A stretch of 64,000 nucleotides of DNA from Vibrio ishigakensis (GTDB lineage: Bacteria; Pseudomonadota; Gammaproteobacteria; Enterobacterales; Vibrionaceae): NCBI RefSeq assembly GCF_024347675.1, contig NZ_AP024882.1:1302001-1366000 (forward strand). Direction: 5' to 3'. A program made the translations under genes and the position numbers. Shown here one piece after another: positions 1-64,000 of the stretch; positions within the stretch are counted from its first letter, which is position 1, and every line of letters begins with the position of its first letter. Below the pieces are notes generated by a model. That model was not told where the DNA came from and searched no databases. It worked only from the letters and a program-made list of their open reading frames with translations.

Positions 1-20
1 ATACGTCATATAAATATCGC

Positions 21-49
21 TATAATTTATGTTGTAGCTACAACATAAA
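21..49 (+). promoter_or_regulatory. promoter -10 box with overlapping 24-bp operator palindrome
   Basis: A perfect TATAAT lies at 21-26. It is followed by, and shares one base with, a perfect 24-bp palindrome at 26-49 whose core is GTTGTAGCTACAAC. The matching -35 would fall at the very edge of the window. An operator placed here would block RNA polymerase. The next gene encodes a MarR-family protein, and MarR dimers bind palindromes of this size, so autoregulation of the regulator-porin-DoxX unit is the likely function (inference). Confidence 0.75.
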
Positions 50-104
50 GTCCCTACCATTCGTGCTACTACTTTTGAGGTAAAAGTAAAACCGAGGTCA
101 CCCT

Positions 105-563
105 ATGAAATTGAACAAGTTTGAATCTGATCAGGATGCTACTCCGCTCCTGAATGAGTCAATATTCTTTCTAATGGGCGTGGTTCATCGGCGTTTCAGG
201 AATGAAGCGCAAGAGCAGTTACTTGAGCAGCACGACATCACAATCGAAATGCAGAAGGCGCTAGAGATCTTGAGTTATCACCAAGAATTGCCTCAGCAAG
301 CCCTCGCTGACAAACTCATGAAAGAGCGAAGCACGGTGAAGCGCTTAGTGGATAACATGCACAAGCGTGAGTTAGTCGAATTTATTCCTCATCCAACCAA
401 CCTCAAAGTAAAACTCATAACGCTGAGCGCCAAAGGGCGTGAGGTACACACTAGTGGTAATCAGATCGTCACCGCCACTCAACAGCAATGGCTCTCTAGC
501 CTAGGCATTGATGACGAACTGGCTTTGAAGCGTACCTTGATACGCATGCTTGAGAGCAACTAG
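105..563 (+). CDS. MarR-family transcriptional regulator
   Basis: A 152-residue protein with the MarR layout: an N-terminal dimerisation helix, a winged helix-turn-helix at about residues 62-107 (recognition helix around RSTVKRLVDNMHKREL, wing to KVKLITLSAKG) and a C-terminal dimerisation helix. Length is typical of the family. It is the first gene of a unit with a porin 62 bp downstream and DoxX after it, and its own promoter carries a long palindrome. It probably represses these genes until a small aromatic or oxidant ligand binds. The ligand cannot be read from the sequence. Confidence 0.88.
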   Translation: MKLNKFESDQDATPLLNESIFFLMGVVHRRFRNEAQEQLLEQHDITIEMQKALEILSYHQELPQQALADKLMKERSTVKRLVDNMHKRELVEFIPHPTNLKVKLITLSAKGREVHTSGNQIVTATQQQWLSSLGIDDELALKRTLIRMLESN

Positions 564-625
564 TTAGGATTTTTGTTAGAGGTGCCAGCCTCTGAAGTTG
601 TAAAAATCTCCAAATAGGTAAAACG

Positions 626-1648
626 ATGAAGAAGACTCTTGCATTGGGACTTTTGCTCCCTGCGAGCCAGTTGTGTGCGCTTGAAATTCAGGATTACTTT
701 GCTTTAAACGGCTTAGTGGGGGCTTATCAAACCAATGGTGGAACCTTGGTTGAGGGCTCGAAAGAAGGGCGTCCCATAGAAGCTAAGGTACGTGCCAACT
801 TAACCGCAGGCGTACCAGTTGGTGAACGCTGGAATATCTTTGGTCGAATGGAATATGACCTCAACTTTCTTAACTTGAAAGAAGGAACCGACATCAAAAA
901 CGGCAAGCTGCGTAAGCGCTATGAGTACGTGGGTGTCGAACATGATGTGCTGGGTAAGGTTTGGTATGGGAAGGATTGGGGAGCGACTTACGCCCATATG
1001 CCAATTCTGAAGCAAGCCTATCTTGGCTTCCAGGACGTAGCTGCAGGGCAAGCAACCTGGCGCAACAGCGATACGCTTCTTTATAAAAACCAAATTCAAG
1101 ATTGGACATTTGTGGTCTCTACTCAGTTGTCTGATTCAGAGCGCAGTTTTGATTACGACGATGACGCTTTTACGACGGACGGCTCGGCTTTTACGTTTTC
1201 CTACGGCGCATCACCGTTTTACGGGGATGGGTTTGGTATTGGTTATAGCTACCACGATGCAGGCCTATATGGCGCTATGGGTGAGCTCTACAAAGATAAG
1301 GGCGATGCCACCCACAATATTGGTATGAACTATCGCTACGGTGCTTGGTACATCGGTGGCACGGTTGCAAAGTCTGACCTGAATAACCACGGCAAAGCTA
1401 CTGGGCTAAACGACTACACCTATGATGTGGTTGGCGAGTACACCTACAGCAGTGATCTTAAGTTTATCCTTCATTATGCGCAGGTTTATGGCAACTGGGG
1501 AGCTGAAAACGAGCGCTTTGTCGGCTATGGCGTGCAGTATTTCCTTACTAACAGTCTGTTAGTTCTGTCTGAAGGGCGTTTCTCAAATGGTGGTGACAGC
1601 AACACCATCGAGGACACCCATGTTCTTGGCCTAGAGTACTTTTTCTAA
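626..1648 (+). CDS. outer-membrane porin-like beta-barrel protein
   Basis: A 340-residue protein with a Sec signal peptide (residues 1-19, ending LCA). It is followed by alternating polar and aromatic strands, Gly/Asp/Tyr-rich turns and a C-terminal Phe (EYFF end), the usual signature of a Gram-negative outer-membrane barrel. An AGGT ribosome site lies before the ATG. The length fits a 16-strand general porin of the Vibrio OmpL/OmpN-like kind. It sits between the MarR gene and doxX with short gaps, so it is probably cotranscribed with them. Substrate is unknown. Confidence 0.75.
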   Translation: MKKTLALGLLLPASQLCALEIQDYFALNGLVGAYQTNGGTLVEGSKEGRPIEAKVRANLTAGVPVGERWNIFGRMEYDLNFLNLKEGTDIKNGKLRKRYEYVGVEHDVLGKVWYGKDWGATYAHMPILKQAYLGFQDVAAGQATWRNSDTLLYKNQIQDWTFVVSTQLSDSERSFDYDDDAFTTDGSAFTFSYGASPFYGDGFGIGYSYHDAGLYGAMGELYKDKGDATHNIGMNYRYGAWYIGGTVAKSDLNNHGKATGLNDYTYDVVGEYTYSSDLKFILHYAQVYGNWGAENERFVGYGVQYFLTNSLLVLSEGRFSNGGDSNTIEDTHVLGLEYFF

Positions 1649-1662
1649 CTTTGAGGTAAACC

Positions 1663-2130
1663 ATGTCTAACTATTCAAAATACATTTCAACGCTATTGGC
1701 TACATCTGACAACGGCAAACTAGAGCTTATCTTCCGTCTAATGTTTGGCTTTATCATGGCTTATCACGGCTTTGGCAAAGTAATGAATCCAGCAGCGTTA
1801 GTGCCTTTTCTAGAAGCTAACTCAATTCCATTTCCGCTATTGGGTGCGTATCTAGCGGCCTACACCGAGTTCTTGGGTGGTATTGCACTCATGCTTGGCG
1901 TGGTTACGCGTTTGGCATCACTTGGCCTGCTGGTATGCATGACGGTTGCCATTATCACACTTGGCGGGTTCTCTGCGGGCCTTAACTCTCTGCAAGGTGG
2001 TCTTGAGTATCAATGGTGTCTGTTCTCTATCTTCCTCTATTTCACCATCGCTGGTGCAGGTAAGTGCTCGGTTGATTCGGCCCTAAAGCAAAAGCTATTT
2101 ACCGAAAATGGTGAGTTTGCGTTCCAATAA
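1663..2130 (+). CDS. DoxX-family membrane protein
   Basis: A 155-residue integral membrane protein with four predicted hydrophobic segments. It has the DoxX signature, with MFGFIMAYHGFGKVM near residue 27 and a Glu/Gly-rich second helix (YTEFLGGIALMLG). DoxX-like proteins are associated with small redox or quinone-linked membrane complexes, but most have no assigned reaction. A GAGGT ribosome site precedes the ATG, 14 bp after the porin stop. Two strong terminators follow, so this is the last gene of the MarR-porin-DoxX unit. Confidence 0.82.
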   Translation: MSNYSKYISTLLATSDNGKLELIFRLMFGFIMAYHGFGKVMNPAALVPFLEANSIPFPLLGAYLAAYTEFLGGIALMLGVVTRLASLGLLVCMTVAIITLGGFSAGLNSLQGGLEYQWCLFSIFLYFTIAGAGKCSVDSALKQKLFTENGEFAFQ

Positions 2131-2150
2131 TTTTAAAGTTTTTCCTAGTT

Positions 2151-2215
2151 TGGGCAGGACGGGGCTTTTTCCCTGCCCATTTTTTAGGTGGCAGCCATAG
2201 GGGGCTGCCTTTTTT
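2151..2215 (+). terminator. two tandem Rho-independent terminators
   Basis: The first hairpin has TGGGCAGG (2151-2158) pairing with CCTGCCCA (2172-2179) and is followed by six T. The second has GGCAGCC (2190-2196) pairing with GGCTGCC (2203-2209) and is also followed by six T. Together they close the MarR-porin-DoxX unit. Confidence 0.9.
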
Positions 2216-2300
2216 ATGCGTAAATTCATATGTTTACCTCAACTTGTTTAAGTGAGGGTTTCATCCTCCTTAAGCGATTGTTGAATTTTTGAACCCATCT

Positions 2301-2411
2301 TTAAACTTCCTCCCACTTGCTAAGCAGAGCTGAAAACTCTGCAGGCTCTTTTAAAAGTTCACTATCGATTTCGACAGGGCGTCGAATCAAAACTATCTGC
2401 ATGAGCGCCAT
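2301..2411 (-). other. possible small ORF or gene remnant
   Basis: A 36-codon open frame on the minus strand starts MALMQIVLIRRPVEID and ends SALLSKWEEV. It fills the 311-bp gap between the tandem terminators and the next gene. Its composition looks protein-like (Trp, charged residues, alternating hydrophobics), but there is no Shine-Dalgarno sequence before either ATG. It also contains a 6-bp inverted repeat (GCAGAG 2324-2329, CTCTGC 2337-2342). It may be a small protein or the decayed tail of an older gene. I do not recognise it. Confidence 0.25.
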
Positions 2412-2441
2412 AGCTTTGGGGCTTTGCGAGTGGGAAATGAC

Positions 2442-4100
2442 ATGATTTTTAATAACGCGAACCATGCCGTTAAACAGATGCGAGTTCTTCCAATTCTGAT
2501 TGGAGCACTCCTTGCTACACCTCTAAGCTTTGCTGAAACAGAAGTACAACCAAATTACGCTCAAGCTGAACTCAAAGGTAAGCAACTTTTTGATAAGTAT
2601 GGCATCGACAAAGACCTACCTAAGCTTGCGATGAGCTCGCTAACTTTGGGTGATCACCTTGTAGAACACGCCCACCGGATGATCCAAATTGGCGATGAGG
2701 TTCGCGATTCATCGGTATTCCTAGTAAAGAATACTGATGAAAAAGGCAATATCGACCTGCGCATCAAGTACAACCCAGAAGAGTTGGATGAGCACGAAGA
2801 CATTATTGATGACATCGAGTCTTTTACTCGCACTGAGTATCGCTTGCGCAACTACGCAGAAAGTTTTGATTCATCTTCGGTACGAGCGATAGAGAAAGAG
2901 AATGGCGATGTGGTCATTAGCTTCAAGTACTCAAAGTATGGTCTACCTCAGGATATCGCTTATTTCCGCTTTCTAAGCGTTGAGATCGAGATTGAAGATT
3001 TCGAGCCTAAACGCATGATCATCTCCAACCAAAAGCCGTTTACGCATGGCAAATACAAGGTAGATGACTACAAGCAGGTGATTGAATTCCAACGCCTACC
3101 TTCAGGCAAATTGGTGCTTGCTAAGAAGAAAACCGAGATCACTGGCGAGAAGAAGAAAAAACCTCTAAAGATGGTGAGCTCTGTGGTTCCTGTCGCTCTG
3201 TATGAAGATGATGATGGCGTACAGATCCTAGATGATACGCTACTACAAGAGGTGTCTGATCCACGCATGCGTGAAGAGAGCGTAAAGCTTGACCGTGTTT
3301 TCCCATTGATGGGCGACATGGTACGCCGTCAGGGTATCGATTTGCCTCTACCATTTGGTGTGTCTGTGGCGTATCGAAACCAAGATATGAATATCCCGTT
3401 TAATGATTTCACCATCGCAGGTGTGCGCCTGAATGATCTGTTTGATCCTGAAGATTCAGTGGGTGTAGTAACCGCCGAAAGCCTTACACTTCGCGGTGAT
3501 GTAAACATACTTCCGTTTTGGAACGTGTTTGGTTACTTCGGCAAGATCAACGTTGATGCCATGGTTGATGCCGCCTATACAGGGGGTGCAGGTGAGACCA
3601 TTCGCGACAAGCTAAACGACAAGATGCCAGGTCTTGGTAATCAAGTGTGTGAAAGCGTGGCAGCGCTGTGTAACCGCGGCGGACTGAGCGTTCCACTGCA
3701 CCTTGAATACGACCTTCGTGGCGTGGGTACTACCTTGTCTGTGGGTTACAAAGAGTTCTTCGCGTCTGTTACAGGTACTTACTCACAGACGCGTATGAAG
3801 GGTCTAGAAGATTGGGGTGATGGCATCGTGACTGTACAGCCAATGCTGGGTTATCAGCTGGTGGACTACCGTACTCAACTGTTTGTAGGTGCTGAATACC
3901 AAGGTCTGGACTCTCGTATGCAGGGTACAGTTAAAACCGGTGACATTGAGTTTGACTACGACATAGGTGTAGACCTTAACCAATGGGCATTCTTGACCGG
4001 CTTTAACAAGCAGATCGGTAAGAACTACAACCTCAGCTTCCTGTACAACAAGGGCGAAACCCGCGAATCCTACACACTGAACTTCGGTTATCGCTTCTAA
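2442..4100 (+). CDS. unknown exported protein with C-terminal outer-membrane beta-barrel
   Basis: I do not recognise this family. The frame is open from a TTG at 2424, but the ATG at 2442 has a GGGA ribosome site, which gives 552 residues. The N-terminus holds a Sec signal (MRVLPILIGALLATPLSFA). About 250 residues of charged, mixed alpha/beta sequence follow. The last 250 residues have alternating strands and end in Phe (LNFGYRF), as outer-membrane barrels do. A Cys pair (VCESVAALCNR) may form a disulfide. It precedes two lipoprotein genes on the same strand, which suggests a shared envelope role (inference). Confidence 0.6.
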   Translation: MIFNNANHAVKQMRVLPILIGALLATPLSFAETEVQPNYAQAELKGKQLFDKYGIDKDLPKLAMSSLTLGDHLVEHAHRMIQIGDEVRDSSVFLVKNTDEKGNIDLRIKYNPEELDEHEDIIDDIESFTRTEYRLRNYAESFDSSSVRAIEKENGDVVISFKYSKYGLPQDIAYFRFLSVEIEIEDFEPKRMIISNQKPFTHGKYKVDDYKQVIEFQRLPSGKLVLAKKKTEITGEKKKKPLKMVSSVVPVALYEDDDGVQILDDTLLQEVSDPRMREESVKLDRVFPLMGDMVRRQGIDLPLPFGVSVAYRNQDMNIPFNDFTIAGVRLNDLFDPEDSVGVVTAESLTLRGDVNILPFWNVFGYFGKINVDAMVDAAYTGGAGETIRDKLNDKMPGLGNQVCESVAALCNRGGLSVPLHLEYDLRGVGTTLSVGYKEFFASVTGTYSQTRMKGLEDWGDGIVTVQPMLGYQLVDYRTQLFVGAEYQGLDSRMQGTVKTGDIEFDYDIGVDLNQWAFLTGFNKQIGKNYNLSFLYNKGETRESYTLNFGYRF

Positions 4101-4282
4101 AAATCTATGTAGGGTGGCATCCATCAAATGTGATTAAAAGATCGCCAGATGCCCCCTTACAATACTTCCATATTGAGTTCATCAGACGCACAACATCACG
4201 GACAAAGAGTCAAGGGAATGGCGTGTTTGATGCTGTCTACAGCCTATTTGGTTTCAAACCAAAACGACTACTGGATATACCA

Positions 4283-6415
4283 ATGACTTTATTACGCCGT
4301 TCACTACTTGCTCTTTTCGTTACTAGCACACTAGCTGCTTGTGATACCGACTCAGAGTCTACCGTTCCATTTAAGCCAGAGCCGCTTCAGCCAGACAATC
4401 CGATTGTTCAGGATTATGAGGTGGGTGATTCCATCATCAAAGCGACCAAAGAATCTTTGGTTATTACTGACCTAGAAGGTAATGAGAAGCTGGCTTGGGT
4501 TGATTCTTTCAAGGGCATTACTTATGCGGATCCGGTTCGTTTCGAACACAGCACACCTTTGGAACTCGATGAGTATGTTAGAGCTATTAATTTTGGCTCA
4601 GCGTGTCCTCAGCTGAAGGCGACTTCACAGCCACAAAAAGAAGATTGTCTAAACCTGAATATCTGGCGTCCAGCTGACACCACTCAAGGTGATGATCTAC
4701 CAGTTTACGTATTCATTCACGGTGGTGACTTTGAGTATGGTGCCGGTTCTGAACCTTTGATCCACGGTGACATGGTTGCCGCACAAAGCGGTGATAGCGA
4801 TGAGCCAGTTATTGTGGTGACCTTTAACTATCGTCTTGGCTTGCTTGGCACCCGTTTCGTAAATAGTACAAAGAAGAACGGCAACTATGGTCTTGGCGAT
4901 CAGAAGACTGCACTGAAGTGGGTGCAAGACAATATTGCGAAGTTTGGTGGCAACCCGGGAAATGTGACGGTAATGGGTCAAGGTGCTGGAGCTATGTCTG
5001 TTGGTATCCTCCAACATCAAATGACAAATGAAGACTTGGATTCAAGCTATTTTCAACGAGCAATTATGCAAAGTAACCCACTAGGGTTTGAATATGCAAG
5101 TTTTACCGCTCGTAAAGCTCGATTTGAGGAACTCGAACTAGATAAGCTCCCACTTGAGGGTGACCTTGACGTTATTTTAGATAAGCAGCGCCAAATATTA
5201 AGCCCAGTTTCAAAGATAGAGAATTGGGTATTGAGAAATATTGGTGGTGCAGGGAAGGCTTTGTTCCCAGATCTTTTTTCCGGTAAAGCCAATGTTGAAC
5301 AAGCCACGGTTGACCTAGAGTTAGGTGATATTATCGATTATTTGAGCCGAAAGCTTAATTACATGCTTTCTGCAGACAAAACAGGAATGGCCGAGTTTAT
5401 GCCGTTTGCGCCGTATATGGAGTGCGATGCTTTACTACCAGATCTTTGCGGATTTACTAGTGTTCAGCAACCGGCAACAACAGATTTTGCAGTACCAACG
5501 GTAATCGGTTCAAACAAAAAAGATTCAAATACCTTTGCGATGACACCAAGCCTGACTTTCCTTATCCCAACGATATTGAAAGTGATCCTTGATGCTGAGC
5601 CAGAACTTGCTAACAACAATGATCCTGAAGCATGGGCTGTAGCAATGGCAAAGGTTTTTGCTGATGACATGCTACGAGCACAACTAGAAAGTGAGATGAA
5701 TCAGCTTATGGCCTCACCGGAAAGGTTAGAGGCTATTGTGAACGAGGAGAATGCAGGTCTATCGCTTAGTGCTTATGAAGCGGTAACACAACTATTCTTC
5801 GGTTTGGGGAACCTAGAAACAAACAGCGAGCTACTTAGCCTGACTGATTACTACCGCAACGATGAAACCGACCTTGGTGGTGCTATCGCTAACATGGGGC
5901 AGTTTAGAACCATACTCAACGATATGTTGTTTACCGGCCCTGCACACCAGAAGGTGCGAAACAGTGCTCAGCAAGCAACGCTTTATCGCTTTGACTATTC
6001 GCCTTGGACTAACGTTTGGACTTACAACACTAAAGGTCAAGAGCGTGATTTAGATGTGGGCGACCTGCTGAAAACGATCAGCTGCATCAGCGGTGCATGT
6101 AACGGTTCGGAACTGCCATTCGTATTTAACAAGGCATACAAGCTAGATGGTACAGAGTCATTCCCTGGCTCTAACGACCGCGCATTGATGAACAAGATGT
6201 CTCGCGTGTGGTTTAGCCAAGAACTGTTTGATGGATATCGCTATGAGCAAGCATCAGATGACGCACTAGTCATCGACTCTGACGGCAATATGCAGATGCA
6301 GTCGGATTGGGACCTTAACCATAATCCTGGTATAGATCCTCAGCTTCGCGACGGTCGCTTGCACGGTCTAAACGACCTAGAGCTACTTCTTCACTACATG
6401 GATAGCAATTCTTAA
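4283..6415 (+). CDS. lipoprotein with carboxylesterase type B fold, catalytic Ser and His missing
   Basis: The frame is open from 4130, but the ATG at 4283 begins a lipoprotein signal (MTLLRRSLLALFVTSTLAAC, lipid-modified Cys 20) and is preceded by GGA, so the mature protein is about 690 residues. Type B carboxylesterase landmarks are clear: the oxyanion region VYVFIHGGDFEYGAG, the elbow VTVMGQGAGAMSVG, and GACNGSELPFVF near the end. The elbow normally reads GESAG; here the nucleophile position is Gly 234 (codon 4982-4984). The usual catalytic His of GAAHGSELP is Asn 607 (codon 6101-6103). The acid position is probably Asp in GSNKKDSNTF. The frame is intact, so this looks like a non-enzymatic, neuroligin-like binding protein and not a dead gene (inference). 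Confidence 0.8.
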   Translation: MTLLRRSLLALFVTSTLAACDTDSESTVPFKPEPLQPDNPIVQDYEVGDSIIKATKESLVITDLEGNEKLAWVDSFKGITYADPVRFEHSTPLELDEYVRAINFGSACPQLKATSQPQKEDCLNLNIWRPADTTQGDDLPVYVFIHGGDFEYGAGSEPLIHGDMVAAQSGDSDEPVIVVTFNYRLGLLGTRFVNSTKKNGNYGLGDQKTALKWVQDNIAKFGGNPGNVTVMGQGAGAMSVGILQHQMTNEDLDSSYFQRAIMQSNPLGFEYASFTARKARFEELELDKLPLEGDLDVILDKQRQILSPVSKIENWVLRNIGGAGKALFPDLFSGKANVEQATVDLELGDIIDYLSRKLNYMLSADKTGMAEFMPFAPYMECDALLPDLCGFTSVQQPATTDFAVPTVIGSNKKDSNTFAMTPSLTFLIPTILKVILDAEPELANNNDPEAWAVAMAKVFADDMLRAQLESEMNQLMASPERLEAIVNEENAGLSLSAYEAVTQLFFGLGNLETNSELLSLTDYYRNDETDLGGAIANMGQFRTILNDMLFTGPAHQKVRNSAQQATLYRFDYSPWTNVWTYNTKGQERDLDVGDLLKTISCISGACNGSELPFVFNKAYKLDGTESFPGSNDRALMNKMSRVWFSQELFDGYRYEQASDDALVIDSDGNMQMQSDWDLNHNPGIDPQLRDGRLHGLNDLELLLHYMDSNS

Positions 6416-6420
6416 TAATC

Positions 6421-6443
6421 AGGCCAGGAAACTGGCCTTTTTT
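6421..6443 (+). terminator. Rho-independent terminator
   Basis: AGGCCAG (6421-6427) pairs with CTGGCCT (6432-6438) around a stable GAAA tetraloop and is followed by six T. It lies five bases after the pseudo-esterase stop codon and separates that gene from the phospholipase D-like gene. Confidence 0.88.
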
Positions 6444-6460
6444 GTCTCGAGATAATTAAG

Positions 6461-7906
6461 ATGAAAATGACTAATTTTAAGGGTTTTTGCGCCTTATTGG
6501 CGGCTATTGCCCTAGCTGGTTGTGCCCAACCATATCCGGAAATTGAAGCTGGTTTTGAATCCAACTGGCAAAGCCAAGACTATCAGGCAGATGTGTATTT
6601 AATCCCAGACTCAAATGAGGCTATTGCGCGCCGTGTTCAACTGGTACGTAATGCAAAAAGCAGTGTCGATATGACCTACTTTTCTTGGGAAAAGGACACA
6701 TTAGGTCTGATGCTGTTTAACGAACTCAAGCACGCAGCTGATCGTGGGGTTCATGTACGTCTAACCTTGGATGACCTGCTTGTATTCAATGATAAGTGGT
6801 TATCGGAAATCAGCACCCATGAAAATATCGAGGTGAAGATCTTTAACCCGTTTAATTCGCGAAAAATGGGCTGGATAGGACGCGCTGGTGACTTCTTATC
6901 AAACCAGAAAGACCTAGATAATCGACTGCATGAGAAGTATTTCAATGTCGATCATCAATACATGATTTTGGGCGGCCGTAACATAGGTGATGACTACTTT
7001 GGCTATAGCAAACAAGCAAACTTCTTTGATATGGATGTGCTGTTTAAAGGTGAGGTAATCGAGGCATTCCATCTGAACTATGAGTCTCTTTGGAACAGTG
7101 AACATCTAGTCCCAATGCAAGACTTGGTAAAGTCTAAAGATGGTGCGTTTGATAAGGCGCTCAAGAAAGCAAAACTAGATGAGTCTGACATCGTAAAGCG
7201 TGTGGAGCGAAAGGTTGCGCAGTTAGCTGAGCCAGAGTTCATCCATACCGAGGCAACGCCTGTGTTCGATTCGATAGAGAAGCTGAACGACAACAAGCCG
7301 TACTTTAGAACCCGAGCGGAGCAAACAGTAGAGAATGAACTTTCAAAGGCGAATGAGGTGATCATCTCAACACCTTATGTTGTGCCACATGACGGCGAGT
7401 TTCATGTGATAGATAGGCTTAGAGAGCAGGGCAGTAATGTAACACTGCTGACTAACTCATCGGCTTCGAATGATTCAGGTTTTATTCCTGCTTACTATGA
7501 GAAGCACAGGCAGACTTTGTTAAACAAAGGGGTCAACATCTACGAGTACCGTGATTCCGCTAAAAACAAGGATCACTACTTCCATGTTGATACCTACTAT
7601 CACAATAAGACGCTGATCATAGATAACAAGCTGACATTTATCGGTTCATCAAACTTTGACCCAAGATCGGACTTCCTGAACATCGAGTTTGGTTTGTTCG
7701 TGCAAAGTGAAGAGTTTGCAAAGCAAGTTGAGGCTTACCTACTCAGTGAAAAGGAGCAGCTTTTCTGGAGTGTTTCTCATAATGAACAAGGTGATACCGA
7801 GTGGCAAAGTGGAGATGAGGTTCGAACCAAAAATCCTAACTACAGTAGCTGGAATAAACTTCCTGATAGCATCTTTAGAAAGATGAATGGTGAGTTTGAG
7901 CTTTAA
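6461..7906 (+). CDS. phospholipase D/cardiolipin synthase-like lipoprotein
   Basis: A 481-residue protein with a lipobox (ALAGC, Cys 21). It has two complete HKD motifs: HEKYFNVD (His157, Lys159, Asp164) and HNKTLIID (His381, Lys383, Asp388), each followed by the usual GGRN or GSSNFD sequence. Two HKD motifs in one chain form a single phosphatidyltransferase or phosphodiesterase site. The domain order resembles ClsC-type cardiolipin synthases, but the lipoprotein anchor places the enzyme outside the inner membrane. It may act on phospholipids in the periplasmic or outer-membrane leaflet. Confidence 0.85.
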   Translation: MKMTNFKGFCALLAAIALAGCAQPYPEIEAGFESNWQSQDYQADVYLIPDSNEAIARRVQLVRNAKSSVDMTYFSWEKDTLGLMLFNELKHAADRGVHVRLTLDDLLVFNDKWLSEISTHENIEVKIFNPFNSRKMGWIGRAGDFLSNQKDLDNRLHEKYFNVDHQYMILGGRNIGDDYFGYSKQANFFDMDVLFKGEVIEAFHLNYESLWNSEHLVPMQDLVKSKDGAFDKALKKAKLDESDIVKRVERKVAQLAEPEFIHTEATPVFDSIEKLNDNKPYFRTRAEQTVENELSKANEVIISTPYVVPHDGEFHVIDRLREQGSNVTLLTNSSASNDSGFIPAYYEKHRQTLLNKGVNIYEYRDSAKNKDHYFHVDTYYHNKTLIIDNKLTFIGSSNFDPRSDFLNIEFGLFVQSEEFAKQVEAYLLSEKEQLFWSVSHNEQGDTEWQSGDEVRTKNPNYSSWNKLPDSIFRKMNGEFEL

Positions 7907-7912
7907 TAAACA

Positions 7913-7938
7913 AATGCCCCGAACATTGTCGGGGCATT
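7913..7938. terminator. bidirectional Rho-independent terminator
   Basis: AATGCCCCGA (7913-7922) pairs with TCGGGGCATT (7929-7938). A-rich sequence flanks one side and T-rich sequence the other, so it can stop the plus-strand phospholipase D-like gene and the convergent minus-strand DUF1254 gene. Confidence 0.85.
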
Positions 7939-7955
7939 TTCCTAAGTGAGTAGAC

Positions 7956-9467
7956 TTACTTGAACTCAGTCTCTGGGTCTACTGGAATGAAGTCTGTGAT
8001 ACGAGCACGTGGGTCGTCATCAAGCCATTCCTGAGTCGGAGAGTAGGTACGGAACAAGATGTTGAAGCCTTTGCCTTCGCGTGTCTGTACCCAGTTGTTT
8101 TCCCAACCTTTTGGCGCTTCTGCTGAGAAATAGATGGTTGTTGTACCATCTTTGTTTACTCGCAGTCCTTTTTGTAGGCCGTCTACGCCAGCTTTACGTT
8201 GCTCTGTTTCTAGCATTGAGCGTGTCTGGTTGTCATAAATCATGAATGACCAGAACTTCTCAGCAATCTTCATGGATGGAATGATTACCTTATAGGTCTT
8301 ATTACCATCTAGTGAGTCACCATTGATATCACGAGCGCCAACTAGGTAGTCGGAACCACGACCCGCGGTTGTCGTCTTCATTGCAGGTGTAATACCCGTT
8401 GCCATGAAGTGGAAGATAGCGCGGTTCTCTTCGTGAATAACGCCGTTCTCATTCTTAAATTCGTGGCCATCGACCAGCGGAGTGAAGTAGTTGCGATCAT
8501 CCCAGCGAGGACGCGTCTTGTTAGGGTCATGATACGCAGAGCGGATATCCGCAGTCGCAATCTTAGCCGCTTCTTCAAGGATGCGTTGCATACGCTCATC
8601 TGGGTTAAACTCTTTGCCTTTCTCAATGCCGATTGCTTGAGCCATAGATAGCCATTCTGGGTCAAATACCTCGGTTGGCTCGTACTGGATCAAGGTATTG
8701 ATCTCATCATAGAACTCATGGTTCATTGCGTGAACAGTGTTGTATTTCACGTCTGTCATGTTGATGAAGTTGGTATTTGGCTTCTCACCGTATGGGTGTA
8801 GCGTAATGGTATCTTTTAGAGCCTGAACATCTTTATCTAGGTTCTCTGGAGTTGTGATTACACGAGCAAGTAACCAGTGCTGATAACCCTTGGTCTCAAT
8901 GTGAATGTAACCCTCAGGTAGCTCGCCTTTGTAGCTAGTGTGGTAGATAAAGTACTTACCGCCTGTACCCTGATCTTCTGGGTTGGTCACGCCGATGTTG
9001 CCAACAAATTTGAACGCAGCATCATCTAGTAAGCCTAGAAGAGGTGTGCCAATGTTTAGCACTACAGGGCCATTTTTAACGTCAATCTCACCGGTAACAT
9101 AAGGGGTGGTGGTGTTTGCCGTTAGCCAAATAGAGTGTGCGTTAAGCAGATTGTCAGAAATACCGATAGTGCGGTTTGGCTCAATGCCGATCCTTTCATG
9201 TCCGGTTAGTAGACCTTGAATCGACGCAACTGGAATACCTGATTTGAACACACGAAAAGCGGTTGCTACATCAGCAAAGTCTTCAGCTTTTTGAATAGTT
9301 TCTTGGGTAGGAACACCGTCTTTATATTCTAGGTCACCAACATAAATAGACTCTACGCTATCTGGGGTGATGATTGATTGCGGTACGTCGGCTTCATAGA
9401 CTTTTGCGAGCACTGACGTTGAAAGTAATGTAGCGGTAATTGCGGTAGCAATAGTGTGCAGTTTCAT
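7956..9467 (-). CDS. DUF1254/DUF1214-domain exported protein
   Basis: A 503-residue protein with a Sec signal (MKLHTIATAITATLLSTSVLA). The N-terminal half matches the DUF1254 pattern (early YVGDLEYKDG, then NTTTPYVTGEIDVKNGPVVLNI). The C-terminal half matches DUF1214 (YKVIIPSMKIAEKFWSFMIYDNQTRSML, then GWENNWVQTREGKGFNILFRTYSPTQEWL). The family is widespread in proteobacteria and has no established reaction. It is a single gene convergent with the phospholipase D-like gene. Confidence 0.85.
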   Translation of the reverse strand: MKLHTIATAITATLLSTSVLAKVYEADVPQSIITPDSVESIYVGDLEYKDGVPTQETIQKAEDFADVATAFRVFKSGIPVASIQGLLTGHERIGIEPNRTIGISDNLLNAHSIWLTANTTTPYVTGEIDVKNGPVVLNIGTPLLGLLDDAAFKFVGNIGVTNPEDQGTGGKYFIYHTSYKGELPEGYIHIETKGYQHWLLARVITTPENLDKDVQALKDTITLHPYGEKPNTNFINMTDVKYNTVHAMNHEFYDEINTLIQYEPTEVFDPEWLSMAQAIGIEKGKEFNPDERMQRILEEAAKIATADIRSAYHDPNKTRPRWDDRNYFTPLVDGHEFKNENGVIHEENRAIFHFMATGITPAMKTTTAGRGSDYLVGARDINGDSLDGNKTYKVIIPSMKIAEKFWSFMIYDNQTRSMLETEQRKAGVDGLQKGLRVNKDGTTTIYFSAEAPKGWENNWVQTREGKGFNILFRTYSPTQEWLDDDPRARITDFIPVDPETEFK

Positions 9468-10001
9468 GTGGTTGACCTTTTAAGCTTCAATTTCATTAAT
9501 TCGCCTGCTGTTATGGTCCGTTCCAAGTTTTAGAACACTTCCAAGAATCAAAGGCGATGAGTGATAGAGTCCAATCACTTCAAGAAGGCATTGGTTGTTC
9601 AAATCCGTGAACCGCCCGCTAACTCGAACATCTGAGTATTTCGGTTACGAGTGTTTTGAACAGTCAAGCTAGTGAATGTCAGTAGCTCAACTGTTCGAGA
9701 GAGAATACCCATTGAAGAAATAGAAATGAAACGACTTATATTCATACTAGATTATGCGTAAATAGAATAATTGTGGGTGGTGGATTCTTTAGGAGTAGGG
9801 GGCACGTTCTGTCTTAGGCTCAGTGCAGAGTTAGTCTTTGGATAATCTGCTTTGATTAAGTTGGGTGAGCTTATTTCTTACCATGCTCGGAGCTCAAACT
9901 ACACTTTCTACAGTCATCAAAAATGCCTATTTCGGAACTCGTTGAATGTTTCTGATTGTTTAAATGACGAAGTTAAAACAAAAATTATAAGGGGAGCATG
10001 T
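9468..10001. other. 534-bp intergenic region
   Basis: This gap separates the divergent DUF1254 gene from the LysE-family gene. The frame upstream of the LysE ATG stays open back to 9852, but that stretch has no ribosome site and no family match, so I do not treat it as coding. A short inverted repeat, GAACAGT (9658-9664) and ACTGTTC (9690-9696), is the only structure I see. Confidence 0.5.
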
Positions 10002-10616
10002 ATGGACATGACAATCTGGCTGGCTTATGTGGCAACAGTCTTAGTATTAATAAGTACCCCAGGTCCCAGTCAGATCCTTATGCTTTCAAATAGTATGGGG
10101 AATGGTTTTAGTCGTTCACTCTATACTGCCGCCGGTGACCTGACGGCGAATTTTATCCAGATGATTATAGCCTCGGTAGGCCTTGTCAGCGTTATAGCCA
10201 ACTCGCAAGAGTTTTTTACTGTCGTGAAATGGGGCGGTGTAGCCTATCTTGTCTACTTGGGACTTAGTCGGATATTCAGTCGCGGCAAAAGTGCACTTGG
10301 CAAAGGGGCGCAGAAGTCTAAAACATCTCTTTATTGGCAAGGCTTTATTACCTCCGCTGCTAACCCAAAAGCCGTAATCTTTTTTGCGGCACTGTTTCCA
10401 CAGTTCATCAATACAGAGGGAAACTTGTTACTCCAATTTGGCGTATTGAGTAGCACCTACCTACTCATGGATGGGTTGTTTTTGTGTTGCTATGGAAAGT
10501 TTGCGGTATGGATAAGCCAAAAGGCCGTTCCCAGCATGCGAAATAGTTTAGATAAGGTTTCAGGGAGTTGCTTGATACTGGCGGCATTCCTTTTAGGGCT
10601 AAAAGAGGTGAAGTAA
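10002..10616 (+). CDS. LysE/RhtB-family amino-acid exporter
   Basis: The ATG at 10002 was chosen over an upstream in-frame start because AGGGGAG sits five bases before it and the family N-terminus begins here (MTIWLAYVATVLVLISTPGPSQ). The 204-residue product has the family length, about six hydrophobic segments and the STPGPS signature of the first helix. RhtB/LysE proteins export amino acids or related metabolites by proton exchange. The substrate is not predictable, and no regulator lies next to it. Confidence 0.88.
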   Translation: MDMTIWLAYVATVLVLISTPGPSQILMLSNSMGNGFSRSLYTAAGDLTANFIQMIIASVGLVSVIANSQEFFTVVKWGGVAYLVYLGLSRIFSRGKSALGKGAQKSKTSLYWQGFITSAANPKAVIFFAALFPQFINTEGNLLLQFGVLSSTYLLMDGLFLCCYGKFAVWISQKAVPSMRNSLDKVSGSCLILAAFLLGLKEVK

Positions 10617-10723
10617 ATGAAAGACCTCGAAGGGCGTTAGCGTGTTCTATCATTTGTTCACAGCCTTGAACTCCGCTTAATTGATAACGATTTAGCGTCA
10701 ACCTGTATTGAGTCTTACTTTAT

Positions 10724-12007
10724 ATGAAACCTTCTTTTATTGCCCTCCTCTTAGGCCTTCTAACGCTAAGTCTGGTTTACAATTACTTTGATGAACGTGT
10801 CATAGAGGTGCCTGTTGTGGTTCCTGTAGCGGAAGGTGGAGCCCCAAATATTCAGCTAGGTACACGTCCATATTTCTTGATTGATGATATGGATGAGGGC
10901 GTTCTCAAGACGGCGCTCGAGCAGTGTGCTGATGGTCCATTTTATCGTACTGACTTTTCCATTGGCCACCGTGGCGCGCCACTTCAGTATCCAGAGCATA
11001 CACGAGAGTCCTATATTGCCGCCGCAAGAATGGGGGCGGGGATGCTTGAGTGCGATGTCACCTTTACAGCCGATAAAGAGTTGGTTTGTCGTCACTCGCA
11101 ATGTGACTTGCATACAACCACCAATATCCTAGCTACAGAATTGGCGAGTAAATGCTCTGTGCCTTTCATGCCCGCTGATTTAGAAAAAGGAACGCGAGCA
11201 CAAGCCAAGTGCTGTACCAATGACATTACCTTGGCGGAGTTTAAAACTCTGCAAGGCAAGATGGATGGAGCCAATTGGCAAGCAAAGAATGTTGAAGATT
11301 TTATGGGTGGAACGCCGAATTGGCGAACTGATCTAAATGCCTCAAACGGCACTTTGATGACTCACGCGGAGAGCATCGCTTTGTTTCAAAAACTTGGCAC
11401 AAAAATGATCCCAGAGCTGAAGTCGCCGCAAGTATCTATGCCATACAAAGGATTTACCCAGCAAGACTATACCAAAAAGTTGATTGATGAATATGTTGAG
11501 GCTGGTGTGGTTCCTGGCGATGTGTGGCCGCAATCATTTAATTTGGCTGATGTTGAATACTGGATTGAGCATCATCCAGATTTTGGAGAGCAGGCGGTCT
11601 ATTTAGAGGGACGATATAGCGACCCAAACTTCAAATACGATCAGCCAGAAACTTGGAACCCATCAATGGAGCAATTGGCAGACAGCGGCATTAAGGTTGT
11701 CGCTCCGCCACTGTGGATGCTAGTGACTTTAGATAAAGCCAATAATATCGTTCCCTCGATCTACACAAAAATGGCTAAAGCAGCAGGCTTAGAACTGATT
11801 GCGTGGACACTAGAGCGCTCAGGGCCTTTAAAGGACGGCGGCGGTTGGTATTACCGAACCATCACTGAGGTTATCAATAATGAGGGTGATCAAGTAGAGT
11901 TATTACATGTACTGGCTGAAGATGTAGGTGTGATAGGCGTGTTTTCTGATTGGCCTGCCACAACAAGTTACTATGCCAGTTGTATGAGGATGCCTGCGAG
12001 TTTGTAA
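10724..12007 (+). CDS. glycerophosphodiester phosphodiesterase-family protein, membrane-anchored or exported
   Basis: A 427-residue protein with an N-terminal hydrophobic segment (residues 4-20). A GDPD domain starts at [13 protein letters not shown] (His82, Arg83, Glu91), and further catalytic and metal residues follow in LECDVTF (Glu109, Asp111) and [11 protein letters not shown] (His124). The family cleaves glycerophosphodiesters to glycerol 3-phosphate and an alcohol. Many cysteines (CRHSQC, AKCCTND) suggest disulfides and a periplasmic location. An imperfect 11-bp inverted repeat (12063-12073, 12095-12105) follows the gene but has no T tract. Confidence 0.85.
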
Positions 12008-12132
12008 GTGATAAATCCTAAAAGCAGGCTGCAGTGACTTTTAAAAACAACTTCAAATCTGAGAGTAACCAAGGTTTCCTTAATCGTGAAAACTCTTGGC
12101 TACTCGGAGAGCTAATAGATTTGAAATTCAGC

Positions 12133-12636
12133 TTATTTGACAATGCTCGCGTTCAATTCGGCTAGTTTTAGTGCATCACCTATGCGAATCACTTTAAGCT
12201 CTTGCTTCACCATAACATCGAAGTTTTCGTTGGTTTTGGACTTAGCTTTCCAGTTCACAACGTAAGAAACAGTCCAGCCTGACTTTTGGTTACCTTGAAC
12301 GTCCATACTGGTGATGCTGTGGCTATTCCAAATGATGTTGTCAGTTACACCTTGATACCAAGCGAGAAAGTCCTCAATCGATGTGATAGGTGTGGTATCT
12401 GGATATTGCATCTTAACTGGCAGTGCAATGCGATTAACGAAGTAACCAGATTCACGTTGATGGTCAAATGCAGCAAACCACTGATAAACAAAACTTTTCA
12501 CATCATTTTCACTCATTTCATAGCGAGCTTTTGCATCGTATGTTTCACTCAGAGTGGTTAGATCATTGTTTGCATGTACTGCGGTAGCCATAAAAAATAA
12601 GCTGAGAATAAGAGCGCGAATTTGTTTTTTCATCAT
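12133..12636 (-). CDS. exported NTF2/SnoaL-like small protein
   Basis: The frame can start at 12654 or at the double Met at 12636/12633. The second choice gives a clean Sec signal (MKKQIRALILSLFFMATAVHA), so I prefer it. The mature part of about 145 residues has the cone-shaped NTF2-like pattern: helix VKSFVYQWFAAFDHQRESGYF, then IEDFLAWYQGVTDNI and long strands around WTVSYVVNWKAKSK. Such proteins bind or isomerise small molecules. No partner gene is evident. Confidence 0.65.
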   Translation of the reverse strand: MMKKQIRALILSLFFMATAVHANNDLTTLSETYDAKARYEMSENDVKSFVYQWFAAFDHQRESGYFVNRIALPVKMQYPDTTPITSIEDFLAWYQGVTDNIIWNSHSITSMDVQGNQKSGWTVSYVVNWKAKSKTNENFDVMVKQELKVIRIGDALKLAELNASIVK

Positions 12637-12841
12637 GATGACCAACCCTATCATTTAGCAGAGAAATATTGAGCAAAGCTATCCATGTAAATTAGATAGC
12701 TTGCAATGCTTCGTTGTGCATATTGTCGGTGAGGACAGCGATAACCTATAGCCTAATGTTGGTTACTCTATAGATAACCAAAGGTTAATGATCTCAGTAG
12801 AGTGGGTAAGAGTTTTTATGCTACCCCAAATCAATAAAGAA

Positions 12842-13888
12842 CTATTCGCCCACATAGCCATCCCAGCCTTTTTTATTCACGAAGTCTACGAGTTTCTCAG
12901 GGCGGTAACTTGAATCGGCTAGGTAACGCGCTTTGACGCTAGGATGAATCAGTAAGGTTTTACCATTTGCGGAGAGGTTTCTGGCTTTGGCTTTCTTGGC
13001 ACGATAGATATGGTTTCTCGATTCGTGAAGTTCAGCTAGTTCGGTGGCAGAATCGGCTTGCTTGAGTTGCCTTATAAGATGAGCATCTAAAATTAAGCCA
13101 TGTGCTTGAGCCTCTTTCATCATCCAAGAGAGTGGAGTATTTGAGGCCATCAATTTTCTACCTTTATCGGGAGCATAGGAACCGCCAACGTCACAGTGAA
13201 CGCCACTAAACCAAACCTGTTTGAGGTCCGTTCCTGAACGGGGTTTCCAAATGGTTGGTTCGAAATCCACACGCTTTTCGTCTATTGCTAGTGCATGTCG
13301 AGCGATAGTGACGTTAGAGCCCATCTTGGTGTCGTAAAACTCATCTTTCCTATCGAAAAATCCTAAGAAACTAAAAGGGATGCCCAACGCGCCCACCGTA
13401 TCCCAGACACCAACAAAATGAACTCGATTGCTGGCATGGCTGTACTTTTGTTTAAAAGCGAGGGCGCTTTCTCCTTTGGGGGCATCGGCAATCTCTTCGC
13501 TCTTATACATGTTCCAAGCTTGCTCAATACGGTTGGCATCTTTGCGGTTTAAGATGCCACAATTATTGATAAGTCCACACAGTGCTCGAACCGTGTAGGC
13601 CCCACGACTAAACCCGAATAAGTAGATATTGTCGTCTTTATTGTAGTTTTGAACTAGGTATCGATATCCATCTTTAATGTTTTTGTGCAGGCCAGCGCCA
13701 GTGATGCCAGCAGACATATTGTCATGATAGGAACCAATTCCCCAGTCATAGAAAACATGTTGTGTTATCTCATCTTTCTCGGGTGTGATGGCTCGTGCAA
13801 GCCTAAGTACATTGGTAGGAGTGTCTTTTTTTATGTCTTTTTCGGGGCGATTCCAGGTGCCATCTGCGCAAATAATGATGTTGGCCAT
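12842..13888 (-). CDS. DUF2235 alpha/beta-hydrolase-like protein
   Basis: A 348-residue protein with the DUF2235 signature: an N-terminal strand plus ADGTWNRP, YDWGIGSYHDN, and the nucleophile elbow GFSRGAYTVR with Ser94. VHFVGVWDTVGALGIP and FSGVHCDVGGSYA follow with probable acid and His residues. DUF2235 domains occur in stand-alone hydrolases and in type VI secretion phospholipase effectors. No T6SS gene is nearby, so the role here is open. There is no signal peptide, so it is cytoplasmic unless secreted by another route. Confidence 0.83.
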   Translation of the reverse strand: MANIIICADGTWNRPEKDIKKDTPTNVLRLARAITPEKDEITQHVFYDWGIGSYHDNMSAGITGAGLHKNIKDGYRYLVQNYNKDDNIYLFGFSRGAYTVRALCGLINNCGILNRKDANRIEQAWNMYKSEEIADAPKGESALAFKQKYSHASNRVHFVGVWDTVGALGIPFSFLGFFDRKDEFYDTKMGSNVTIARHALAIDEKRVDFEPTIWKPRSGTDLKQVWFSGVHCDVGGSYAPDKGRKLMASNTPLSWMMKEAQAHGLILDAHLIRQLKQADSATELAELHESRNHIYRAKKAKARNLSANGKTLLIHPSVKARYLADSSYRPEKLVDFVNKKGWDGYVGE

Positions 13889-14014
13889 AGATCAGTTCCT
13901 TACCGTGGTAGGGCGTACTTTCATCGGACCGCAAAATCGATACAACCGCCGAAGGGTTTGATGCGCAGAGTTTAGTAAAGGATATAGGTGGCGACAAACT
14001 GAGTACTAATATAG

Positions 14015-15736
14015 CTAGAACTGAGTGCCAATGGAAAAGTGAACACGAAACTCATCTTTTGCTGGCTCATCAAGGGCATAGGCTAGGTCAAGTTTGATAG
14101 GTACATACTTAGACTTCCATACTAGGCTTACTCCAGTGCCACGCTTGGCATCGAACTCTTTATCGAAGGCGTCACCAACATCGAAAAATGCACCCAGCCA
14201 AAAGGGCTCCAAGATTCTATATTGGTACTCGAATCCGGCTGTAAATAGGTAGCGTCCGCCGGTCAATTCACCTGCTTCATTTTTTGGAGATATTGCTTCG
14301 TAGCCGTATCCTCGAACACTGCCATCTCCACCTGCAAAGAAACGCAACGATGACGGCACTTCGCTCAGAGAGTCCGTGATATTCATGCCTATGTTCGAGC
14401 GAAAGTGGAATTTTTGCGAATCTGTAATTGACCATGAAAAGGCAGTATTGCCACGTAACCTTAATATCTGCGCATCAGAGAACAGTTGGGTATCAGAGTA
14501 TTCCAAAGAGTAAAAGTGCTTCTGTTCAATATCATGCCAATGCTCGCTTTGTTCCAGCATAGAGAACGCAATTCCGGGCATTAGAAGCTTAGAGTGATCC
14601 TCGTCCGAGGCTTGCTGATACTTTTCATTAAGGTAGCGCAGATAAACAGTCGTTTGCCATTCTTCACCAAGTTTCCAGTGGCGTTCAAAAGTAAGGTTAT
14701 TCGCCAGACTTTGGGTGTCGCGATAGTCTACATGCGTTGTTTCAAACTGAACCCCATAGTATTCGTCCAACACGTTTTCTGTAGGGATGGTGTATCCCAA
14801 TGACAGCGCTTGTTCTGGTTTGGAGAGCTTTACTTTGGCATCAAAGCTATGCCCGTGGCTGTTGTACCAAGGTTGGCTCCAATTAAGTGAAGCTCGCAGG
14901 CCAATATCCGTGGCATATCCGCCGCCGACCTCTACGATCTTCTTTGCTTTAGGCTCAACTATCACCTCAATTGGCACTTCAAGATCGGAATTAGCCTGAT
15001 CTTGTCTAGGGGTAATAACAACACCCTTGAACCAGTTGGTTTCAAGTAGCTTGGAATGAAATTCACCAAGTTGTTTACTATCAAGATAACTTCCTTTTTT
15101 GAAAGTCTCGAGAGAGTGCATGCGCTTTTCATCAATAGGGCTATTAACAAAGCTGACTTCGCCAAACTTGTATCTTGGACCACTATCAAAATGGATTATC
15201 ACATTGGCACTGTTGTCACTCGGCGCGACCTCAAGACGGCTTTTTGTAATCTTGGCATCTAGATAACCTCTTTGATTAGACAGGTTGTGTAGTCGACTTT
15301 TGAAGTCTTCATAGGCTTGGTGATCCAGTCCTTCGCCTTCCGCTAGTGAGCGCTGTTTGATTAGCTTATTAAACTCAGGATCTGTTGTGGCCGACCCACT
15401 GATCACTATGTCTGTGTGAGCGATTGTGACACGTTCGCCTTTAGTGATTTCTAAGGTGAGTTTACTGGTGCTTTTGGCGGTGATTTTAGAGGCGGAATGA
15501 TAGTAACCAAAAGGCATCATGGCTGAGTTTATTAGAGTCTGAACTTGGTTGGATTTAATGTCTCTAACTGCAACGTTTTCCAATGGGGCAAGGTGAGCTT
15601 GAAGGTTTTGTTCAAGTTTTTTGGGGACGCCAACAATCACAAACTCTGCACTTAAGACAGAGCTTGATAGGAGCATAAGCAAACCAGAAAGCAGCTTAAC
15701 GATAATTGTTTTGGAAATGTGGGCGCACGCATTCAT
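14015..15736 (-). CDS. TamA-like outer-membrane assembly protein (BamA/Omp85 family)
   Basis: A 573-residue protein with a Sec signal (to about residue 29), three POTRA-like domains to about residue 265, and a C-terminal 16-strand Omp85 barrel ending in Phe. The diagnostic FFAGGDGSVRGYGYE lies in the barrel and matches the VRGY/F substrate-gate motif of TamA and BamA. Length fits TamA. TamA normally works with TamB, encoded directly downstream in most gammaproteobacteria. Here no tamB follows on either side, so this may be a paralogue or a relocated copy. Confidence 0.85.
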   Translation of the reverse strand: MNACAHISKTIIVKLLSGLLMLLSSSVLSAEFVIVGVPKKLEQNLQAHLAPLENVAVRDIKSNQVQTLINSAMMPFGYYHSASKITAKSTSKLTLEITKGERVTIAHTDIVISGSATTDPEFNKLIKQRSLAEGEGLDHQAYEDFKSRLHNLSNQRGYLDAKITKSRLEVAPSDNSANVIIHFDSGPRYKFGEVSFVNSPIDEKRMHSLETFKKGSYLDSKQLGEFHSKLLETNWFKGVVITPRQDQANSDLEVPIEVIVEPKAKKIVEVGGGYATDIGLRASLNWSQPWYNSHGHSFDAKVKLSKPEQALSLGYTIPTENVLDEYYGVQFETTHVDYRDTQSLANNLTFERHWKLGEEWQTTVYLRYLNEKYQQASDEDHSKLLMPGIAFSMLEQSEHWHDIEQKHFYSLEYSDTQLFSDAQILRLRGNTAFSWSITDSQKFHFRSNIGMNITDSLSEVPSSLRFFAGGDGSVRGYGYEAISPKNEAGELTGGRYLFTAGFEYQYRILEPFWLGAFFDVGDAFDKEFDAKRGTGVSLVWKSKYVPIKLDLAYALDEPAKDEFRVHFSIGTQF

Positions 15737-15879
15737 GCGCTTAACTTAACTTAAGGCATGAAATTTAATTAATCGCTTTTGTCGGATCATTCCCATCATA
15801 AGTAAATCTATGGATAGATTTCGTCAGGTCATATGGAGTATGAAAATAATTTTGAAGGATTTGATCCATCATAAGCGAG

Positions 15880-16036
15880 TATGGAATCCTTATGTTCGGG
15901 TTTAATCTACGCCTGAGCCTAAAAGCTGTTTTAAGTTTTTGTAACCTGGTGGATTTACTTGTAAATCCCTTAGTCTCATTTCTTAATTTTGTTGGACGTT
16001 TGAGACAGCCCCGAAAGTGAACCGGGGCTTTTTTTT
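15880..16036 (+). ncRNA. candidate small RNA with plus-strand terminator
   Basis: A hairpin, AGCCCCG (16007-16013) with CGGGGCT (16023-16029), is followed by eight T on the plus strand, but the flanking genes are both on the minus strand. Another hairpin lies upstream (GGATTTAC 15951-15958, GTAAATCC 15961-15968). No protein-coding frame is convincing. A stretch GGAATC (15883-15888) with TCTAC 17 bases further is weakly like a sigma-E promoter. I infer an intergenic small RNA transcribed rightwards. The 5' end is a guess. Confidence 0.4.
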
Positions 16037-17612
16037 AAGCGTTGGAAAGTTGAAGTGTATGGGTGACGCCGGCGTCGGCTACAAATTCAATATCATGGCT
16101 TATCAAAATAAACGCGCCTCGGTAGCTTTTGAGTACAGAAGCCAACAACAGTTTTGAGTCTAAATCTAAGTGGTTGTCAGGCTCATCTAGTAGCAACAGA
16201 GACTGCTCTGGTTGGTGGCTAACTATCAGGACAGCCAGTTTCATCTTTTCTCCGCCACTTAACTCGTTGGCCTTTCGATACACTGACTCTCTCCTAAATC
16301 CAATACCTGCTAACAAGGTTCTGGCATCTTCTTGTCGCATCCCAGTACATAGCACAATGAGGTTTTGCAGTAGAGTTTTATTAGGTATCAATAGACTGAA
16401 GTGTTGATCCAGATAATAAACCGAGGTGTTAAGTCTTACCTCTCCCGAGCGCAACTTTTGTTTTCCTAACAGTACGTTTAACAGCGTTGATTTGCCACTT
16501 CCATTTTGGCCGCTAAGATGGAGCTTGCTTTTGCTATCTAAGGTTAGGTTGATTGGTTCGGTGGTACCGAAAGGCAATCGCCCCTCACTTATCTGAATCA
16601 GGCATTTATTTACCTGAGTAATACTGTCTAAATGTAACTTTTGAGCCTTTAATTCCTCATGTCTTGTCGCAAGATTTTGTTTTTCTTGGGAGAGTAGGTC
16701 ACGGCGGCTGTTTTCATTCTTAACTCGGGTCGCAGCTGAAGATTCCGCACCACTACGCATAGCATTTAGTAGGATCTTTGGTTGTCCGCCGCGGGCTCTG
16801 ATTTTATTGCCTTGGGATTGTCGTTGCTGTGCTTTTTCCCTGTTTCTTTGGGCTTGTCTTTCGAGTTGGGCTTGTTGATTGGTAATGTTTTTTAGCTGTT
16901 TTTCGACTGCGACCGTTTGCAGAGATTTTTGCTTTGTAAAGAAGTCAAAGTTTCCTCCATATTGAGTCAGCCCCAGGCTAGAGAGTTCCCAAATTTGCTC
17001 CATCTGCCTCAGTAGTTCTCTGTCGTGGCTGATCAACAAGACTTTGCCTTCGAAGTGGTTAATCTTTTCCTTCAGCCAAGCTTTACCCTTGGTATCTAGA
17101 TGGTTCGAAGGCTCGTCTAGTAGAAGGATGTCGGGATTTTTATTAAACAAGACCCAAAGCTGCAGTCTTGAGAGCTCGCCACCGCTCAGATATTTACACT
17201 GAAGGTCCAAGTCCTTTGGTAAGCCTTGGCGGTTAAGCTCTTCATGTAGCCTAGCTTCAATATCCCAATCATCTCCAATGATATCGAACCATTTAGGGTC
17301 GTATTCACCAGATTCAATCATGCTGATTGCTTCTAGAGTCTCGTTCACTTTTAGAAACTCAGCGATACTGAGCTCACCCTCTATGAGTTCGGATTGCAAC
17401 TGCTTATAACTTGCAATTGTGGCGTCGGTTGTGACACTGCCTATCGTAGGTGTTAGGTCTCCAATTAGAATTGATCCTAAAATTGATTTTCCGGTTCCGT
17501 TGCGACCGACAAGGCCGGTTTTACGCGCATGCAGAGAGCACGAGATTCTCTCAAATAAGGTTTCACCGTTTGCGAAGTGATAGCTGATATTGTGTGCGTG
17601 AAGTGCAGGCAT
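16035..17612 (-). CDS. ABC-F family ATPase
   Basis: A 525-residue soluble protein with two ABC domains and no membrane segments. Domain 1 has Walker A GRNGTGKS (residues 36-43), signature LSGGE and Walker B ILLLDEPSNHLD. Domain 2 has GQNGSGKST, ELSGGEKMK and LLLDEPDNHLD. The linker is long and Arg/Gln-rich (QAQRNREKAQQRQSQ), the arm that ABC-F proteins insert into the ribosome. They act in translation or ribosome-targeting antibiotic protection. A very good ribosome site (AGGAGG) precedes the ATG, and a perfect 16-bp palindrome lies 45 bp upstream. Confidence 0.9.
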   Translation of the reverse strand: MPALHAHNISYHFANGETLFERISCSLHARKTGLVGRNGTGKSILGSILIGDLTPTIGSVTTDATIASYKQLQSELIEGELSIAEFLKVNETLEAISMIESGEYDPKWFDIIGDDWDIEARLHEELNRQGLPKDLDLQCKYLSGGELSRLQLWVLFNKNPDILLLDEPSNHLDTKGKAWLKEKINHFEGKVLLISHDRELLRQMEQIWELSSLGLTQYGGNFDFFTKQKSLQTVAVEKQLKNITNQQAQLERQAQRNREKAQQRQSQGNKIRARGGQPKILLNAMRSGAESSAATRVKNENSRRDLLSQEKQNLATRHEELKAQKLHLDSITQVNKCLIQISEGRLPFGTTEPINLTLDSKSKLHLSGQNGSGKSTLLNVLLGKQKLRSGEVRLNTSVYYLDQHFSLLIPNKTLLQNLIVLCTGMRQEDARTLLAGIGFRRESVYRKANELSGGEKMKLAVLIVSHQPEQSLLLLDEPDNHLDLDSKLLLASVLKSYRGAFILISHDIEFVADAGVTHTLQLSNA

Positions 17613-17656
17613 AGTTACCTCCTGTTATTCAGGGGCAGCTAGGCATAGCTAGATAG

Positions 17657-17672
17657 CGGACACATGTGTCCG
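17657..17672. promoter_or_regulatory. 16-bp perfect palindrome upstream of ABC-F gene
   Basis: CGGACACATGTGTCCG at 17657-17672 is a perfect palindrome in the 294-bp gap between the divergent ABC-F and GreA/B-like genes. It is 45 bp before the ABC-F ATG. It could be a dimeric repressor operator or a short leader hairpin. No matching regulator gene is adjacent. I see no other strong element in this gap. Confidence 0.5.
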
Positions 17673-17906
17673 AAATTCTTGTAAATAAGTTGTATAAGGT
17701 CGAGAAGCTACGCCTACTAACCCTGTGTATCAAATAAAATGTGAGAGTTTGATAACAGGCATTAGTTGTTCATCGTGGCGCAGTCTCCTTGGGGAATGTT
17801 GGCGCTAGAATAATCAGTTGCTGAGTGCTTTTCAAGCATCTTTGGTAAATTCGCATCCAGAGCTAGAGTTAGTTAACATAATGTTTTTCCATCGCTTATC
17901 ACTCGC

Positions 17907-18353
17907 ATGACTTACAAAGAACAACTTCGCTCAGAGCTTATCGAAATCCTTACAACGCAACGTCAAAATGCACTTGCCGCTGCTGATAGTGCTCATGATG
18001 ACGCGACTCATGAACAGAGCGTAGCAGAGACTCAGTACGATACCGTTGGACTTGAGGCCGCGTACCTCGCGCATGGTCAATCACAGCGAGTGGCCGATTG
18101 CGACATGATGATAAATCGCATCAAGGCGCTTAGCCTAAGAGACTTTGAGTCAGAAGATGAGATTGTTTTAGGTGCACTAGTGACACTTGATACCAAGATG
18201 ACTTGTTGGTTTCTCCCTGTATGCGGAGGTATCAAACTCGACTCGGGCAAGGTGGTTGTGATCACCCCTCAATCTCCACTTGGTGAGATGTTAGATGGGG
18301 CTGAGGAAGGGGAAATTCTCGACGATGGTAGAGAAATCGTTGAGGTTAGATAG
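17907..18353 (+). CDS. GreA/GreB-like transcription factor
   Basis: A 148-residue protein with an N-terminal coiled-coil region (to about residue 75). Its C-terminal FKBP-like domain ends VVVITPQSPLGEMLDGAEEGE, the conserved SPLG segment of GreA/B C-terminal domains. It is close to canonical GreA in length (about 158 residues), but the coiled-coil tip differs and contains many Ala/Asp/His. It may bind the RNA polymerase secondary channel without being the main Gre factor (inference). It is a single gene. Confidence 0.7.
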   Translation: MTYKEQLRSELIEILTTQRQNALAAADSAHDDATHEQSVAETQYDTVGLEAAYLAHGQSQRVADCDMMINRIKALSLRDFESEDEIVLGALVTLDTKMTCWFLPVCGGIKLDSGKVVVITPQSPLGEMLDGAEEGEILDDGREIVEVR

Positions 18354-18363
18354 CAAGATCAGA

Positions 18364-18387
18364 AAGAGCACCCTAGGTTGCTCTTTT
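18364..18387. terminator. terminator between convergent genes
   Basis: AAGAGCA (18364-18370) pairs with TGCTCTT (18379-18385) and is followed by T on the plus side and preceded by A-rich sequence on the other. It can serve both the GreA/B-like gene and the convergent IclR gene. Confidence 0.65.
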
Positions 18388-18390
18388 GCT

Positions 18391-19113
18391 TTATAAGCTC
18401 TCTGATATCATCTGACTGTATTTTTTTAGTGTCTCTTGCAGTTCAAGCATGCGTTCATCTGGCATGAAAGGGGCAATACTGGTGACTGATATAGCGGCAA
18501 TAATGTTGTTGTACTTGTTGCGAATTGGCACAGCGACACAGCGCACTAGCTCTTCGTTGTCTTCAAGGTCGTAGCTGTAGTCACCCTTGGAGTATTCTTG
18601 CATACGTCCTAGCATTTCGTTCAGGTCGAGATGTTTTTCTTTCTTAATAAGGCGTTGCCATTCCATTTTGGGCATATCGAGCATTAGGGATTTTCCTATG
18701 CCAGTGCCAGCCAGAGAAAGGCGGTCACCAATGCGAGATCTCAACTCGATTGGCCGCGAGCCAGATACTTTGTCTAGATAAAAAATATGGTCTTCATCTT
18801 TGATGCCAAGGTGAACCGTTTCTTTGGTCTCTTCTGCTAGTTCACACAAGAATGGATGAGCAATTTCCTTAAGAGGCATATCTGTCTGCGCGCGGTTTCC
18901 AAGTTGGATCATCTTGGTTCCTAACACCAGACCTATTCCCTTGACCTCGCGAATATATCGCTCATTTATCAAGCCTTGCAAAATGCGATGTACCGTAGAT
19001 TTCGGTAGTTCAGTATCTTCACAGATAGCCTTTAGTTGGCGGTGTCCATTGGCGATGGAATCGATAACGGCAAAGGCTTTGTATAGGGCTTGATTGCCTT
19101 GGTTACTGCTCAT
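18391..19113 (-). CDS. IclR-family transcriptional regulator of the sugar-acid cluster
   Basis: A 240-residue protein with an N-terminal winged helix-turn-helix (about residues 10-65, TELPKSTVHRILQGLINE) and a C-terminal IclR effector domain (ETVHLGIKDEDHIFYLDKVSG, then SLAGTGIGKSLML and CVAVPIRNKYNNIIAAISV). Closest relatives by pattern are KdgR-like IclR proteins that sense 2-keto-3-deoxy sugar acids. It is followed on its transcriptional side by no pathway gene. A copy of the 17-bp operator lies about 95 bp upstream of its start, and further copies stand before the catabolic genes, so it is the probable regulator of the cluster and of itself. Confidence 0.88.
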   Translation of the reverse strand: MSSNQGNQALYKAFAVIDSIANGHRQLKAICEDTELPKSTVHRILQGLINERYIREVKGIGLVLGTKMIQLGNRAQTDMPLKEIAHPFLCELAEETKETVHLGIKDEDHIFYLDKVSGSRPIELRSRIGDRLSLAGTGIGKSLMLDMPKMEWQRLIKKEKHLDLNEMLGRMQEYSKGDYSYDLEDNEELVRCVAVPIRNKYNNIIAAISVTSIAPFMPDERMLELQETLKKYSQMISESL

Positions 19114-19207
19114 GTATTTACTCGGAGAATGATTGATGTGGCTAAACTATCGTAAATCTATGCAACTGGAGGTGATTAGAATCACAATTCCTTATGGCGG
19201 AGAAAGA

Positions 19208-19224
19208 GTGCCATAATGTGGGAA
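19208..19224. promoter_or_regulatory. operator copy A of the sugar-acid regulon (17-bp palindrome)
   Basis: GTGCCATAATGTGGGAA fits the shared pattern KTYCCA-N5-TGGGAA seen four more times in this cluster. It lies in front of the IclR gene start, consistent with autoregulation. Confidence 0.65.
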
Positions 19225-19272
19225 AAGTGAGAGGCAAACTAATACCTCTCTAACTTAAAAGGGGCACGAACC

Positions 19273-20694
19273 CTATAGAGCTCGGGTGGTACGGGTTAGA
19301 TAAAAGTAATCATCGAGCGCGTAGCGAGAACAATCGCACCCAAGACCAGATTGCTTGATACCAAGGTGCGGTAGGTTAATTCCATATTTAACCCCATTGA
19401 TTTGTACTTCACCAAACTCGAGTCGCGAAGCTATGAGGCTAGATCGATTCATATCCTGCGAGAATACGTAGGAGGCAAGGCCAGTATCGGTAGCGTTTAC
19501 AAGTTCTAGCATCTCGTCTTGGTCTTGATATTCCATAATGCTGATCACTGGACCAAATATTTCTTCTTGGTAGATCTCCATAGATGGAGTTACTCGATCG
19601 ATAATCGTAGGTGGATAAAAAGCGCCTGGCTTGCCTGACGTTATTTCGCCACCCGTTAGCATGTTTGCACCTTTATCAACGGCGTCTATAACTAGGTCAT
19701 GGATTCGTTTTCGGGATCCTTTGTCGATGACTGGCCCCATGTCGATGTCACCGTCACGATCAAAACCAAGTTTAGTTTTATTGGCACGCTGTAAGACCTT
19801 TTCAGTAAACGCTTTTTTTACATCGGCGTGCACAAATACGCGGTTAGGTGCGACACATATCTGTCCGCTATTGCCAAATTTAAGTGCAGTTAGAATATCA
19901 GCTGCTAGGTGTAGATCGGCATCTTGGCAAACGATAAATGGAGTGTTGCCGCCAAGCTCCATAGAGTAGTGCTTGATACTGGTTGCGCCTGCTTGCATCA
20001 CCTTAACGCCGGTGGCGATAGAACCGATAAGAGTCAGCATTCGCGGAATCGTTGACGAAGAAAGGTAGTTACCCACTAGGTTATCGTCTCCCGCAATCAC
20101 GTTGACTACGCCTTCAGGTAGTCCAATTTGCTTGCAGGTCTCACCAATTAAGTAAGCGGACAGGGGAGCCTTTAGACTTGGTTTTAGAATAATCGGGCTA
20201 CCACTTGCCATTGCAGGTCCTAGCTTAAAACCTAGGTTAAGTAGAGGGAAGTTCCACGATAGGTAAGCAACCACAACCCCAATAGGTTTGTGATTAAGGG
20301 TATGAGCGTGTGTGCCTTCTATGTCCGAGATGGTAGGTGGGGTGTACCTTTTTATCTCTTCAGAATAAAAGTCGAGGCTAGCTATTAATGAGTCAAAGTC
20401 TTCTTTGGTTCCCGCCCAGGTTTTACCCGTTTCTATATGTACAGCTTGACGAAGCGCTTCTTCTTGTTCGGCTAACGCCGCTCGGAGCTTTTTCATCCAA
20501 GCAATACGCTCAGAAAGCGGTAGTGAACCCCAAGATGTTTCTGCTCGTTTGGCGGCTTGTAAGGTTTGCTCGGCAATGCTTTGGTTTGCGATGTAAACCG
20601 AGCCGACTTCTAAGTCGGTTGCGGGGCAGACTACTGTAAAGAGGTCTTCGCTCTCGATTGCTTTTCCACCGATATACATATTTAGCTTGTTCAT
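19273..20694 (-). CDS. NAD(P)-dependent aldehyde dehydrogenase
   Basis: A 473-residue ALDH-superfamily enzyme. Visible are the Asn region VVAYLSWNFPLLN, the cofactor motif IGSIATGVKVMQ, the general base Glu in MELGGNTPF and the nucleophile Cys in FGNSGQICVAPNR. Length and motifs place it near succinate-semialdehyde or sugar-aldehyde dehydrogenases. It is divergent from yqhD and shares operators with the cluster, so it probably oxidises a sugar or sugar-derived aldehyde to the aldonic acid used downstream. In agar-degrading Vibrio, an ALDH oxidises 3,6-anhydro-L-galactose (established); whether this is that enzyme is open. Confidence 0.85.
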   Translation of the reverse strand: MNKLNMYIGGKAIESEDLFTVVCPATDLEVGSVYIANQSIAEQTLQAAKRAETSWGSLPLSERIAWMKKLRAALAEQEEALRQAVHIETGKTWAGTKEDFDSLIASLDFYSEEIKRYTPPTISDIEGTHAHTLNHKPIGVVVAYLSWNFPLLNLGFKLGPAMASGSPIILKPSLKAPLSAYLIGETCKQIGLPEGVVNVIAGDDNLVGNYLSSSTIPRMLTLIGSIATGVKVMQAGATSIKHYSMELGGNTPFIVCQDADLHLAADILTALKFGNSGQICVAPNRVFVHADVKKAFTEKVLQRANKTKLGFDRDGDIDMGPVIDKGSRKRIHDLVIDAVDKGANMLTGGEITSGKPGAFYPPTIIDRVTPSMEIYQEEIFGPVISIMEYQDQDEMLELVNATDTGLASYVFSQDMNRSSLIASRLEFGEVQINGVKYGINLPHLGIKQSGLGCDCSRYALDDYFYLTRTTRAL

Positions 20695-20835
20695 AATGAT
20701 TAGTGCTCATGCAATATTGTTCGTTAATGAGCGCTACCTTATAGCTTCCTCTCTCAGGATTTTGTGACCTTAAACCACGTTCTACTGATTGAAATAAAGC
20801 TCCCAGATTACGGAATTTAGCCCCTTGAGTGGAAT

Positions 20836-20893
20836 TTCCCACATTGTGAGATATCAGCCTGAAAATAAACGAAAAAGTTTCATCTCGTGGGAA
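20836..20893. promoter_or_regulatory. operator copies B and C between divergent ALDH and yqhD
   Basis: Copy B is TTCCCACATTGTGAGAT (20836-20852). Copy C is GTTTCATCTCGTGGGAA (20877-20893). Both keep the CA-N5-TG core with half-sites of the TTCCCA/TGGGAA type, and they lie 41 bp apart, four helical turns. The region separates ALDH (minus) from yqhD (plus), so both promoters could be controlled together. The rest of this 385-bp gap is AT-rich and otherwise featureless. Confidence 0.65.
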
Positions 20894-21079
20894 TCTAGTG
20901 AGATTTAGCGGTTAATGCTTTTGCCACCAAAATAACCATGTTTTATTAGCTAATAATATTACCCATGCATTTCTTAGCCAAAGGGTTCGACCTATTAATA
21001 CCTTGATGAGGTGAGGGTACTTTGGTTAGAGAGTGGCATACAGCGAAGAGGGGAAGCCCTCAATAACAAGGAACTTAAG

Positions 21080-22243
21080 ATGTATAACTTTGATTTTTGC
21101 AATCCGACTCGCATCCTATTTGGTGAGGGTTCAGTAGATAAAATGGCTAAGTACATTCCAGCAGAGGCTAAGGTACTGGTGGTTTACGATTCAATTATCG
21201 AACAGATCGGCATTTTAGATAAGGTATTGGCCAAGGTTCCAAACCAAGTGATTAAGTTTGACAAGATCCAATCTAATCCAAAGTTTGAGATCCTGATGGA
21301 AGCGGTAGAGATGGTTCGTGAGCAAGGCCTAGACTTTATCCTTGCAGTAGGTGGGGGCTCTACCATGGATGGTGCTAAGTTCATTTCGATTGCGTCTCAC
21401 AACAAGGCGTTTATCGGCAATGAAGCAGAGATCCTTCATATCACACCTATGGACGATGATCGCATTACCGAATCTATTCCGGTCGGCACAGTGGTGACGC
21501 TACCAGCGACGGGCTCTGAGATGAACCCACATGCCGTGATTAGCCATGGTGAGGACAAACTGGGTATCTCATCACCATTCGTGTATCCAAAGTTCTCAGT
21601 ACTAGATCCAACTTATACTTATTCTCTTCCGCGTGGCCAAGTAGCTAACGGTATTGCAGATAGTTTTATTCATACCGCGGAGCAGTACGTCACTTATCCT
21701 GCTGAAGGACGTTTCCAAGACCGCACGGCAGAGGGCATCATGCGTACCTTGATCGAGGTGTCTGAGAAAACACTGAATGACCCAACAGATTATGATGCTC
21801 GCGCTAACCTGATGTGGTGCTCAACCATGGCGCTAAATGGTCTGATTGGTTCGGGCGTTCCACAAGATTTCGCTACCCACATGATTGGTCATGAGGTGAC
21901 TTCGCTGTTCAATATTCCACATGCGCCAAGCCTTGTGATGATCATGCCTGCACTTTGGAGAGTGAGAAAAGAGCAGAAAGCAGCGAAACTAGTTCAGTTC
22001 GCAGAACGCGTTTGGGATATCACAGAAGGCAGTGATGACGAGAAGATCGACCTTGCGATTCAGAAGACCGAAGATTTCTTCCGTTCACTGGGTTTGAAAA
22101 CACGTTTTTCTGATTACGGTTATCAGTTCTCGGATGTAGAGCCTGTGTTAACCCTATTAGAAAAGCATGACATGACTGCTTTGACTGAAACTAAGGATGT
22201 TGACTTGGTTTGGTCGAAGAAGATCTTAGAATCAGCGCTATAG
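21080..22243 (+). CDS. yqhD: YqhD-type iron/zinc alcohol dehydrogenase (aldehyde reductase)
   Basis: The ATG at 21080 has AAGGA seven bases upstream and gives 387 residues, the same length as E. coli YqhD; the frame extends to 21011 without support. Alignment by eye is close along the whole length: FCNPTRILFGEGSV, AVGGGSTMDGAKF, TLPATGSEMN, ADSFIHTAEQYVTYP, NGLIGSGVPQDFATHMIGHE, YAERVWNITEGSDDE-like end. YqhD reduces many toxic aldehydes with NADPH. It is the first gene of the plus-strand arm and is followed nine bases later by the SemiSWEET gene. Confidence 0.9.
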   Translation: MYNFDFCNPTRILFGEGSVDKMAKYIPAEAKVLVVYDSIIEQIGILDKVLAKVPNQVIKFDKIQSNPKFEILMEAVEMVREQGLDFILAVGGGSTMDGAKFISIASHNKAFIGNEAEILHITPMDDDRITESIPVGTVVTLPATGSEMNPHAVISHGEDKLGISSPFVYPKFSVLDPTYTYSLPRGQVANGIADSFIHTAEQYVTYPAEGRFQDRTAEGIMRTLIEVSEKTLNDPTDYDARANLMWCSTMALNGLIGSGVPQDFATHMIGHEVTSLFNIPHAPSLVMIMPALWRVRKEQKAAKLVQFAERVWDITEGSDDEKIDLAIQKTEDFFRSLGLKTRFSDYGYQFSDVEPVLTLLEKHDMTALTETKDVDLVWSKKILESAL

Positions 22244-22252
22244 GAGATTAAA

Positions 22253-22525
22253 GTGATAAGCCTAGGTTTTATTGCAGCCTTCTTTACCACAGTATCTTTT
22301 ATTCCTCAGGCCATACAGACAATTAAAACTCGAGATACTTCTGGTATTTCATTACCTATGTATACATTGTTTTTTATTGGTGTGAGCCTTTGGATTATAT
22401 ATGGGTGGCACATTCAAGACTTCTCTATATTAATAGGTAACGGACTAGTCTTGATGTTTATAATTCCAATTTTATATATCAAGGTAAAGTCTACTATTGC
22501 TGTCGCAAAAGGTTGCACTTCGTAA
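22253..22525 (+). CDS. SemiSWEET sugar transporter (PQ-loop, MtN3 family)
   Basis: A 90-residue protein starting at GTG with AGGAG upstream. It has three hydrophobic segments and the PQ-loop motif in AFFTTVSFIPQAIQTIKTRD, followed by TSGISLPMYTLFFIGVSLWIIYG. This is the half-size bacterial version of SWEET transporters, which dimerise to form a sugar channel; a Vibrio SemiSWEET has been structurally characterised (established). It is nine bases after yqhD and therefore in the same unit. It suggests that a neutral sugar enters or leaves by facilitated diffusion as part of this pathway. Confidence 0.93.
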   Translation: MISLGFIAAFFTTVSFIPQAIQTIKTRDTSGISLPMYTLFFIGVSLWIIYGWHIQDFSILIGNGLVLMFIIPILYIKVKSTIAVAKGCTS

Positions 22526-22556
22526 GCTTTTGTTACTGGTATTAAACTCTAGATAA

Positions 22557-22586
22557 AAAGGCGCTCACAACAGGTAGCGCCTTTGT
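22557..22586 (+). terminator. terminator after SemiSWEET
   Basis: AAAGGCGCT (22557-22565) pairs with AGCGCCTTT (22576-22584). The following T run is short. It separates the yqhD-SemiSWEET unit from the transporter-dehydratase unit. Confidence 0.65.
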
Positions 22587-22625
22587 TCATTCCATATAGT
22601 GGGAGTTTATGTTTGGCATTCATAC

Positions 22626-22668
22626 AGTGACGAATGTCACTATATGGTGGCGAAATAACCTGTATATT
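22626..22668 (+). promoter_or_regulatory. candidate CRP-dependent class II promoter
   Basis: AGTGACGAATGTCACT (22626-22641) is a perfect palindrome that fits the CRP pattern GTGA-N6-TCAC. A TG-extended TATATT follows at 22663-22668. With transcription starting about seven bases after the -10 box, the CRP centre lies at -41.5, the classic class II position. The gene served is the MFS transporter about 200 bp downstream, which would have a long leader. Confidence 0.6.
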
Positions 22669-22723
22669 TAGCGCCTTTATATCTCGGAGATATATTTTTG
22701 TTTTAGAGGGTTGTTTTAATAAA

Positions 22724-22740
22724 TTCCCATGGAGTGGGAA
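22724..22740. promoter_or_regulatory. operator copy D of the sugar-acid regulon
   Basis: TTCCCATGGAGTGGGAA is the best copy: two perfect 6-bp half-sites with a 5-bp spacer. It lies about 50 bp downstream of the predicted CRP-driven start, so bound repressor would act as a roadblock before the transporter gene. Confidence 0.75.
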
Positions 22741-22874
22741 CAATAATAACCCAAAATTTTATGTAGGCTTGATCACATGTTTATATTCGGATCTTAGATA
22801 ATATAACTGCATTGAAGATAACTAATCGAACTTCAATTTAAATTATAAAGTTATATTCTACATAGGAGTTTTAT

Positions 22875-24206
22875 ATGTCACAGTCTCAAGTCGAACGCTT
22901 AGACTTATCGACAGGAAAACAAACCAAGAAACGATTTTTTATTGTATTTCTTTTGTTTGTAACTGTTGTAATCAATTATCTAGACCGAGCCAACTTATCT
23001 ATTGCAGCTCCCGCAATGATGAGAGATCTAGACCTAACCACAGAGCAAATTGGTTGGATATTTTCTGCTTGGGGACTTTCTTATGCATGTTTTCAAATCC
23101 CTGCAGGTTGGTTAGTTGATAAGTTTAAGCCTAAGTACTTCTTAGCAACCATTTTGATCCTTTGGTCTATCGCAACCGTGATTATCGGTTTCGTATCCAA
23201 CTTCCTACTTATCATTGCACTTCGCTTTATCGTAGGTATGTTTGAGGCACCAAGTTACCCGATAAACAGTAAGATAGTGACCAACTGGATTCCTGAGAGT
23301 GAGCGTGCTTCTTCTATCGCTATCTATACCTCAGCTCAGTTCGTTGGCCTTGCGTTCTTAGCGCCAGTGCTCAGCTATATTCTAATGACTTATAACTGGC
23401 AAATGGTGTTTATCGTCACTGGTGGTGTCGGTATCTTGTGGGCGATTTACTGGTTGTTTGCATATAATGAACCGAAAGATTTCCCTGGTATCTCTCAATC
23501 TGAACTAGATTATCTGAAGGACAATGGCGCACTGCTTGATGAGCAGGTAGCAGAGAAGAAGGTTACAGACAGTGAGAGTAAAACGGACTTCTGGGGTGAC
23601 CTACTATATATCGTAACTCGTCGTAAGATCATCGGTACTTGTATTGGCCAGTTCGCACTAGGCAGTGCAACTATATTCTTCTTAACCTGGTTCCCAACGT
23701 ATTTAGTTGAATATCATAACCTGTCATTTGTTAAAGCTGGTTTCATGGCATCACTACCTTTCTTGTGTGGTTTCCTAGGTGTGCTTTGCTCTGGATTTAC
23801 TTCTGATTATCTATTGAAAAAAGGTTATTCACTAGCAACGGCAAGAAAGATCCCTATTATTACGGGTCTACTCCTAACAAGTACAATTATTGGTGCTGAG
23901 TTCTACCAGTCGACCACTATGGTAGTTGTATTTATGTCGATTGCATTTTTCGCTACTGGCCTAGCATCTATTACCTGGTCATTGGTAGCATCACTAGCAC
24001 CAAAACGACTAATTGGTTTAACAGGTGGTGTATTTAACTTTGTTGGTGGCCTCTCTGCGGTAATAACACCGGCTATTATTGGCTATCTTGCAGATGGAAC
24101 GAGTTTCTTCTATCCATTGCTATTTATTGTTTGTCTAGGATTTATTGGGGCACTTTCTTATATCTTCCTAGTTGGAAAAATTGAACGAATCGAAGACCGA
24201 GTATAA
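22875..24206 (+). CDS. MFS sugar-acid transporter (anion:cation symporter family)
   Basis: A 443-residue protein with 12 hydrophobic segments. Family motifs include VVINYLDRANLSIAAPAM in helix 1, GWIFSAWGLSYACFQIPAGWLVD, and RFIVGMFEAPSYPINSKIVTNW. These are typical of ExuT/GudP/DgoT-type hexuronate and aldonate symporters. It is followed 20 bp later by an enolase-superfamily dehydratase, so galactonate or a related aldonate is the likely substrate. The promoter region has one CRP-like site and operator copy D. Confidence 0.88.
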   Translation: MSQSQVERLDLSTGKQTKKRFFIVFLLFVTVVINYLDRANLSIAAPAMMRDLDLTTEQIGWIFSAWGLSYACFQIPAGWLVDKFKPKYFLATILILWSIATVIIGFVSNFLLIIALRFIVGMFEAPSYPINSKIVTNWIPESERASSIAIYTSAQFVGLAFLAPVLSYILMTYNWQMVFIVTGGVGILWAIYWLFAYNEPKDFPGISQSELDYLKDNGALLDEQVAEKKVTDSESKTDFWGDLLYIVTRRKIIGTCIGQFALGSATIFFLTWFPTYLVEYHNLSFVKAGFMASLPFLCGFLGVLCSGFTSDYLLKKGYSLATARKIPIITGLLLTSTIIGAEFYQSTTMVVVFMSIAFFATGLASITWSLVASLAPKRLIGLTGGVFNFVGGLSAVITPAIIGYLADGTSFFYPLLFIVCLGFIGALSYIFLVGKIERIEDRV

Positions 24207-24226
24207 TAAAAATAGGATTTATAAAA

Positions 24227-25393
24227 ATGAAAATTACAAATATTACTCCATACGTGATTAAAGTAGGTAGCCGCGACCAACTATTGGTTAAGGTTGAAAC
24301 TGATGCTGGAATATATGGTTGGGGTGAATCGGGCTTCTCAAGTCGTGAAAAGACCGTAGCTGAAATGCTAAAGCAATTCTCGCGCTTCTTAATTGGCCAA
24401 GACCCAATGAATACGGGCCGAATCTGGCAAGAGTGCTATCGTTCTCACTACTTCGAGGGCGGTCGTGTAACCACTGCGGCTATCTCTGCTATCGATATTG
24501 CACTGCACGATATTAAAGGTAAAGCTTTAGGCGTTCCTGTGTATCAACTTCTGGGTGGCAAACAGCGCAACAAGGTTAAAGCATTTGCTACAGTTCCTTG
24601 TGACACTAACGAGGTAATGATCGAGAAAGCACAGAAGATCAAAGATCTTGGGTGGGATACTATTCGCTTCGTTGGTTATGGTATCGATGACTACATGCAG
24701 GCAGGTGAGATGGTATGGGAACCATTGCCATCTATCGCCAAAACAGCTGAGATGCTAGTTCACGCTCGAGAAGCTCTAGGTCACAGCGTAGTGATTGGTC
24801 TAGAGTACCATCACCGTTTATCTGTGGCGCAAGCTGCTTCTTTCTGCCAGAAGATGCCAAGAGGTACGCTGGACTTCCTTGAAGAGCCGATTCGTGATGA
24901 GACTCCAGAGGCTTACGAGCAGTTGCGTACCCTTACCGACGTGCCATTTGCTATCGGTGAAGAGTTCCACTCTAAGTGGCAGTTTATGCCCTATATTGAG
25001 CGCGGAATTTTCCAATATAACCGCTTAGATATCTGTAACGTAGGTGGCTTTACCGAAGCAATGAAGGTCGCAGGTTGGAGTGAGACTCATTATATCGACC
25101 TCATGCTACACAACCCGCTCGGTCCAATTTGTACTGCGGCGTCTGTGCATTTTGCTGCTGCCATTCCAAACTTTGACAGCCTAGAGAGTCGTATCTCGCC
25201 AATAGAAAACCTTGGTTTTGACAACCCAGAATTGTTCCCGGTACAACCTAAACTGGCAGGAAATTACTATGAGATCCCAGAAGTTCCAGGTCTTGGTGTC
25301 GAAGTGAACGAAGAGATGCTCAAGAATGCGGTAATTGCTGACTGGGAGTGTGGTCACCTGACTCGCGAAGATGGCAGCGTACAGAACTGGTAA
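24227..25393 (+). CDS. enolase-superfamily dehydratase, D-galactonate dehydratase-like
   Basis: A 388-residue member of the mandelate racemase/galactonate dehydratase group, with an N-terminal capping domain and a C-terminal barrel ending DWECGHLTREDGSVQNW. Active-site positions run with a constant offset of ten from E. coli DgoD: His195, Glu219, Glu245 and His295 are kept. The first metal ligand, Asp in DgoD, is Glu193 here (LEYHHRLS). Members dehydrate sugar acids to 2-keto-3-deoxy acids. The context with DgoK and DgoA supports a six-carbon galactonate-type substrate. The exact epimer is uncertain because of the ligand change. Confidence 0.8.
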   Translation: MKITNITPYVIKVGSRDQLLVKVETDAGIYGWGESGFSSREKTVAEMLKQFSRFLIGQDPMNTGRIWQECYRSHYFEGGRVTTAAISAIDIALHDIKGKALGVPVYQLLGGKQRNKVKAFATVPCDTNEVMIEKAQKIKDLGWDTIRFVGYGIDDYMQAGEMVWEPLPSIAKTAEMLVHAREALGHSVVIGLEYHHRLSVAQAASFCQKMPRGTLDFLEEPIRDETPEAYEQLRTLTDVPFAIGEEFHSKWQFMPYIERGIFQYNRLDICNVGGFTEAMKVAGWSETHYIDLMLHNPLGPICTAASVHFAAAIPNFDSLESRISPIENLGFDNPELFPVQPKLAGNYYEIPEVPGLGVEVNEEMLKNAVIADWECGHLTREDGSVQNW

Positions 25394-25439
25394 TTCGCAA
25401 AAGCCTTTATGGAGACAACTGTAGAGGCTCTTAAAATAC

Positions 25440-25467
25440 ATAGCATGCGCAATTAGGCGTATGCTAT
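25440..25467 (+). other. stem-loop after the dehydratase gene
   Basis: ATAGCAT (25440-25446) and ATGCTAT (25461-25467) pair, with further inner pairs (GCGC with GCGT) giving an 11-bp stem. No T tract follows, so it may stabilise the 3' end of the transporter-dehydratase mRNA and not terminate it. Confidence 0.45.
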
Positions 25468-25659
25468 ATGTCAGTTTGCTGTCTGAACTAAATTATTTGG
25501 AAAAGATATTAGTTCGGCAGCTGGTAAATTACGTACAAATCTAATAATAAATGTTTCTTGATTGTAATTTTCTTATATTGCTCCCCCTTTGGTAACAAAG
25601 AAAATTTAATTAATCTATTTGCCATTTTTGTAAGCCTAAGCCCAACTGTTGCAACTTAC

Positions 25660-25750
25660 CCTTAGCCACTGGTGCAGTAGCGTTCGGTGCGACGCGCAGT
25701 CTGCGCTGAGGACTGTGAATACTAGCCATGCCTTTGTGCATGGCTTTTTA
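25660..25750 (+). ncRNA. candidate structured RNA ending in a terminator
   Basis: This lies within a 606-bp gap without a gene. Successive small hairpins can form: ACTG-GTG-CAGT (25668-25678), GCGT/ACGC (25680-25695) or the alternative GCGCA-GTC-TGCGC (25694-25706). They end in a strong terminator, AGCCATGC (25724-25731) with GCATGGCT (25738-25745), followed by T-rich sequence. The preceding gene ended 270 bp earlier, so this may be an independent small RNA or a leader/3' UTR element. The start is not defined. Confidence 0.4.
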
Positions 25751-25816
25751 TTTCTGTGATATCTATCTAATAATAATGATTGGTTAATTACTCTAAAAAT
25801 ACCAGCTACTTTGACT

Positions 25817-25833
25817 GTTCCATAGTATGGGAA
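25817..25833. promoter_or_regulatory. operator copy E of the sugar-acid regulon
   Basis: GTTCCATAGTATGGGAA fits KTYCCA-N5-TGGGAA. It lies about 170 bp before the second enolase-superfamily gene and after the candidate RNA terminator, so it probably controls a promoter for the cycloisomerase-dgoK-dgoA unit. Confidence 0.68.
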
Positions 25834-25999
25834 TAGCCTGCAGAAAACAGGATATAGATTGGGGCGAGCTATTAACTGAGTTAATATTATTTCAGTCCTT
25901 ATTTAATCTCATAAACAAATAATCGAATGTCTTTGGTTTAGGGATTAATTTAGTTTTAATTTAAGTGGGCAATATTTATATTGCCTAAGGTTGTATTAG

Positions 26000-27145
26000 A
26001 TGAAAATTGTAAATGTCATACCTCATGCAATCTCTGTCCCGTTACAAACGCCATTTTACTTTTCTCAAGGTTGGGTCCACGCAAGAAGCTCTTTGATCAT
26101 CGAGATCCAAACTGACGAAGGTATCACTGGTTATGGTGAGTCTTTATGTCACGGTTTGCAGAGCCCACACGTAGCGGCAGCCATGATTGAACACAGCCTA
26201 AAGCCACTCTTATTAGGCCGTTCTCCGTTCGATGTCGAGGTGCTTTGGGAGGAGATGTATAACCTTACCCGTCCGTATGGTCAGGCCGGTATCGCGGTCA
26301 ATGCCATTAGTGGTGTGGATATCGCTATCTGGGATGTGATTGGTCGAGCGCTAAACAAACCTATTCATTCTCTAATAGGTGGCGCCTTTAGAACCGAAGT
26401 TACTCCCTATGCAACAGGGTTTTATCGCACTGCAGTTCAGAGCTATCCAATGGCTTCTGTGGACGAGGCTCATACCTACTTAGAGTCAGGCTTTGAGGCG
26501 TTCAAGCTAAAGATAGGGTTTGGGGTAGATGAAGATATCGCTTTGATTGCGGCCGTTCGAGAATCAGTAGGGCCAAACGTGAAGATCTTAGCTGATGCCA
26601 ATGGAGCATATGATCTTGCGACAGCTCGTAAACTCGTCGGAGAAACAGAGTCATTAAATATTTATCTCTACGAAGAGTTGCTCAGTCCAGAGAACCTAAA
26701 AGGTTATAAATCCCTGAAATCCCACTCTACGCCGTTAATCGCTGCTGGAGAGCAGGTGTTCGGCAAGATGGGCTTTCAACCATGGCTTGCTGAGCGTGCA
26801 TTAGATGTTATCCAGCCAGATCTATGCTCCTCGGGTGGTATTACCGAATGTAAAAAGATAGCCGCTTTGGCCCAAGCAAACCATACCCAGATGATCCCGC
26901 ACGTATGGGGTTCTGGAGTGGGTATTGCAGCGTCTATCCAATTCATAGCATCACTGCCTTCTACGCCACTATCTCTAAATCCAACAGAACCTTTACTAGA
27001 GTTTGACCAGTCTTCTCATCCGTTTAGAACGGACCTTATTTTTGATGGTATTGAGATGAAAAATGGCAAGGTGCAGGTGCCAACTAAACCTGGCATCGGT
27101 GTAGAGGTGAATGAAGAAGTTATTGAAAAATATAAGGTTAACTAA
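26000..27145 (+). CDS. mandelate racemase-family enzyme, galactarolactone cycloisomerase-like
   Basis: A 381-residue enolase-superfamily protein of the mandelate racemase subgroup. It has the KxK catalytic pair (Lys169, Lys171 in FKLKIGFG), metal ligands Asp199/Asn201 (ADANGAYD), Glu225 or Glu226 and Glu251 (AAGEQ), and His301 (IPHVWGSGVG). The stretches IQPDLCSSGGITE, IPHVWGSGVGIAASIQF and NPTEPLLEFDQSSHPFR strongly resemble D-galactarolactone cycloisomerase (Gci). A ring-opening cycloisomerase step from a lactone or 3,6-anhydro acid to a 2-keto-3-deoxy acid would fit the downstream kinase and aldolase. The true substrate is not decided by sequence. Confidence 0.8.
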   Translation: MKIVNVIPHAISVPLQTPFYFSQGWVHARSSLIIEIQTDEGITGYGESLCHGLQSPHVAAAMIEHSLKPLLLGRSPFDVEVLWEEMYNLTRPYGQAGIAVNAISGVDIAIWDVIGRALNKPIHSLIGGAFRTEVTPYATGFYRTAVQSYPMASVDEAHTYLESGFEAFKLKIGFGVDEDIALIAAVRESVGPNVKILADANGAYDLATARKLVGETESLNIYLYEELLSPENLKGYKSLKSHSTPLIAAGEQVFGKMGFQPWLAERALDVIQPDLCSSGGITECKKIAALAQANHTQMIPHVWGSGVGIAASIQFIASLPSTPLSLNPTEPLLEFDQSSHPFRTDLIFDGIEMKNGKVQVPTKPGIGVEVNEEVIEKYKVN

Positions 27146-27172
27146 GACCTAACCAGACTGGAAAAGAAAGAA

Positions 27173-28087
27173 ATGAAAAATAGCAGCACAGTAACCTGGT
27201 TGATCTTGGACTGGGGAACAACAAATTTCCGAGCCTTTGCGATGAACAGTCGCAATGAGCTAGTCGGAAAAATCGAAAAGAAAATGGGGCTTCTTCAAGT
27301 CAATGAAGGGCGCTTCGCAGAAGCCTTGCAATTGGTTCTCGAAGAATGGCTTGGTGAATATCAGTCACTACCTATCGTCATGGCTGGCATGGTGGGTTCG
27401 GCTCAAGGTTGGGTAAACGTACCTTACGTCGAAACCCCAGTTTCAGTAAATGAACTAGCAAGAGAGTCACACCGTTTCACACTACCTTGGGGCGCAGACG
27501 CGGTCATAGTTCCAGGTATCAGCCATGCTGATATTGATGAGAGTTTTGATGTCATGCGCGGTGAAGAGGTGCAGCTTTTTGGCCTGCTCGAGAGGTTAAG
27601 CCAAAGCGAGGTTGAAGCAGTCTTTCCTGGGACACACAGTAAGCATATTCGAGTAGAAGAGGGCAGATTGACCTCGTTTAGAACCTATATGACGGGCGAG
27701 CTTTTTTCTGCTCTATCGGAGCACACTATTCTTGGTCGAGGTCTACCGGAGCAATCTCAATCCAGTGATTCATACCTCAAGGGTGTTCAAGAGAGTCATA
27801 ACGGTCACTTCACTAATCAACTATTTAAAACACGTACACACCGCTTATTTGAGAACCTGCCAGAGGTAGAAGTTCACGAATATCTATCGGGCTTACTGAT
27901 TGGTTCGGAACTGCGGCAGCTCGATGATGTAGGCATCTATCTGGTGGGTGGAGAGAAGCTTTGTGAGCGCTACACACAAGCGTGTGACTATTTAGAAAAA
28001 CCTAATCAATTCGTATCCGGTGACGACTGCTTTTTGGTCGGCATGTTAATAATTAAAGAGGCTTTAGCACAACATGAACCAGTTTAA
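27173..28087 (+). CDS. dgoK: 2-dehydro-3-deoxygalactonokinase
   Basis: A 304-residue protein of the DgoK family, with the N-terminal phosphate-binding LDWGTTNFRAF and further motifs VMAGMVGSAQGW, GISHADIDESFDVMRGEEVQLFG, FPGTHSKHI and TYMTGELFSAL. It phosphorylates 2-keto-3-deoxygalactonate with ATP. It starts 28 bp after the cycloisomerase gene and overlaps the aldolase gene by 14 bp, so the three form one operon. Confidence 0.93.
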   Translation: MKNSSTVTWLILDWGTTNFRAFAMNSRNELVGKIEKKMGLLQVNEGRFAEALQLVLEEWLGEYQSLPIVMAGMVGSAQGWVNVPYVETPVSVNELARESHRFTLPWGADAVIVPGISHADIDESFDVMRGEEVQLFGLLERLSQSEVEAVFPGTHSKHIRVEEGRLTSFRTYMTGELFSALSEHTILGRGLPEQSQSSDSYLKGVQESHNGHFTNQLFKTRTHRLFENLPEVEVHEYLSGLLIGSELRQLDDVGIYLVGGEKLCERYTQACDYLEKPNQFVSGDDCFLVGMLIIKEALAQHEPV

Positions 28088-28706
28088 TATTCAGCAGCAC
28101 TTCCCACTTATCGCCATCATTCGTGGTGTAACACCAGACAACTGTATTCAAGTCGCAGAAATCCTGATTGAAGAAGGCTTCACCATGATTGAGGTGCCTT
28201 TGAACTCACCGAAAGCTCTAGAAAGCATCCAAATTTTGGTAGAAAAATTCGGCGATGAATACTTGATTGGCGCTGGCACGGTAACAACGCCTGACAAAGC
28301 ACACGCTGTAATTGAGACGGGTGCTAAACTTGTGGTCACGCCAAACGTGAACCAAGATGTTATCCGCCTAGCTAGGAGTGCAGGTTGCGTTACCTTTCCA
28401 GGTGTTGTAACACCAACAGAGGCGTTCGATGCACTAGAAGCAGGTGCAACGGGTCTTAAATTGTTCCCGGTATCGAGTATTGGGCTAGATGGATTTAAAG
28501 CACTAAAAGATGTGTTGCCAGCAGAGACACTGTGCATGCCAGTAGGTGGTGTATCAGCTCATAAAGAGAGCTTAAAACCATTTGTAAACTTGGGCGCCAA
28601 TGGCTTTGGCCTAGGTTCAGCCCTGTATAAACCAACAATGAGCTTAGATGAAATCAGAGATAATGCTCGTGCGTTTGTCAGCGCATATAAAGAAGCGGTT
28701 GCGTAA
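28074..28706 (+). CDS. dgoA: 2-dehydro-3-deoxy-6-phosphogalactonate aldolase
   Basis: A 210-residue class I KDPG/KDPGal aldolase. HFPLIAIIRGVTPDNC holds the catalytic Glu/Arg region of the family start, GAGTVTTPDKA the phosphate loop, and TGLKLFPVSSIG the Schiff-base Lys. It cleaves KDPGal to pyruvate and glyceraldehyde 3-phosphate, the final step of the cluster. The ATG overlaps the end of dgoK, which indicates translational coupling. A strong terminator follows eight bases after the stop. Confidence 0.93.
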   Translation: MNQFNIQQHFPLIAIIRGVTPDNCIQVAEILIEEGFTMIEVPLNSPKALESIQILVEKFGDEYLIGAGTVTTPDKAHAVIETGAKLVVTPNVNQDVIRLARSAGCVTFPGVVTPTEAFDALEAGATGLKLFPVSSIGLDGFKALKDVLPAETLCMPVGGVSAHKESLKPFVNLGANGFGLGSALYKPTMSLDEIRDNARAFVSAYKEAVA

Positions 28707-28713
28707 AACAAAC

Positions 28714-28740
28714 AGCGCACCTGAGTTGGTGCGCTTTTTC
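28714..28740 (+). terminator. Rho-independent terminator after dgoA
   Basis: AGCGCACC (28714-28721) pairs with GGTGCGCT (28728-28735) and five T follow. It ends the sugar-acid operon and separates it from the convergent outer-membrane protein gene. Confidence 0.9.
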
Positions 28741-28742
28741 AT

Positions 28743-29297
28743 TTATCTCCAATGGTACATGGCGGAGATACCAAAGAAGTTGATGTCGGGGCCACCGATA
28801 TCGTTGTACCAGGTGTATTCAAAGGCTCCTGACCAGTTTGGGTGGAACTGGTATTCAACGCCTGCACCTAGGTGTGGGGTCCAGCCATCGTCGTCTTCGA
28901 AGACGCCTTCACCATTTGCATCCCATTCGTATGCTTGGGTACCTAGTTTGCCAAAAATTGAGACTTTTTCGGCGACTTCATAGGAGGCTTTTGCAGTAAA
29001 GGTTAGAGCCTTGGCATCATAACTACCTGACACATCTTTAAGATCGGCTTCACCCAGATCGTGGTAACCAATTTCTAAGGCTAACCATTCATAGGCTTGG
29101 ATACCTGCAAATAGTGACCAAGAGAAGACGGTATCATCCACGCCAGTTACATCTGTAACTGCAGAGCCAAGGTCGCCAAAGTTTGAAGAACCGAGTTTTA
29201 CACCACCATAGAAGTGAGAGAAGGTGGCATTTTCGGCAGCAATTGAAGTAGAAGAGATAGCCATCATAAGTGGAGCGGCTAACAGGATTTTTTTCAT
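28743..29297 (-). CDS. small outer-membrane beta-barrel protein (OmpA-like barrel)
   Basis: A 184-residue protein with a Sec signal (MKKILLAAPLMMAISSTSIAA). It then has eight candidate strands with the OmpA/OmpW-like spacing, including HFYGGVKLGSSNFGDL, LALEIGYHDLG, VSIFGKLGTQAYEW and HLGAGVEYQF, and ends in MYHWR. There is no periplasmic OmpA C-terminal domain. Length fits an eight-strand barrel. It is transcribed in the same direction as the VpsT/CsgD-like gene 143 bp upstream. A functional link to the neighbouring fibre locus is possible but unproven. Confidence 0.75.
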   Translation of the reverse strand: MKKILLAAPLMMAISSTSIAAENATFSHFYGGVKLGSSNFGDLGSAVTDVTGVDDTVFSWSLFAGIQAYEWLALEIGYHDLGEADLKDVSGSYDAKALTFTAKASYEVAEKVSIFGKLGTQAYEWDANGEGVFEDDDGWTPHLGAGVEYQFHPNWSGAFEYTWYNDIGGPDINFFGISAMYHWR

Positions 29298-29440
29298 CGG
29301 CTGACATCCTTTCCAAGCACAAGTTAGAAATCTATTAAGTGAGTGTATATCTAATCTTCTACATTGCGAGTCGGGGATGATTTCTGCACAAATAATTGTT
29401 AGTCATTCGTGCGGTTTGATTTAAAAATGTGAAGCAGGTC

Positions 29441-30079
29441 TTAGATGGTTAAACCATTGCCACGGCGAGCGTACTTGATAGCATCATGGCGGGAGTGCAC
29501 ATCTAACTTCTTGTATAGCTTATAGATATGGCTCTTAACCGTGCTCTCGGACAGGAATAATTTGGTCGCAATCTGTTGATTAGAGATACCGTAAGCAAGG
29601 AGTTCGAGGATCTGTCTCTCCCTAAATGTCAGCTCGCAGTTGCTGTGACTAACTGGAAGCTCAGATGAACGATAGCTGTTCAACAGCTTTTCCATATAGG
29701 GCCGAGGAAGCCAGAGACCACCGCTGAATATGTACTGGATGCTCTCGTTGATGTGTTTAATTTGAGCGTTGCGAAGTAGCAGTCCTTTGAGGACCTTCCA
29801 GCGCAAAAGCTTTTCATTGAAATGTTCTTCTGGAACATTGTGAATGAGAAGGGGCCACCCAAGCATATCAAAGTCAGGAACGAGGAATTTACGCTCCATG
29901 TCGTTAAGGTAGTCGTAATCAATGAGTACAAGATCGGCGATGAAGTTGTGGCTTTTGAAGACAGCCTCGACAGGCAGGAATCTATGTACCTCCGTGTTAG
30001 AAAGGGCTGATACCTGACGCTCTATCAAGCTTGTTTGTAGACTCTTTTCCGCAAGGATAAGAAGGTGTCGAGTTTCCAT
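29441..30079 (-). CDS. VpsT/CsgD-like LuxR-family response regulator
   Basis: A 212-residue protein with a degenerate receiver domain (about residues 1-130) and a C-terminal LuxR helix-turn-helix (about 149-206: LTFRERQILELLAYGISNQQIATKLFLSESTVKSHIYKLY). The receiver lacks a usual phospho-acceptor layout, as in CsgD and VpsT. At residues 123-126 it has WLPR, close to the W[FLM][TS]R cyclic-di-GMP motif of VpsT (established for VpsT), with Pro at the third position. It is divergent from the secreted-protein operon 545 bp away and is the natural candidate for its activator. Confidence 0.83.
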   Translation of the reverse strand: METRHLLILAEKSLQTSLIERQVSALSNTEVHRFLPVEAVFKSHNFIADLVLIDYDYLNDMERKFLVPDFDMLGWPLLIHNVPEEHFNEKLLRWKVLKGLLLRNAQIKHINESIQYIFSGGLWLPRPYMEKLLNSYRSSELPVSHSNCELTFRERQILELLAYGISNQQIATKLFLSESTVKSHIYKLYKKLDVHSRHDAIKYARRGNGLTI

Positions 30080-30413
30080 AATTTTCTTCGTTTAGTGGAT
30101 AACACGATACAACAAAATCTTCGCAACTAAACTGAACCACTGCATTAATTTCCATGTATCAATTATAGTGCAAAGCTTCTCTCTACATGGGCTTCTGGCC
30201 TTAGTTCAGTGCCAGTAAAGGAGGGTAAATACTGAGTGAAAGTATGAGAATGAAAAACAAAAATTAAGACTATTTTCATACTTGTTGGTAGCAAGGTGCT
30301 GATTTTTTGCTGAAAACCACTGTAACAACTAGCGATAACTAACCCTTAGGGACTAGATAAATTTCCTCCCATAATACTTTCCTCAGCCTTTCATCTAGGG
30401 CTATTTCATACTC

Positions 30414-30536
30414 CAAGCAACTTCTTCGAAATTGCTTGCAATATTTTGTTTTAATTGGATTTTTTTGTACTATGAACCTTGTGTGACAGTATGTGTCTGG
30501 AACGGCGTACATAAAGAAAAGTTCCCTACCTATAAT
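30414..30536 (+). promoter_or_regulatory. upstream region of the secreted-protein operon: inverted repeat and -10 box
   Basis: The 545-bp gap before the operon holds a perfect inverted repeat, CAAGCAA (30414-30420) and TTGCTTG (30432-30438) with an 11-bp spacer. A good TATAAT lies at 30531-30536 with no matching -35 hexamer. GGAAC (30499-30503) and GTTCC (30521-30525) flank the -35 position. A strong -10 without -35 is typical of activator-dependent promoters. The 25-bp repeat is a candidate site for the adjacent LuxR-type regulator. The rest of the gap is AT-rich without clear features. Confidence 0.45.
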
Positions 30537-30624
30537 CGAAATGCTCTTGCAAGGTTGGCAGGGGTGGAAGGTTAGTTTTTGTAATTTTCTAAATCGTAAA
30601 AGTTAGGAACCTGGAGTACATATT

Positions 30625-31533
30625 ATGACTCTGAACAAGACAAGTTTAGCTATTGCTCTAGCTGCAATGTTGTTTGGTGGTAATGCATTGGCAGATAGAG
30701 GTGGTTATAAACACCACGGCGCATCTGATGACATTCATGTAGATAATTATGTCGATGATGGTAATGGCAACAATCAATGGGAAGATAGTGCCAATCATAC
30801 TGATAGCTACAACGATAAATCTGACAACAGCACCGTAACTAAAAACGATGCTAGTAATACAGCGAAGGATAGCTTTAACGATAAATCTGACAATAGCATG
30901 GTCGATAAGTCTGACAACAGTACTGTTAACAAGAGTGACTCTAGTCAAAGTGCAAAAGACAGTTTCAATGACAAATCAGACTCAAGCCTAACTCGTAGTC
31001 AGAATGATAACTCCGACAACAGTACGGTGGACAAATCTGATAACAGTACAGTTAATAAAAGTGACTCTAGTCAAAATGCTAAAGACAGCTTCAATGACAA
31101 ATCAGATTCAAGCTTAACCCGTAGTCAGAATGATAACTCTGACAACAGTACAACTGATAAATCTGATAACAGCACTGTTACCAGAAACGATGCTAAAGAC
31201 AGTTTCAATACTGACTCTAGTACCAACTACAAAAACAGCTTCAACGACAGAAGCACAACTACTAATACTACAAACAACATCACAATGGATGCCGACGTAG
31301 TTATCGCTAACTCGAACCAAATGGGTTTCGTGGCAGCAAATAATGTGTCGAATGCCGGTAGCGGTGGTTTCTTGCGTCGCCCTGGTGGCGGTGGTGCTAT
31401 GAACCTAAACAGCACTAACAACCTCGGCGGTCTTGGTGGTGCAGCAGGTATTACCTCAGTTGCACAATCTGCTGGAGCAAACAATTTGATCCAACAAAAC
31501 GTGACAACCAACGCCAGCGTTCTAACCGACTAA
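30625..31533 (+). CDS. secreted low-complexity Asp/Asn/Ser-repeat protein, candidate fibre subunit
   Basis: A 302-residue protein of unknown family. It has a Sec signal ending GNALA at residue 23, then DRGGYKHHG. Residues 50-225 are built from degenerate units of the form DKSDNSTVNKSDSS and AKDSFNDKSDSS, including a 42-residue tandem repeat. The C-terminal 70 residues are Gly/Asn-rich and end with ITSVAQSAGANNLIQQNV, a pattern shared with the two smaller exported proteins of the operon. Composition and repeats resemble functional amyloid or adhesin subunits. It is the first gene of a four-gene operon with an exported C39 peptidase. I infer an extracellular structural role. Confidence 0.8.
   Translation: MTLNKTSLAIALAAMLFGGNALADRGGYKHHGASDDIHVDNYVDDGNGNNQWEDSANHTDSYNDKSDNSTVTKNDASNTAKDSFNDKSDNSMVDKSDNSTVNKSDSSQSAKDSFNDKSDSSLTRSQNDNSDNSTVDKSDNSTVNKSDSSQNAKDSFNDKSDSSLTRSQNDNSDNSTTDKSDNSTVTRNDAKDSFNTDSSTNYKNSFNDRSTTTNTTNNITMDADVVIANSNQMGFVAANNVSNAGSGGFLRRPGGGGAMNLNSTNNLGGLGGAAGITSVAQSAGANNLIQQNVTTNASVLTD
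30952..31191 (+). repeat. 126-bp tandem repeat inside the secreted-protein gene
   Basis: Two copies, 30952-31077 and 31078-31191 (the second shortened at its end), encode residues 110-151 and 152-189. The units begin AKDSFNDKSDSSLTRSQNDN and differ mainly at synonymous positions. A third, diverged and shorter copy precedes them. Such repeats can vary in number between strains. Confidence 0.88.
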
Positions 31534-31550
31534 GTTGTTAGGAGAGTACG

Positions 31551-31874
31551 ATGCGATTGGCACTGTGTACTATCAGTTTGGTATTTGCTAGCACTGTTTA
31601 TGCTGATGAGATAGCTCTGCCGGATGAGTTAGTTTCGGTCGATGAGATGCAACAGTCCCGTGGTGGTCAACATATAGAGCTTGACTACACGAGTCTTGCT
31701 TCAGATATCGATGGATTCAGCTCAGGAAATTCAGCAATCAATACAGTGAATGGCAATAACGTACTGTCGTCAGGTGCGTTCGCGGACAGTTCTGGTATTT
31801 CGAATGTTATTCAAAATACTGGGAATAACGTACTGATACAGAACTCAACCGTCGTCAACCTGACTTTAAAGTAG
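31551..31874 (+). CDS. small Sec-exported protein with double-glycine leader (candidate minor fibre subunit)
   Basis: A 107-residue protein with AGGAGAG before its ATG. The signal peptide ends TVYA at residue 18. It is followed by an acidic segment, DEIALPDELVSVDEM, and the motif SRGG (Gly38-Gly39). Counting back from the GG, Met is at -7, Glu at -8 and Val at -12, which matches double-glycine leader spacing. The mature part (68 residues) is Asn/Ser-rich and contains ISNVIQNTGNNVLIQNS, an amyloid-like motif also found in its operon partners. The gene lies 17 bp after the repeat-protein gene and 4 bp before the C39 peptidase gene. Confidence 0.8.
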   Translation: MRLALCTISLVFASTVYADEIALPDELVSVDEMQQSRGGQHIELDYTSLASDIDGFSSGNSAINTVNGNNVLSSGAFADSSGISNVIQNTGNNVLIQNSTVVNLTLK

Positions 31875-31878
31875 AGTT

Positions 31879-32559
31879 ATGAAGAAGGTAAGGTATGGAG
31901 TAGTAGGGTTGATGCTGGCAATGTCAGCATCAACCTTTGCTATTGAGTTTTTGCCACACAGAGCCAATTATTCTGTGCCGGTAAAAAGCTATAAAGAGAT
32001 GCTTTTTGGTGACGTTTATCGTCAGCAATATGATTTCAGTTGTGGTTCAGCCGCATTGGCGACTTTACTGGAGTTTCACTACGACAGACCATCCAAAGAA
32101 CAGCAAATCTTTGATGCCATGTATGCGAATGGTGACAAAGAACTTATTAGTCAACAGGGCTTTTCCTTGTTGGATATGAAGCATTATCTGCAATCGGTCG
32201 GTTTGAATGCCGACGGATTCAAACTAAGCCTCGAAAAAATGCGCAAAACGGGAGTACCGGGGATAACCTTGGTTAACTTCGATGGATACATGCATTTTGT
32301 AGTAATTCGAGGAATCAATAATAACAACGTAATCTTGGGTGACCCATCAAGAGGCACCTTGGTATTACCTATAGAGGTATTTCAAGAGTATTATCAAGGG
32401 CTTGTGTTGCTAGTTCGCAATGAAGCAACAGTAGGACGAGCAGGCTTTATCACGGACGAGAACTTTTCAATTTATCAGGCCTCACCGCTAGAGACAGGTG
32501 TTAATCGCGACTCTCTTGGCGTGTATAGCATTACATTACCGAATGCTGGAGACTACTAG
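31879..32559 (+). CDS. Sec-exported C39-family peptidase (FapD-like)
   Basis: A 226-residue protein with a signal peptide (residues 1-21). The C39 core follows: YRQQYDFSCGSAALATLLEFHY with the oxyanion Gln (49 or 50) and Cys55, YMHFVVIRG with His139, and ILGDPSRGT with Asp155. The whole catalytic set is present. C39 enzymes normally cut double-glycine leaders as the cytosolic domain of ABC exporters. Here the enzyme stands alone and is exported, like FapD of the Pseudomonas Fap amyloid system (established comparison). Its likely substrates are the flanking gene products, both of which carry RGG leaders (inference). Confidence 0.88.
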   Translation: MKKVRYGVVGLMLAMSASTFAIEFLPHRANYSVPVKSYKEMLFGDVYRQQYDFSCGSAALATLLEFHYDRPSKEQQIFDAMYANGDKELISQQGFSLLDMKHYLQSVGLNADGFKLSLEKMRKTGVPGITLVNFDGYMHFVVIRGINNNNVILGDPSRGTLVLPIEVFQEYYQGLVLLVRNEATVGRAGFITDENFSIYQASPLETGVNRDSLGVYSITLPNAGDY

Positions 32560-32567
32560 GAGTTCCT

Positions 32568-33101
32568 ATGATGGCCAGAAAACTTATCGTCGCATTTGCC
32601 CTCTGTATTCTTCCTGTGAGTTTCCTGCATGCTGACGAAATATCTCTGCCTGAGAGTCAGGTAGTAGACAACCAAACATTATCTAGTATGCGTGGCGGGT
32701 TTCAGATTGGCGGAGACTACATTGTGGATATTGGGATTAGTATTGCCGCCGCTGTGAATGGCGAGAATATTTACCGTACCACCATTGCCAATTTGGTTTT
32801 TAAAAACGGCACACTTACGTCAACTGGCGGGACATCTGTAGGCAACGAGCCTGTTCCTGCAAATCTGGTTAATGTAGTTCAAGTGGGTGAGGGGAATGTA
32901 ATTGAAAACCCGCCTTCGCCCGAAGCACCTACCCCTGGAATTGTTGACTCGAGCGTGATTAATATTATCCAAAATACTGTAGATAACAGTGTGATAGGTA
33001 TTAATACCATAGTGGATATTGATGCGAGAGTGGACAGCATTAACAAGCAGATCCAAGCTGACCTTCGTCTGAAAGATGCCCTGCTAAATCATAGACAATA
33101 G
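32568..33101 (+). CDS. Sec-exported protein with double-glycine leader, second candidate fibre subunit
   Basis: A 177-residue protein with AGGAG before ATGATG. The signal ends FLHA at residue 22, then DEISLPESQVVDNQTLSSM and RGG (Arg42-Gly44). Leader positions -4 Met, -7 Leu and -12 Val fit the double-glycine pattern, and the segment after the signal peptide is alike in the 107-residue protein. The mature part has a predicted beta-rich start (YIVDIGISIAAAVNG) and two N/Q motifs, LVNVVQVGEGNVIEN and VINIIQNTVDNSVIG. It ends in a charged helix. Its stop codon abuts the stop codon of the convergent barrel gene. Confidence 0.8.
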   Translation: MMARKLIVAFALCILPVSFLHADEISLPESQVVDNQTLSSMRGGFQIGGDYIVDIGISIAAAVNGENIYRTTIANLVFKNGTLTSTGGTSVGNEPVPANLVNVVQVGEGNVIENPPSPEAPTPGIVDSSVINIIQNTVDNSVIGINTIVDIDARVDSINKQIQADLRLKDALLNHRQ

Positions 33102-34091
33102 TTAGAAGTAATATGGCACTCTAACCGTTAACTGGAAGTCTGGAGAGTCTTCCGTCAAGCCCGCCTGAGCGCTCACATTCAAAGAGGAGCGCTGATTCAA
33201 TCTTAGGTTTACCCCAACATTGAGTGAGTCTAGATGCAGTAACTTGGCATCGTCCGATTCACGTCCATCGACCTTACTTTTCAGAATCGTCTTATGGGTT
33301 ACGCCTAAGGAGAAAGAGAGGTCAGGATTTACCGCAAAGCCCATACCACCGCCAATGGAGATGGTATCCCCAAGATCCACCTCTACGTCTTGTCCATTAA
33401 CGTCTACTTTGTCTTTTATGTTGTAGATGTAACTGATGTTGGCAAAAAGCACGGCCGGATCAGATGGGTATAGCATGGTAAGACTCGGCTCAAGACTCCA
33501 GAATCCTGAGCCTGTAGAGACTTCTTCTAAGGTGTTTGTTGTTTCATCGATGTCGATATCGTAGGGAGAACGTCCTGTACGGGTTTTTAGGCGTATTCCG
33601 CCAATCCAGTAGGGTGTTGTGTCAAAGTTAAACTGATGCCTCAAACCGAGTTCAAGATCGCCAATATCACCGCCACTGTTTGAACGATTAATGATGTCGT
33701 TATCACCGGAGCCATCTTGTATCGGTCTGACAGTGGTCTGGTTGTTTCGATACACATAAGGAAGGCGCAGTTCAAATTCAGTTGCGTTGGTAAGGCCTAG
33801 TCTCGCGGTGAGGCCAAGCGTTGCGGTGACATAGTCCGCGTCACTGACTTCAATGCGTCCTATGATCAGGGTTGGAAGCACAGTGTAGCCCACAACCGAT
33901 ACGCGGTTGGATGAGTTTTGGGTAAAGCTGAGAGAGGTTTCCAGAGACCAAGTCCCTTTTGGGGAGAGCACTCCGCGCTTTTCTATAACGTCACTTACGG
34001 TTAGGGTTACTTCGCTACCATCCTCGGCAAATGCGCTTTGGCCGAGAAGCAATAATGCGGTAGCACACCCGATAATAGGTTTCCCTAACAT
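33102..34091 (-). CDS. outer-membrane beta-barrel protein, possible secretion channel of the fibre system
   Basis: The ATG at 34091 was preferred because AAGGA lies seven bases upstream and a signal peptide begins there (MLGKPIIGCATALLLLGQSAFA), although the frame extends to 34190. The 329-residue product has repeated amphipathic strands (GTWSLETSLSFTQ, LGLTARLGLTNATEFELRLPYVYR, DIGDLELGLRHQF, SLNVSAQAGLTEDSPDFQLTVRVPYYF) and a terminal Phe. The pattern is like the Phenol_MetA_deg/transporter barrels. Its position opposite the exported subunits suggests a FapF-like export pore, but the N-terminal coiled coil of FapF is not seen. Confidence 0.68.
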   Translation of the reverse strand: MLGKPIIGCATALLLLGQSAFAEDGSEVTLTVSDVIEKRGVLSPKGTWSLETSLSFTQNSSNRVSVVGYTVLPTLIIGRIEVSDADYVTATLGLTARLGLTNATEFELRLPYVYRNNQTTVRPIQDGSGDNDIINRSNSGGDIGDLELGLRHQFNFDTTPYWIGGIRLKTRTGRSPYDIDIDETTNTLEEVSTGSGFWSLEPSLTMLYPSDPAVLFANISYIYNIKDKVDVNGQDVEVDLGDTISIGGGMGFAVNPDLSFSLGVTHKTILKSKVDGRESDDAKLLHLDSLNVGVNLRLNQRSSLNVSAQAGLTEDSPDFQLTVRVPYYF

Positions 34092-34294
34092 CACAGTATC
34101 CTTTTTCCCGAGACCCTTATTATGTAGGCAAGAAACGGTGTAATCGCAACTAAAAGTGGTTATTAATTGAACGGTTTTTGGACATGCCACTCGTCACTTT
34201 TAAGGGTGAAAAAAGCCACCTTACAAATGTTGATTTGACTATCAATCACTTATGTCGATACTAGCGTCGAAGATAAGTAAAAAGGTGACGCGCA

Positions 34295-34717
34295 ATGACA
34301 GAAATACGTTTTTCAGAGGGACCGATTCAAGAGAGTGACCAAGATATCTTGAGCAATGGATTGGAACTGCACGGCAAGCAAAACAATGCGCCCGAGTACA
34401 AAAAAACACGTCTTAATTGGATGGTCTATCGTGATGAGCAGTTGGTCGGAGCTTTGACTGCCGATCTGCTGTGGGACTGGATCTACATTAGTGAGCTTTG
34501 GGTGGATGACAGTTGTCGTGGTACAGGTCTTGGTAAACAGCTTATGGCCAAGGTTGAGGAGTATGCCCGCGAGCAAGGTGTAACGGGTTTATGGCTTTGG
34601 ACACAAAGTTGGCAAGCGCCAAAGTTCTATCAATCTGTCGGTTTTGAAGAATTCACTCGTTTTGAAGGCTTTCCAAAGGGACACAGCCGTATCGGGTTGA
34701 GAAAAACGCTCGCCTAG
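34295..34717 (+). CDS. GNAT-family N-acetyltransferase
   Basis: A 140-residue single-domain GNAT. The acetyl-CoA loop is VDDSCRGTGLGKQLMAKVEEYARE (motif A, R/Q-x-x-G-x-G/A), followed by GLWLWTQSWQAPKFYQSVGFEEF (motif B). The substrate cannot be told from sequence. It is a single gene between the barrel gene and a lipoprotein gene. Confidence 0.87.
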   Translation: MTEIRFSEGPIQESDQDILSNGLELHGKQNNAPEYKKTRLNWMVYRDEQLVGALTADLLWDWIYISELWVDDSCRGTGLGKQLMAKVEEYAREQGVTGLWLWTQSWQAPKFYQSVGFEEFTRFEGFPKGHSRIGLRKTLA

Positions 34718-34853
34718 CTAGGGTTATATTTCATTTCTGACTAAACAGAACTAAGCTATATTTCAGTGACTTACCGTTATTTTTGCCCTGTTTTAACAGT
34801 CGCTCGGATAAGGGTTTAAAAGGAAGAAAACGAAATACCACAAGGATAAGGAA

Positions 34854-35411
34854 ATGAAGAAATTACTGGCACTTACGGTCTTAGCACTTGCAGGTTGTGC
34901 TTCAGGAACGGATTCAAAGCCTGAGGGTGAAGGTAAGACGGACGCTGGTTCTGGTGCGTTTACTGTCACCACCAATACTTCGGGTTTTGACAACGAGGTG
35001 ACCACTCATTTCACCGCTAACCCAGACAGTCCCATTATGATTGAACCCAAGTCGGATGAATTAGCTGCCTCTATATCACTGCAACGTATTTCAGTTCGTG
35101 ATGGCAACGTGGTTGATGTGAAGGTCATGCGTGAGGACGTTCGCGGAATGCTCACCATGGTAGTGACCAATAATGACAAAGAATATCCATTTTCCACTTT
35201 AGGGGCGATTGAGAATCTAACCGGTGAGGGCGAAGGTTATTCGTCACAGCTGTTCAGAATGGACTGCAAGACCTTGCTTAACTACGCCAAGCAAAAGGGC
35301 GGGCAAGAGTACGAGCTTAGAATTACAGCGACTAACGGGTTTACAGACTATGTGCTGACAAAAGAGGCAAAACAGATGTTTGGAGCTGCATCTGGTGCGT
35401 GTCAGCAATAG
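34854..35411 (+). CDS. lipoprotein of unknown function
   Basis: A 185-residue protein starting MKKLLALTVLALAGCASG, a clear lipobox with Cys15. A Gly/Glu/Lys-rich linker follows. The rest is a beta-rich domain with one Cys pair (MDCKTLL and SGACQQ) that may form a disulfide. I do not recognise the family. An AAGGA ribosome site precedes the ATG, and a strong terminator follows. Confidence 0.72.
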   Translation: MKKLLALTVLALAGCASGTDSKPEGEGKTDAGSGAFTVTTNTSGFDNEVTTHFTANPDSPIMIEPKSDELAASISLQRISVRDGNVVDVKVMREDVRGMLTMVVTNNDKEYPFSTLGAIENLTGEGEGYSSQLFRMDCKTLLNYAKQKGGQEYELRITATNGFTDYVLTKEAKQMFGAASGACQQ

Positions 35412-35432
35412 CTTCTGAACTAGATACAAGAA

Positions 35433-35461
35433 AAAACGGTCACATTTGTTGTGACCGTTTT
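35433..35461. terminator. bidirectional terminator
   Basis: AAAACGGTCACA (35433-35444) and TGTGACCGTTTT (35450-35461) form a perfect 12-bp stem with a five-base loop, A-rich on one side and T-rich on the other. It serves the lipoprotein gene and the convergent acetyltransferase gene. Confidence 0.9.
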
Positions 35462-35464
35462 GTT

Positions 35465-36046
35465 TTATAGGGCATCAAATTGTGCTTTGGTGATGCCGTA
35501 ATAGAGCTTGTCGTCAAAGCCTGTTTCCAACTTGTAATAGTTAGTCATGCGGCCTTCTTGGCGATAGCCACATTTCTGTAGTGTTTTGTATGAGCCAACA
35601 TTTCCAGCATAACAATCAGCGCAGATCTTATGTGCTCCAAGCTCGCTAAAACCGAGCTCAGTTAGTATTTCACATACTTGGGTGGCGATACCTTTTCCCC
35701 ACGCCTTAAATGGCAACTGATAACCCACTTCGTAGTTTCCTTGATGAAACATAACTTGGCTGAGGGCGCACATGCCCATGTATTCGCCTTGCTCATTGCG
35801 TATCACAAAGGTTGGGCTATCTGGCCATTTATTATCTGCTAGTGATTGCTCTGTATTCTCGATTATAGGAATGAAAAAAGCCTGATAAAGGGACTCATCG
35901 GCAGGCGCAAAGAAGAGATATTTGTTTACGCGTTCATCGTCAAACATAGCGATGATGTCTTTAAGATCTTCTTGCTTGATAAGGGCAATGCTCAGGTTGT
36001 CTTTGATGCTTACTGCTTTGCCTTGTTTTAGTTCTGTATATGACAT
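35465..36046 (-). CDS. RimJ/RimL-type GNAT acetyltransferase
   Basis: A 193-residue GNAT of the ribosomal-protein acetyltransferase type. It has VGYQLPFKAWGKGIATQVCEILTELGF for the acetyl-CoA loop and ADCYAGNVGSYKTLQKCGYRQEG for the C-terminal helix-strand. This subgroup acetylates protein N-termini or small amines. It is a single gene with a GAGGTAACC ribosome site before the ATG. Confidence 0.85.
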   Translation of the reverse strand: MSYTELKQGKAVSIKDNLSIALIKQEDLKDIIAMFDDERVNKYLFFAPADESLYQAFFIPIIENTEQSLADNKWPDSPTFVIRNEQGEYMGMCALSQVMFHQGNYEVGYQLPFKAWGKGIATQVCEILTELGFSELGAHKICADCYAGNVGSYKTLQKCGYRQEGRMTNYYKLETGFDDKLYYGITKAQFDAL

Positions 36047-36114
36047 GGTTACCTCGTTATTTGCTCTGCAGTTTAGCCAAAGTTGTTAGCCTAATATTGA
36101 ATAAACGCGACAGA

Positions 36115-36936
36115 TTAGTCCTCAAAGTCGCCATAGATGTCTATGGTTAGGTCACGTTTCTTTAGATATCCGGAAGGCGTTTTATTAACGAGTTGCTTTA
36201 GGGTTCGAATCAGGTGTGATTGGTCGCTAAAACCGTATTGCTGTGAAAAATCTGCCCAATCGACTTCTTTTTCTGTCGAATGAAGATCCAAAACCATTTG
36301 CTCGAGTCGCATCATCTGTAAGTAGGATTTTATGCTGAGTCCTACTTGCTGTTTAAAGGCTCGTTCCAAAGTGCGGCGAGAGCAAGCGCATGCATTGGCA
36401 AGTGCTTCAACCTCTGCGATTTGTTGACTCTCAACTAGTTGTATCGCTTTGTCTACTAAAACAAAGGGTTTGTTGCTCGGAGGGACAATATTAAGTGAAT
36501 CAAGATGGGTTTTGATAGCTTTGGTTATATCTTGTTTTGATTTCAATTTAAGTAAATTGGATCTGAATGAAGTTGGGAATATGTTTTCAAGCGCAGTAGG
36601 CCACGCACACTGATTTAGCTGCAAGGATTCATTACCGTTTAAAAGGTCAGCAGTGTGAGGCTTGAAGGTGATGCCAATGCGCTTTAAAGGAGGGTGATCC
36701 TCAAGAAGTAGGAGTTTGTCGCTTATAGAAATAAGGTGAGATCCATTACCTGAAAACAGTTCATCTGAGGCACGATACGCATAGGCTTGTTCATGGGGAG
36801 TGATTAGCAGGTGAGCCCTTGGATTAGGGATCAGATAAGGCTGAGTCTCGATGGTGTCATTGTCACCAATTTCAAGATACCAAACCTGATGGATGAGCCA
36901 TTCAAAGCCACGCAAGGACTGTTTCCAGGTGATCAT
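36115..36936 (-). CDS. AraC-family transcriptional regulator
   Basis: A 273-residue protein with a C-terminal double helix-turn-helix (about residues 178-265: VEALANACACSRRTLERAFKQQVG, then DWADFSQQYGFSDQSHLIRTLKQLV-like). The N-terminal half is a small sensor domain of the kind seen in DUF6597-type regulators (YLIPNPRAHLLITPHEQAYAY). Its ATG overlaps the stop of the potassium-channel gene as TAATG, so the two are translated together. Confidence 0.85.
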   Translation of the reverse strand: MITWKQSLRGFEWLIHQVWYLEIGDNDTIETQPYLIPNPRAHLLITPHEQAYAYRASDELFSGNGSHLISISDKLLLLEDHPPLKRIGITFKPHTADLLNGNESLQLNQCAWPTALENIFPTSFRSNLLKLKSKQDITKAIKTHLDSLNIVPPSNKPFVLVDKAIQLVESQQIAEVEALANACACSRRTLERAFKQQVGLSIKSYLQMMRLEQMVLDLHSTEKEVDWADFSQQYGFSDQSHLIRTLKQLVNKTPSGYLKKRDLTIDIYGDFED

Positions 36937-37697
36937 TACTCGATTTTACCTTGCTTATCACGTATCTCTACGAGCAGTGCTTTGACCTCTTGTAACTCCG
37001 CTTTTAATTCTTCATGTTCCGCTGCTAGGTCTTCGTTATCTTCTTCACTCATAAACCAGGTGGCTACAAAGCCGGTAAAGGTACCGAATAGGCCTACACC
37101 TGCAGTCATTAAAACACTGGCGACCATTCGGCCTTCGGTAGTAACAGGGTAGTAATCTCCATAGCCTACCGTAGTGATGGTCACAAAAGCCCACCAAAGT
37201 GCATCTCCAGCCGATTGTATGTTGGATTCATCTACGCCGCGTTCGAACTGTAATATGCCTATGGCGCCGAATATCACCAACAGTACCGAAATACTGGCAA
37301 CGATACTAAAGGTGCCTTCCCTCCGATTGCGGAACAGGTAGTAGAGGATGATCTTAGAAGAGCGTATGGCGCGCAGCATCCGCATGAAACGAAACAGGTG
37401 AACAAAGCGGCCATATCTGAGGGCGTCCACCATAGGGATACTAGACAACAGATCTATCCACCCCCATTTCATGAACTTGAGTTTGCTTTCGGCGCTATAG
37501 AAACGAATACCAAAATCGGTAAGAAACACCATGCACACAAGGGTGTCGATAGTCCTTAGCAGGTCTTTAACGTCTGCTGGAAGGACAAATGCGTTCTCAA
37601 CAAATAGGGCGCACAGTACGTAGACTGAGAGGATAAGAGTGAAGAACTGAAAGGGGCCGAGTTCCTGCCGTGCTTCTGAACGCTTTGATTGTTCCAT
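36936..37697 (-). CDS. voltage-gated-type potassium channel
   Basis: A 253-residue six-helix ion channel. The S4-like helix RFVHLFRFMRMLRAIRSSK (97-115) carries regularly spaced Arg, and the pore has the K+ filter TTVGYGD (175-181). The tail (218-250) is a Glu/Lys-rich coiled coil likely to hold the tetramer together. It resembles KvAP/Kch-like bacterial Kv channels. It is upstream of and coupled to an AraC regulator, an unusual pairing. Confidence 0.9.
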   Translation of the reverse strand: MEQSKRSEARQELGPFQFFTLILSVYVLCALFVENAFVLPADVKDLLRTIDTLVCMVFLTDFGIRFYSAESKLKFMKWGWIDLLSSIPMVDALRYGRFVHLFRFMRMLRAIRSSKIILYYLFRNRREGTFSIVASISVLLVIFGAIGILQFERGVDESNIQSAGDALWWAFVTITTVGYGDYYPVTTEGRMVASVLMTAGVGLFGTFTGFVATWFMSEEDNEDLAAEHEELKAELQEVKALLVEIRDKQGKIE

Positions 37698-37966
37698 CTG
37701 ATATTACCTTCCTTCGAACGCCTTTATAGTAGCAGGATTGGGTTGAGAAACCCTAAATATGTACTGTTTACAGTCGCTTATACTTGATTTCTATTGGGAG
37801 TAGGCGCCTTTTGTCTAAGTAATACCGAAGAAACTTTTATGTTTCGTATAAAAAAACACCATTAATTCGATGAGCTGGGTTGGATAAGATAGCAACCAAT
37901 CGAGGCAATGAGCGTTTGCTTCCCTTACATGGATTGTTCTTTCACTAATTAATCCAGAGAGTTGCT

Positions 37967-38431
37967 ATGAAATATCTACTGCCATTGTTTGCTACCTTTG
38001 CCTTAGTAGGCTGTGATGACACTATTGATTTACAAAGCCCGAACACACCGCCTTCTATTGAAAACCCGATCCCAGTAGACCCTGATTTTGGTATTCCGAT
38101 TGAAGGTGAAGAAGAGGGTGTTCTTTATTATTACGAGGATGAACAAGGTCTTGGAGAGTTTACTAAGAATGGTATTGTTGTGGCGACAACTAACATGAAC
38201 CTTGAGCTTATCGATGTGGCTGGTGAGAGAATTGGCACTGTTACTCACTGGAACAGGGATTCTGAGCATAGACCTGTAGGGTTTATTTTTACTTTTGATC
38301 AGCGTTTCTATTTCGATGGTCAAGTGTTTGAACCAAAGTACCAGGATGGTAGTGGTTACATGGAATATCATACTGACCGAGATGTTTATGATGGAGCCGT
38401 CACTATAGCGCCTCTACCGTTCGATCATTAA
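37967..38431 (+). CDS. small lipoprotein of unknown function
   Basis: A 154-residue protein with lipobox LVGC (Cys16) in MKYLLPLFATFALVGCDDT. A Pro/acid-rich linker and an acidic beta-rich domain follow. It is strongly negative in charge. I see no family match. It is monocistronic, preceded by AGAGAG near the ATG. Confidence 0.68.
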   Translation: MKYLLPLFATFALVGCDDTIDLQSPNTPPSIENPIPVDPDFGIPIEGEEEGVLYYYEDEQGLGEFTKNGIVVATTNMNLELIDVAGERIGTVTHWNRDSEHRPVGFIFTFDQRFYFDGQVFEPKYQDGSGYMEYHTDRDVYDGAVTIAPLPFDH

Positions 38432-38511
38432 CGCCACAAACTCAAGCTAAATTAAGTTAACTTATTGAAAAACAGCACTAAGCTTAAGTGACATTAGAAA
38501 AGGGAGCACTA

Positions 38512-39315
38512 ATGGACCTTAAGCTTTTGCAAACCTTTAAAGCCGTGTATGAGCAGGGATCGCTATCGAGTGCAGCTGATCTATTAGATGTTACTCAGCC
38601 GGCAGTCACCGCATCGATCAAGAAGCTGGAAACCTCCCTTGGCTATCCGCTATTCGTTAGACGTGGGCGCAGTATTTGTGCAACAGCCGATGCGACGTCT
38701 CTGTATGAAAAAATCTCGAAGCATATAGATGCTATACAAGCATCACTGGCTCCAAAGCAATGTCTAAATGTTTATGCTTCAGAGAACGCCTTTTTCCTTC
38801 TAGGCGATGTCCCGAACATTAATCTAAAAGAGTCGCCAGCCTATGAAGAGCAGATCTATGCGGACTTAAGAGCTGGTTTGGTCGATATTGCTGTCGATTA
38901 TTTTTCTTTAAAAGAGCAGGCTTTCAATTACCAACCAGCATTCGTCGAAACCTTAGTTGGAGTGCACAACAGCAAGTCATCGTTTAGCTATGAGGAGTAT
39001 ATGGACGCCACGCATATCTTAGTGAATATTCGTAGACACAATCAGAGTATCGTTGAACTGTTCGGTAAACTGGGCAGGCGCGAAGTGGGGTCAACAGCAA
39101 ACGGCACGACCAATGCGATCATTGCTGCGAATAGAACGAACTCAGTAACGGTTACCACCAGTAGTTTGGTGTCGTTTGCTAAGCAACTAGGCATGGTGTC
39201 GTTTGATTTGCCATTTGAAACTAAGACTATCTCTTTAGAGATGACCTATCACAACCGATACAAAAATGACCCTCTATTTAAGAGAGTCATTGAAGATATA
39301 AAGAAGGCTTTTTAG
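38512..39315 (+). CDS. LysR-family transcriptional regulator (short)
   Basis: The ATG at 38512 has AAGGGAG five bases upstream and begins the standard LysR N-terminus [25 protein letters not shown]; the GTG at 38488 is less likely. The helix-turn-helix covers about residues 1-60 ([27 protein letters not shown]). The effector domain is shorter than usual (267 residues in total against about 300). It overlaps the convergent ybjQ-like gene by four bases. Target unknown. Confidence 0.85.
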
Positions 39316-39632
39316 CGAATGGTGACAGCGGTGCCGCTCGCTGAAACCATCAGCATACCATTGTCTTTACCCAGAACTTCATAGTCGATATCGATTCCCA
39401 CAACTGCGTTAGCGCCTAATTCCAAGGCTTTGTTTTGTAGCTCTTGCAGCGCGTATTCACGTGCTTTTTCTAGTTCTTTTTCATAGGTACCGGAGCGGCC
39501 ACCGACGAAATCACGAATACCGGCAAACATGTCTTTGAAAACATTCGCACCCAAAACCGCTTCTCCTGCGACCACACCGTGATATTGAAGTATGCTTGAA
39601 CCCTCTACACTGGGTGTTGTTGTCATTAACAT
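39312..39632 (-). CDS. ybjQ: YbjQ/UPF0145 family protein
   Basis: A 106-residue protein nearly collinear with E. coli YbjQ: STTPTLEG-like start, [57 protein letters not shown] and [11 protein letters not shown]. The family forms pentameric rings and has been suggested to bind metals, with no established role. Its end overlaps the LysR gene end. Confidence 0.92.
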
Positions 39633-39741
39633 ATTGAGCCTCTTGAAAAATTTAACGAATATTGACTTGATTCTAGTTGGTTTTTACCTCTGATTACACA
39701 TAGAATTTAGCAAACGTTTTCTCCATGATTGAAGGCCTGTC

Positions 39742-40605
39742 ATGTCCAAATTATTCAGCCTAAGCATCATACTTTTGAGCTTATCTTTTTCTGTTTTCGC
39801 TGAAGAGCAACCAAAACACTCCGAAACACCGATCCTCGACAGACCGTTAGTGGAGCGCTATATCCTCGATGAGCTAAAAGCACTGAGACACGATCAGCAG
39901 GATTTGGAGCGTCGCCTGACCATAGAGATCACGGACCGTGAGTTGGAAGTGGCAGACAAATCTCTCAACTACGCCAATATTACCATCAACTATTTCTTCT
40001 ATTTTATTGCAGCAGTTGCGTCACTGATTGCGGTACTCGGTTGGCAATCCATTAAAGATATTAAGCAGAACACCAAAGAGATGGCAGACCGCCGTCTTGA
40101 TAAGATCACTAAAGACTATGAGAAGAAGTTCTTAATTCTAGAGCGAGATCTAAGACGTAAGACTCGAATTATTACAGAGAACAACCGCGAGATTGAGATC
40201 ATCAATGAGGTGCATAACCTTTGGATGCGCGCGCAAAATGCGCCAACACCAGAACAGAAGATCACGACCTATGATGAGATCCTTAAGATTCGTCCAGGTG
40301 ACCTTGAAGCACTGGCACACAAAGCGGATGCTGCCATGGAAATGCGTGAATACCACTGGGCCATGAGTATCTGTAACCGCGTTCTAGAAGTAGATGACAA
40401 GAACGCCCACGCCCTGTATCAACGTGCTTGTGCCTATGCAAGATTGGGCGTTGAGAATCAAGCCATCTATGATCTTCAGCAGGCGATTGAGTCTAGTGCT
40501 TCAATGCGAGAATTGATGGTTGATGAGCCAGACCTTGAGTCACTGCGCGGAAACGAGAAGTTCGATGAGATGATAGAGCCGATACTTCACGAAAGTAACA
40601 ATTAA
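39742..40605 (+). CDS. membrane-anchored TPR protein
   Basis: A 287-residue protein with a signal peptide (MSKLFSLSIILLSLSFSVFA). A periplasmic helical segment and a transmembrane helix follow (about 78-101, INYFFYFIAAVASLIAVLGW), then a Lys/Arg/Glu-rich coiled coil (103-158). Tetratricopeptide repeats begin with LEALAHKADAAMEMREYHWAMSICNRVLE and AHALYQRACAYARLGVENQAIYDLQQAIE. It is a likely protein-protein scaffold. It is monocistronic with a strong terminator. Confidence 0.75.
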   Translation: MSKLFSLSIILLSLSFSVFAEEQPKHSETPILDRPLVERYILDELKALRHDQQDLERRLTIEITDRELEVADKSLNYANITINYFFYFIAAVASLIAVLGWQSIKDIKQNTKEMADRRLDKITKDYEKKFLILERDLRRKTRIITENNREIEIINEVHNLWMRAQNAPTPEQKITTYDEILKIRPGDLEALAHKADAAMEMREYHWAMSICNRVLEVDDKNAHALYQRACAYARLGVENQAIYDLQQAIESSASMRELMVDEPDLESLRGNEKFDEMIEPILHESNN

Positions 40606-40611
40606 TTTTTC

Positions 40612-40640
40612 AAGCCTGAACTCATGGTTCAGGCTTTTTT
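40612..40640 (+). terminator. Rho-independent terminator
   Basis: AAGCCTGAAC (40612-40621) pairs with GTTCAGGCTT (40627-40636) and is followed by T. It lies between the TPR gene and the Nudix gene. Confidence 0.88.
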
Positions 40641-40652
40641 CTAGGAGTAGGG

Positions 40653-41105
40653 ATGATTCCAGTAAATACCTCGATAGTCTCAGGTGTCGCTTTGTCTAAG
40701 ATAGATGGCGAGACAAAGATGCTATTGATGAAGCGCGTTAAGGGCGGGTTTTGGTGTCACGTAGCAGGCTCGATGGAGGCGGGTGAGACAGGCTCGGAGG
40801 CGATAGTTCGAGAGTTTCATGAAGAAACCCAGATCGAGGTGAGCGATCTCTACAATGCGCAGTTTCTGGAGAAGTTCTTTGAGGCAGAAGTGAACGTTAT
40901 GCAGCTTATTCCTGTGTTTGTGGTGCTGTGCCCTGATAATCAGGCTGTGACCCTTAATGAAGAACATACTGAGTATCGCTGGTGTACTTTGAAAGAGGCG
41001 TTAGAGTTAGCCCCATTTCCTAATCAACATGCGGTGTTTAAGCACGTTTGGCAATACTTCGTTGAACGGCTGGCAAATCCGCTGTACCGAGTGGAGCTGA
41101 ACTAG
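40653..41105 (+). CDS. Nudix hydrolase
   Basis: A 150-residue protein with a complete Nudix box in GSMEAGETGSEAIVREF then HEETQIEV (G-x5-E-x7-REUxEE). Such enzymes hydrolyse nucleoside diphosphate-linked compounds with Mg2+. A TAGGAG ribosome site precedes the ATG. The stop TAG is directly followed by the ATG of the phosphotransferase gene, so both form an operon. Confidence 0.9.
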   Translation: MIPVNTSIVSGVALSKIDGETKMLLMKRVKGGFWCHVAGSMEAGETGSEAIVREFHEETQIEVSDLYNAQFLEKFFEAEVNVMQLIPVFVVLCPDNQAVTLNEEHTEYRWCTLKEALELAPFPNQHAVFKHVWQYFVERLANPLYRVELN

Positions 41106-41876
41106 ATGCAGGAGCTCAGCGGTGGTCGTAAAGGGTCGATATTTAAAACTGAGGATGCGGTAAAGAGACCATTGAACCCATGGTCTTCGAGTGTCCATAA
41201 GCTTCTCAAAGCGTTTGAACAGCAACAAATAGAAGGCGTTCCTAGGGTTTTGGGCACTGATAAAAACGCTGAGTACCTGAGTTTTGTTGAAGGAGACACT
41301 TATAATTATCCGCTTGTTGGCAACGTGGCAAGTATTCAAGCAATTGAGAGTGCGGCAAAGCTACTCCGGACAATCCATGATGCTTCAAAGCCTCTAGTGG
41401 ATGAGTTGAAATCTTGTAATTGGATGCTGCAAACCAGAGAGCCTGCAGAGGTGATATGCCACGGCGATTTCACACCATACAACGTTGCGCTTCAAGGGAA
41501 TATAGTCGTTGGCGTATTCGATTTTGATACAGCGCACCCTGCGCCACGCATCTGGGATCTGGCTTACTCCGTCTATTGCTGGGCACCCTTTAAAACTGAC
41601 CCAAGCGACCGGCTGGGAAATATAGATGAGCAGATTGCTCGTGCTAAATGTTTTTGTGATAGCTATGGTGTAGAGCGGGAACATAGGAAGTTGCTGCAGA
41701 ACGCAATGGTCTCTCGGCTTCAGTCGCTGGTGGACTTTATGCAAAACGAAGCGAATAAAGGAAACCCTCAGTTTATTCAGAACATCCGAGATGGGCATCA
41801 TCTCTCTTATTTAGAGGATATCGCGTATATCCAGAGTAATAGCCAGCAAATCTTAGATGGGCTTTGTGTCGATTAG
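41106..41876 (+). CDS. aminoglycoside-phosphotransferase-family kinase
   Basis: A 256-residue kinase-like protein. The catalytic loop ICHGDFTPYNVAL and the metal-binding GVFDFDTAHPAPRIWDLAY match the APH/choline kinase fold. The ATP lobe is short (KGSIFKTEDAVKRPL). It could phosphorylate a small alcohol or aminoalcohol. Resistance activity should not be assumed. It follows the Nudix gene with no gap. Confidence 0.85.
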   Translation: MQELSGGRKGSIFKTEDAVKRPLNPWSSSVHKLLKAFEQQQIEGVPRVLGTDKNAEYLSFVEGDTYNYPLVGNVASIQAIESAAKLLRTIHDASKPLVDELKSCNWMLQTREPAEVICHGDFTPYNVALQGNIVVGVFDFDTAHPAPRIWDLAYSVYCWAPFKTDPSDRLGNIDEQIARAKCFCDSYGVEREHRKLLQNAMVSRLQSLVDFMQNEANKGNPQFIQNIRDGHHLSYLEDIAYIQSNSQQILDGLCVD

Positions 41877-41978
41877 CGCAAAGCATTTGGTCATCATATT
41901 GTCACTGATAAGACATGCTTCTTTCATCTAACACAAGTTAAATGGCGTCAGACAAAAGACGTACAACAGGAAAGTAAG

Positions 41979-42098
41979 ATGTCAGATGCAGAACTAAACC
42001 TTCAAGAGTTTGACCTAGAGCTTGATGTTCCAGAGCTATATCTTGAAGAAGATTTGGACAGCATTGATTGGCTTGATCTACTGCCAACTCAAGAATAA
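41979..42098 (+). CDS. 39-residue acidic small protein
   Basis: A short ORF starts MSDAELNLQEFDLELDVPEL and ends WLDLLPTQE. AGGA lies seven bases before the ATG, and a GC-rich hairpin follows the stop. About one third of residues are Asp or Glu and Leu is frequent, with no Lys, Arg or His, so the charge is strongly negative. It may be an amphipathic helix that mimics nucleic acid or binds a basic protein, but this is a guess. I do not recognise it. Confidence 0.6.
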   Translation: MSDAELNLQEFDLELDVPELYLEEDLDSIDWLDLLPTQE

Positions 42099-42118
42099 TC
42101 ACCAAAACAGAACAATTG

Positions 42119-42143
42119 AAAGGGACGCCAAGGCGTCCCTTTG
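42119..42143 (+). terminator. hairpin after the acidic small ORF
   Basis: AAAGGGACGCC (42119-42129) and GGCGTCCCTTT (42132-42142) are perfect inverted arms around only two bases, followed by a weak T run. A near copy of the same arms occurs at 43333-43355. It probably terminates or protects the small-ORF mRNA. Confidence 0.65.
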
Positions 42144-42272
42144 TCGTATAATTAAGGGAGTAGATATTGACCCGACTCTAGCTTATTACACCTTCATACA
42201 TACGAAGGCTTTACATCTGAGCGCTGACAAGGAACAATCCACGTCAGTTTGAGTGAGACAGAACGATTAAAT

Positions 42273-42971
42273 ATGAGCAACACCACAGGTAAAACCTCGA
42301 ACCCACTATTCGAGATTATTTTTAACGTAATTCTTCCTTCCTTCATCCTGATGAAATTCAGTGGGGAAGAGCACCTAGGCACAGTTTGGGCTTTGATCAT
42401 CGCCCTTGCATTCCCAGTAGCTTATGGTGGTATGGAGCTGATCCGCGATAAGAAGTTTAACTACATCTCAGCTCTTGGCTTTGTGAGCGTGCTGTTGACC
42501 GGTGGTATCGGTCTGCTTGAGTTGGATACTCGCTGGCTGGCACTAAAAGAAGCTTTGATTCCTGGCCTGATTGGTCTAGTGGTTTTGGGCTCGACCTTTA
42601 CCCGCACACCACTGATGCAAAAGCTTATCTTCAACGGCACTGTGCTTAACATGCCACTGATTGAAAAGCACCTTAAGGAATCAGGCAATGAGCGCGCGTT
42701 TCAAAAGTGCCTGATGAACTCTAATTATCTGTTTGCCAGTACTTTCGCATTCTCATCTGTGATGAACTACATCCTAGCGACCTACATAGTGACTAGCCCT
42801 GCAGGTACTGTGGCTTTCAATGAAGAGTTGGGTAAGCTGACCCTGTATAGCTATCCGGTGATCGCTATCCCAAGCATTCTGATGATGCTGGGTACTTTCT
42901 ACTATGTATGGAAGCAGATCCGTAATATGACCTCGCTTGAGACTGAGCAGATCTTTAATCAAACCAAATAA
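42273..42971 (+). CDS. VC0807-family inner-membrane protein
   Basis: A protein of 232 residues from the ATG at 42273; a TTG at 42249 would add eight. It has about six hydrophobic segments, beginning NPLFEIIFNVILPSFILMK and ending YSYPVIAIPSILMMLGTFYYVWK. Conserved GLIGLVVLGSTFTRTPLMQK lies in the middle. This is the VC0807-type family, distantly like septation protein A, with no proven role. The next gene starts two bases after its stop. Confidence 0.72.
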   Translation: MSNTTGKTSNPLFEIIFNVILPSFILMKFSGEEHLGTVWALIIALAFPVAYGGMELIRDKKFNYISALGFVSVLLTGGIGLLELDTRWLALKEALIPGLIGLVVLGSTFTRTPLMQKLIFNGTVLNMPLIEKHLKESGNERAFQKCLMNSNYLFASTFAFSSVMNYILATYIVTSPAGTVAFNEELGKLTLYSYPVIAIPSILMMLGTFYYVWKQIRNMTSLETEQIFNQTK

Positions 42972-42973
42972 CC

Positions 42974-43330
42974 ATGCGTAAATACCTTGCTCTAGCCCTG
43001 TTGGCAGGAACTGCTCAGGCGAATACCTTGTATGAAGTCAAAGCCCACGTGACAGAGCAGGGCAAAGAGATGACATTCCCAACCTTTGAGCTGCAAGATG
43101 ATGGTAGGGTAGCAAGCACAGAAGTAGGGGGCTGTACCTACATCGCGACCTTGAATCATTATGTGCAAAACACCCTAACTCTCAGTGCGACTATGGCTTG
43201 CAAGGACGAAGAGAGTAGAACCATGCCAGCATTTATTCTGAACAAGAATAGTGATGGTGCCAGCTATGAGTTGGAAGATGACGGTAAGGTGGTTTGGAAG
43301 TATTCGGTTGAAGTCGACGCCGTAGATTAA
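42974..43330 (+). CDS. small exported protein of unknown function
   Basis: A 118-residue protein with a short Sec signal (MRKYLALALLAGTAQA). The mature part is a small beta-rich domain with one Cys pair (GGCTYIATL and TMACKDEE), probably disulfide-linked. Acidic composition. The two-base gap from the VC0807-family gene indicates a common mRNA. No family recognised. Confidence 0.68.
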   Translation: MRKYLALALLAGTAQANTLYEVKAHVTEQGKEMTFPTFELQDDGRVASTEVGGCTYIATLNHYVQNTLTLSATMACKDEESRTMPAFILNKNSDGASYELEDDGKVVWKYSVEVDAVD

Positions 43331-43332
43331 CT

Positions 43333-43358
43333 AAGGGACGCATTGAGCGTCCCTTTTT
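43333..43358 (+). terminator. Rho-independent terminator
   Basis: AAGGGACGC (43333-43341) pairs with GCGTCCCTT (43347-43355) and T follows. It sits between the small exported protein gene and the convergent glycosidase gene. Confidence 0.88.
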
Positions 43359-43359
43359 G

Positions 43360-44769
<1,410 letters not shown>

Positions 44770-44861
44770 TTATTGTTTTAGGTATAGTTCAGCGAGTGTT
44801 ACTTCGCGATGTGATTTAGAGTACTCCTCTAAATCCATATTTGTTTGATCTGACACCAAGG

Positions 44862-45782
44862 TTAGGCAGAGTGGGGCAAAAGTGCATCACTGATATAGTC
44901 GATAAATAGGCGTAAGCGACCCGGCATATATTTCGTTTGCGCATACTGCATCAAGATATTGCCGTGGTAACTGCTGGTAATGGTCCAGTCTTCTAAAACC
45001 TGCACAACCTCACCATGCTCTAGAGCATTCTCCACTACAAAGTCATGAAACAGCCCAATGCCAAGGTGATTCTTTACACCCTCGAAGCGCAATTGCGCTT
45101 GGTTTACTGCGTATCGCCCTGATACTGTTACCGACTGCGACTTATCCTCTTTGTGAAAGGTCCACACGTTATCGTGTTCCGTCTCGGCTAAGTAAAGGCA
45201 GTTGTGATTGAGAAGATCGGAAGGTTGCTCTGGCTTGCCATGTTTCATCAGATAAGGCTTGGAAGCGCACAGCAGTAGGTGCGTTTCACCGAGTTCTTTT
45301 AGTACTAAATGCTCATCCGGTTGCTCTGAGAGTCTAAACGCAACATCGATACCTTGTTTTTGGATATCTACTGAGCCGTCAATTGCACGCGCTTTGATCT
45401 GGATATCAGGGTACTTCTTTAGAAAATCGATAATGAGAGGTTGAAGCACTATGCTAAGCAAAGCCTCAGGTGCAGACACCAAAATACTGCCTTTTGCTTC
45501 TGTATGACTCTGTGAGGAGAGTTCAACCGCTTGTTCTGCGGCATTTAGCATCTGGATTGCTTGCTCATACACCTTTTCTCCCTCTTCTGTGATGCGAAGA
45601 TTGCGGGTAGAGCGCTCAATTAGCTTTACCGCCAGCGCTTTTTCTAGTCGTGTGATGGTCTTTGAAACAGCAGAGGGCGTCATAGCTAAGCTATTGGCAG
45701 CATTAGTAAAATTTCCCTGTTGCACCACTAGGGTATAGGTGGCGAGGTCGGGCAACAGAGCGAGAAGCTGGGTGGTTTTCAT
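44862..45782 (-). CDS. LysR-family transcriptional regulator
   Basis: A 306-residue LysR protein. The helix-turn-helix lies within residues 12-70 (FTNAANSLAMTPSAVSKTITRLEKAL), followed by the standard periplasmic-binding-like effector domain (SILVSAPEALLSIVLQPLIIDFLKKYPDIQI). It resembles the CrgA/YhjC-like group that often controls a neighbouring oxidoreductase. Here the neighbours are the GH1 gene downstream and kbl divergent, and neither link is certain. Confidence 0.87.
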   Translation of the reverse strand: MKTTQLLALLPDLATYTLVVQQGNFTNAANSLAMTPSAVSKTITRLEKALAVKLIERSTRNLRITEEGEKVYEQAIQMLNAAEQAVELSSQSHTEAKGSILVSAPEALLSIVLQPLIIDFLKKYPDIQIKARAIDGSVDIQKQGIDVAFRLSEQPDEHLVLKELGETHLLLCASKPYLMKHGKPEQPSDLLNHNCLYLAETEHDNVWTFHKEDKSQSVTVSGRYAVNQAQLRFEGVKNHLGIGLFHDFVVENALEHGEVVQVLEDWTITSSYHGNILMQYAQTKYMPGRLRLFIDYISDALLPHSA

Positions 45783-45955
45783 TATATGTGCCTGTGATTC
45801 ACAAATGATTTTCCATTGAGGGCATTATACTCCCAACGGCTTTCAACTAGAATCTCTTTACACTGTAAATCAGGAAAAGATTTTGGACTGAACTGGAGCG
45901 TTTCTCCGGTTTGGAATCCCCCTTACAATCTCGTTGACACAAGGATCATAGAATC

Positions 45956-47152
45956 ATGTCTTCTGCGTTTTATAACCAAATTCAACAACAAATCGAAGAT
46001 GTAAAAGCTGAAGGTTTGTATAAGTCTGAGCGTGTTATCACCTCACAGCAACAAGCTTCTGTTTCAATCTCAACTGGCGAAGATGTTCTAAACTTCTGTG
46101 CAAACAACTACTTAGGTCTTGCTAACCACCCTGAGCTAATCAAAGCAGCTCAACAAGGTATGGACCAATACGGTTTCGGTATGGCTTCTGTACGCTTTAT
46201 CTGCGGTACTCAAGACATCCACAAAGAGCTTGAGCAAAAGCTTTCTAACTTCCTAGGTATGGAAGACACCATCCTTTACACCTCTTGCTTCGATGCGAAC
46301 GCAGGTCTTTTCGAAACCATCCTTGGTAAAGAAGACGCGATCATCTCTGATGCACTAAACCACGCTTCGATCATCGACGGTGTTCGTCTATGTAAAGCAA
46401 TGCGTTTCCGCTACGCGAACAACGACATGGCTCAGCTTGAAGAGCAACTTATCGCAGCGACTGAAGCTGGTGCTCGCCACAAGCTAATCGTTACTGACGG
46501 TGTATTCTCAATGGACGGTGTGGTTGCAAACCTACCAGCTATCTGTGACCTTGCTGACAAGTATGACGCGCTAGTAATGGTTGATGACTCTCACGCAGTT
46601 GGCTTCATGGGTGAAACGGGTGCAGGTACACACGATTACCACAATGTGATGGATCGTATCGACATCATCACAGGTACTCTAGGTAAAGCTATGGGTGGCG
46701 CTTCAGGCGGTTACACCTCTGGTAAGAAAGAAGTGATCGACTGGCTACGTCAGCGTTCTCGTCCATACCTATTCTCTAACTCTGTTGCTCCAGCAATCGT
46801 TTCTGCATCTCTAAAGGTTCTAGATCTTCTACAACAAAGTGGTGATCTTCGTGCCAAGCTTTGGGAAAACTCTGCACACTTCCGTACTCGTATGGAAGCG
46901 GCTGGTTTCACCATGGGCGGTGCTGACCACGCTATCATTCCAATCATGTTGGGTGATGCTAAGGTTGCAGCTGAATTTGCTGAGCGCGCGCTAGCAAAAG
47001 GCATCTACGTAATCGGCTTCTCTTTCCCAGTAGTACCGAAAGGTCAAGCTCGTATCCGTACGCAAATGTCTGCAGCGCATTCTCGTGAACAACTAGACCG
47101 TGCAATCGATGCATTCATCGAAGTAGGTCGTGACATGGGACTGATCAAATAA
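45956..47152 (+). CDS. kbl: 2-amino-3-ketobutyrate coenzyme A ligase
   Basis: A 398-residue PLP enzyme of the alpha-oxoamine synthase family. Recognisable are [50 protein letters not shown], and the PLP Lys in [15 protein letters not shown]. It converts 2-amino-3-ketobutyrate and CoA to glycine and acetyl-CoA, the second step of threonine catabolism. Length equals E. coli Kbl. Its stop overlaps the tdh start (TAATG). Confidence 0.96.
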
Positions 47153-48183
47153 TGAAAATCAAAGCTCTATCAAAACTGAAGCCTGAAGAAGGCATCTGGA
47201 TGAACGAAGTCGATATGCCTGAAATGGGTCATAACGACATCCTAATTAAGATCAAGAAGACCGCTATCTGTGGTACTGACGTTCATATCTACAACTGGGA
47301 CGAATGGTCACAAAACACCATTCCTGTACCTATGGTTGTAGGCCACGAATATGTGGGTGAAGTGGTTGCTATCGGTCAAGAAGTACGTGGCTTTGAGATT
47401 GGCGATCGCGTATCTGGCGAAGGTCATATCACATGTGGTCACTGCCGCAACTGTCGTGGCGGTCGTACGCACCTTTGCCGTAACACTATCGGTGTGGGTG
47501 TTAACCGCACTGGTTCTTTCTCTGAGTACCTCGTGATCCCAGCGTTTAACGCATTTAAGATCCCTGAAGGCATCTCAGACGAGCTAGCCTCTATCTTTGA
47601 CCCGTTCGGTAACGCGGTACACACTGCATTGTCTTTTGACCTAGTGGGTGAAGATGTACTGATCACGGGTGCTGGTCCAATCGGCATCATGGCTGCAGCG
47701 GTAGCTAAGCACGTAGGTGCACGTCACGTTGTTATCACTGATGTGAACGAATATCGCCTAGACCTTGCTCGTCAAATGGGCGTAACTCGCGCAGTTAATG
47801 TAGCAAAAGAAGACCTGAAAGACGTAATGGCTGAGCTAGGCATGACTGAAGGCTTCGATGTTGGCCTTGAAATGTCAGGTGTTAAGTCTGCGTTCAACAC
47901 TATGCTAGAAACCATGAACCACGGTGGTCGCCTTGCACTACTAGGTATCCCGCCATCAGACATGGGTATCGACTGGAACCAAGTAATCTTCAAAGGTTTG
48001 GTTATCAAGGGTATCTACGGTCGTGAGATGTTCGAAACTTGGTATAAGATGGCGTCATTGATCCAATCTGGCCTAGATATCTCGCCAATCATTACTCACC
48101 ACTACAAGGTTGATGACTTCCAAGAAGGTTTCGACGTAATGCGTAGCGGTCAGTCTGGTAAAGTTATCCTAGATTGGGAATAA
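47152..48183 (+). CDS. tdh: L-threonine 3-dehydrogenase
   Basis: A 343-residue zinc-dependent alcohol dehydrogenase-family enzyme. It has the catalytic zinc site [13 protein letters not shown] and GHEYVG, the structural zinc cysteines [15 protein letters not shown], and the NAD fold motif GAGPIG. It oxidises threonine to 2-amino-3-ketobutyrate with NAD+. It is cotranscribed and coupled with kbl and is followed by a strong terminator. Confidence 0.96.
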
Positions 48184-48210
48184 GCTATTAAGCTAAACCA
48201 ATAGTTTTAT

Positions 48211-48239
48211 AAAGCCACCTCGTTTGAGGTGGCTTTTTT
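48211..48239 (+). terminator. Rho-independent terminator after tdh
   Basis: AAAGCCACCTC (48211-48221) pairs with GAGGTGGCTTT (48226-48236) around a GTTT loop, followed by T. It ends the kbl-tdh operon. Confidence 0.92.
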
Positions 48240-48392
48240 GTATTTATTATATGGGACGAAGTTAAGTATAAAAAAGGTAGGTTTAATAGTATGTTCATAA
48301 TTGAAATATAGAATTGCGCGCTTGCGTATATTTATACAGCCCATTAGTTTGATATTAGTTGAGTGTTTAATATTCTTGGGTGAGGGAACATC

Positions 48393-49292
48393 TTGAGTAT
48401 TTTTGCCATTTCTTTGGTTGTCTTTTCAGCCTTGCTACATGCAGGTTGGAATGTGTTGGGCAAATCCAGTTCGGGCTCGGGCTATTCATTTGCCCTCGGC
48501 GCTTCATTTACACCTTTTCTACTTCTTTCACCTTATCTGTACTGGTGCTTCACCGTTGTTGGATTTACTAATGTAGGCATAGACTTTTGGTGGCTGTTGC
48601 TGCTGAGTTGCCTCGGGCAAGCCGTGTATTTAGTGTGCGTTATTAAAGCCTATCAACAGGGTGATGTGGGCATGATGTACCCTATCATTCGTGCACTGCC
48701 AGTGCTTATGGTTGGGTTAGGCACTGTCTTTATCGGACAAGTGTTGACTGCAAATGCTTGGGTGGGATTCTTGATACTCACATTAGGGTGCTTGTTGGTG
48801 CCACTGAGACGAACCAGCGAGATTCGATTAAAAGCCTATGCCAATATAGGGGTACTGTGGGCATTTGTAGCTGCGTTAGGGACGACGGTCTACTCTATTG
48901 TGGATAATGAGGCTTTGCATTGGCTTCAACATCAAACCTCTGGCTTAACAGATAAACACATTGCGATATTTTATTTAGGTCTGCAGTTTCTGGGCACCTC
49001 TACTGTAATACTTCTTTGGCTATTAATTAGTGGAGATAAACACGAACTCAATCAAGCCACTAAATACTGGAAGCGATCATCCATAGCTGGAATTATGATG
49101 GGACTTACCTATGGCATTGTTTTATATTCGATGACACTGGTGGATAACGTCAGTTATATTGTCGCGCTGCGACAGGTGAGTATCGTATTTGGATTGTTCT
49201 TGGGGATATGGCTTCTCAATGAAAAGTGGTATCTGGTGCGCGGATTAGGGGTGTTGCTTGTGCTAGTGGGGTTAATCGTCGCGTTGGTCTAG
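48393..49292 (+). CDS. DMT-superfamily (EamA) transporter
   Basis: A 299-residue membrane protein with ten hydrophobic segments in two EamA repeats (SALLHAGWNVLGKSS in the first, GIVLYSMTLVDNVSYIVALRQVSIVFG in the second). It starts at TTG with GAGGGAA upstream. It probably exports or imports a small metabolite. Substrate unknown. Its end overlaps the end of the convergent gene by four bases. Confidence 0.85.
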   Translation: MSIFAISLVVFSALLHAGWNVLGKSSSGSGYSFALGASFTPFLLLSPYLYWCFTVVGFTNVGIDFWWLLLLSCLGQAVYLVCVIKAYQQGDVGMMYPIIRALPVLMVGLGTVFIGQVLTANAWVGFLILTLGCLLVPLRRTSEIRLKAYANIGVLWAFVAALGTTVYSIVDNEALHWLQHQTSGLTDKHIAIFYLGLQFLGTSTVILLWLLISGDKHELNQATKYWKRSSIAGIMMGLTYGIVLYSMTLVDNVSYIVALRQVSIVFGLFLGIWLLNEKWYLVRGLGVLLVLVGLIVALV

Positions 49293-50227
49293 AAGTTGTT
49301 GAACAGGATCTCTAAGCGAAAACGTATGCTCGCCTCTTCTATGAAGTCTTCTTTATAGTCACGATACCAGTTGTACTCTGGAGTAATCTCATAATAAAGC
49401 CAGCTGAACAAGATGTTATGGCGGTAGGTCATACCGATGAGGGTATTGTTGATAAACAAGCCTGGGTCATCGGTTGCTGTGGTGCTTACCACATAATTCA
49501 TCGCTTGGGTTTTAGAGAGGTACTGGTATAGGGTAAAGCCTGTGCCCATATCCCAAATGCCTTCTCTATCGTCATAGTCCCAGTTGTATTCAGCAAAAGA
49601 TGTCCAACGTAGCAGGAAATTTTTGGTCAGTGCAAAGTCGAGGTCAAACTGTGTGGATTCACCAGTAACCTTCTTTTTTTGATACACTTTTTGCGTAATA
49701 CGCAGGGTATTATTGATGGTGAGCGGGTAGGTGAACTGATATCGTGCTTCGATGCTTGGTCTAAAGGTCGCTTTGAAGTTGAAGCTACTGTAGCCTTTTC
49801 GAATCCAGTCGTAGCGAACACCTATACTGCTTTCGAGCTCTTCAGCACTGCGGGGAAAGAGGTCGAACAGGTCGTCTTCACCGTCTGACTCAATGACTAG
49901 CTTGATGCGTTGGTTTACCCTAGGCAGGTTAAACTTGGCGTCTAGCTTAGTGTCGTATTTGAAACCGTCAATCTCGAAGTAGGTGAAGTCGTTTTTCCAT
50001 CGTACACTGGTTCCTGCTCGGGCATTTTCGGTAATTCGTTCATCCACAAAGAAATTATCGAACCAAACAGCGGGTTGGCAAAACTTCGTATTCAGATAGT
50101 GGTAAGCTTTATTTAGGGCTCTGTCGTCACTCGGTTTACTCAGGCACTTCTCTTCACTGTCCTGTGCAAAGCTAGGAGTAGAGGACAGGCTAAAAAGAAA
50201 GGTTAAAGCGAGTAGTACCGACCGCAA
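49289..50227 (-). CDS. exported beta-rich outer-membrane-like protein, unknown
   Basis: A 312-residue protein with a signal peptide (MRSVLLALTFLFSLSSTPSFA). Many alternating aromatic strands follow (FTYFEIDGFKYDTKLDAKFNLPRV, YQFTYPLTINNTLRITQKVYQKK, FLLRWTSFAEYNWDYDD), with a terminal Phe. This suggests a 10-14-strand outer-membrane barrel. A single Cys pair lies near the N-terminus. No family recognised; it is monocistronic. Confidence 0.65.
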   Translation of the reverse strand: MRSVLLALTFLFSLSSTPSFAQDSEEKCLSKPSDDRALNKAYHYLNTKFCQPAVWFDNFFVDERITENARAGTSVRWKNDFTYFEIDGFKYDTKLDAKFNLPRVNQRIKLVIESDGEDDLFDLFPRSAEELESSIGVRYDWIRKGYSSFNFKATFRPSIEARYQFTYPLTINNTLRITQKVYQKKKVTGESTQFDLDFALTKNFLLRWTSFAEYNWDYDDREGIWDMGTGFTLYQYLSKTQAMNYVVSTTATDDPGLFINNTLIGMTYRHNILFSWLYYEITPEYNWYRDYKEDFIEEASIRFRLEILFNNF

Positions 50228-50302
50228 ATTTCATCCTTAAAGTACGCAAATCAATAATTTAAATGTAACATCAATTCATAGAGTGATTGATTTAATTTCA
50301 AA

Positions 50303-50530
50303 ATGTTAGAAAAAGAAAATCTTATAAAGCTGGCGAGCATGAAGATGCCATTTGGAAAATACGCGGGTAGGGTGCTTATTGACCTACCTGAGGAATACCT
50401 GCTTTGGTTTGAAAACAAAGCAGAGTGGCCAAAAGGAGAGTTGGGGCGATTGCTTCAGCTTTGCCTTGCTCTCAAGATTGAAGGCCTAGATTCAGTGGTG
50501 AAACCTCTAAAAGCCGATTATCGAGGTTAA
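50303..50530 (+). CDS. DUF3820-family small protein
   Basis: A 75-residue protein with the DUF3820 pattern MPFGKYAGRVLIDLPEEYLLWFENKAEWPKGELG. Members are small cytoplasmic proteins without assigned activity. The next gene (GntR) starts one base after its stop, so they form an operon. Confidence 0.85.
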   Translation: MLEKENLIKLASMKMPFGKYAGRVLIDLPEEYLLWFENKAEWPKGELGRLLQLCLALKIEGLDSVVKPLKADYRG

Positions 50531-50531
50531 T

Positions 50532-51257
50532 ATGCAGGACGTACTTCAAACCGCGACACCACTTTATATCCAGATCACTCAACTGCTTCAGGCCCGCATC
50601 GACAAGGGCGAACTTGCTGCTGGGTCTAAACTTCCATCTGAAAATCAGCTAGTTGAGAGTTTAGGTGTTAGCCGAGTGACTGTGCGAAAAGCGTTGGCTC
50701 AGCTGGCTGAGATGGGATATACGGTCTCTGAGAAAGGGCGAGGTACCTTTGTTGCTTACAGAAAGCTCAAACATAACTTCGCGCAGCTTTCTGGTTTAAC
50801 CGAGGCAACTCAGGGCTCTGGCGCTAAAGCGAGCTCTCAACTTCTAGAATTTGATGTTCAACCAGCTAAGTTAGAAATAGCCGACAAGCTTTCGATTTCA
50901 GAAGGGGAAGCCGTTATCTTCTGTGCGCGCTGCCGCCTTCTTGATGAGCAGGTGGTCTCTTACGAAGAATTTTATATTGCACAGCACTCTTTGCCGCATA
51001 TGACCGAGAAAGACATGCTGGGCTCTAAGTTCGAATACTTTAGAAATCATCAGGTAGAACTGACTCGAACTAAACAAAACCTCAAACCTATTTTACCAAA
51101 TCGAAAAATAAGCCAGATTTTGGGTGTAAATGAACATCAGCCGATCTTGGTTAACCATTCACTAAACTATGTGAATGATAATCAAGTGTTTGAATTTTCG
51201 ACGGTTTACTACAATCCAGACCTATATGAGTTTGAGATTGATGCCCAGAGTGACTAG
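50532..51257 (+). CDS. GntR-family regulator (HutC subfamily)
   Basis: A 241-residue protein with an N-terminal winged helix-turn-helix (about residues 8-75: SKLPSENQLVESLGVSRVTVRKALAQLAEMGYTVSEKGRGTFV) and a UbiC-type effector domain (EGEAVIFCARCRLLDEQVVSYEEFYI). HutC-type members sense sugar phosphates or amino-acid metabolites. Downstream hydrolase genes are candidate targets, but a terminator-closed nitroreductase unit lies between them. Confidence 0.87.
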   Translation: MQDVLQTATPLYIQITQLLQARIDKGELAAGSKLPSENQLVESLGVSRVTVRKALAQLAEMGYTVSEKGRGTFVAYRKLKHNFAQLSGLTEATQGSGAKASSQLLEFDVQPAKLEIADKLSISEGEAVIFCARCRLLDEQVVSYEEFYIAQHSLPHMTEKDMLGSKFEYFRNHQVELTRTKQNLKPILPNRKISQILGVNEHQPILVNHSLNYVNDNQVFEFSTVYYNPDLYEFEIDAQSD

Positions 51258-51411
51258 CTAAAACTGTCCATTATGGAATATATCGTCCAAAATGATTGGG
51301 CGATTCACTCCTTTTTCTCTTATCAAGAAATCCGTAATCTCCTCCCCAACAAAACATCGTTGCTAACTAAGCAACCGCAAGACGTATCAAACAAAACATG
51401 GGAGGGGCGTC

Positions 51412-52071
51412 GTGTCTCATCAAATCATTAAAGATCTAACAAAACGTTACACTGCTAAAAAATACGATGCGAACAAGCGCATCTCGGCAGAAGATATGGA
51501 AGTGATTAAAGAGGCGATCCGTCTATCGGCATCATCTATCAACTCTCAACCATGGAAGTTTATCGTTCTTGAGAGCGACGAAGCGAAACAACGTTTCCAC
51601 GATTCTTTCGCAAACATGCACCAGTTCAACCAACCACATGCAAAAGAAGCGTCGCACACTATTCTTTTTGCACACAACCCTAAGTTCACTAAAGATGACT
51701 ATCGTAAAGTGGTTGATGTTGAGGTTTCTTCTGGTCACCTACCAGCAGAGATGTACGACAACATGCTAAACGGTGCGTTTGGTTTTGCTGAAGCTCAAAC
51801 TAACCAAGAAGGCTTCAACGGTCAGTGGACTAAAGCACAAACCTATATCGCACTTGGTAACACGCTACACACTTTGGCTCGTCTAGGCATCGACTCTACT
51901 CCAATGGAAGGTGTTGACCCTGAGCTAATCGGTGAAATCTTCAAAGATGAGCTAGATGGTTATGTGTGTGACTTCGCACTTGCTCTTGGTTACCACCTAG
52001 AAGGTGAGGACTACAACCATGGCGCACCAAAGTCGCGCCTACCAGCAGAAGCGGTAGTGACCACGCTTTAA
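51412..52071 (+). CDS. NfsB-type NAD(P)H nitroreductase
   Basis: A 219-residue flavoenzyme with KRYTAKKYD, SASSINSQPWKF for FMN contact, GVDPELIGEIF and ALGYHLEGEDYN, as in oxygen-insensitive nitroreductase NfsB. It starts at GTG because GGAGGGG is just upstream and no ATG is in frame nearby. It reduces nitroaromatics and quinones. It is a single gene closed by a terminator. Confidence 0.9.
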   Translation: MSHQIIKDLTKRYTAKKYDANKRISAEDMEVIKEAIRLSASSINSQPWKFIVLESDEAKQRFHDSFANMHQFNQPHAKEASHTILFAHNPKFTKDDYRKVVDVEVSSGHLPAEMYDNMLNGAFGFAEAQTNQEGFNGQWTKAQTYIALGNTLHTLARLGIDSTPMEGVDPELIGEIFKDELDGYVCDFALALGYHLEGEDYNHGAPKSRLPAEAVVTTL

Positions 52072-52077
52072 TCAATC

Positions 52078-52106
52078 AAGGCTAGTACTTTTCTAGCCTT
52101 TTTTGT
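52078..52106 (+). terminator. Rho-independent terminator after nitroreductase
   Basis: AAGGCTAG (52078-52085) pairs with CTAGCCTT (52093-52100), and TTTTTTG follows. Confidence 0.9.
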
Positions 52107-52548
52107 TTATACAATTTATCTTGTGGGGTTTAGAGCAGCTTAAGATAGTACTCGCCTTGGATAGCCTCATAGAATGGGTCGTATTAGTATCCAATTAAAG
52201 TGGTTTCCTTCCGAAAATAGACTTACATAGTTGCGTTTATCTCAATTTATACAATGCCTAGCCAAGTGCTAGGCTTTTTTATGCCTCCAACTTGACCTCC
52301 AGTATCATAACAGTTGCTTTTGGTTGTTTCTTAATCGACAAAACAGTGTTCATAAGCTCATTCTCATACAAAATTAGATCTGCATCCAATTAATTTGTAT
52401 TAACACTTTACAGTTTGTTGGCAATAAAACATATTCATCGCATAGATTTGTGATTATTTGTATTCACATGTGCCCATTTAAGTCATTTTCAATTGAGCTT
52501 AAACAGGCGCTTAAAAATTATCCTGACTTTTGTTGATGTGGTGTTTCT
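52107..52548 (+). other. 442-bp gap with an orphan terminator and a possible gene remnant
   Basis: A second terminator, GCCTAG (52256-52261) with CTAGGC (52269-52274) and six T, lies here without an upstream gene after the nitroreductase terminator. The interval 52107-52255 may therefore encode a short RNA. On the minus strand, 52130-52183 reads as a 17-residue tail ending DPFYEAIQGEYYLKLL before a stop, which looks like the end of a lost gene. Past 52280 the DNA is AT-rich, with two TTTGTATT direct copies (52394-52401, 52457-52464). Confidence 0.4.
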
Positions 52549-55287
52549 ATGACTTTTATCCAGAAAAATCATGACCTTGATCTTCCTGATTGGGGACCGT
52601 ACTCGAAAAACTTTGTGGGTGTTGCCCACGTTGCAAATAAAGAGCGAGGTCTAAGATTTGACCTTGCTGTGATGCCTGGCTATTTCCGTCGTCAGATGGT
52701 GGTGCCAAGCGAAAAATGGGAATCTGGTGTGCATACTTGGGAGGCCGCGCCGAATCTAGAGTATTACAGCTACCGCTATGAGATTGCTTGGAAGGACGAA
52801 GTGTACTGCGACATGTCAGTGTCTGAGTCTGGTGACGAGTGTCGTTTGATACGTTGTGATTATCATAACAACACCGACGTTACCCAAAACCTAAACTTGC
52901 ATCTAGCCGCAAACTTGAACTACCCAATGACCCCCACCAATATGGGCTATCACGATGTTCCAATGGACTTGGTAGAGGCTGTACTGCCCATTGGTGCAAT
53001 GATCATAGATGCGGTTGACTATGATGAGTTGCAGTTTGAAAAAACCTTGCCAAGTCATAGCAATGTTGAGAGTGGCTTCAAGCGTGGTGAAATTCGAGGC
53101 AGCAACTTGGTGAATGCAAGTGGTGTCGCATGTGATTTTGCTGCAAGCGTTGGTGACTGGGTACGTTACAACATAAAACCGGATAGTGAGCAAGGCTTCG
53201 ACGATGCAATCCTTGTGGTTCGGTACTGTGCAAAGCAAACCGCTCAATTTAAAGTAACAGGGGATGTTGACGCTGAACTTATTCTGGATGCCACAGGAAA
53301 TGACTTTAAGTTGGCTGAGCTTCCACTGGGTCCTGTACCTCAGCCAGGCATTCAGTTGACTCTGACTTCAATGACTGAGCAGGGAGTGGTGCTAGATAGC
53401 TTGGTTGTGGTCGAAAAATCCTTGGTAGGTGAAGTTCGATTCCAGCCTCAGGTCGATAACTATACGCCAGAAATTGTCCGTGTGGGAGAACACGGTGTGG
53501 TTCTGAAATACAAAGATTCTGATTCGTACTATGGCATAGCATGGAAACATGACACCTGCTGGGTGAGACAGATCCTAGGCAGTGATTTGGAGCGCTCCTT
53601 GCGCCTGTTTGTACCCAATACCTATATGGAGATGATTGAGGGTGACGGCAAGGGCCATTACCTCAACCCTTTTATTAGCCGAATTGGTGTGGATAGCCAC
53701 TCTTCAAAGGTGGTCTATTGTCAAGTTTCCTCAGGGGATAAAGACAAAGTACTGGCAGACATTAAGCAATTCGTGGAATCGAGTGAAGAAAGGCTTGAGC
53801 GTATTTATGAGACAGCTCGAGCAAAGCGCGTTCAGCAACCAACGCTTCCGAGCGGAGAAACCTATCAGTTTAGTCAGCAGCGTATGGCCGCCACTGAAAT
53901 CCTTAATATGGTTTACCCGGTATACACACGTCGCCAGTATATTAAACATAATGCACCGGGCAAATGGTGGGATTGTCTCTACACCTGGGATTCAGGCTTC
54001 ATTGGCATGGCGCTGCTCAATTACGATGTAGAGCGAGCTAAGCAAACGCTAGAAACCTATTTGGTGCCTGAGGGAGACAGTCACGCAGCTTATATCAACT
54101 TCGGCAGTCCTATCCCAACTCAGATCTATCTACTGCAAGAGATCTATAACCAAACCTCAGATTTGGATTATTTGAAGAAGGTCTACGGCAGCGCGAAGCA
54201 GTACTACATGTATTTAGCAGGACATGCGCCGGGCTCAACCACCAATAACATGCAATCAAATCTGATTCGTACCTGGGATATTTTCTGGGAAACCGGTGGC
54301 TGGGATGATTATCCGGCCCAGAAATACACCATGGGTGGAGCGTTAGAGCAGCACACAAATCATGCGGATGGTGACCTAAGAAGGACCACGGTATGTGCAA
54401 CCAACTCGGCTTATACCATACGTGCTGGTCGTATCTTGCGCGATGCCGCCAAATCTCTTGGGTTAGAGGATGATGTGCTTCGTTATGAGCAAGATATCCA
54501 ACAGATTTCTGAGGGTCTTCAAACTCACTCATGGGATGCAGAGGCCCAGTACTTTAGCTATGTACTGCATGACCAGGAAGGTAAGCCATATGACAAGTTG
54601 AAAACACCGGAAGGTCTCAACTTTAATATGGGTATGGATGGCATCATGCCATTGATTGCAGGTGTATGTGACGAAGAACAAAAGCAGGTCTTACTCAATA
54701 GACTGAAGTCTTTTGATCATCTGAGAACACCTATCGGTATCACCTTGGTGGATCAGCAAGCCCCTTATTATAAGCACGACGGTTACTGTAACGGTTCGGT
54801 TTGGATGCCGCATCAGTGGTTCTTCTGGAAAACCGCACTTGATCTAGGCGACCATGAACTGGCCGAGCAAATTGCTAGCACAGCTTTGAAATTGTGGAAG
54901 CGTGAGGTTGAGAGTACATACCTTTGCTTTGAACACTTTGTGGTTGAGTCTGAGCGAGGCGCAGGTTGGCACCAGTTCAGTGGCCTTACTTCTCCGGTTG
55001 TAAACTGGTTCAACGCTTACCATGTTCTGGGCAAACTCACTACAGGTTTTGATACTTGGGTGGAAGCACAGGAATTTGATGCGAGCCATACCTCGTTGAA
55101 AGCGACTATCCGCGTCAGTGCAAACTCTGAAAACAGCCTAGTGTTAGTGAATCTCGATGATAGCTTTGATTACGTGGCGACTTGGAATGAAGAGCTGGCC
55201 CAGATCAACAAACTTGATTCAGGCACACTTGAAATACGCTTGCCGTATAGCCCAGATGCGGGTCGATTGGTAATCAGAAAAAAATAA
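52549..55287 (+). CDS. MGH1/GH63-like glycoside hydrolase
   Basis: A 912-residue cytoplasmic-type protein (no signal peptide). About 430 N-terminal residues are beta-sandwich-like. Residues 440-830 form an (alpha/alpha)6 barrel with WWDCLYTWDSGFIGMALLNYD (Asp481 a likely catalytic acid) and GYCNGSVWMPHQWFFWKTALDLGD. A short beta domain ends the chain. The barrel matches MGH1-like/GH63 enzymes, which act on alpha-glucosides or glucosyl- and mannosylglycerate. Specificity is unknown. The next gene, a GH13 enzyme, begins 140 bp later, which suggests joint use of an alpha-glucoside. Confidence 0.72.
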   Translation: MTFIQKNHDLDLPDWGPYSKNFVGVAHVANKERGLRFDLAVMPGYFRRQMVVPSEKWESGVHTWEAAPNLEYYSYRYEIAWKDEVYCDMSVSESGDECRLIRCDYHNNTDVTQNLNLHLAANLNYPMTPTNMGYHDVPMDLVEAVLPIGAMIIDAVDYDELQFEKTLPSHSNVESGFKRGEIRGSNLVNASGVACDFAASVGDWVRYNIKPDSEQGFDDAILVVRYCAKQTAQFKVTGDVDAELILDATGNDFKLAELPLGPVPQPGIQLTLTSMTEQGVVLDSLVVVEKSLVGEVRFQPQVDNYTPEIVRVGEHGVVLKYKDSDSYYGIAWKHDTCWVRQILGSDLERSLRLFVPNTYMEMIEGDGKGHYLNPFISRIGVDSHSSKVVYCQVSSGDKDKVLADIKQFVESSEERLERIYETARAKRVQQPTLPSGETYQFSQQRMAATEILNMVYPVYTRRQYIKHNAPGKWWDCLYTWDSGFIGMALLNYDVERAKQTLETYLVPEGDSHAAYINFGSPIPTQIYLLQEIYNQTSDLDYLKKVYGSAKQYYMYLAGHAPGSTTNNMQSNLIRTWDIFWETGGWDDYPAQKYTMGGALEQHTNHADGDLRRTTVCATNSAYTIRAGRILRDAAKSLGLEDDVLRYEQDIQQISEGLQTHSWDAEAQYFSYVLHDQEGKPYDKLKTPEGLNFNMGMDGIMPLIAGVCDEEQKQVLLNRLKSFDHLRTPIGITLVDQQAPYYKHDGYCNGSVWMPHQWFFWKTALDLGDHELAEQIASTALKLWKREVESTYLCFEHFVVESERGAGWHQFSGLTSPVVNWFNAYHVLGKLTTGFDTWVEAQEFDASHTSLKATIRVSANSENSLVLVNLDDSFDYVATWNEELAQINKLDSGTLEIRLPYSPDAGRLVIRKK

Positions 55288-55428
55288 CCAAGCAAGTTTT
55301 TGCTTGATGAATAAGTACCTCTTTGCTCGTTGAAGAGGTGCTTTTTCTTGCAACCTAACTAATGCCAAGCGGCCTTTATAGACTGAGTCGCTTTGAACTT
55401 AAAAAAATTGCTACAGGAAGTTGTCAGT

Positions 55429-56760
55429 ATGGCAAGTGATACGTCAAAAAGTTTACGTAACCTCGTTATTTATCAAGTGTGGATCCGAAATCACGGAGAA
55501 AACGGCACCTTTAAAGGGGTTCAAGCTGATTTGCAGAGAATTAAAGACCTAGGTGCCGATGTTATTTGGTTGATGCCGGTTCAGCCTATTGGTGAGATTA
55601 ACCGAAAAGGTAGCTTGGGTTCCCCTTATGCCATTAAAGATTTTCGCGGTATCAATCCAGAGTTTGGCACCTTGGAGGACTTTAGAGAGTTGATAGATGC
55701 TATCCATGATATGGGGATGAAAACCATGCTTGATATCGTGTTTAATCACACCTCTCCAGACTCCATACTGCGAGAGAAGCACCCAGATTATTTTTATAAA
55801 ACCGATGAGGGTAAATACGGCAATCGCTTGGGGGAGTGGGCCGATGTAATTGATTTAGATTACTCTAACCTTGAATTATGGGATGAACAGATTGATGTAT
55901 TGAAGTATTGGGTGGGGCTAGGCATTGATGGATTTAGGTGCGATGTAGCGCCTATTGTGCCGATTCCATTTTGGAGCAAGGCACGACAAGAAGTTAGCAA
56001 GATCAAAGATGACATTATCTGGCTAGCAGAAAGCGGACATCCAGGTACAGTGGAAGGCATCAGAAACATGGGTATCGACTATGTGTCGGATGGTGAAAAC
56101 TACGTTGCTTTTGACATCACTTACGAATACGACTCTTACCCTCACCTCATAAACTATCTTGAGGGCAGGGCGAGCTTACATGATTACCTAGAACGCCTCA
56201 GAATTCAGGAGGGGATCTATCCTGAAAATTACGCCAAGCTGAGATTTATTGAGAATCACGACAAACCGCGAGCTAAGGCGCTGATACACAATGAATCGGA
56301 CTTAAGAATGCATATGGCATTTAATAGCTTTTTAAAGGGCCCAATGCTGATCTATGCAGGTCAAGAGGCGAAAGCTGAACATGCGCCTAGTTTGTTTGAT
56401 ACCGACATTATTCGGATTACCGAACTCGATGAGGAATTTGTGCAGTTTTATCAGCGCTTAACCTCGATTAAGAAGAATGAAGCCCTAGCTCATGGTCTGT
56501 ATCGAATTCGAGACACAGATGTGTCAGGAGTCGTATTCACTACCTATGAATATCAAGATAGCTTGATTGCCGGCGTGTTTAATATTGAGCAAAAGTGTGG
56601 CCACCTAAATTTAGGCTTGAAAGATGGGGTCTACAAAAATCTGATTGATCATGCCGAGGTAGTTATCAGTGAAGGTAATTTAGCTCTAGGGGGGAAACCG
56701 GTGATCTTCGAGATAAAAGAGGTTGCTCAAGAAGCGATAGAAAAAGACTTCTACGTCTAA
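55429..56760 (+). CDS. alpha-amylase-family (GH13) glycoside hydrolase
   Basis: The ATG at 55429 has AGGAAG eight bases upstream and is preferred over the TTG at 55393, giving 443 residues. GH13 regions are complete: DIVFNHTS, GIDGFRCDVAP with the nucleophile Asp172, WLAESGHP with the acid Glu201, and FIENHDKPR with the third carboxylate. There is no signal peptide. It probably acts inside the cell on an alpha-glucoside or sucrose-like sugar. It follows the GH63-like gene. Confidence 0.88.
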   Translation: MASDTSKSLRNLVIYQVWIRNHGENGTFKGVQADLQRIKDLGADVIWLMPVQPIGEINRKGSLGSPYAIKDFRGINPEFGTLEDFRELIDAIHDMGMKTMLDIVFNHTSPDSILREKHPDYFYKTDEGKYGNRLGEWADVIDLDYSNLELWDEQIDVLKYWVGLGIDGFRCDVAPIVPIPFWSKARQEVSKIKDDIIWLAESGHPGTVEGIRNMGIDYVSDGENYVAFDITYEYDSYPHLINYLEGRASLHDYLERLRIQEGIYPENYAKLRFIENHDKPRAKALIHNESDLRMHMAFNSFLKGPMLIYAGQEAKAEHAPSLFDTDIIRITELDEEFVQFYQRLTSIKKNEALAHGLYRIRDTDVSGVVFTTYEYQDSLIAGVFNIEQKCGHLNLGLKDGVYKNLIDHAEVVISEGNLALGGKPVIFEIKEVAQEAIEKDFYV

Positions 56761-56849
56761 GAGGCTGAGTATTCCCGAAACAAGTGCTCTTACTTTAATC
56801 TTTTTAGAGTAGGGGCACAGTTTTTTGAGTATTTGAGTACAGGTTAAGC

Positions 56850-56991
56850 AAACGATTGTCATCCTTTCGAAATAAAGGTGGTAACTATTATCGAAAGCAG
56901 TAGACTATGTGGTTCCAAAGCGTTAACTGGGTCACATAGCCTTGTTAATTCTAAGGTTTTATTATTCTCCGCAATAGGCGGAGATTTTTTT
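56850..56991 (+). ncRNA. candidate small RNA upstream of zwf
   Basis: A 368-bp gap before zwf holds a hairpin, CTATGTG (56905-56911) with CACATAG (56933-56939). It is followed by a terminator: TCTCCGC (56966-56972) with GCGGAGA (56978-56984) and seven T. The nearest upstream stop is 205 bp before that terminator. This could be a long 3' UTR of the GH13 gene or an independent small RNA. The 5' end is not defined. The rest of the gap up to zwf shows only its ribosome site. Confidence 0.4.
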
Positions 56992-57128
56992 GCCTATCGG
57001 TCCAATGGTCTGATATGAGGCAAGCGCGCAATAGGGTATATACTCTTTGTCGCAATAAAGTTTTTGAGCTGTAGGGTGGATCCCCATGCCCTGCAGTCTG
57101 GATAGAAAAAGTCGCTTAAGGAAATGTG

Positions 57129-58631
57129 ATGGCAATACCTGATAAAAGCAGCATCGTCATTTTTGGAGCATCTGGCGATCTGACTTATCGCAAGCTGATC
57201 CCTGCTTTGTATCACTTGTACGAGAACGGTCAACTCCCAGAGTCGTTTGCTATTTTGGGTGTGAGTCGTACTGAGTATTCAGATGACTCTTATCGTGACA
57301 AGTTACGCAAGTCCCTAACTGAGATGGAAGATACTAAACCAGAAATTCTGGAGAAGTTTATGAACCATCTTCACTATCAAGCTATCAATACATCAGATAC
57401 TGATGATTATCAGAAGCTTGCTGCCCGTTTAGCTCAAATCAACGAACAGTATGGTTTCGAGCAGAACAACCACCTTTTCTACTTGGCAACGCCACCAAGC
57501 CTATACAGTGTTATTCCTGCAAGCCTTGCAGCACATGGCTTGAACAGTGAAGAAGATGGCTGGAAGCGTCTTATCGTTGAGAAGCCATTTGGCTATGATC
57601 TTGCTTCAGCTCGTGAGCTGGACATTAAGATCCACGAGCACTTCAAAGAGCATCAGATCTACCGCATCGACCATTACCTAGGTAAAGAGACGGTACAGAA
57701 CCTGCTTGTTTTCCGTTTCTCAAACACCATGTTTGAACCACTGTGGAACCGCAACTACATCGAGTACGTTGAGATCACAGGTGCTGAGTTCTTGGGTGTT
57801 GAAGAGCGTGGTGGCTATTACGATGGCTCAGGTGCTGTACGTGATATGTTCCAAAACCACCTCCTACAGGTACTTGCGCTAGTAGCGATTGAGTCTCCAC
57901 CTCGCATCAATGCGGATTCTATCCGTGATGAAGTGGTTAAGGTTATGCGCTCGCTTAAGCCTCTTGATGAGAATGACCTTAAGAACAACCTTGTTCTTGG
58001 TCAGTACACAGAATCGGATGTACGTGGTCAGCACCTATTGGGCTACCGCCAAGAGCCGGGCGTTGCGGATGATTCTCGCACCGAGACCTATATTGGTCTG
58101 AAAGCATTTATCAACAACAGTCGTTGGAATGGTGTGCCTTTCTATGTGCGCACTGGTAAGCGTCTTCCTACGCGCGTGACTGAGGTGGTTATCCACTTCA
58201 AACCAACGCCACACCCAGTGTTCGGTCAAGATGCACCAGAGAACAAGCTGATCATCCGTATTCAGCCGGATGAAGGTATCCAGATGAGCTTTGGTCTGAA
58301 GCAGCCAGGTGCAGGCTTCCACTCTAAAGAAGTGAAGATGGACTTCCACTACAAGAACCTACAAGAGTCTCAAATGCTGACTGCGTATGAGCGTTTGCTT
58401 CTTGATGCACTCAAAGGTGATGCAACCTTGTTCGCTCGAAGCGATGCTGTAGAAGCATGTTGGGAATACGTTCAGCCTATCTTGGACTTCAAAAACGACC
58501 CTCAAGCTCTATTCGGCTATGCATGCGGCACGTGGGGACCGAAAGAGTCACATGACCTGCTATCAAAAGATGGTCGTGAGTGGCGCTTCCCTTGTAAGAA
58601 CCTAACTGACACAGATTATTGCGAACTATGA
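57129..58631 (+). CDS. zwf: glucose-6-phosphate 1-dehydrogenase
   Basis: The ATG at 57129 has AAGGA seven bases upstream; GTG at 57126 is the alternative. The 500-residue enzyme has the NADP-binding [20 protein letters not shown], the active site [21 protein letters not shown] and substrate loop EKPFGYDL. It makes 6-phosphogluconolactone. It is the first gene of the oxidative pentose-phosphate operon, and its stop overlaps the pgl start as ATGA. Confidence 0.96.
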
Positions 58632-59344
58632 TCAACTCAAAGATTTTTGACTCTGCAGATGCAGTAGTAGAAGCGCTAGCACAAGACATGCAAGCGTATA
58701 GCGAGCAGGGCCGTCCTGTTCATATCTCTCTATCAGGTGGTAGCACGCCTAAGATGCTGTTTAAGCATCTTGCGAGCGATAAATACGCAACTGCGATCAA
58801 CTGGAAAAACCTTCACTTCTGGTGGGGTGATGAGCGTTGTGTGGCACCTGATGATGCAGAGAGTAACTACGGTGAAGCGAACGCGCTTCTATTTAGCAAA
58901 GTAGACCTTCCTGCTGAAAACATTCACCGCATTCTTGGTGAAAACGACCCTCAAGGTGAAGCAGAGCGCTTTGCTAAAGAGATGGCAGAAGTGATCCCAA
59001 CAGAGAACGGTACTCCAGTATTTGATTGGATCCTGCTAGGTGTTGGCGCTGATGGCCACACTGCTTCGCTATTCCCAGGTCAAACTGACTACAGCGATCA
59101 GAACCTGTCTGTGGTTGCACCGCACCCAGAATCTGGTCAGCTACGTGTTTCTAAAACCGCTAAGGTTTTGGAAGCAGCAAAACGCATCAGCTACCTAGTG
59201 CTTGGCGCTGGTAAGGTAGAGATCGTGCACGAAATTCAAACTACTTCGGCAGCAGACCTGCCGTACCCAGCCGCTAAGATCAAATCTACAGCGGGTGAGA
59301 CTGAGTGGTACCTAGACTCTGACGCAGCGGCAAAAATTGCTTAA
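58628..59344 (+). CDS. pgl: 6-phosphogluconolactonase
   Basis: The ATG at 58628 overlaps the zwf stop, giving 238 residues. The DevB-type signature is clear: [38 protein letters not shown] and [16 protein letters not shown]. It hydrolyses 6-phosphogluconolactone. It is the middle gene of zwf-pgl-gnd and is followed by gnd 33 bp later. Confidence 0.95.
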
Positions 59345-59377
59345 TCGCTGACGCTAACAAATAAACGGAGAAATTTG

Positions 59378-60826
59378 ATGAAAGGTGATATCGGTGTTAT
59401 TGGCCTAGCAGTAATGGGTCAAAACCTTATCCTGAATATGAATGACAACGGTTTTACTGTTGTTGCACACAACCGTACTGCAGCGAAAGTTGATGAGTTC
59501 CTGCAAGGCCCTGCGAAAGGCACTAACATCATCGGTGCTTACTCTCTAGAAGAGCTAGTTGAGAAGCTAGAAGCGCCACGTAAAGTGATGCTAATGGTTC
59601 GCGCTGGTGAGGTTGTAGACAAGTTCATCGAAGCTCTAGTACCTCTACTAGACAAAGGCGACATCATCATCGATGGTGGTAACACTAACTACCCAGACAC
59701 TAACCGTCGCGTTGCTGCTCTTAAAGAGAAAGGCATCCACTTCATCGGTGCTGGTGTATCTGGTGGTGAAGAGGGTGCTCGTTTTGGTCCTTCTATCATG
59801 CCTGGCGGTTCTGCAGAAGCATGGCCAGCAGTTAAGCCAATCTTCCAAGCAATCTCAGCGAAAACTGACGCTGGTGAGCCTTGCTGTGACTGGGTTGGTA
59901 ACGACGGTGCAGGTCATTTCGTTAAGATGGTTCACAATGGCATCGAATACGGTGACATGCAGCTGATCACTGAAGCATACCAGTTCATGAAAGACGGCCT
60001 AGGCATGTCTAATGACGAAATGCAGGCAGTATTCGCTGACTGGAACAAGACTGAGCTAGACAGCTACCTTGTAGAAATCACAGCTGACATCCTTGGCTAC
60101 AAAGATGAAGACGGTGAAGCACTGGTTGAGAAGATCCTAGACACAGCAGGCCAAAAAGGTACTGGTAAGTGGACTGGTATCAACGCACTAGACCTAGGTA
60201 TCCCACTGACTCTTATCTCTGAGTCTGTATTCTCTCGTTGCCTGTCTGCTCTTAAAGACCAGCGTGTTGAAGCGGAGAAGCTGTTTGGCAAGACCATCAC
60301 TCCAGTTGAAGGCGACAAGCAAGAGTGGGTTGATGCACTACGTCAAGCACTACTAGCGTCTAAGATCATCTCTTACGCTCAAGGCTTCATGCTAATGCGC
60401 GAAGCGTCGAATGAGAACGGCTGGGACCTAAACTACGGTAACGTAGCACTAATGTGGCGTGGCGGTTGTATCATCCGCTCTGCGTTCCTAGGCAACATCC
60501 GTGATGCATACGAAGCGGATCCAGCGCTAGCGTTCCTAGGTTCTGATGACTACTTCAAGAACATCCTAACTAGCTGTCTTGCTGCATGGCGTAAGGTGTC
60601 TGCTAAGTCTCTTGAGGTTGGTATCCCAATGCCTTGTACTATCTCGGCTCTATCGTTCCTAGATGGCTACACTACAGCTCGTCTACCGGCGAACCTGCTT
60701 CAAGCTCAGCGTGACTACTTCGGTGCTCATACTTATGAGCGTCTAGACCGTCCACGTGGTGAGTTCTTCCACACTAACTGGACTGGTACAGGCGGCGATA
60801 CTGCGTCAACAACTTACGACGTATAA
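59378..60826 (+). CDS. gnd: 6-phosphogluconate dehydrogenase, decarboxylating
   Basis: GGAG upstream of the ATG at 59378 gives 482 residues. Landmarks are GVIGLAVMGQNLILNMNDNG for NADP binding, IIDGGNTNYPDTNRR, GAGVSGGEEGARFGPSIMPGG, and HFVKMVHNGIEYGDMQLI with the catalytic Lys. It oxidises 6-phosphogluconate to ribulose 5-phosphate and CO2. It is the last gene of the operon, closed by a strong terminator. Confidence 0.96.
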   Translation: MKGDIGVIGLAVMGQNLILNMNDNGFTVVAHNRTAAKVDEFLQGPAKGTNIIGAYSLEELVEKLEAPRKVMLMVRAGEVVDKFIEALVPLLDKGDIIIDGGNTNYPDTNRRVAALKEKGIHFIGAGVSGGEEGARFGPSIMPGGSAEAWPAVKPIFQAISAKTDAGEPCCDWVGNDGAGHFVKMVHNGIEYGDMQLITEAYQFMKDGLGMSNDEMQAVFADWNKTELDSYLVEITADILGYKDEDGEALVEKILDTAGQKGTGKWTGINALDLGIPLTLISESVFSRCLSALKDQRVEAEKLFGKTITPVEGDKQEWVDALRQALLASKIISYAQGFMLMREASNENGWDLNYGNVALMWRGGCIIRSAFLGNIRDAYEADPALAFLGSDDYFKNILTSCLAAWRKVSAKSLEVGIPMPCTISALSFLDGYTTARLPANLLQAQRDYFGAHTYERLDRPRGEFFHTNWTGTGGDTASTTYDV

Positions 60827-60847
60827 TCTAAGCTAATACAAGTTTCG

Positions 60848-60876
60848 AAGGCGCTCACGATGAGCGCCTTTTTTTG
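60848..60876 (+). terminator. Rho-independent terminator after gnd
   Basis: AAGGCGCTCA (60848-60857) pairs with TGAGCGCCTT (60861-60870), followed by a run of T. Confidence 0.92.
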
Positions 60877-60928
60877 TACCTAGAAAGGGCTAGTCATTCA
60901 CGGCAGCTATAAATCCGCGAAAAGAATA

Positions 60929-60987
60929 CGTGATTTGAGCCACACTTTAGAAAGCAAAAGATACAGCCTGTATTTAACCTGTATTAT
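60929..60987 (+). promoter_or_regulatory. candidate CRP site and promoter of scrA
   Basis: CGTGATTTGAGCCACA (60929-60944) matches the CRP pattern TGTGA-N6-TCACA at eight of ten positions. TATTAT at 60982-60987 could be the -10 box, with the CRP centre near -58. Catabolite control of a sucrose PTS would be expected. Confidence 0.5.
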
Positions 60988-61037
60988 TCTCCGTCACGTG
61001 AAATACAAGTCTAACTGCATCCTTTTGGAGAACTAAA

Positions 61038-62399
61038 ATGGCAAGAGATGCTAGCCAGGTGGCTACTACTGTACTCGACCTTCTTGGTGGTGAAGCCAAT
61101 ATCCAACAACTAACTCACTGTGCGACTCGTCTGCGCGTAGTGACCAAAGATGACAACAAAGTAAATAGCGAAGCGCTGGGTGAAACCGAAGGGGTTCACG
61201 GCTATTTCTTTAAAAATGGTCAGCACCAAGTGATCCTTGGTACTGGCTTTGTGAGCAAGGTGTTCAATGTAATGAATGGTGAAGCTGATGTTGAACCTCA
61301 GCAGGAAGCCGCTCAAAAAGAAAACCTATCAACCTTTAAATCGGTAACCCGCACTTTCTCAGACATTTTCGTTGCCATTATCCCTGCACTGGTAGCGACT
61401 GGTCTATTGATGGGTCTTCGTGGTCTGATTGTAAATGGCTTTGGGGTTGAGCTTTCGCCTCAGCTAATGACCATCTCTCAGGTGCTTACCGACACCGCAT
61501 TTATCTTTATTCCAGTATTGGTGACCTGGTCAGCAATGCGCGTCTTTGGCGGTAATCCGGTTCTGGGTATTGTGCTCGGGCTTATGCTGGTGGCGCCGCA
61601 GCTTGCCAACAAGTGGGATGTAGCTTTTGGTAATGCCGAAGCCATGATGATTCCTTTCATGGGCTTTGAAATCGCGGTAACGGGTCTGCAAAGTTCGATC
61701 CTCCCTGCGGTATTCATGGGTTGGTTTGCCGCTCAGGTAGAAAAGACATCTCGTCGTATCGTACCTGAAGTGCTAGACCTTATCCTTACTCCGTTTATCA
61801 CTCTATTTGTATCTCTGATTGCTGGCCTTGTGTTTGTTGGCCCAATGCTGATGGGTGTTGAGAAGCTAATCACTGAAGCTGTGGTTTACTTCCTGCAAAT
61901 CCCATACGGTATTGGCGGCCTTATCTATGGTGGCGCTATCCAGTTTATGGCGGTAACCGGTATGCACCATACTATCGTGCCTATTACTATCGCTATGGTG
62001 ACTGAGACAGGTTTTGACTATATCAACCCATTGGGTACAGCAGCTATCGCGGGACAATTCGGTGCGGCTATGGCGGTAGTAATGATGCAGACCAACAAGG
62101 TTAAGAAATCAGGCATGTTCGGTGCCGCGCTTCCTGCACTGTTCGGTATTACTGAGCCTGCGATGTTCGCAATCACGCTTCCACGTGTTAAGCCATTCCT
62201 ATACGGCTGTGTTGGTGGTGCTATCGGTGGCGCTATCGGTGCTATGGCGCACATTGGCTCGGCAGGTACTGGCGCGACAATGCTTCCAGGCATGTTGTTA
62301 TACCTCGGTGGCGGTCTAGGCATGTACATCGTTGTAATGCTAGTCGCAGCCCTTGTAGCCTTCATGCTAACCAAGCTGTTCTACAAAGAAGAGAAATAA
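61038..62399 (+). CDS. scrA: PTS sucrose-specific enzyme IIBC
   Basis: A 453-residue PTS permease. The IIB domain comes first, with the phosphorylated Cys28 in LTHCATRLRVV, and is followed by a ten-helix IIC domain with GMHHTIVPITIAMV and FGITEPAMFAITLPRV. No IIA domain is present, so it should use a separate glucose-type IIA. Together with the sucrose-6-phosphate hydrolase gene downstream, the substrate is sucrose. The gene is preceded by TTTTGGAG. Confidence 0.93.
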   Translation: MARDASQVATTVLDLLGGEANIQQLTHCATRLRVVTKDDNKVNSEALGETEGVHGYFFKNGQHQVILGTGFVSKVFNVMNGEADVEPQQEAAQKENLSTFKSVTRTFSDIFVAIIPALVATGLLMGLRGLIVNGFGVELSPQLMTISQVLTDTAFIFIPVLVTWSAMRVFGGNPVLGIVLGLMLVAPQLANKWDVAFGNAEAMMIPFMGFEIAVTGLQSSILPAVFMGWFAAQVEKTSRRIVPEVLDLILTPFITLFVSLIAGLVFVGPMLMGVEKLITEAVVYFLQIPYGIGGLIYGGAIQFMAVTGMHHTIVPITIAMVTETGFDYINPLGTAAIAGQFGAAMAVVMMQTNKVKKSGMFGAALPALFGITEPAMFAITLPRVKPFLYGCVGGAIGGAIGAMAHIGSAGTGATMLPGMLLYLGGGLGMYIVVMLVAALVAFMLTKLFYKEEK

Positions 62400-62413
62400 T
62401 TTTAGGTTCGTCC

Positions 62414-62451
62414 AAGCATCGTTCGCATCTGCGGACGGTGCTTTATTTTTA
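62414..62451 (+). terminator. intercistronic hairpin between scrA and scrB
   Basis: A 13-bp stem, 62414-62426 with 62431-62443 (AAGCATCGTTCGC against GCGGACGGTGCTT, two G-U pairs), has a four-base loop and is followed by TTATTTTT. It may reduce read-through and set the scrA:scrB ratio. Confidence 0.6.
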
Positions 62452-62460
62452 AGAGTTGTT

Positions 62461-63888
62461 ATGGATTTTTCTAATCGTCAAAATCGTTTGGTTCGCTTAT
62501 CTGAAGTGCCTGAGAGTTATCTTGAGAAGATACACGCTATGGCGCAGAACGACCCTTTTTATCCAACCTATCATCTTGCTCCAAAGCATGGCCTGATGAA
62601 CGATCCTAACGGATTGAGCTATTTTAATGGCGAGCACCATATCTTCTATCAGTGGTTTCCTTTAGGCCCTGTTCACGGTCTAAAGCATTGGTATCACGTG
62701 TCGACCAAAGACTTTGTGAACTATAAAGACAGAGGTGTAGCGCTATATCCAGATGAAGAGTTTGATATCCACGGATGTTATACCGGTATCGGTCTGCCTC
62801 AAGGCGACAAGCTAGCGCTGTTCTATACAGGTAATCGCTTCGAAGACGGTACGCCGGTGCAAACTCAAGTTCTGGCGTATATGGACACTCAGGGCAAGGT
62901 TGAGAAGAAAGGAGTAGTGGTACCTCATGATGCTTCAGAGTATACCTGTGAGTTTCGGGATCCTGTGATCTTTGAGCGTGGTGAGAGCACTTATATGCTG
63001 GTGGGTGCGCAAGGCCATGATGAGAAAGGAAAGCTAGCCCTATACAAAGGCGACACGTTCGAGTCATATCAGTATCTTGGTAATGTCGATATCGGTGGTG
63101 ATGACTTTGGCTTTATGTGGGAATGCCCAAACTATTATGAGCAAGACGATAAAGGCATTCTGATCTTCTCGCCACAAGGGGTAACTTCTGAAAGTAAGTA
63201 TGATCTCAAGAACGTGTTCTCCGTGGTTTATATGGTTGGCAAACCGATCGATACCCACGAGCTAAGCTTCGATAACTCAGGTTATATCGAGTTCGATAAG
63301 GGTTTTGATTTCTACGCGCCACAGATTTATCTCGACGAGCAGGGCAGACGTATCATGTATGCTTGGCTTGGCAACTCGAAAAGTGCTTACCCAACAGATA
63401 AAAACTACTGGGCGCATATGATGACAATTCCTAGAGAGCTGCGTTTAGTGGGTGACAGAATTGCGCAATATCCACTACCAGAACTCGAAGGTCTTCGAAC
63501 TGAGTCTTTTGAAATAGAAGCGTCTCAACAGCTAACTAGTGGTGCGTTTGAGCTTGAGCTTAGTGTTGATGACCAGTTCAGCTTTGAGTTATGCAATGAT
63601 TCAGGTGACAAGGTAACATTCTCGGGAAGTAGCGAAGAGTTTTGTTTAGATAGGTCTCAATCTACCTATCTGTATGCAGAGCAGTTTGGTCAAGTACGCT
63701 TTGCTAAGCGTGGTCTACAGAAGCAGAACATCCGTGCGTTCGTGGATAACTCGAGCCTAGAGATCTTCTGTGATAATGGTGAGACGGTGTTTACTTCTCG
63801 TATCTTTATCCAAGATATGAATCGACTCGTCGTAACGGGTGCTGAGGGCACTTTGCATTACCTAAAAGCCAACCAATTCACAAAATAG
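62461..63888 (+). CDS. scrB: sucrose-6-phosphate hydrolase (GH32)
   Basis: A 475-residue GH32 enzyme. HLAPKHGLMNDPNGLSYFNG contains the nucleophile Asp48, SEYTCEFRDPVIF the RDP motif, and FMWECPNYY the acid/base Glu. A C-terminal beta-sandwich follows. It splits sucrose 6-phosphate into glucose 6-phosphate and fructose. It is paired with scrA. The nearby zwf-pgl-gnd operon can accept the glucose 6-phosphate formed. Confidence 0.94.
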   Translation: MDFSNRQNRLVRLSEVPESYLEKIHAMAQNDPFYPTYHLAPKHGLMNDPNGLSYFNGEHHIFYQWFPLGPVHGLKHWYHVSTKDFVNYKDRGVALYPDEEFDIHGCYTGIGLPQGDKLALFYTGNRFEDGTPVQTQVLAYMDTQGKVEKKGVVVPHDASEYTCEFRDPVIFERGESTYMLVGAQGHDEKGKLALYKGDTFESYQYLGNVDIGGDDFGFMWECPNYYEQDDKGILIFSPQGVTSESKYDLKNVFSVVYMVGKPIDTHELSFDNSGYIEFDKGFDFYAPQIYLDEQGRRIMYAWLGNSKSAYPTDKNYWAHMMTIPRELRLVGDRIAQYPLPELEGLRTESFEIEASQQLTSGAFELELSVDDQFSFELCNDSGDKVTFSGSSEEFCLDRSQSTYLYAEQFGQVRFAKRGLQKQNIRAFVDNSSLEIFCDNGETVFTSRIFIQDMNRLVVTGAEGTLHYLKANQFTK

Positions 63889-63966
63889 GCATACTGTCAT
63901 CAAATGGCAGGAAACTCGTTATAGGCTCTGATAGGTTAATCTTAATTATCGCCTGCAGAGCCTTTA

Positions 63967-64000
63967 ATGAACTATCTACAACTCGCTTATCTTCATCTCG
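63967..64000 (+). CDS. start of a further gene, cut by the window end
   Basis: An ATG at 63967 opens the frame MNYLQLAYLHL, which runs off the window. The N-terminus looks hydrophobic, like the first helix of a small membrane protein (for example DUF2306-like). An inverted repeat, AGGCTCTG (63923-63930) with CAGAGCCT (63956-63963), lies just before it. Too little is visible to name it. Confidence 0.35.
   Translation, partial: MNYLQLAYLHL

Follow-up and report, generated by a model that had tools for sequence, protein, structure and literature searches.

The window, a 64,000-nucleotide stretch of Vibrio ishigakensis DNA, carries six adjoining genes at positions 29441–34091. A LuxR-family, CsgD/VpsT-like regulator with GerE, VpsT-like_REC and CsgD matches lies on the minus strand (29441..30079) and is separated by a divergent intergenic region of 545 bases (30080..30624) from a plus-strand operon in the order A–B–C39–C, with intergenic gaps of 17, 4 and 8 bases. 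A (30625..31533) is an exported low-complexity protein of 302 aa and the candidate major subunit; its conserved C-terminal segment of 46 aa (31393..31530) matches the B C-terminus in profile comparison. B (31551..31874) is an exported protein of 107 aa with a double-glycine-like leader and a C-terminal VIQNTGNNVLIQN segment, and its predicted C39 cleavage motif is R37-G38-G39 (31659..31667). The C39 peptidase (31879..32559, 226 aa) has a signal peptide and Cys55 within QQYDFSCG. It is followed by C (32568..33101), an exported protein of 177 aa that looks weakly FapE-like by position and motif, with a predicted C39 cleavage motif at R42-G43-G44, then F45 (32691..32702). Convergent with C, with adjoining stop codons, is a minus-strand gene for a FapF-type outer-membrane barrel of 329 aa that lacks the periplasmic coiled coil of FapF (33102..34091). 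Signal peptides were identified by eye. The first-pass annotation had placed all six genes at these coordinates, with the regulator facing the operon and the barrel gene converging on it, and we confirm this layout.

The gene set is non-random. The peptidase is found at E <= 1.2e-72 in 27 of 148 Vibrio genomes (the window's genome counted), and co-occurrence was assessed at 26 further Vibrio loci (L031–L056), where the synteny proposed from the window alone recurs. A, the peptidase and C are present at all 26, A being taken from ORF reading at L053 and L054 and the peptidase being split over two ORFs at L056. B is present at 25, the exception being L043, a 3.4-kb contig that starts at C39, and the regulator is also present at 25, the L041 contig stopping short of its position. 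The barrel lies within the stretch at 24 loci, about 7 kb away at L031, and is missing at L043. We also collected 80 named loci (L058–L137), at which B is present by construction because they were found with it; 79 of these have the C39 peptidase, 78 have C and 78 the barrel.

The operon had been likened to Fap in its logic. This parallel is borne out by profile searches against the Fap families, which had been suggested as a check, but it goes beyond analogy: by profile match the peptidase is a FapD homologue, and by profile and predicted fold the barrel is a FapF homologue. The peptidase matches Peptidase_C39 at 2e-20 and FapD at 131 bits (cut-off 330); the canonical Vibrio FapD at locus L057, with 264 bits, likewise scores under the cut-off. 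It has the make-up of a FapD-type Sec-exported C39 peptidase with catalytic residues, the signal peptide being judged by eye, and among the named loci the Q..CG motif is kept in 79/79 peptidases and HF[VIL] in 78. The barrel matches the FapF family at 153 bits over profile positions 98–420, and the 18 best PDB matches to its predicted fold (ranks 1–18) are all FapF crystal structures (E 2.8e-20, TM 0.73/0.82). In the predicted structure, helix 32–37 precedes the first strand, as expected for the FapF helix plug. All 40 barrels compared match FapF, and all 40 also match FilC. The ORF residues ahead of the barrel number 39–85 in 43/43 Vibrionaceae and 117–226 in those non-Vibrionaceae where the start motif was found (26/35).

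The three candidate subunits give zero Pfam or NCBIfam matches at E <= 0.001. A is rich in Asn, Ser and Asp (S+N+D+T+G make up 64% beyond residue 25), its gene contains a 126-bp tandem repeat at 30880–31180, and across the Vibrio set A has 156 to 434 ORF residues (25 proteins, the window's counted) and is poorly conserved except at the C-terminus. Profile comparison of this terminal segment with that of B gives 96.5% probability (E 9.4e-10, 0/40 column shuffles as high), and the segment common to both is conserved and Asn/Gln-rich. The C-terminal segments of B and C match at 92.5% (E 5e-7); A against C is weak at 3%, yet 0/40 shuffles score as high. B has 2708 homologues at E <= 0.001, the best 120 of which were inspected. 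FapC repeats, which by eye resemble the A and B C-termini, find no support in profile comparison with A, B and C (2%, 13% and 0.2%, none significant), and we rejected the resemblance; the FapC–A row is itself unreliable because one shuffled control gave an aberrant score of 130 and 5/40 shuffles scored as high. Thus the earlier statement that FapB and FapC are unrecognisable in these subunits holds, there being no NCBIfam match and no significant profile comparison. What had been overlooked is a probable relation of C to FapE, suggested by its place after the peptidase and by its motif: FapE is matched by 8/35 C proteins (6.6e-4 at best), though not by the C of the window. The predicted structure of C is too poor to serve for fold searches (pLDDT 61).

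B and C share a predicted leader motif, LxxxRGG. R37 and G38 are invariant among 19 B sequences, and R42, G44 and F45 among 35 C sequences. Across the named loci, R[GA] is found in 78/80 B proteins, with L/M four residues ahead of R in 77/78, and R[GA]GF in 74/78 C proteins, with L/M at that position in 74/74, although these counts lean to motif-bearing hits because the models were partly built from motif-trimmed B and C sequences. The C motif is kept behind 32 to 465 ORF residues. RGG is absent from the Croceicoccus B. In the laboratory strain Cupriavidus metallidurans CH34, a single cluster has RGG in B, in C and also in the barrel. The leader motif occurs in the linker of 17/43 non-Vibrionaceae barrels (against a mean of 1.12 and a maximum of 5 in shuffles) in a strict count that omitted L209 and, again, L212, with fewer than 60 residues ahead of the barrel; its distribution is patchy, covering 8/26 genus labels, with Cupriavidus supplying 9 of these 17 carriers. 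A looser motif is found in 29/44 barrels (shuffled mean 13.0, most 22) and in 2/11 canonical FapF proteins. Two other candidates were set aside: the RGG of A (ADRGG in the window's protein), at first read as a third leader, is not conserved among homologues, and among bacteriocin-type leader families a GG-type RiPP family matches 4/35 C proteins (best 0.033), three bacteriocin families match single C members at 0.043 to 0.2, and none matches any of 19 B proteins. B and C are probably trimmed at this conserved site by the partner peptidase.

The regulator combines a receiver-like domain with a LuxR-type HTH, the CsgD/VpsT pattern (GerE 3.4e-20; VpsT-like_REC 5.3e-5). Its CsgD score (98 bits, cut-off 250) and VpsT-like_REC score are under the curated cut-offs, and its closest solved structure is VpsT (3kln, 2e-18). 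The c-di-GMP motif of VpsT, W[FLM][ST]R, is missing from these regulators, with W[LMI]PR at that position in 26/26 and W-L-P-R in the window. Three AGTATGA/TCATACT sites in the divergent intergenic region (30241, 30276 and 30406) are candidate regulator sites: TCATACT occurs in 32 copies in 19/24 orthologous intergenic regions, the window's counted, against 2.2 expected from 30 shuffles, a count made without L046 and L048, where the regulator does not face A, and L041, where it is absent. A regulator beside the operon is a Vibrio feature, adjoining it at 23/24 Vibrio loci and 0/19 Photobacterium/Thaumasiovibrio loci among the 80 named.

The locus represents a widespread lineage beside Fap. An unrooted C39 tree was built from the window, L057, the full set of 38 loci L198–L235 and 34 of the 80 named loci. 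In it the 44 B-type rows form one group (100/99) apart from canonical Fap; B-type here means that B is present, with the C39 score also used for L208 and L210–L217 (the L210 B is weak, 17 bits). The unrooted barrel tree, from which L116, L219, L225 and L232 are absent for want of a barrel, sets 43 rows to one side of a branch with SH-aLRT 87. B-containing loci occur in Vibrionaceae and, beyond this family, in many Gamma- and Betaproteobacteria, and we inspected one alphaproteobacterial plasmid locus. Of the earlier proposal of an undescribed Vibrio system, the restriction to Vibrio therefore falls, while the lineage is apparently undescribed: titles and abstract openings of open-licence PMC papers do not describe it, and five V. 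campbellii tags around VIBHAR_03495 return 0 papers there. That the locus is an ordinary divergent Fap operon, with A and B as degenerate FapC and FapB and C as FapE, seems to us quite improbable. It would explain the FapD, FapF and FapE similarity, and an order of subunits, D and E with a separate barrel is a known Fap variant, the barrel gene being set apart in some Fap loci according to the accessible text of PMC3792158; the same 2013 source reports Fap in Vibrio, one of the genera that depart from a single fapABCDEF operon, and counts 16 FapC repeats and one FapB repeat there. However, canonical Vibrio Fap sits at another locus, L057, found in 1/148 sampled Vibrio genomes with FapB, FapE, a longer FapF and a FapC of 1277 aa (311 bits), and is a different system from A–B–C39–C. 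Both types coexist in genome G331 (L201 and L208), the C39 groups are separate, and the FapC repeats do not match A–C. The window's genome contains no FapB/FapC repeats, and no control genome matched either, though the model recovers the L057 FapC.

It is also unlikely, if slightly less so, that A–C, as soluble proteins of the matrix, of a surface coat or of signalling, leave in non-fibrous form by a Fap-type exporter. The low complexity of A, its divergence beyond the C-terminus and the lack of family matches would suit this account; against it stand the conserved Asn/Gln-rich segment common to A and B and the precedent of Fap, the characterised FapD–FapF system, which exports amyloid subunits (PMC6173800, accessible text). 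A rather stronger, but still doubtful, alternative concerns the motif, which could be a docking or structural element with the peptidase acting as a chaperone or cutting elsewhere. In 11/11 canonical-type FapE proteins the corresponding residues are RG[RK][FY], and six Vibrio B homologues have RGK or RGQ. These variants fit GG-cutting C39 enzymes poorly, so the motif could serve recognition or structure. Yet its hydrophobic residues are leader-like in spacing, it is kept behind a pro-region of highly variable length, and the catalytic motifs of the peptidase are kept. In the available text of PMC5557850, FapD activity is required for Fap secretion, which FapD C38A abolishes.

The best interpretation, to which we give a probability of roughly 0.6, is that the locus encodes a system of a Fap-neighbouring lineage that secretes a fibre or matrix. 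Sec would carry A, B, the peptidase and C across the inner membrane. In the periplasm the C39 peptidase would cut B and C after the LxxxRGG double-glycine-type leader, freeing them of a pro-region that would hold them unpolymerised or unfit for secretion, and A with mature B and C would exit by way of the FapF-type barrel to assemble on the cell surface. We infer that A is the main subunit, variable in length, that B is its partner or nucleator, acting via their common C-terminal segment, and that C acts as an anchor in the manner of FapE; the operon of Vibrio may be turned on during biofilm growth by its CsgD/VpsT-like regulator. A fibre or matrix role is plausible, and the fibres may be amyloid. 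A broader proposal, of a deep second Fap-type lineage with unrecognisable or non-homologous main subunits, in which one periplasmic C39 enzyme matures B, C and, in some genera, the barrel at LxxxRGG, a site that FapE of classical Fap would carry as RG[RK], strikes us as an even wager.

If this reading is correct, Fap-type secretion is broader than the known subunits imply and works with different ones. Fap is called evolutionarily 'fixed' in a 2025 survey of GTDB v226, which according to its accessible text required FapB/C repeats close to a second fap gene (PMC12822426); with these repeats as its starting point it would pass this lineage over. What FapD acts on was still described as undetermined in 2018 (PMC6173800, accessible text), and FapD is 'thought' to process FapE and FapF in the 2025 account (PMC12822426); FapE yielded no mass-spectrometry peptides from its first ~70 residues (PMC5557850, accessible text). 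A motif that is conserved in B and C, recurs in some barrels and has its counterpart in FapE offers an exact site for this question, and a peptidase site in B and C would make it testable.

Among known systems, Fap shares the periplasmic C39 peptidase, the FapF-type barrel and a FapE-like protein after the peptidase. It differs in its FapB/FapC repeats, in place of which two other subunits, A and B, are found here, in having RG[RK] rather than RGG, in its separate C39 group and in its coiled coil, which Vibrionaceae barrels of this lineage lack. Curli resembles the locus in the CsgD-like regulator adjoining the operon and in small exported proteins with Asn/Gln-rich segments, whereas here both exporter and peptidase belong to the Fap type and CsgG gives 0 matches in the window's genome, as first stated (4/14 control genomes matched). 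The putative Fil pilus of Acinetobacter (FilB and FilC in NCBIfam) likewise pairs a C39 peptidase with a barrel, but both window proteins score higher against Fap (FilB 104 versus FapD 131 bits; FilC 47 versus FapF 153 bits). PCAT1-type C39 ABC transporters, whose peptidase domains are the solved structural relatives of the peptidase, share the C39 domain and the leader-like spacing, judged against the double-glycine leader consensus. The peptidase and substrates described here differ in carrying signal peptides, so that cutting would be periplasmic and separate from an ABC transporter.

The operon in the window is transcribed from the plus strand and encodes, in a tightly packed arrangement, A (302 aa), B (107 aa), a C39 peptidase (226 aa) and C (177 aa). 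It is flanked by two minus-strand genes, the regulator (29441-30079) on one side and the outer-membrane barrel gene (33102-34091) on the other. Read by eye, A, B, the peptidase, C and the barrel all have signal-peptide-like N-termini. Past residue 25, S, N, D, T and G make up 64% of A, the candidate main subunit, whose gene contains a 126-bp tandem repeat. None of A, B and C from the window matches a Pfam or NCBIfam family at E <= 0.001. A small OmpA-like barrel gene (28743-29297) adjoins the regulator; because it is present in 6 of 26 other Vibrio loci, we left it out of the system. Between 24227 and 28706 lies a row of two mandelate-racemase/enolase-like genes, one sugar-kinase-like gene and one aldolase-like gene, by eye looking like a galactonate-type sugar-acid pathway.

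Against family profiles, the window peptidase scores 131 bits for FapD versus 104 for FilB, and the barrel 153 bits for FapF versus 47 for FilC. As a yardstick, we used L057, a canonical Fap locus from one sampled Vibrio genome (FapB, 182 aa; FapC, 1277 aa with many repeats; FapD; FapE; FapF, 464 aa), which scores 264 bits for FapD, 387 for FapF, 311 for FapC, 51 for FapB and 30 for FapE; scores below the cut-offs carry little meaning, because only FapC among these proteins exceeds its own. In fold comparisons of the predicted barrel model (pLDDT 80.8), FapF crystal chains occupy ranks 1-18 (E 2.8e-20 to 2.1e-16), followed by a COG4313 channel (E 3.4e-11). A tree of 74 C39 proteins places 44 from B-type loci (those with a B gene) on one side of a branch with support 100/99, and 11 canonical Fap rows elsewhere, intermingled with four rows labelled 'other'. 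The barrel tree is concordant, with weaker support (87), and one genome, G331, carries both types (L201 and L208). On the strength of both trees and of this co-occurrence, the B-type system is, as judged from sequence, a separate lineage and the nearest to Fap among those sampled; strict sisterhood would depend on where the tree is rooted. Further C39 and barrel pairs in Gammaproteobacteria (L220-L234) fall outside both groups in the C39 tree.

C39 matches at E <= 0.001 occur in 36 of 148 Vibrio genomes: 27 are of this type (the window's own included), in one (G071) the best match is canonical Fap, and the remaining eight match weakly (best E 1.2e-7 to 9.3e-4). The B query matches in 69 of 296 Vibrionaceae genomes, and B relatives are encoded on 173 stretches of named GTDB contigs, the best 80 of which were retained for locus counts. 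Genera among these 80 include Vibrio, Photobacterium, Thaumasiovibrio, Cupriavidus, Ralstonia, Lysobacter, Methylobacter, Dechloromonas, Azohydromonas and Dyella. C39 is present in 79 of the best 80, C and the barrel in 78 each, the A C-terminus in 46 and the regulator in 27, of which 23 sit in Vibrio loci; the other four are distant LuxR-type matches (22-54 bits) in other genera, some kilobases away. The core is therefore B-C39-C-barrel, A is more variable and the regulator is a Vibrio addition. C39 also matches in 29 plasmid records, three of which were inspected. B, C39, C and the barrel are all present on plasmids of Cupriavidus metallidurans CH34 and a Vibrio; on that of the alphaproteobacterium Croceicoccus gene order is unchanged, B is weak (47 bits) and lacks RGG, and C has RGGI. 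One Vibrio genome has its C39 gene broken into two ORFs (L056 in G090, 6767-7455), and both B and C39 are broken up on a plasmid of Vibrio sp. SCSIO 43009 (L241, 5668-6676), reflecting either decay or sequencing error. Many Vibrio and Photobacterium B homologues are named 'carbon storage regulator' in NCBI and UniRef, likely a naming error since B is an exported 107-aa protein.

By family profile and solved-relative matches, the regulator is of the CsgD/VpsT type. It carries W[LMI]PR in 26 of 26 cases, so c-di-GMP binding should not be assumed. Of 24 intergenic regions, 19 contain TCATACT (in total 32 copies versus 2.2 expected); the commonest 7-mer of shuffled regions reaches 43 copies and 18 regions, so that only the excess of TCATACT over its own expectation is informative.

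In profile comparisons, the C-terminus of B resembles both that of A (96.5%, E 9.4e-10) and that of C (92.5%, E 5e-7); A and C match weakly (3%), and FapC repeats gave no significant match to A, B or C. The common Asn/Gln-rich end suggests that the three may assemble together.

B and C share a leader motif, LxxxRGG, the predicted C39 cleavage site. Among the best 80 of 173 B loci, C has R[GA]GF in 74 of 78 (exceptions L100, L104, L105 and L133, with RGGY in L100 and L104), and the residue at position -4 from R is L or M in all 74. R[GA] is present in 78 of 80 B proteins (exceptions L107 and L134), followed by G (63), K (6), R (4), Q (2) or T, E or A (1 each), with L/M at the same position in 77 of 78. 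Nine residues before R, a second position is mostly hydrophobic in both proteins; double-glycine leaders have this spacing. The motif in C is preceded by 32 to 465 ORF residues, a count that includes the signal peptide and perhaps over-long starts, and in the predicted structure helix 35-41 terminates at it with modest confidence. Ahead of the barrel, [LMIV]xxxR[GA]G is found in 17 of 43 non-Vibrionaceae proteins of this lineage (shuffled control: mean 1.12, maximum 5), covering 8 of 26 genus labels, with Cupriavidus contributing 9 of the 17. Whereas C has R[GA]GF, canonical-type FapE has [LM]..[LMIQ]RG[RK][FY] at the equivalent place in 11 of 11 sequences read (L057, L198-L205, L207 and L209, the last 'other' in the C39 tree; L206 yielded none by the rule used). 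FapE RG[RK], together with RGK and RGQ in some B proteins, speaks against simple GG cutting. In the proposal of Rouse and others (PMC5557850), FapD cleaves FapE and perhaps also the linker of FapF; the motif patterns described here point the same way and add an exact predicted site.

Titles and abstract openings retrieved in searches of the open-licence PMC literature yielded no description of the B-type lineage. Homologues of fapD and fapF were reported as co-located in five further phyla in 2018 (PMC6173800), and a 2025 Fap survey made FapB/C repeats a requirement (PMC12822426). A 2013 paper described Fap in Vibrio (PMC3792158); its 16 FapC repeats and single FapB repeat resemble L057 (14 FapC repeats by strict pattern) and not the window locus. 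Non-Vibrionaceae barrels have 117-226 ORF residues ahead of the first strand motif in the 26 of 35 where that motif was found, including stretches that look coiled-coil-like by eye, and Vibrionaceae barrels have 39-85 (43/43); the coiled coil of FapF has therefore either been lost from the Vibrionaceae barrels or was never present there.
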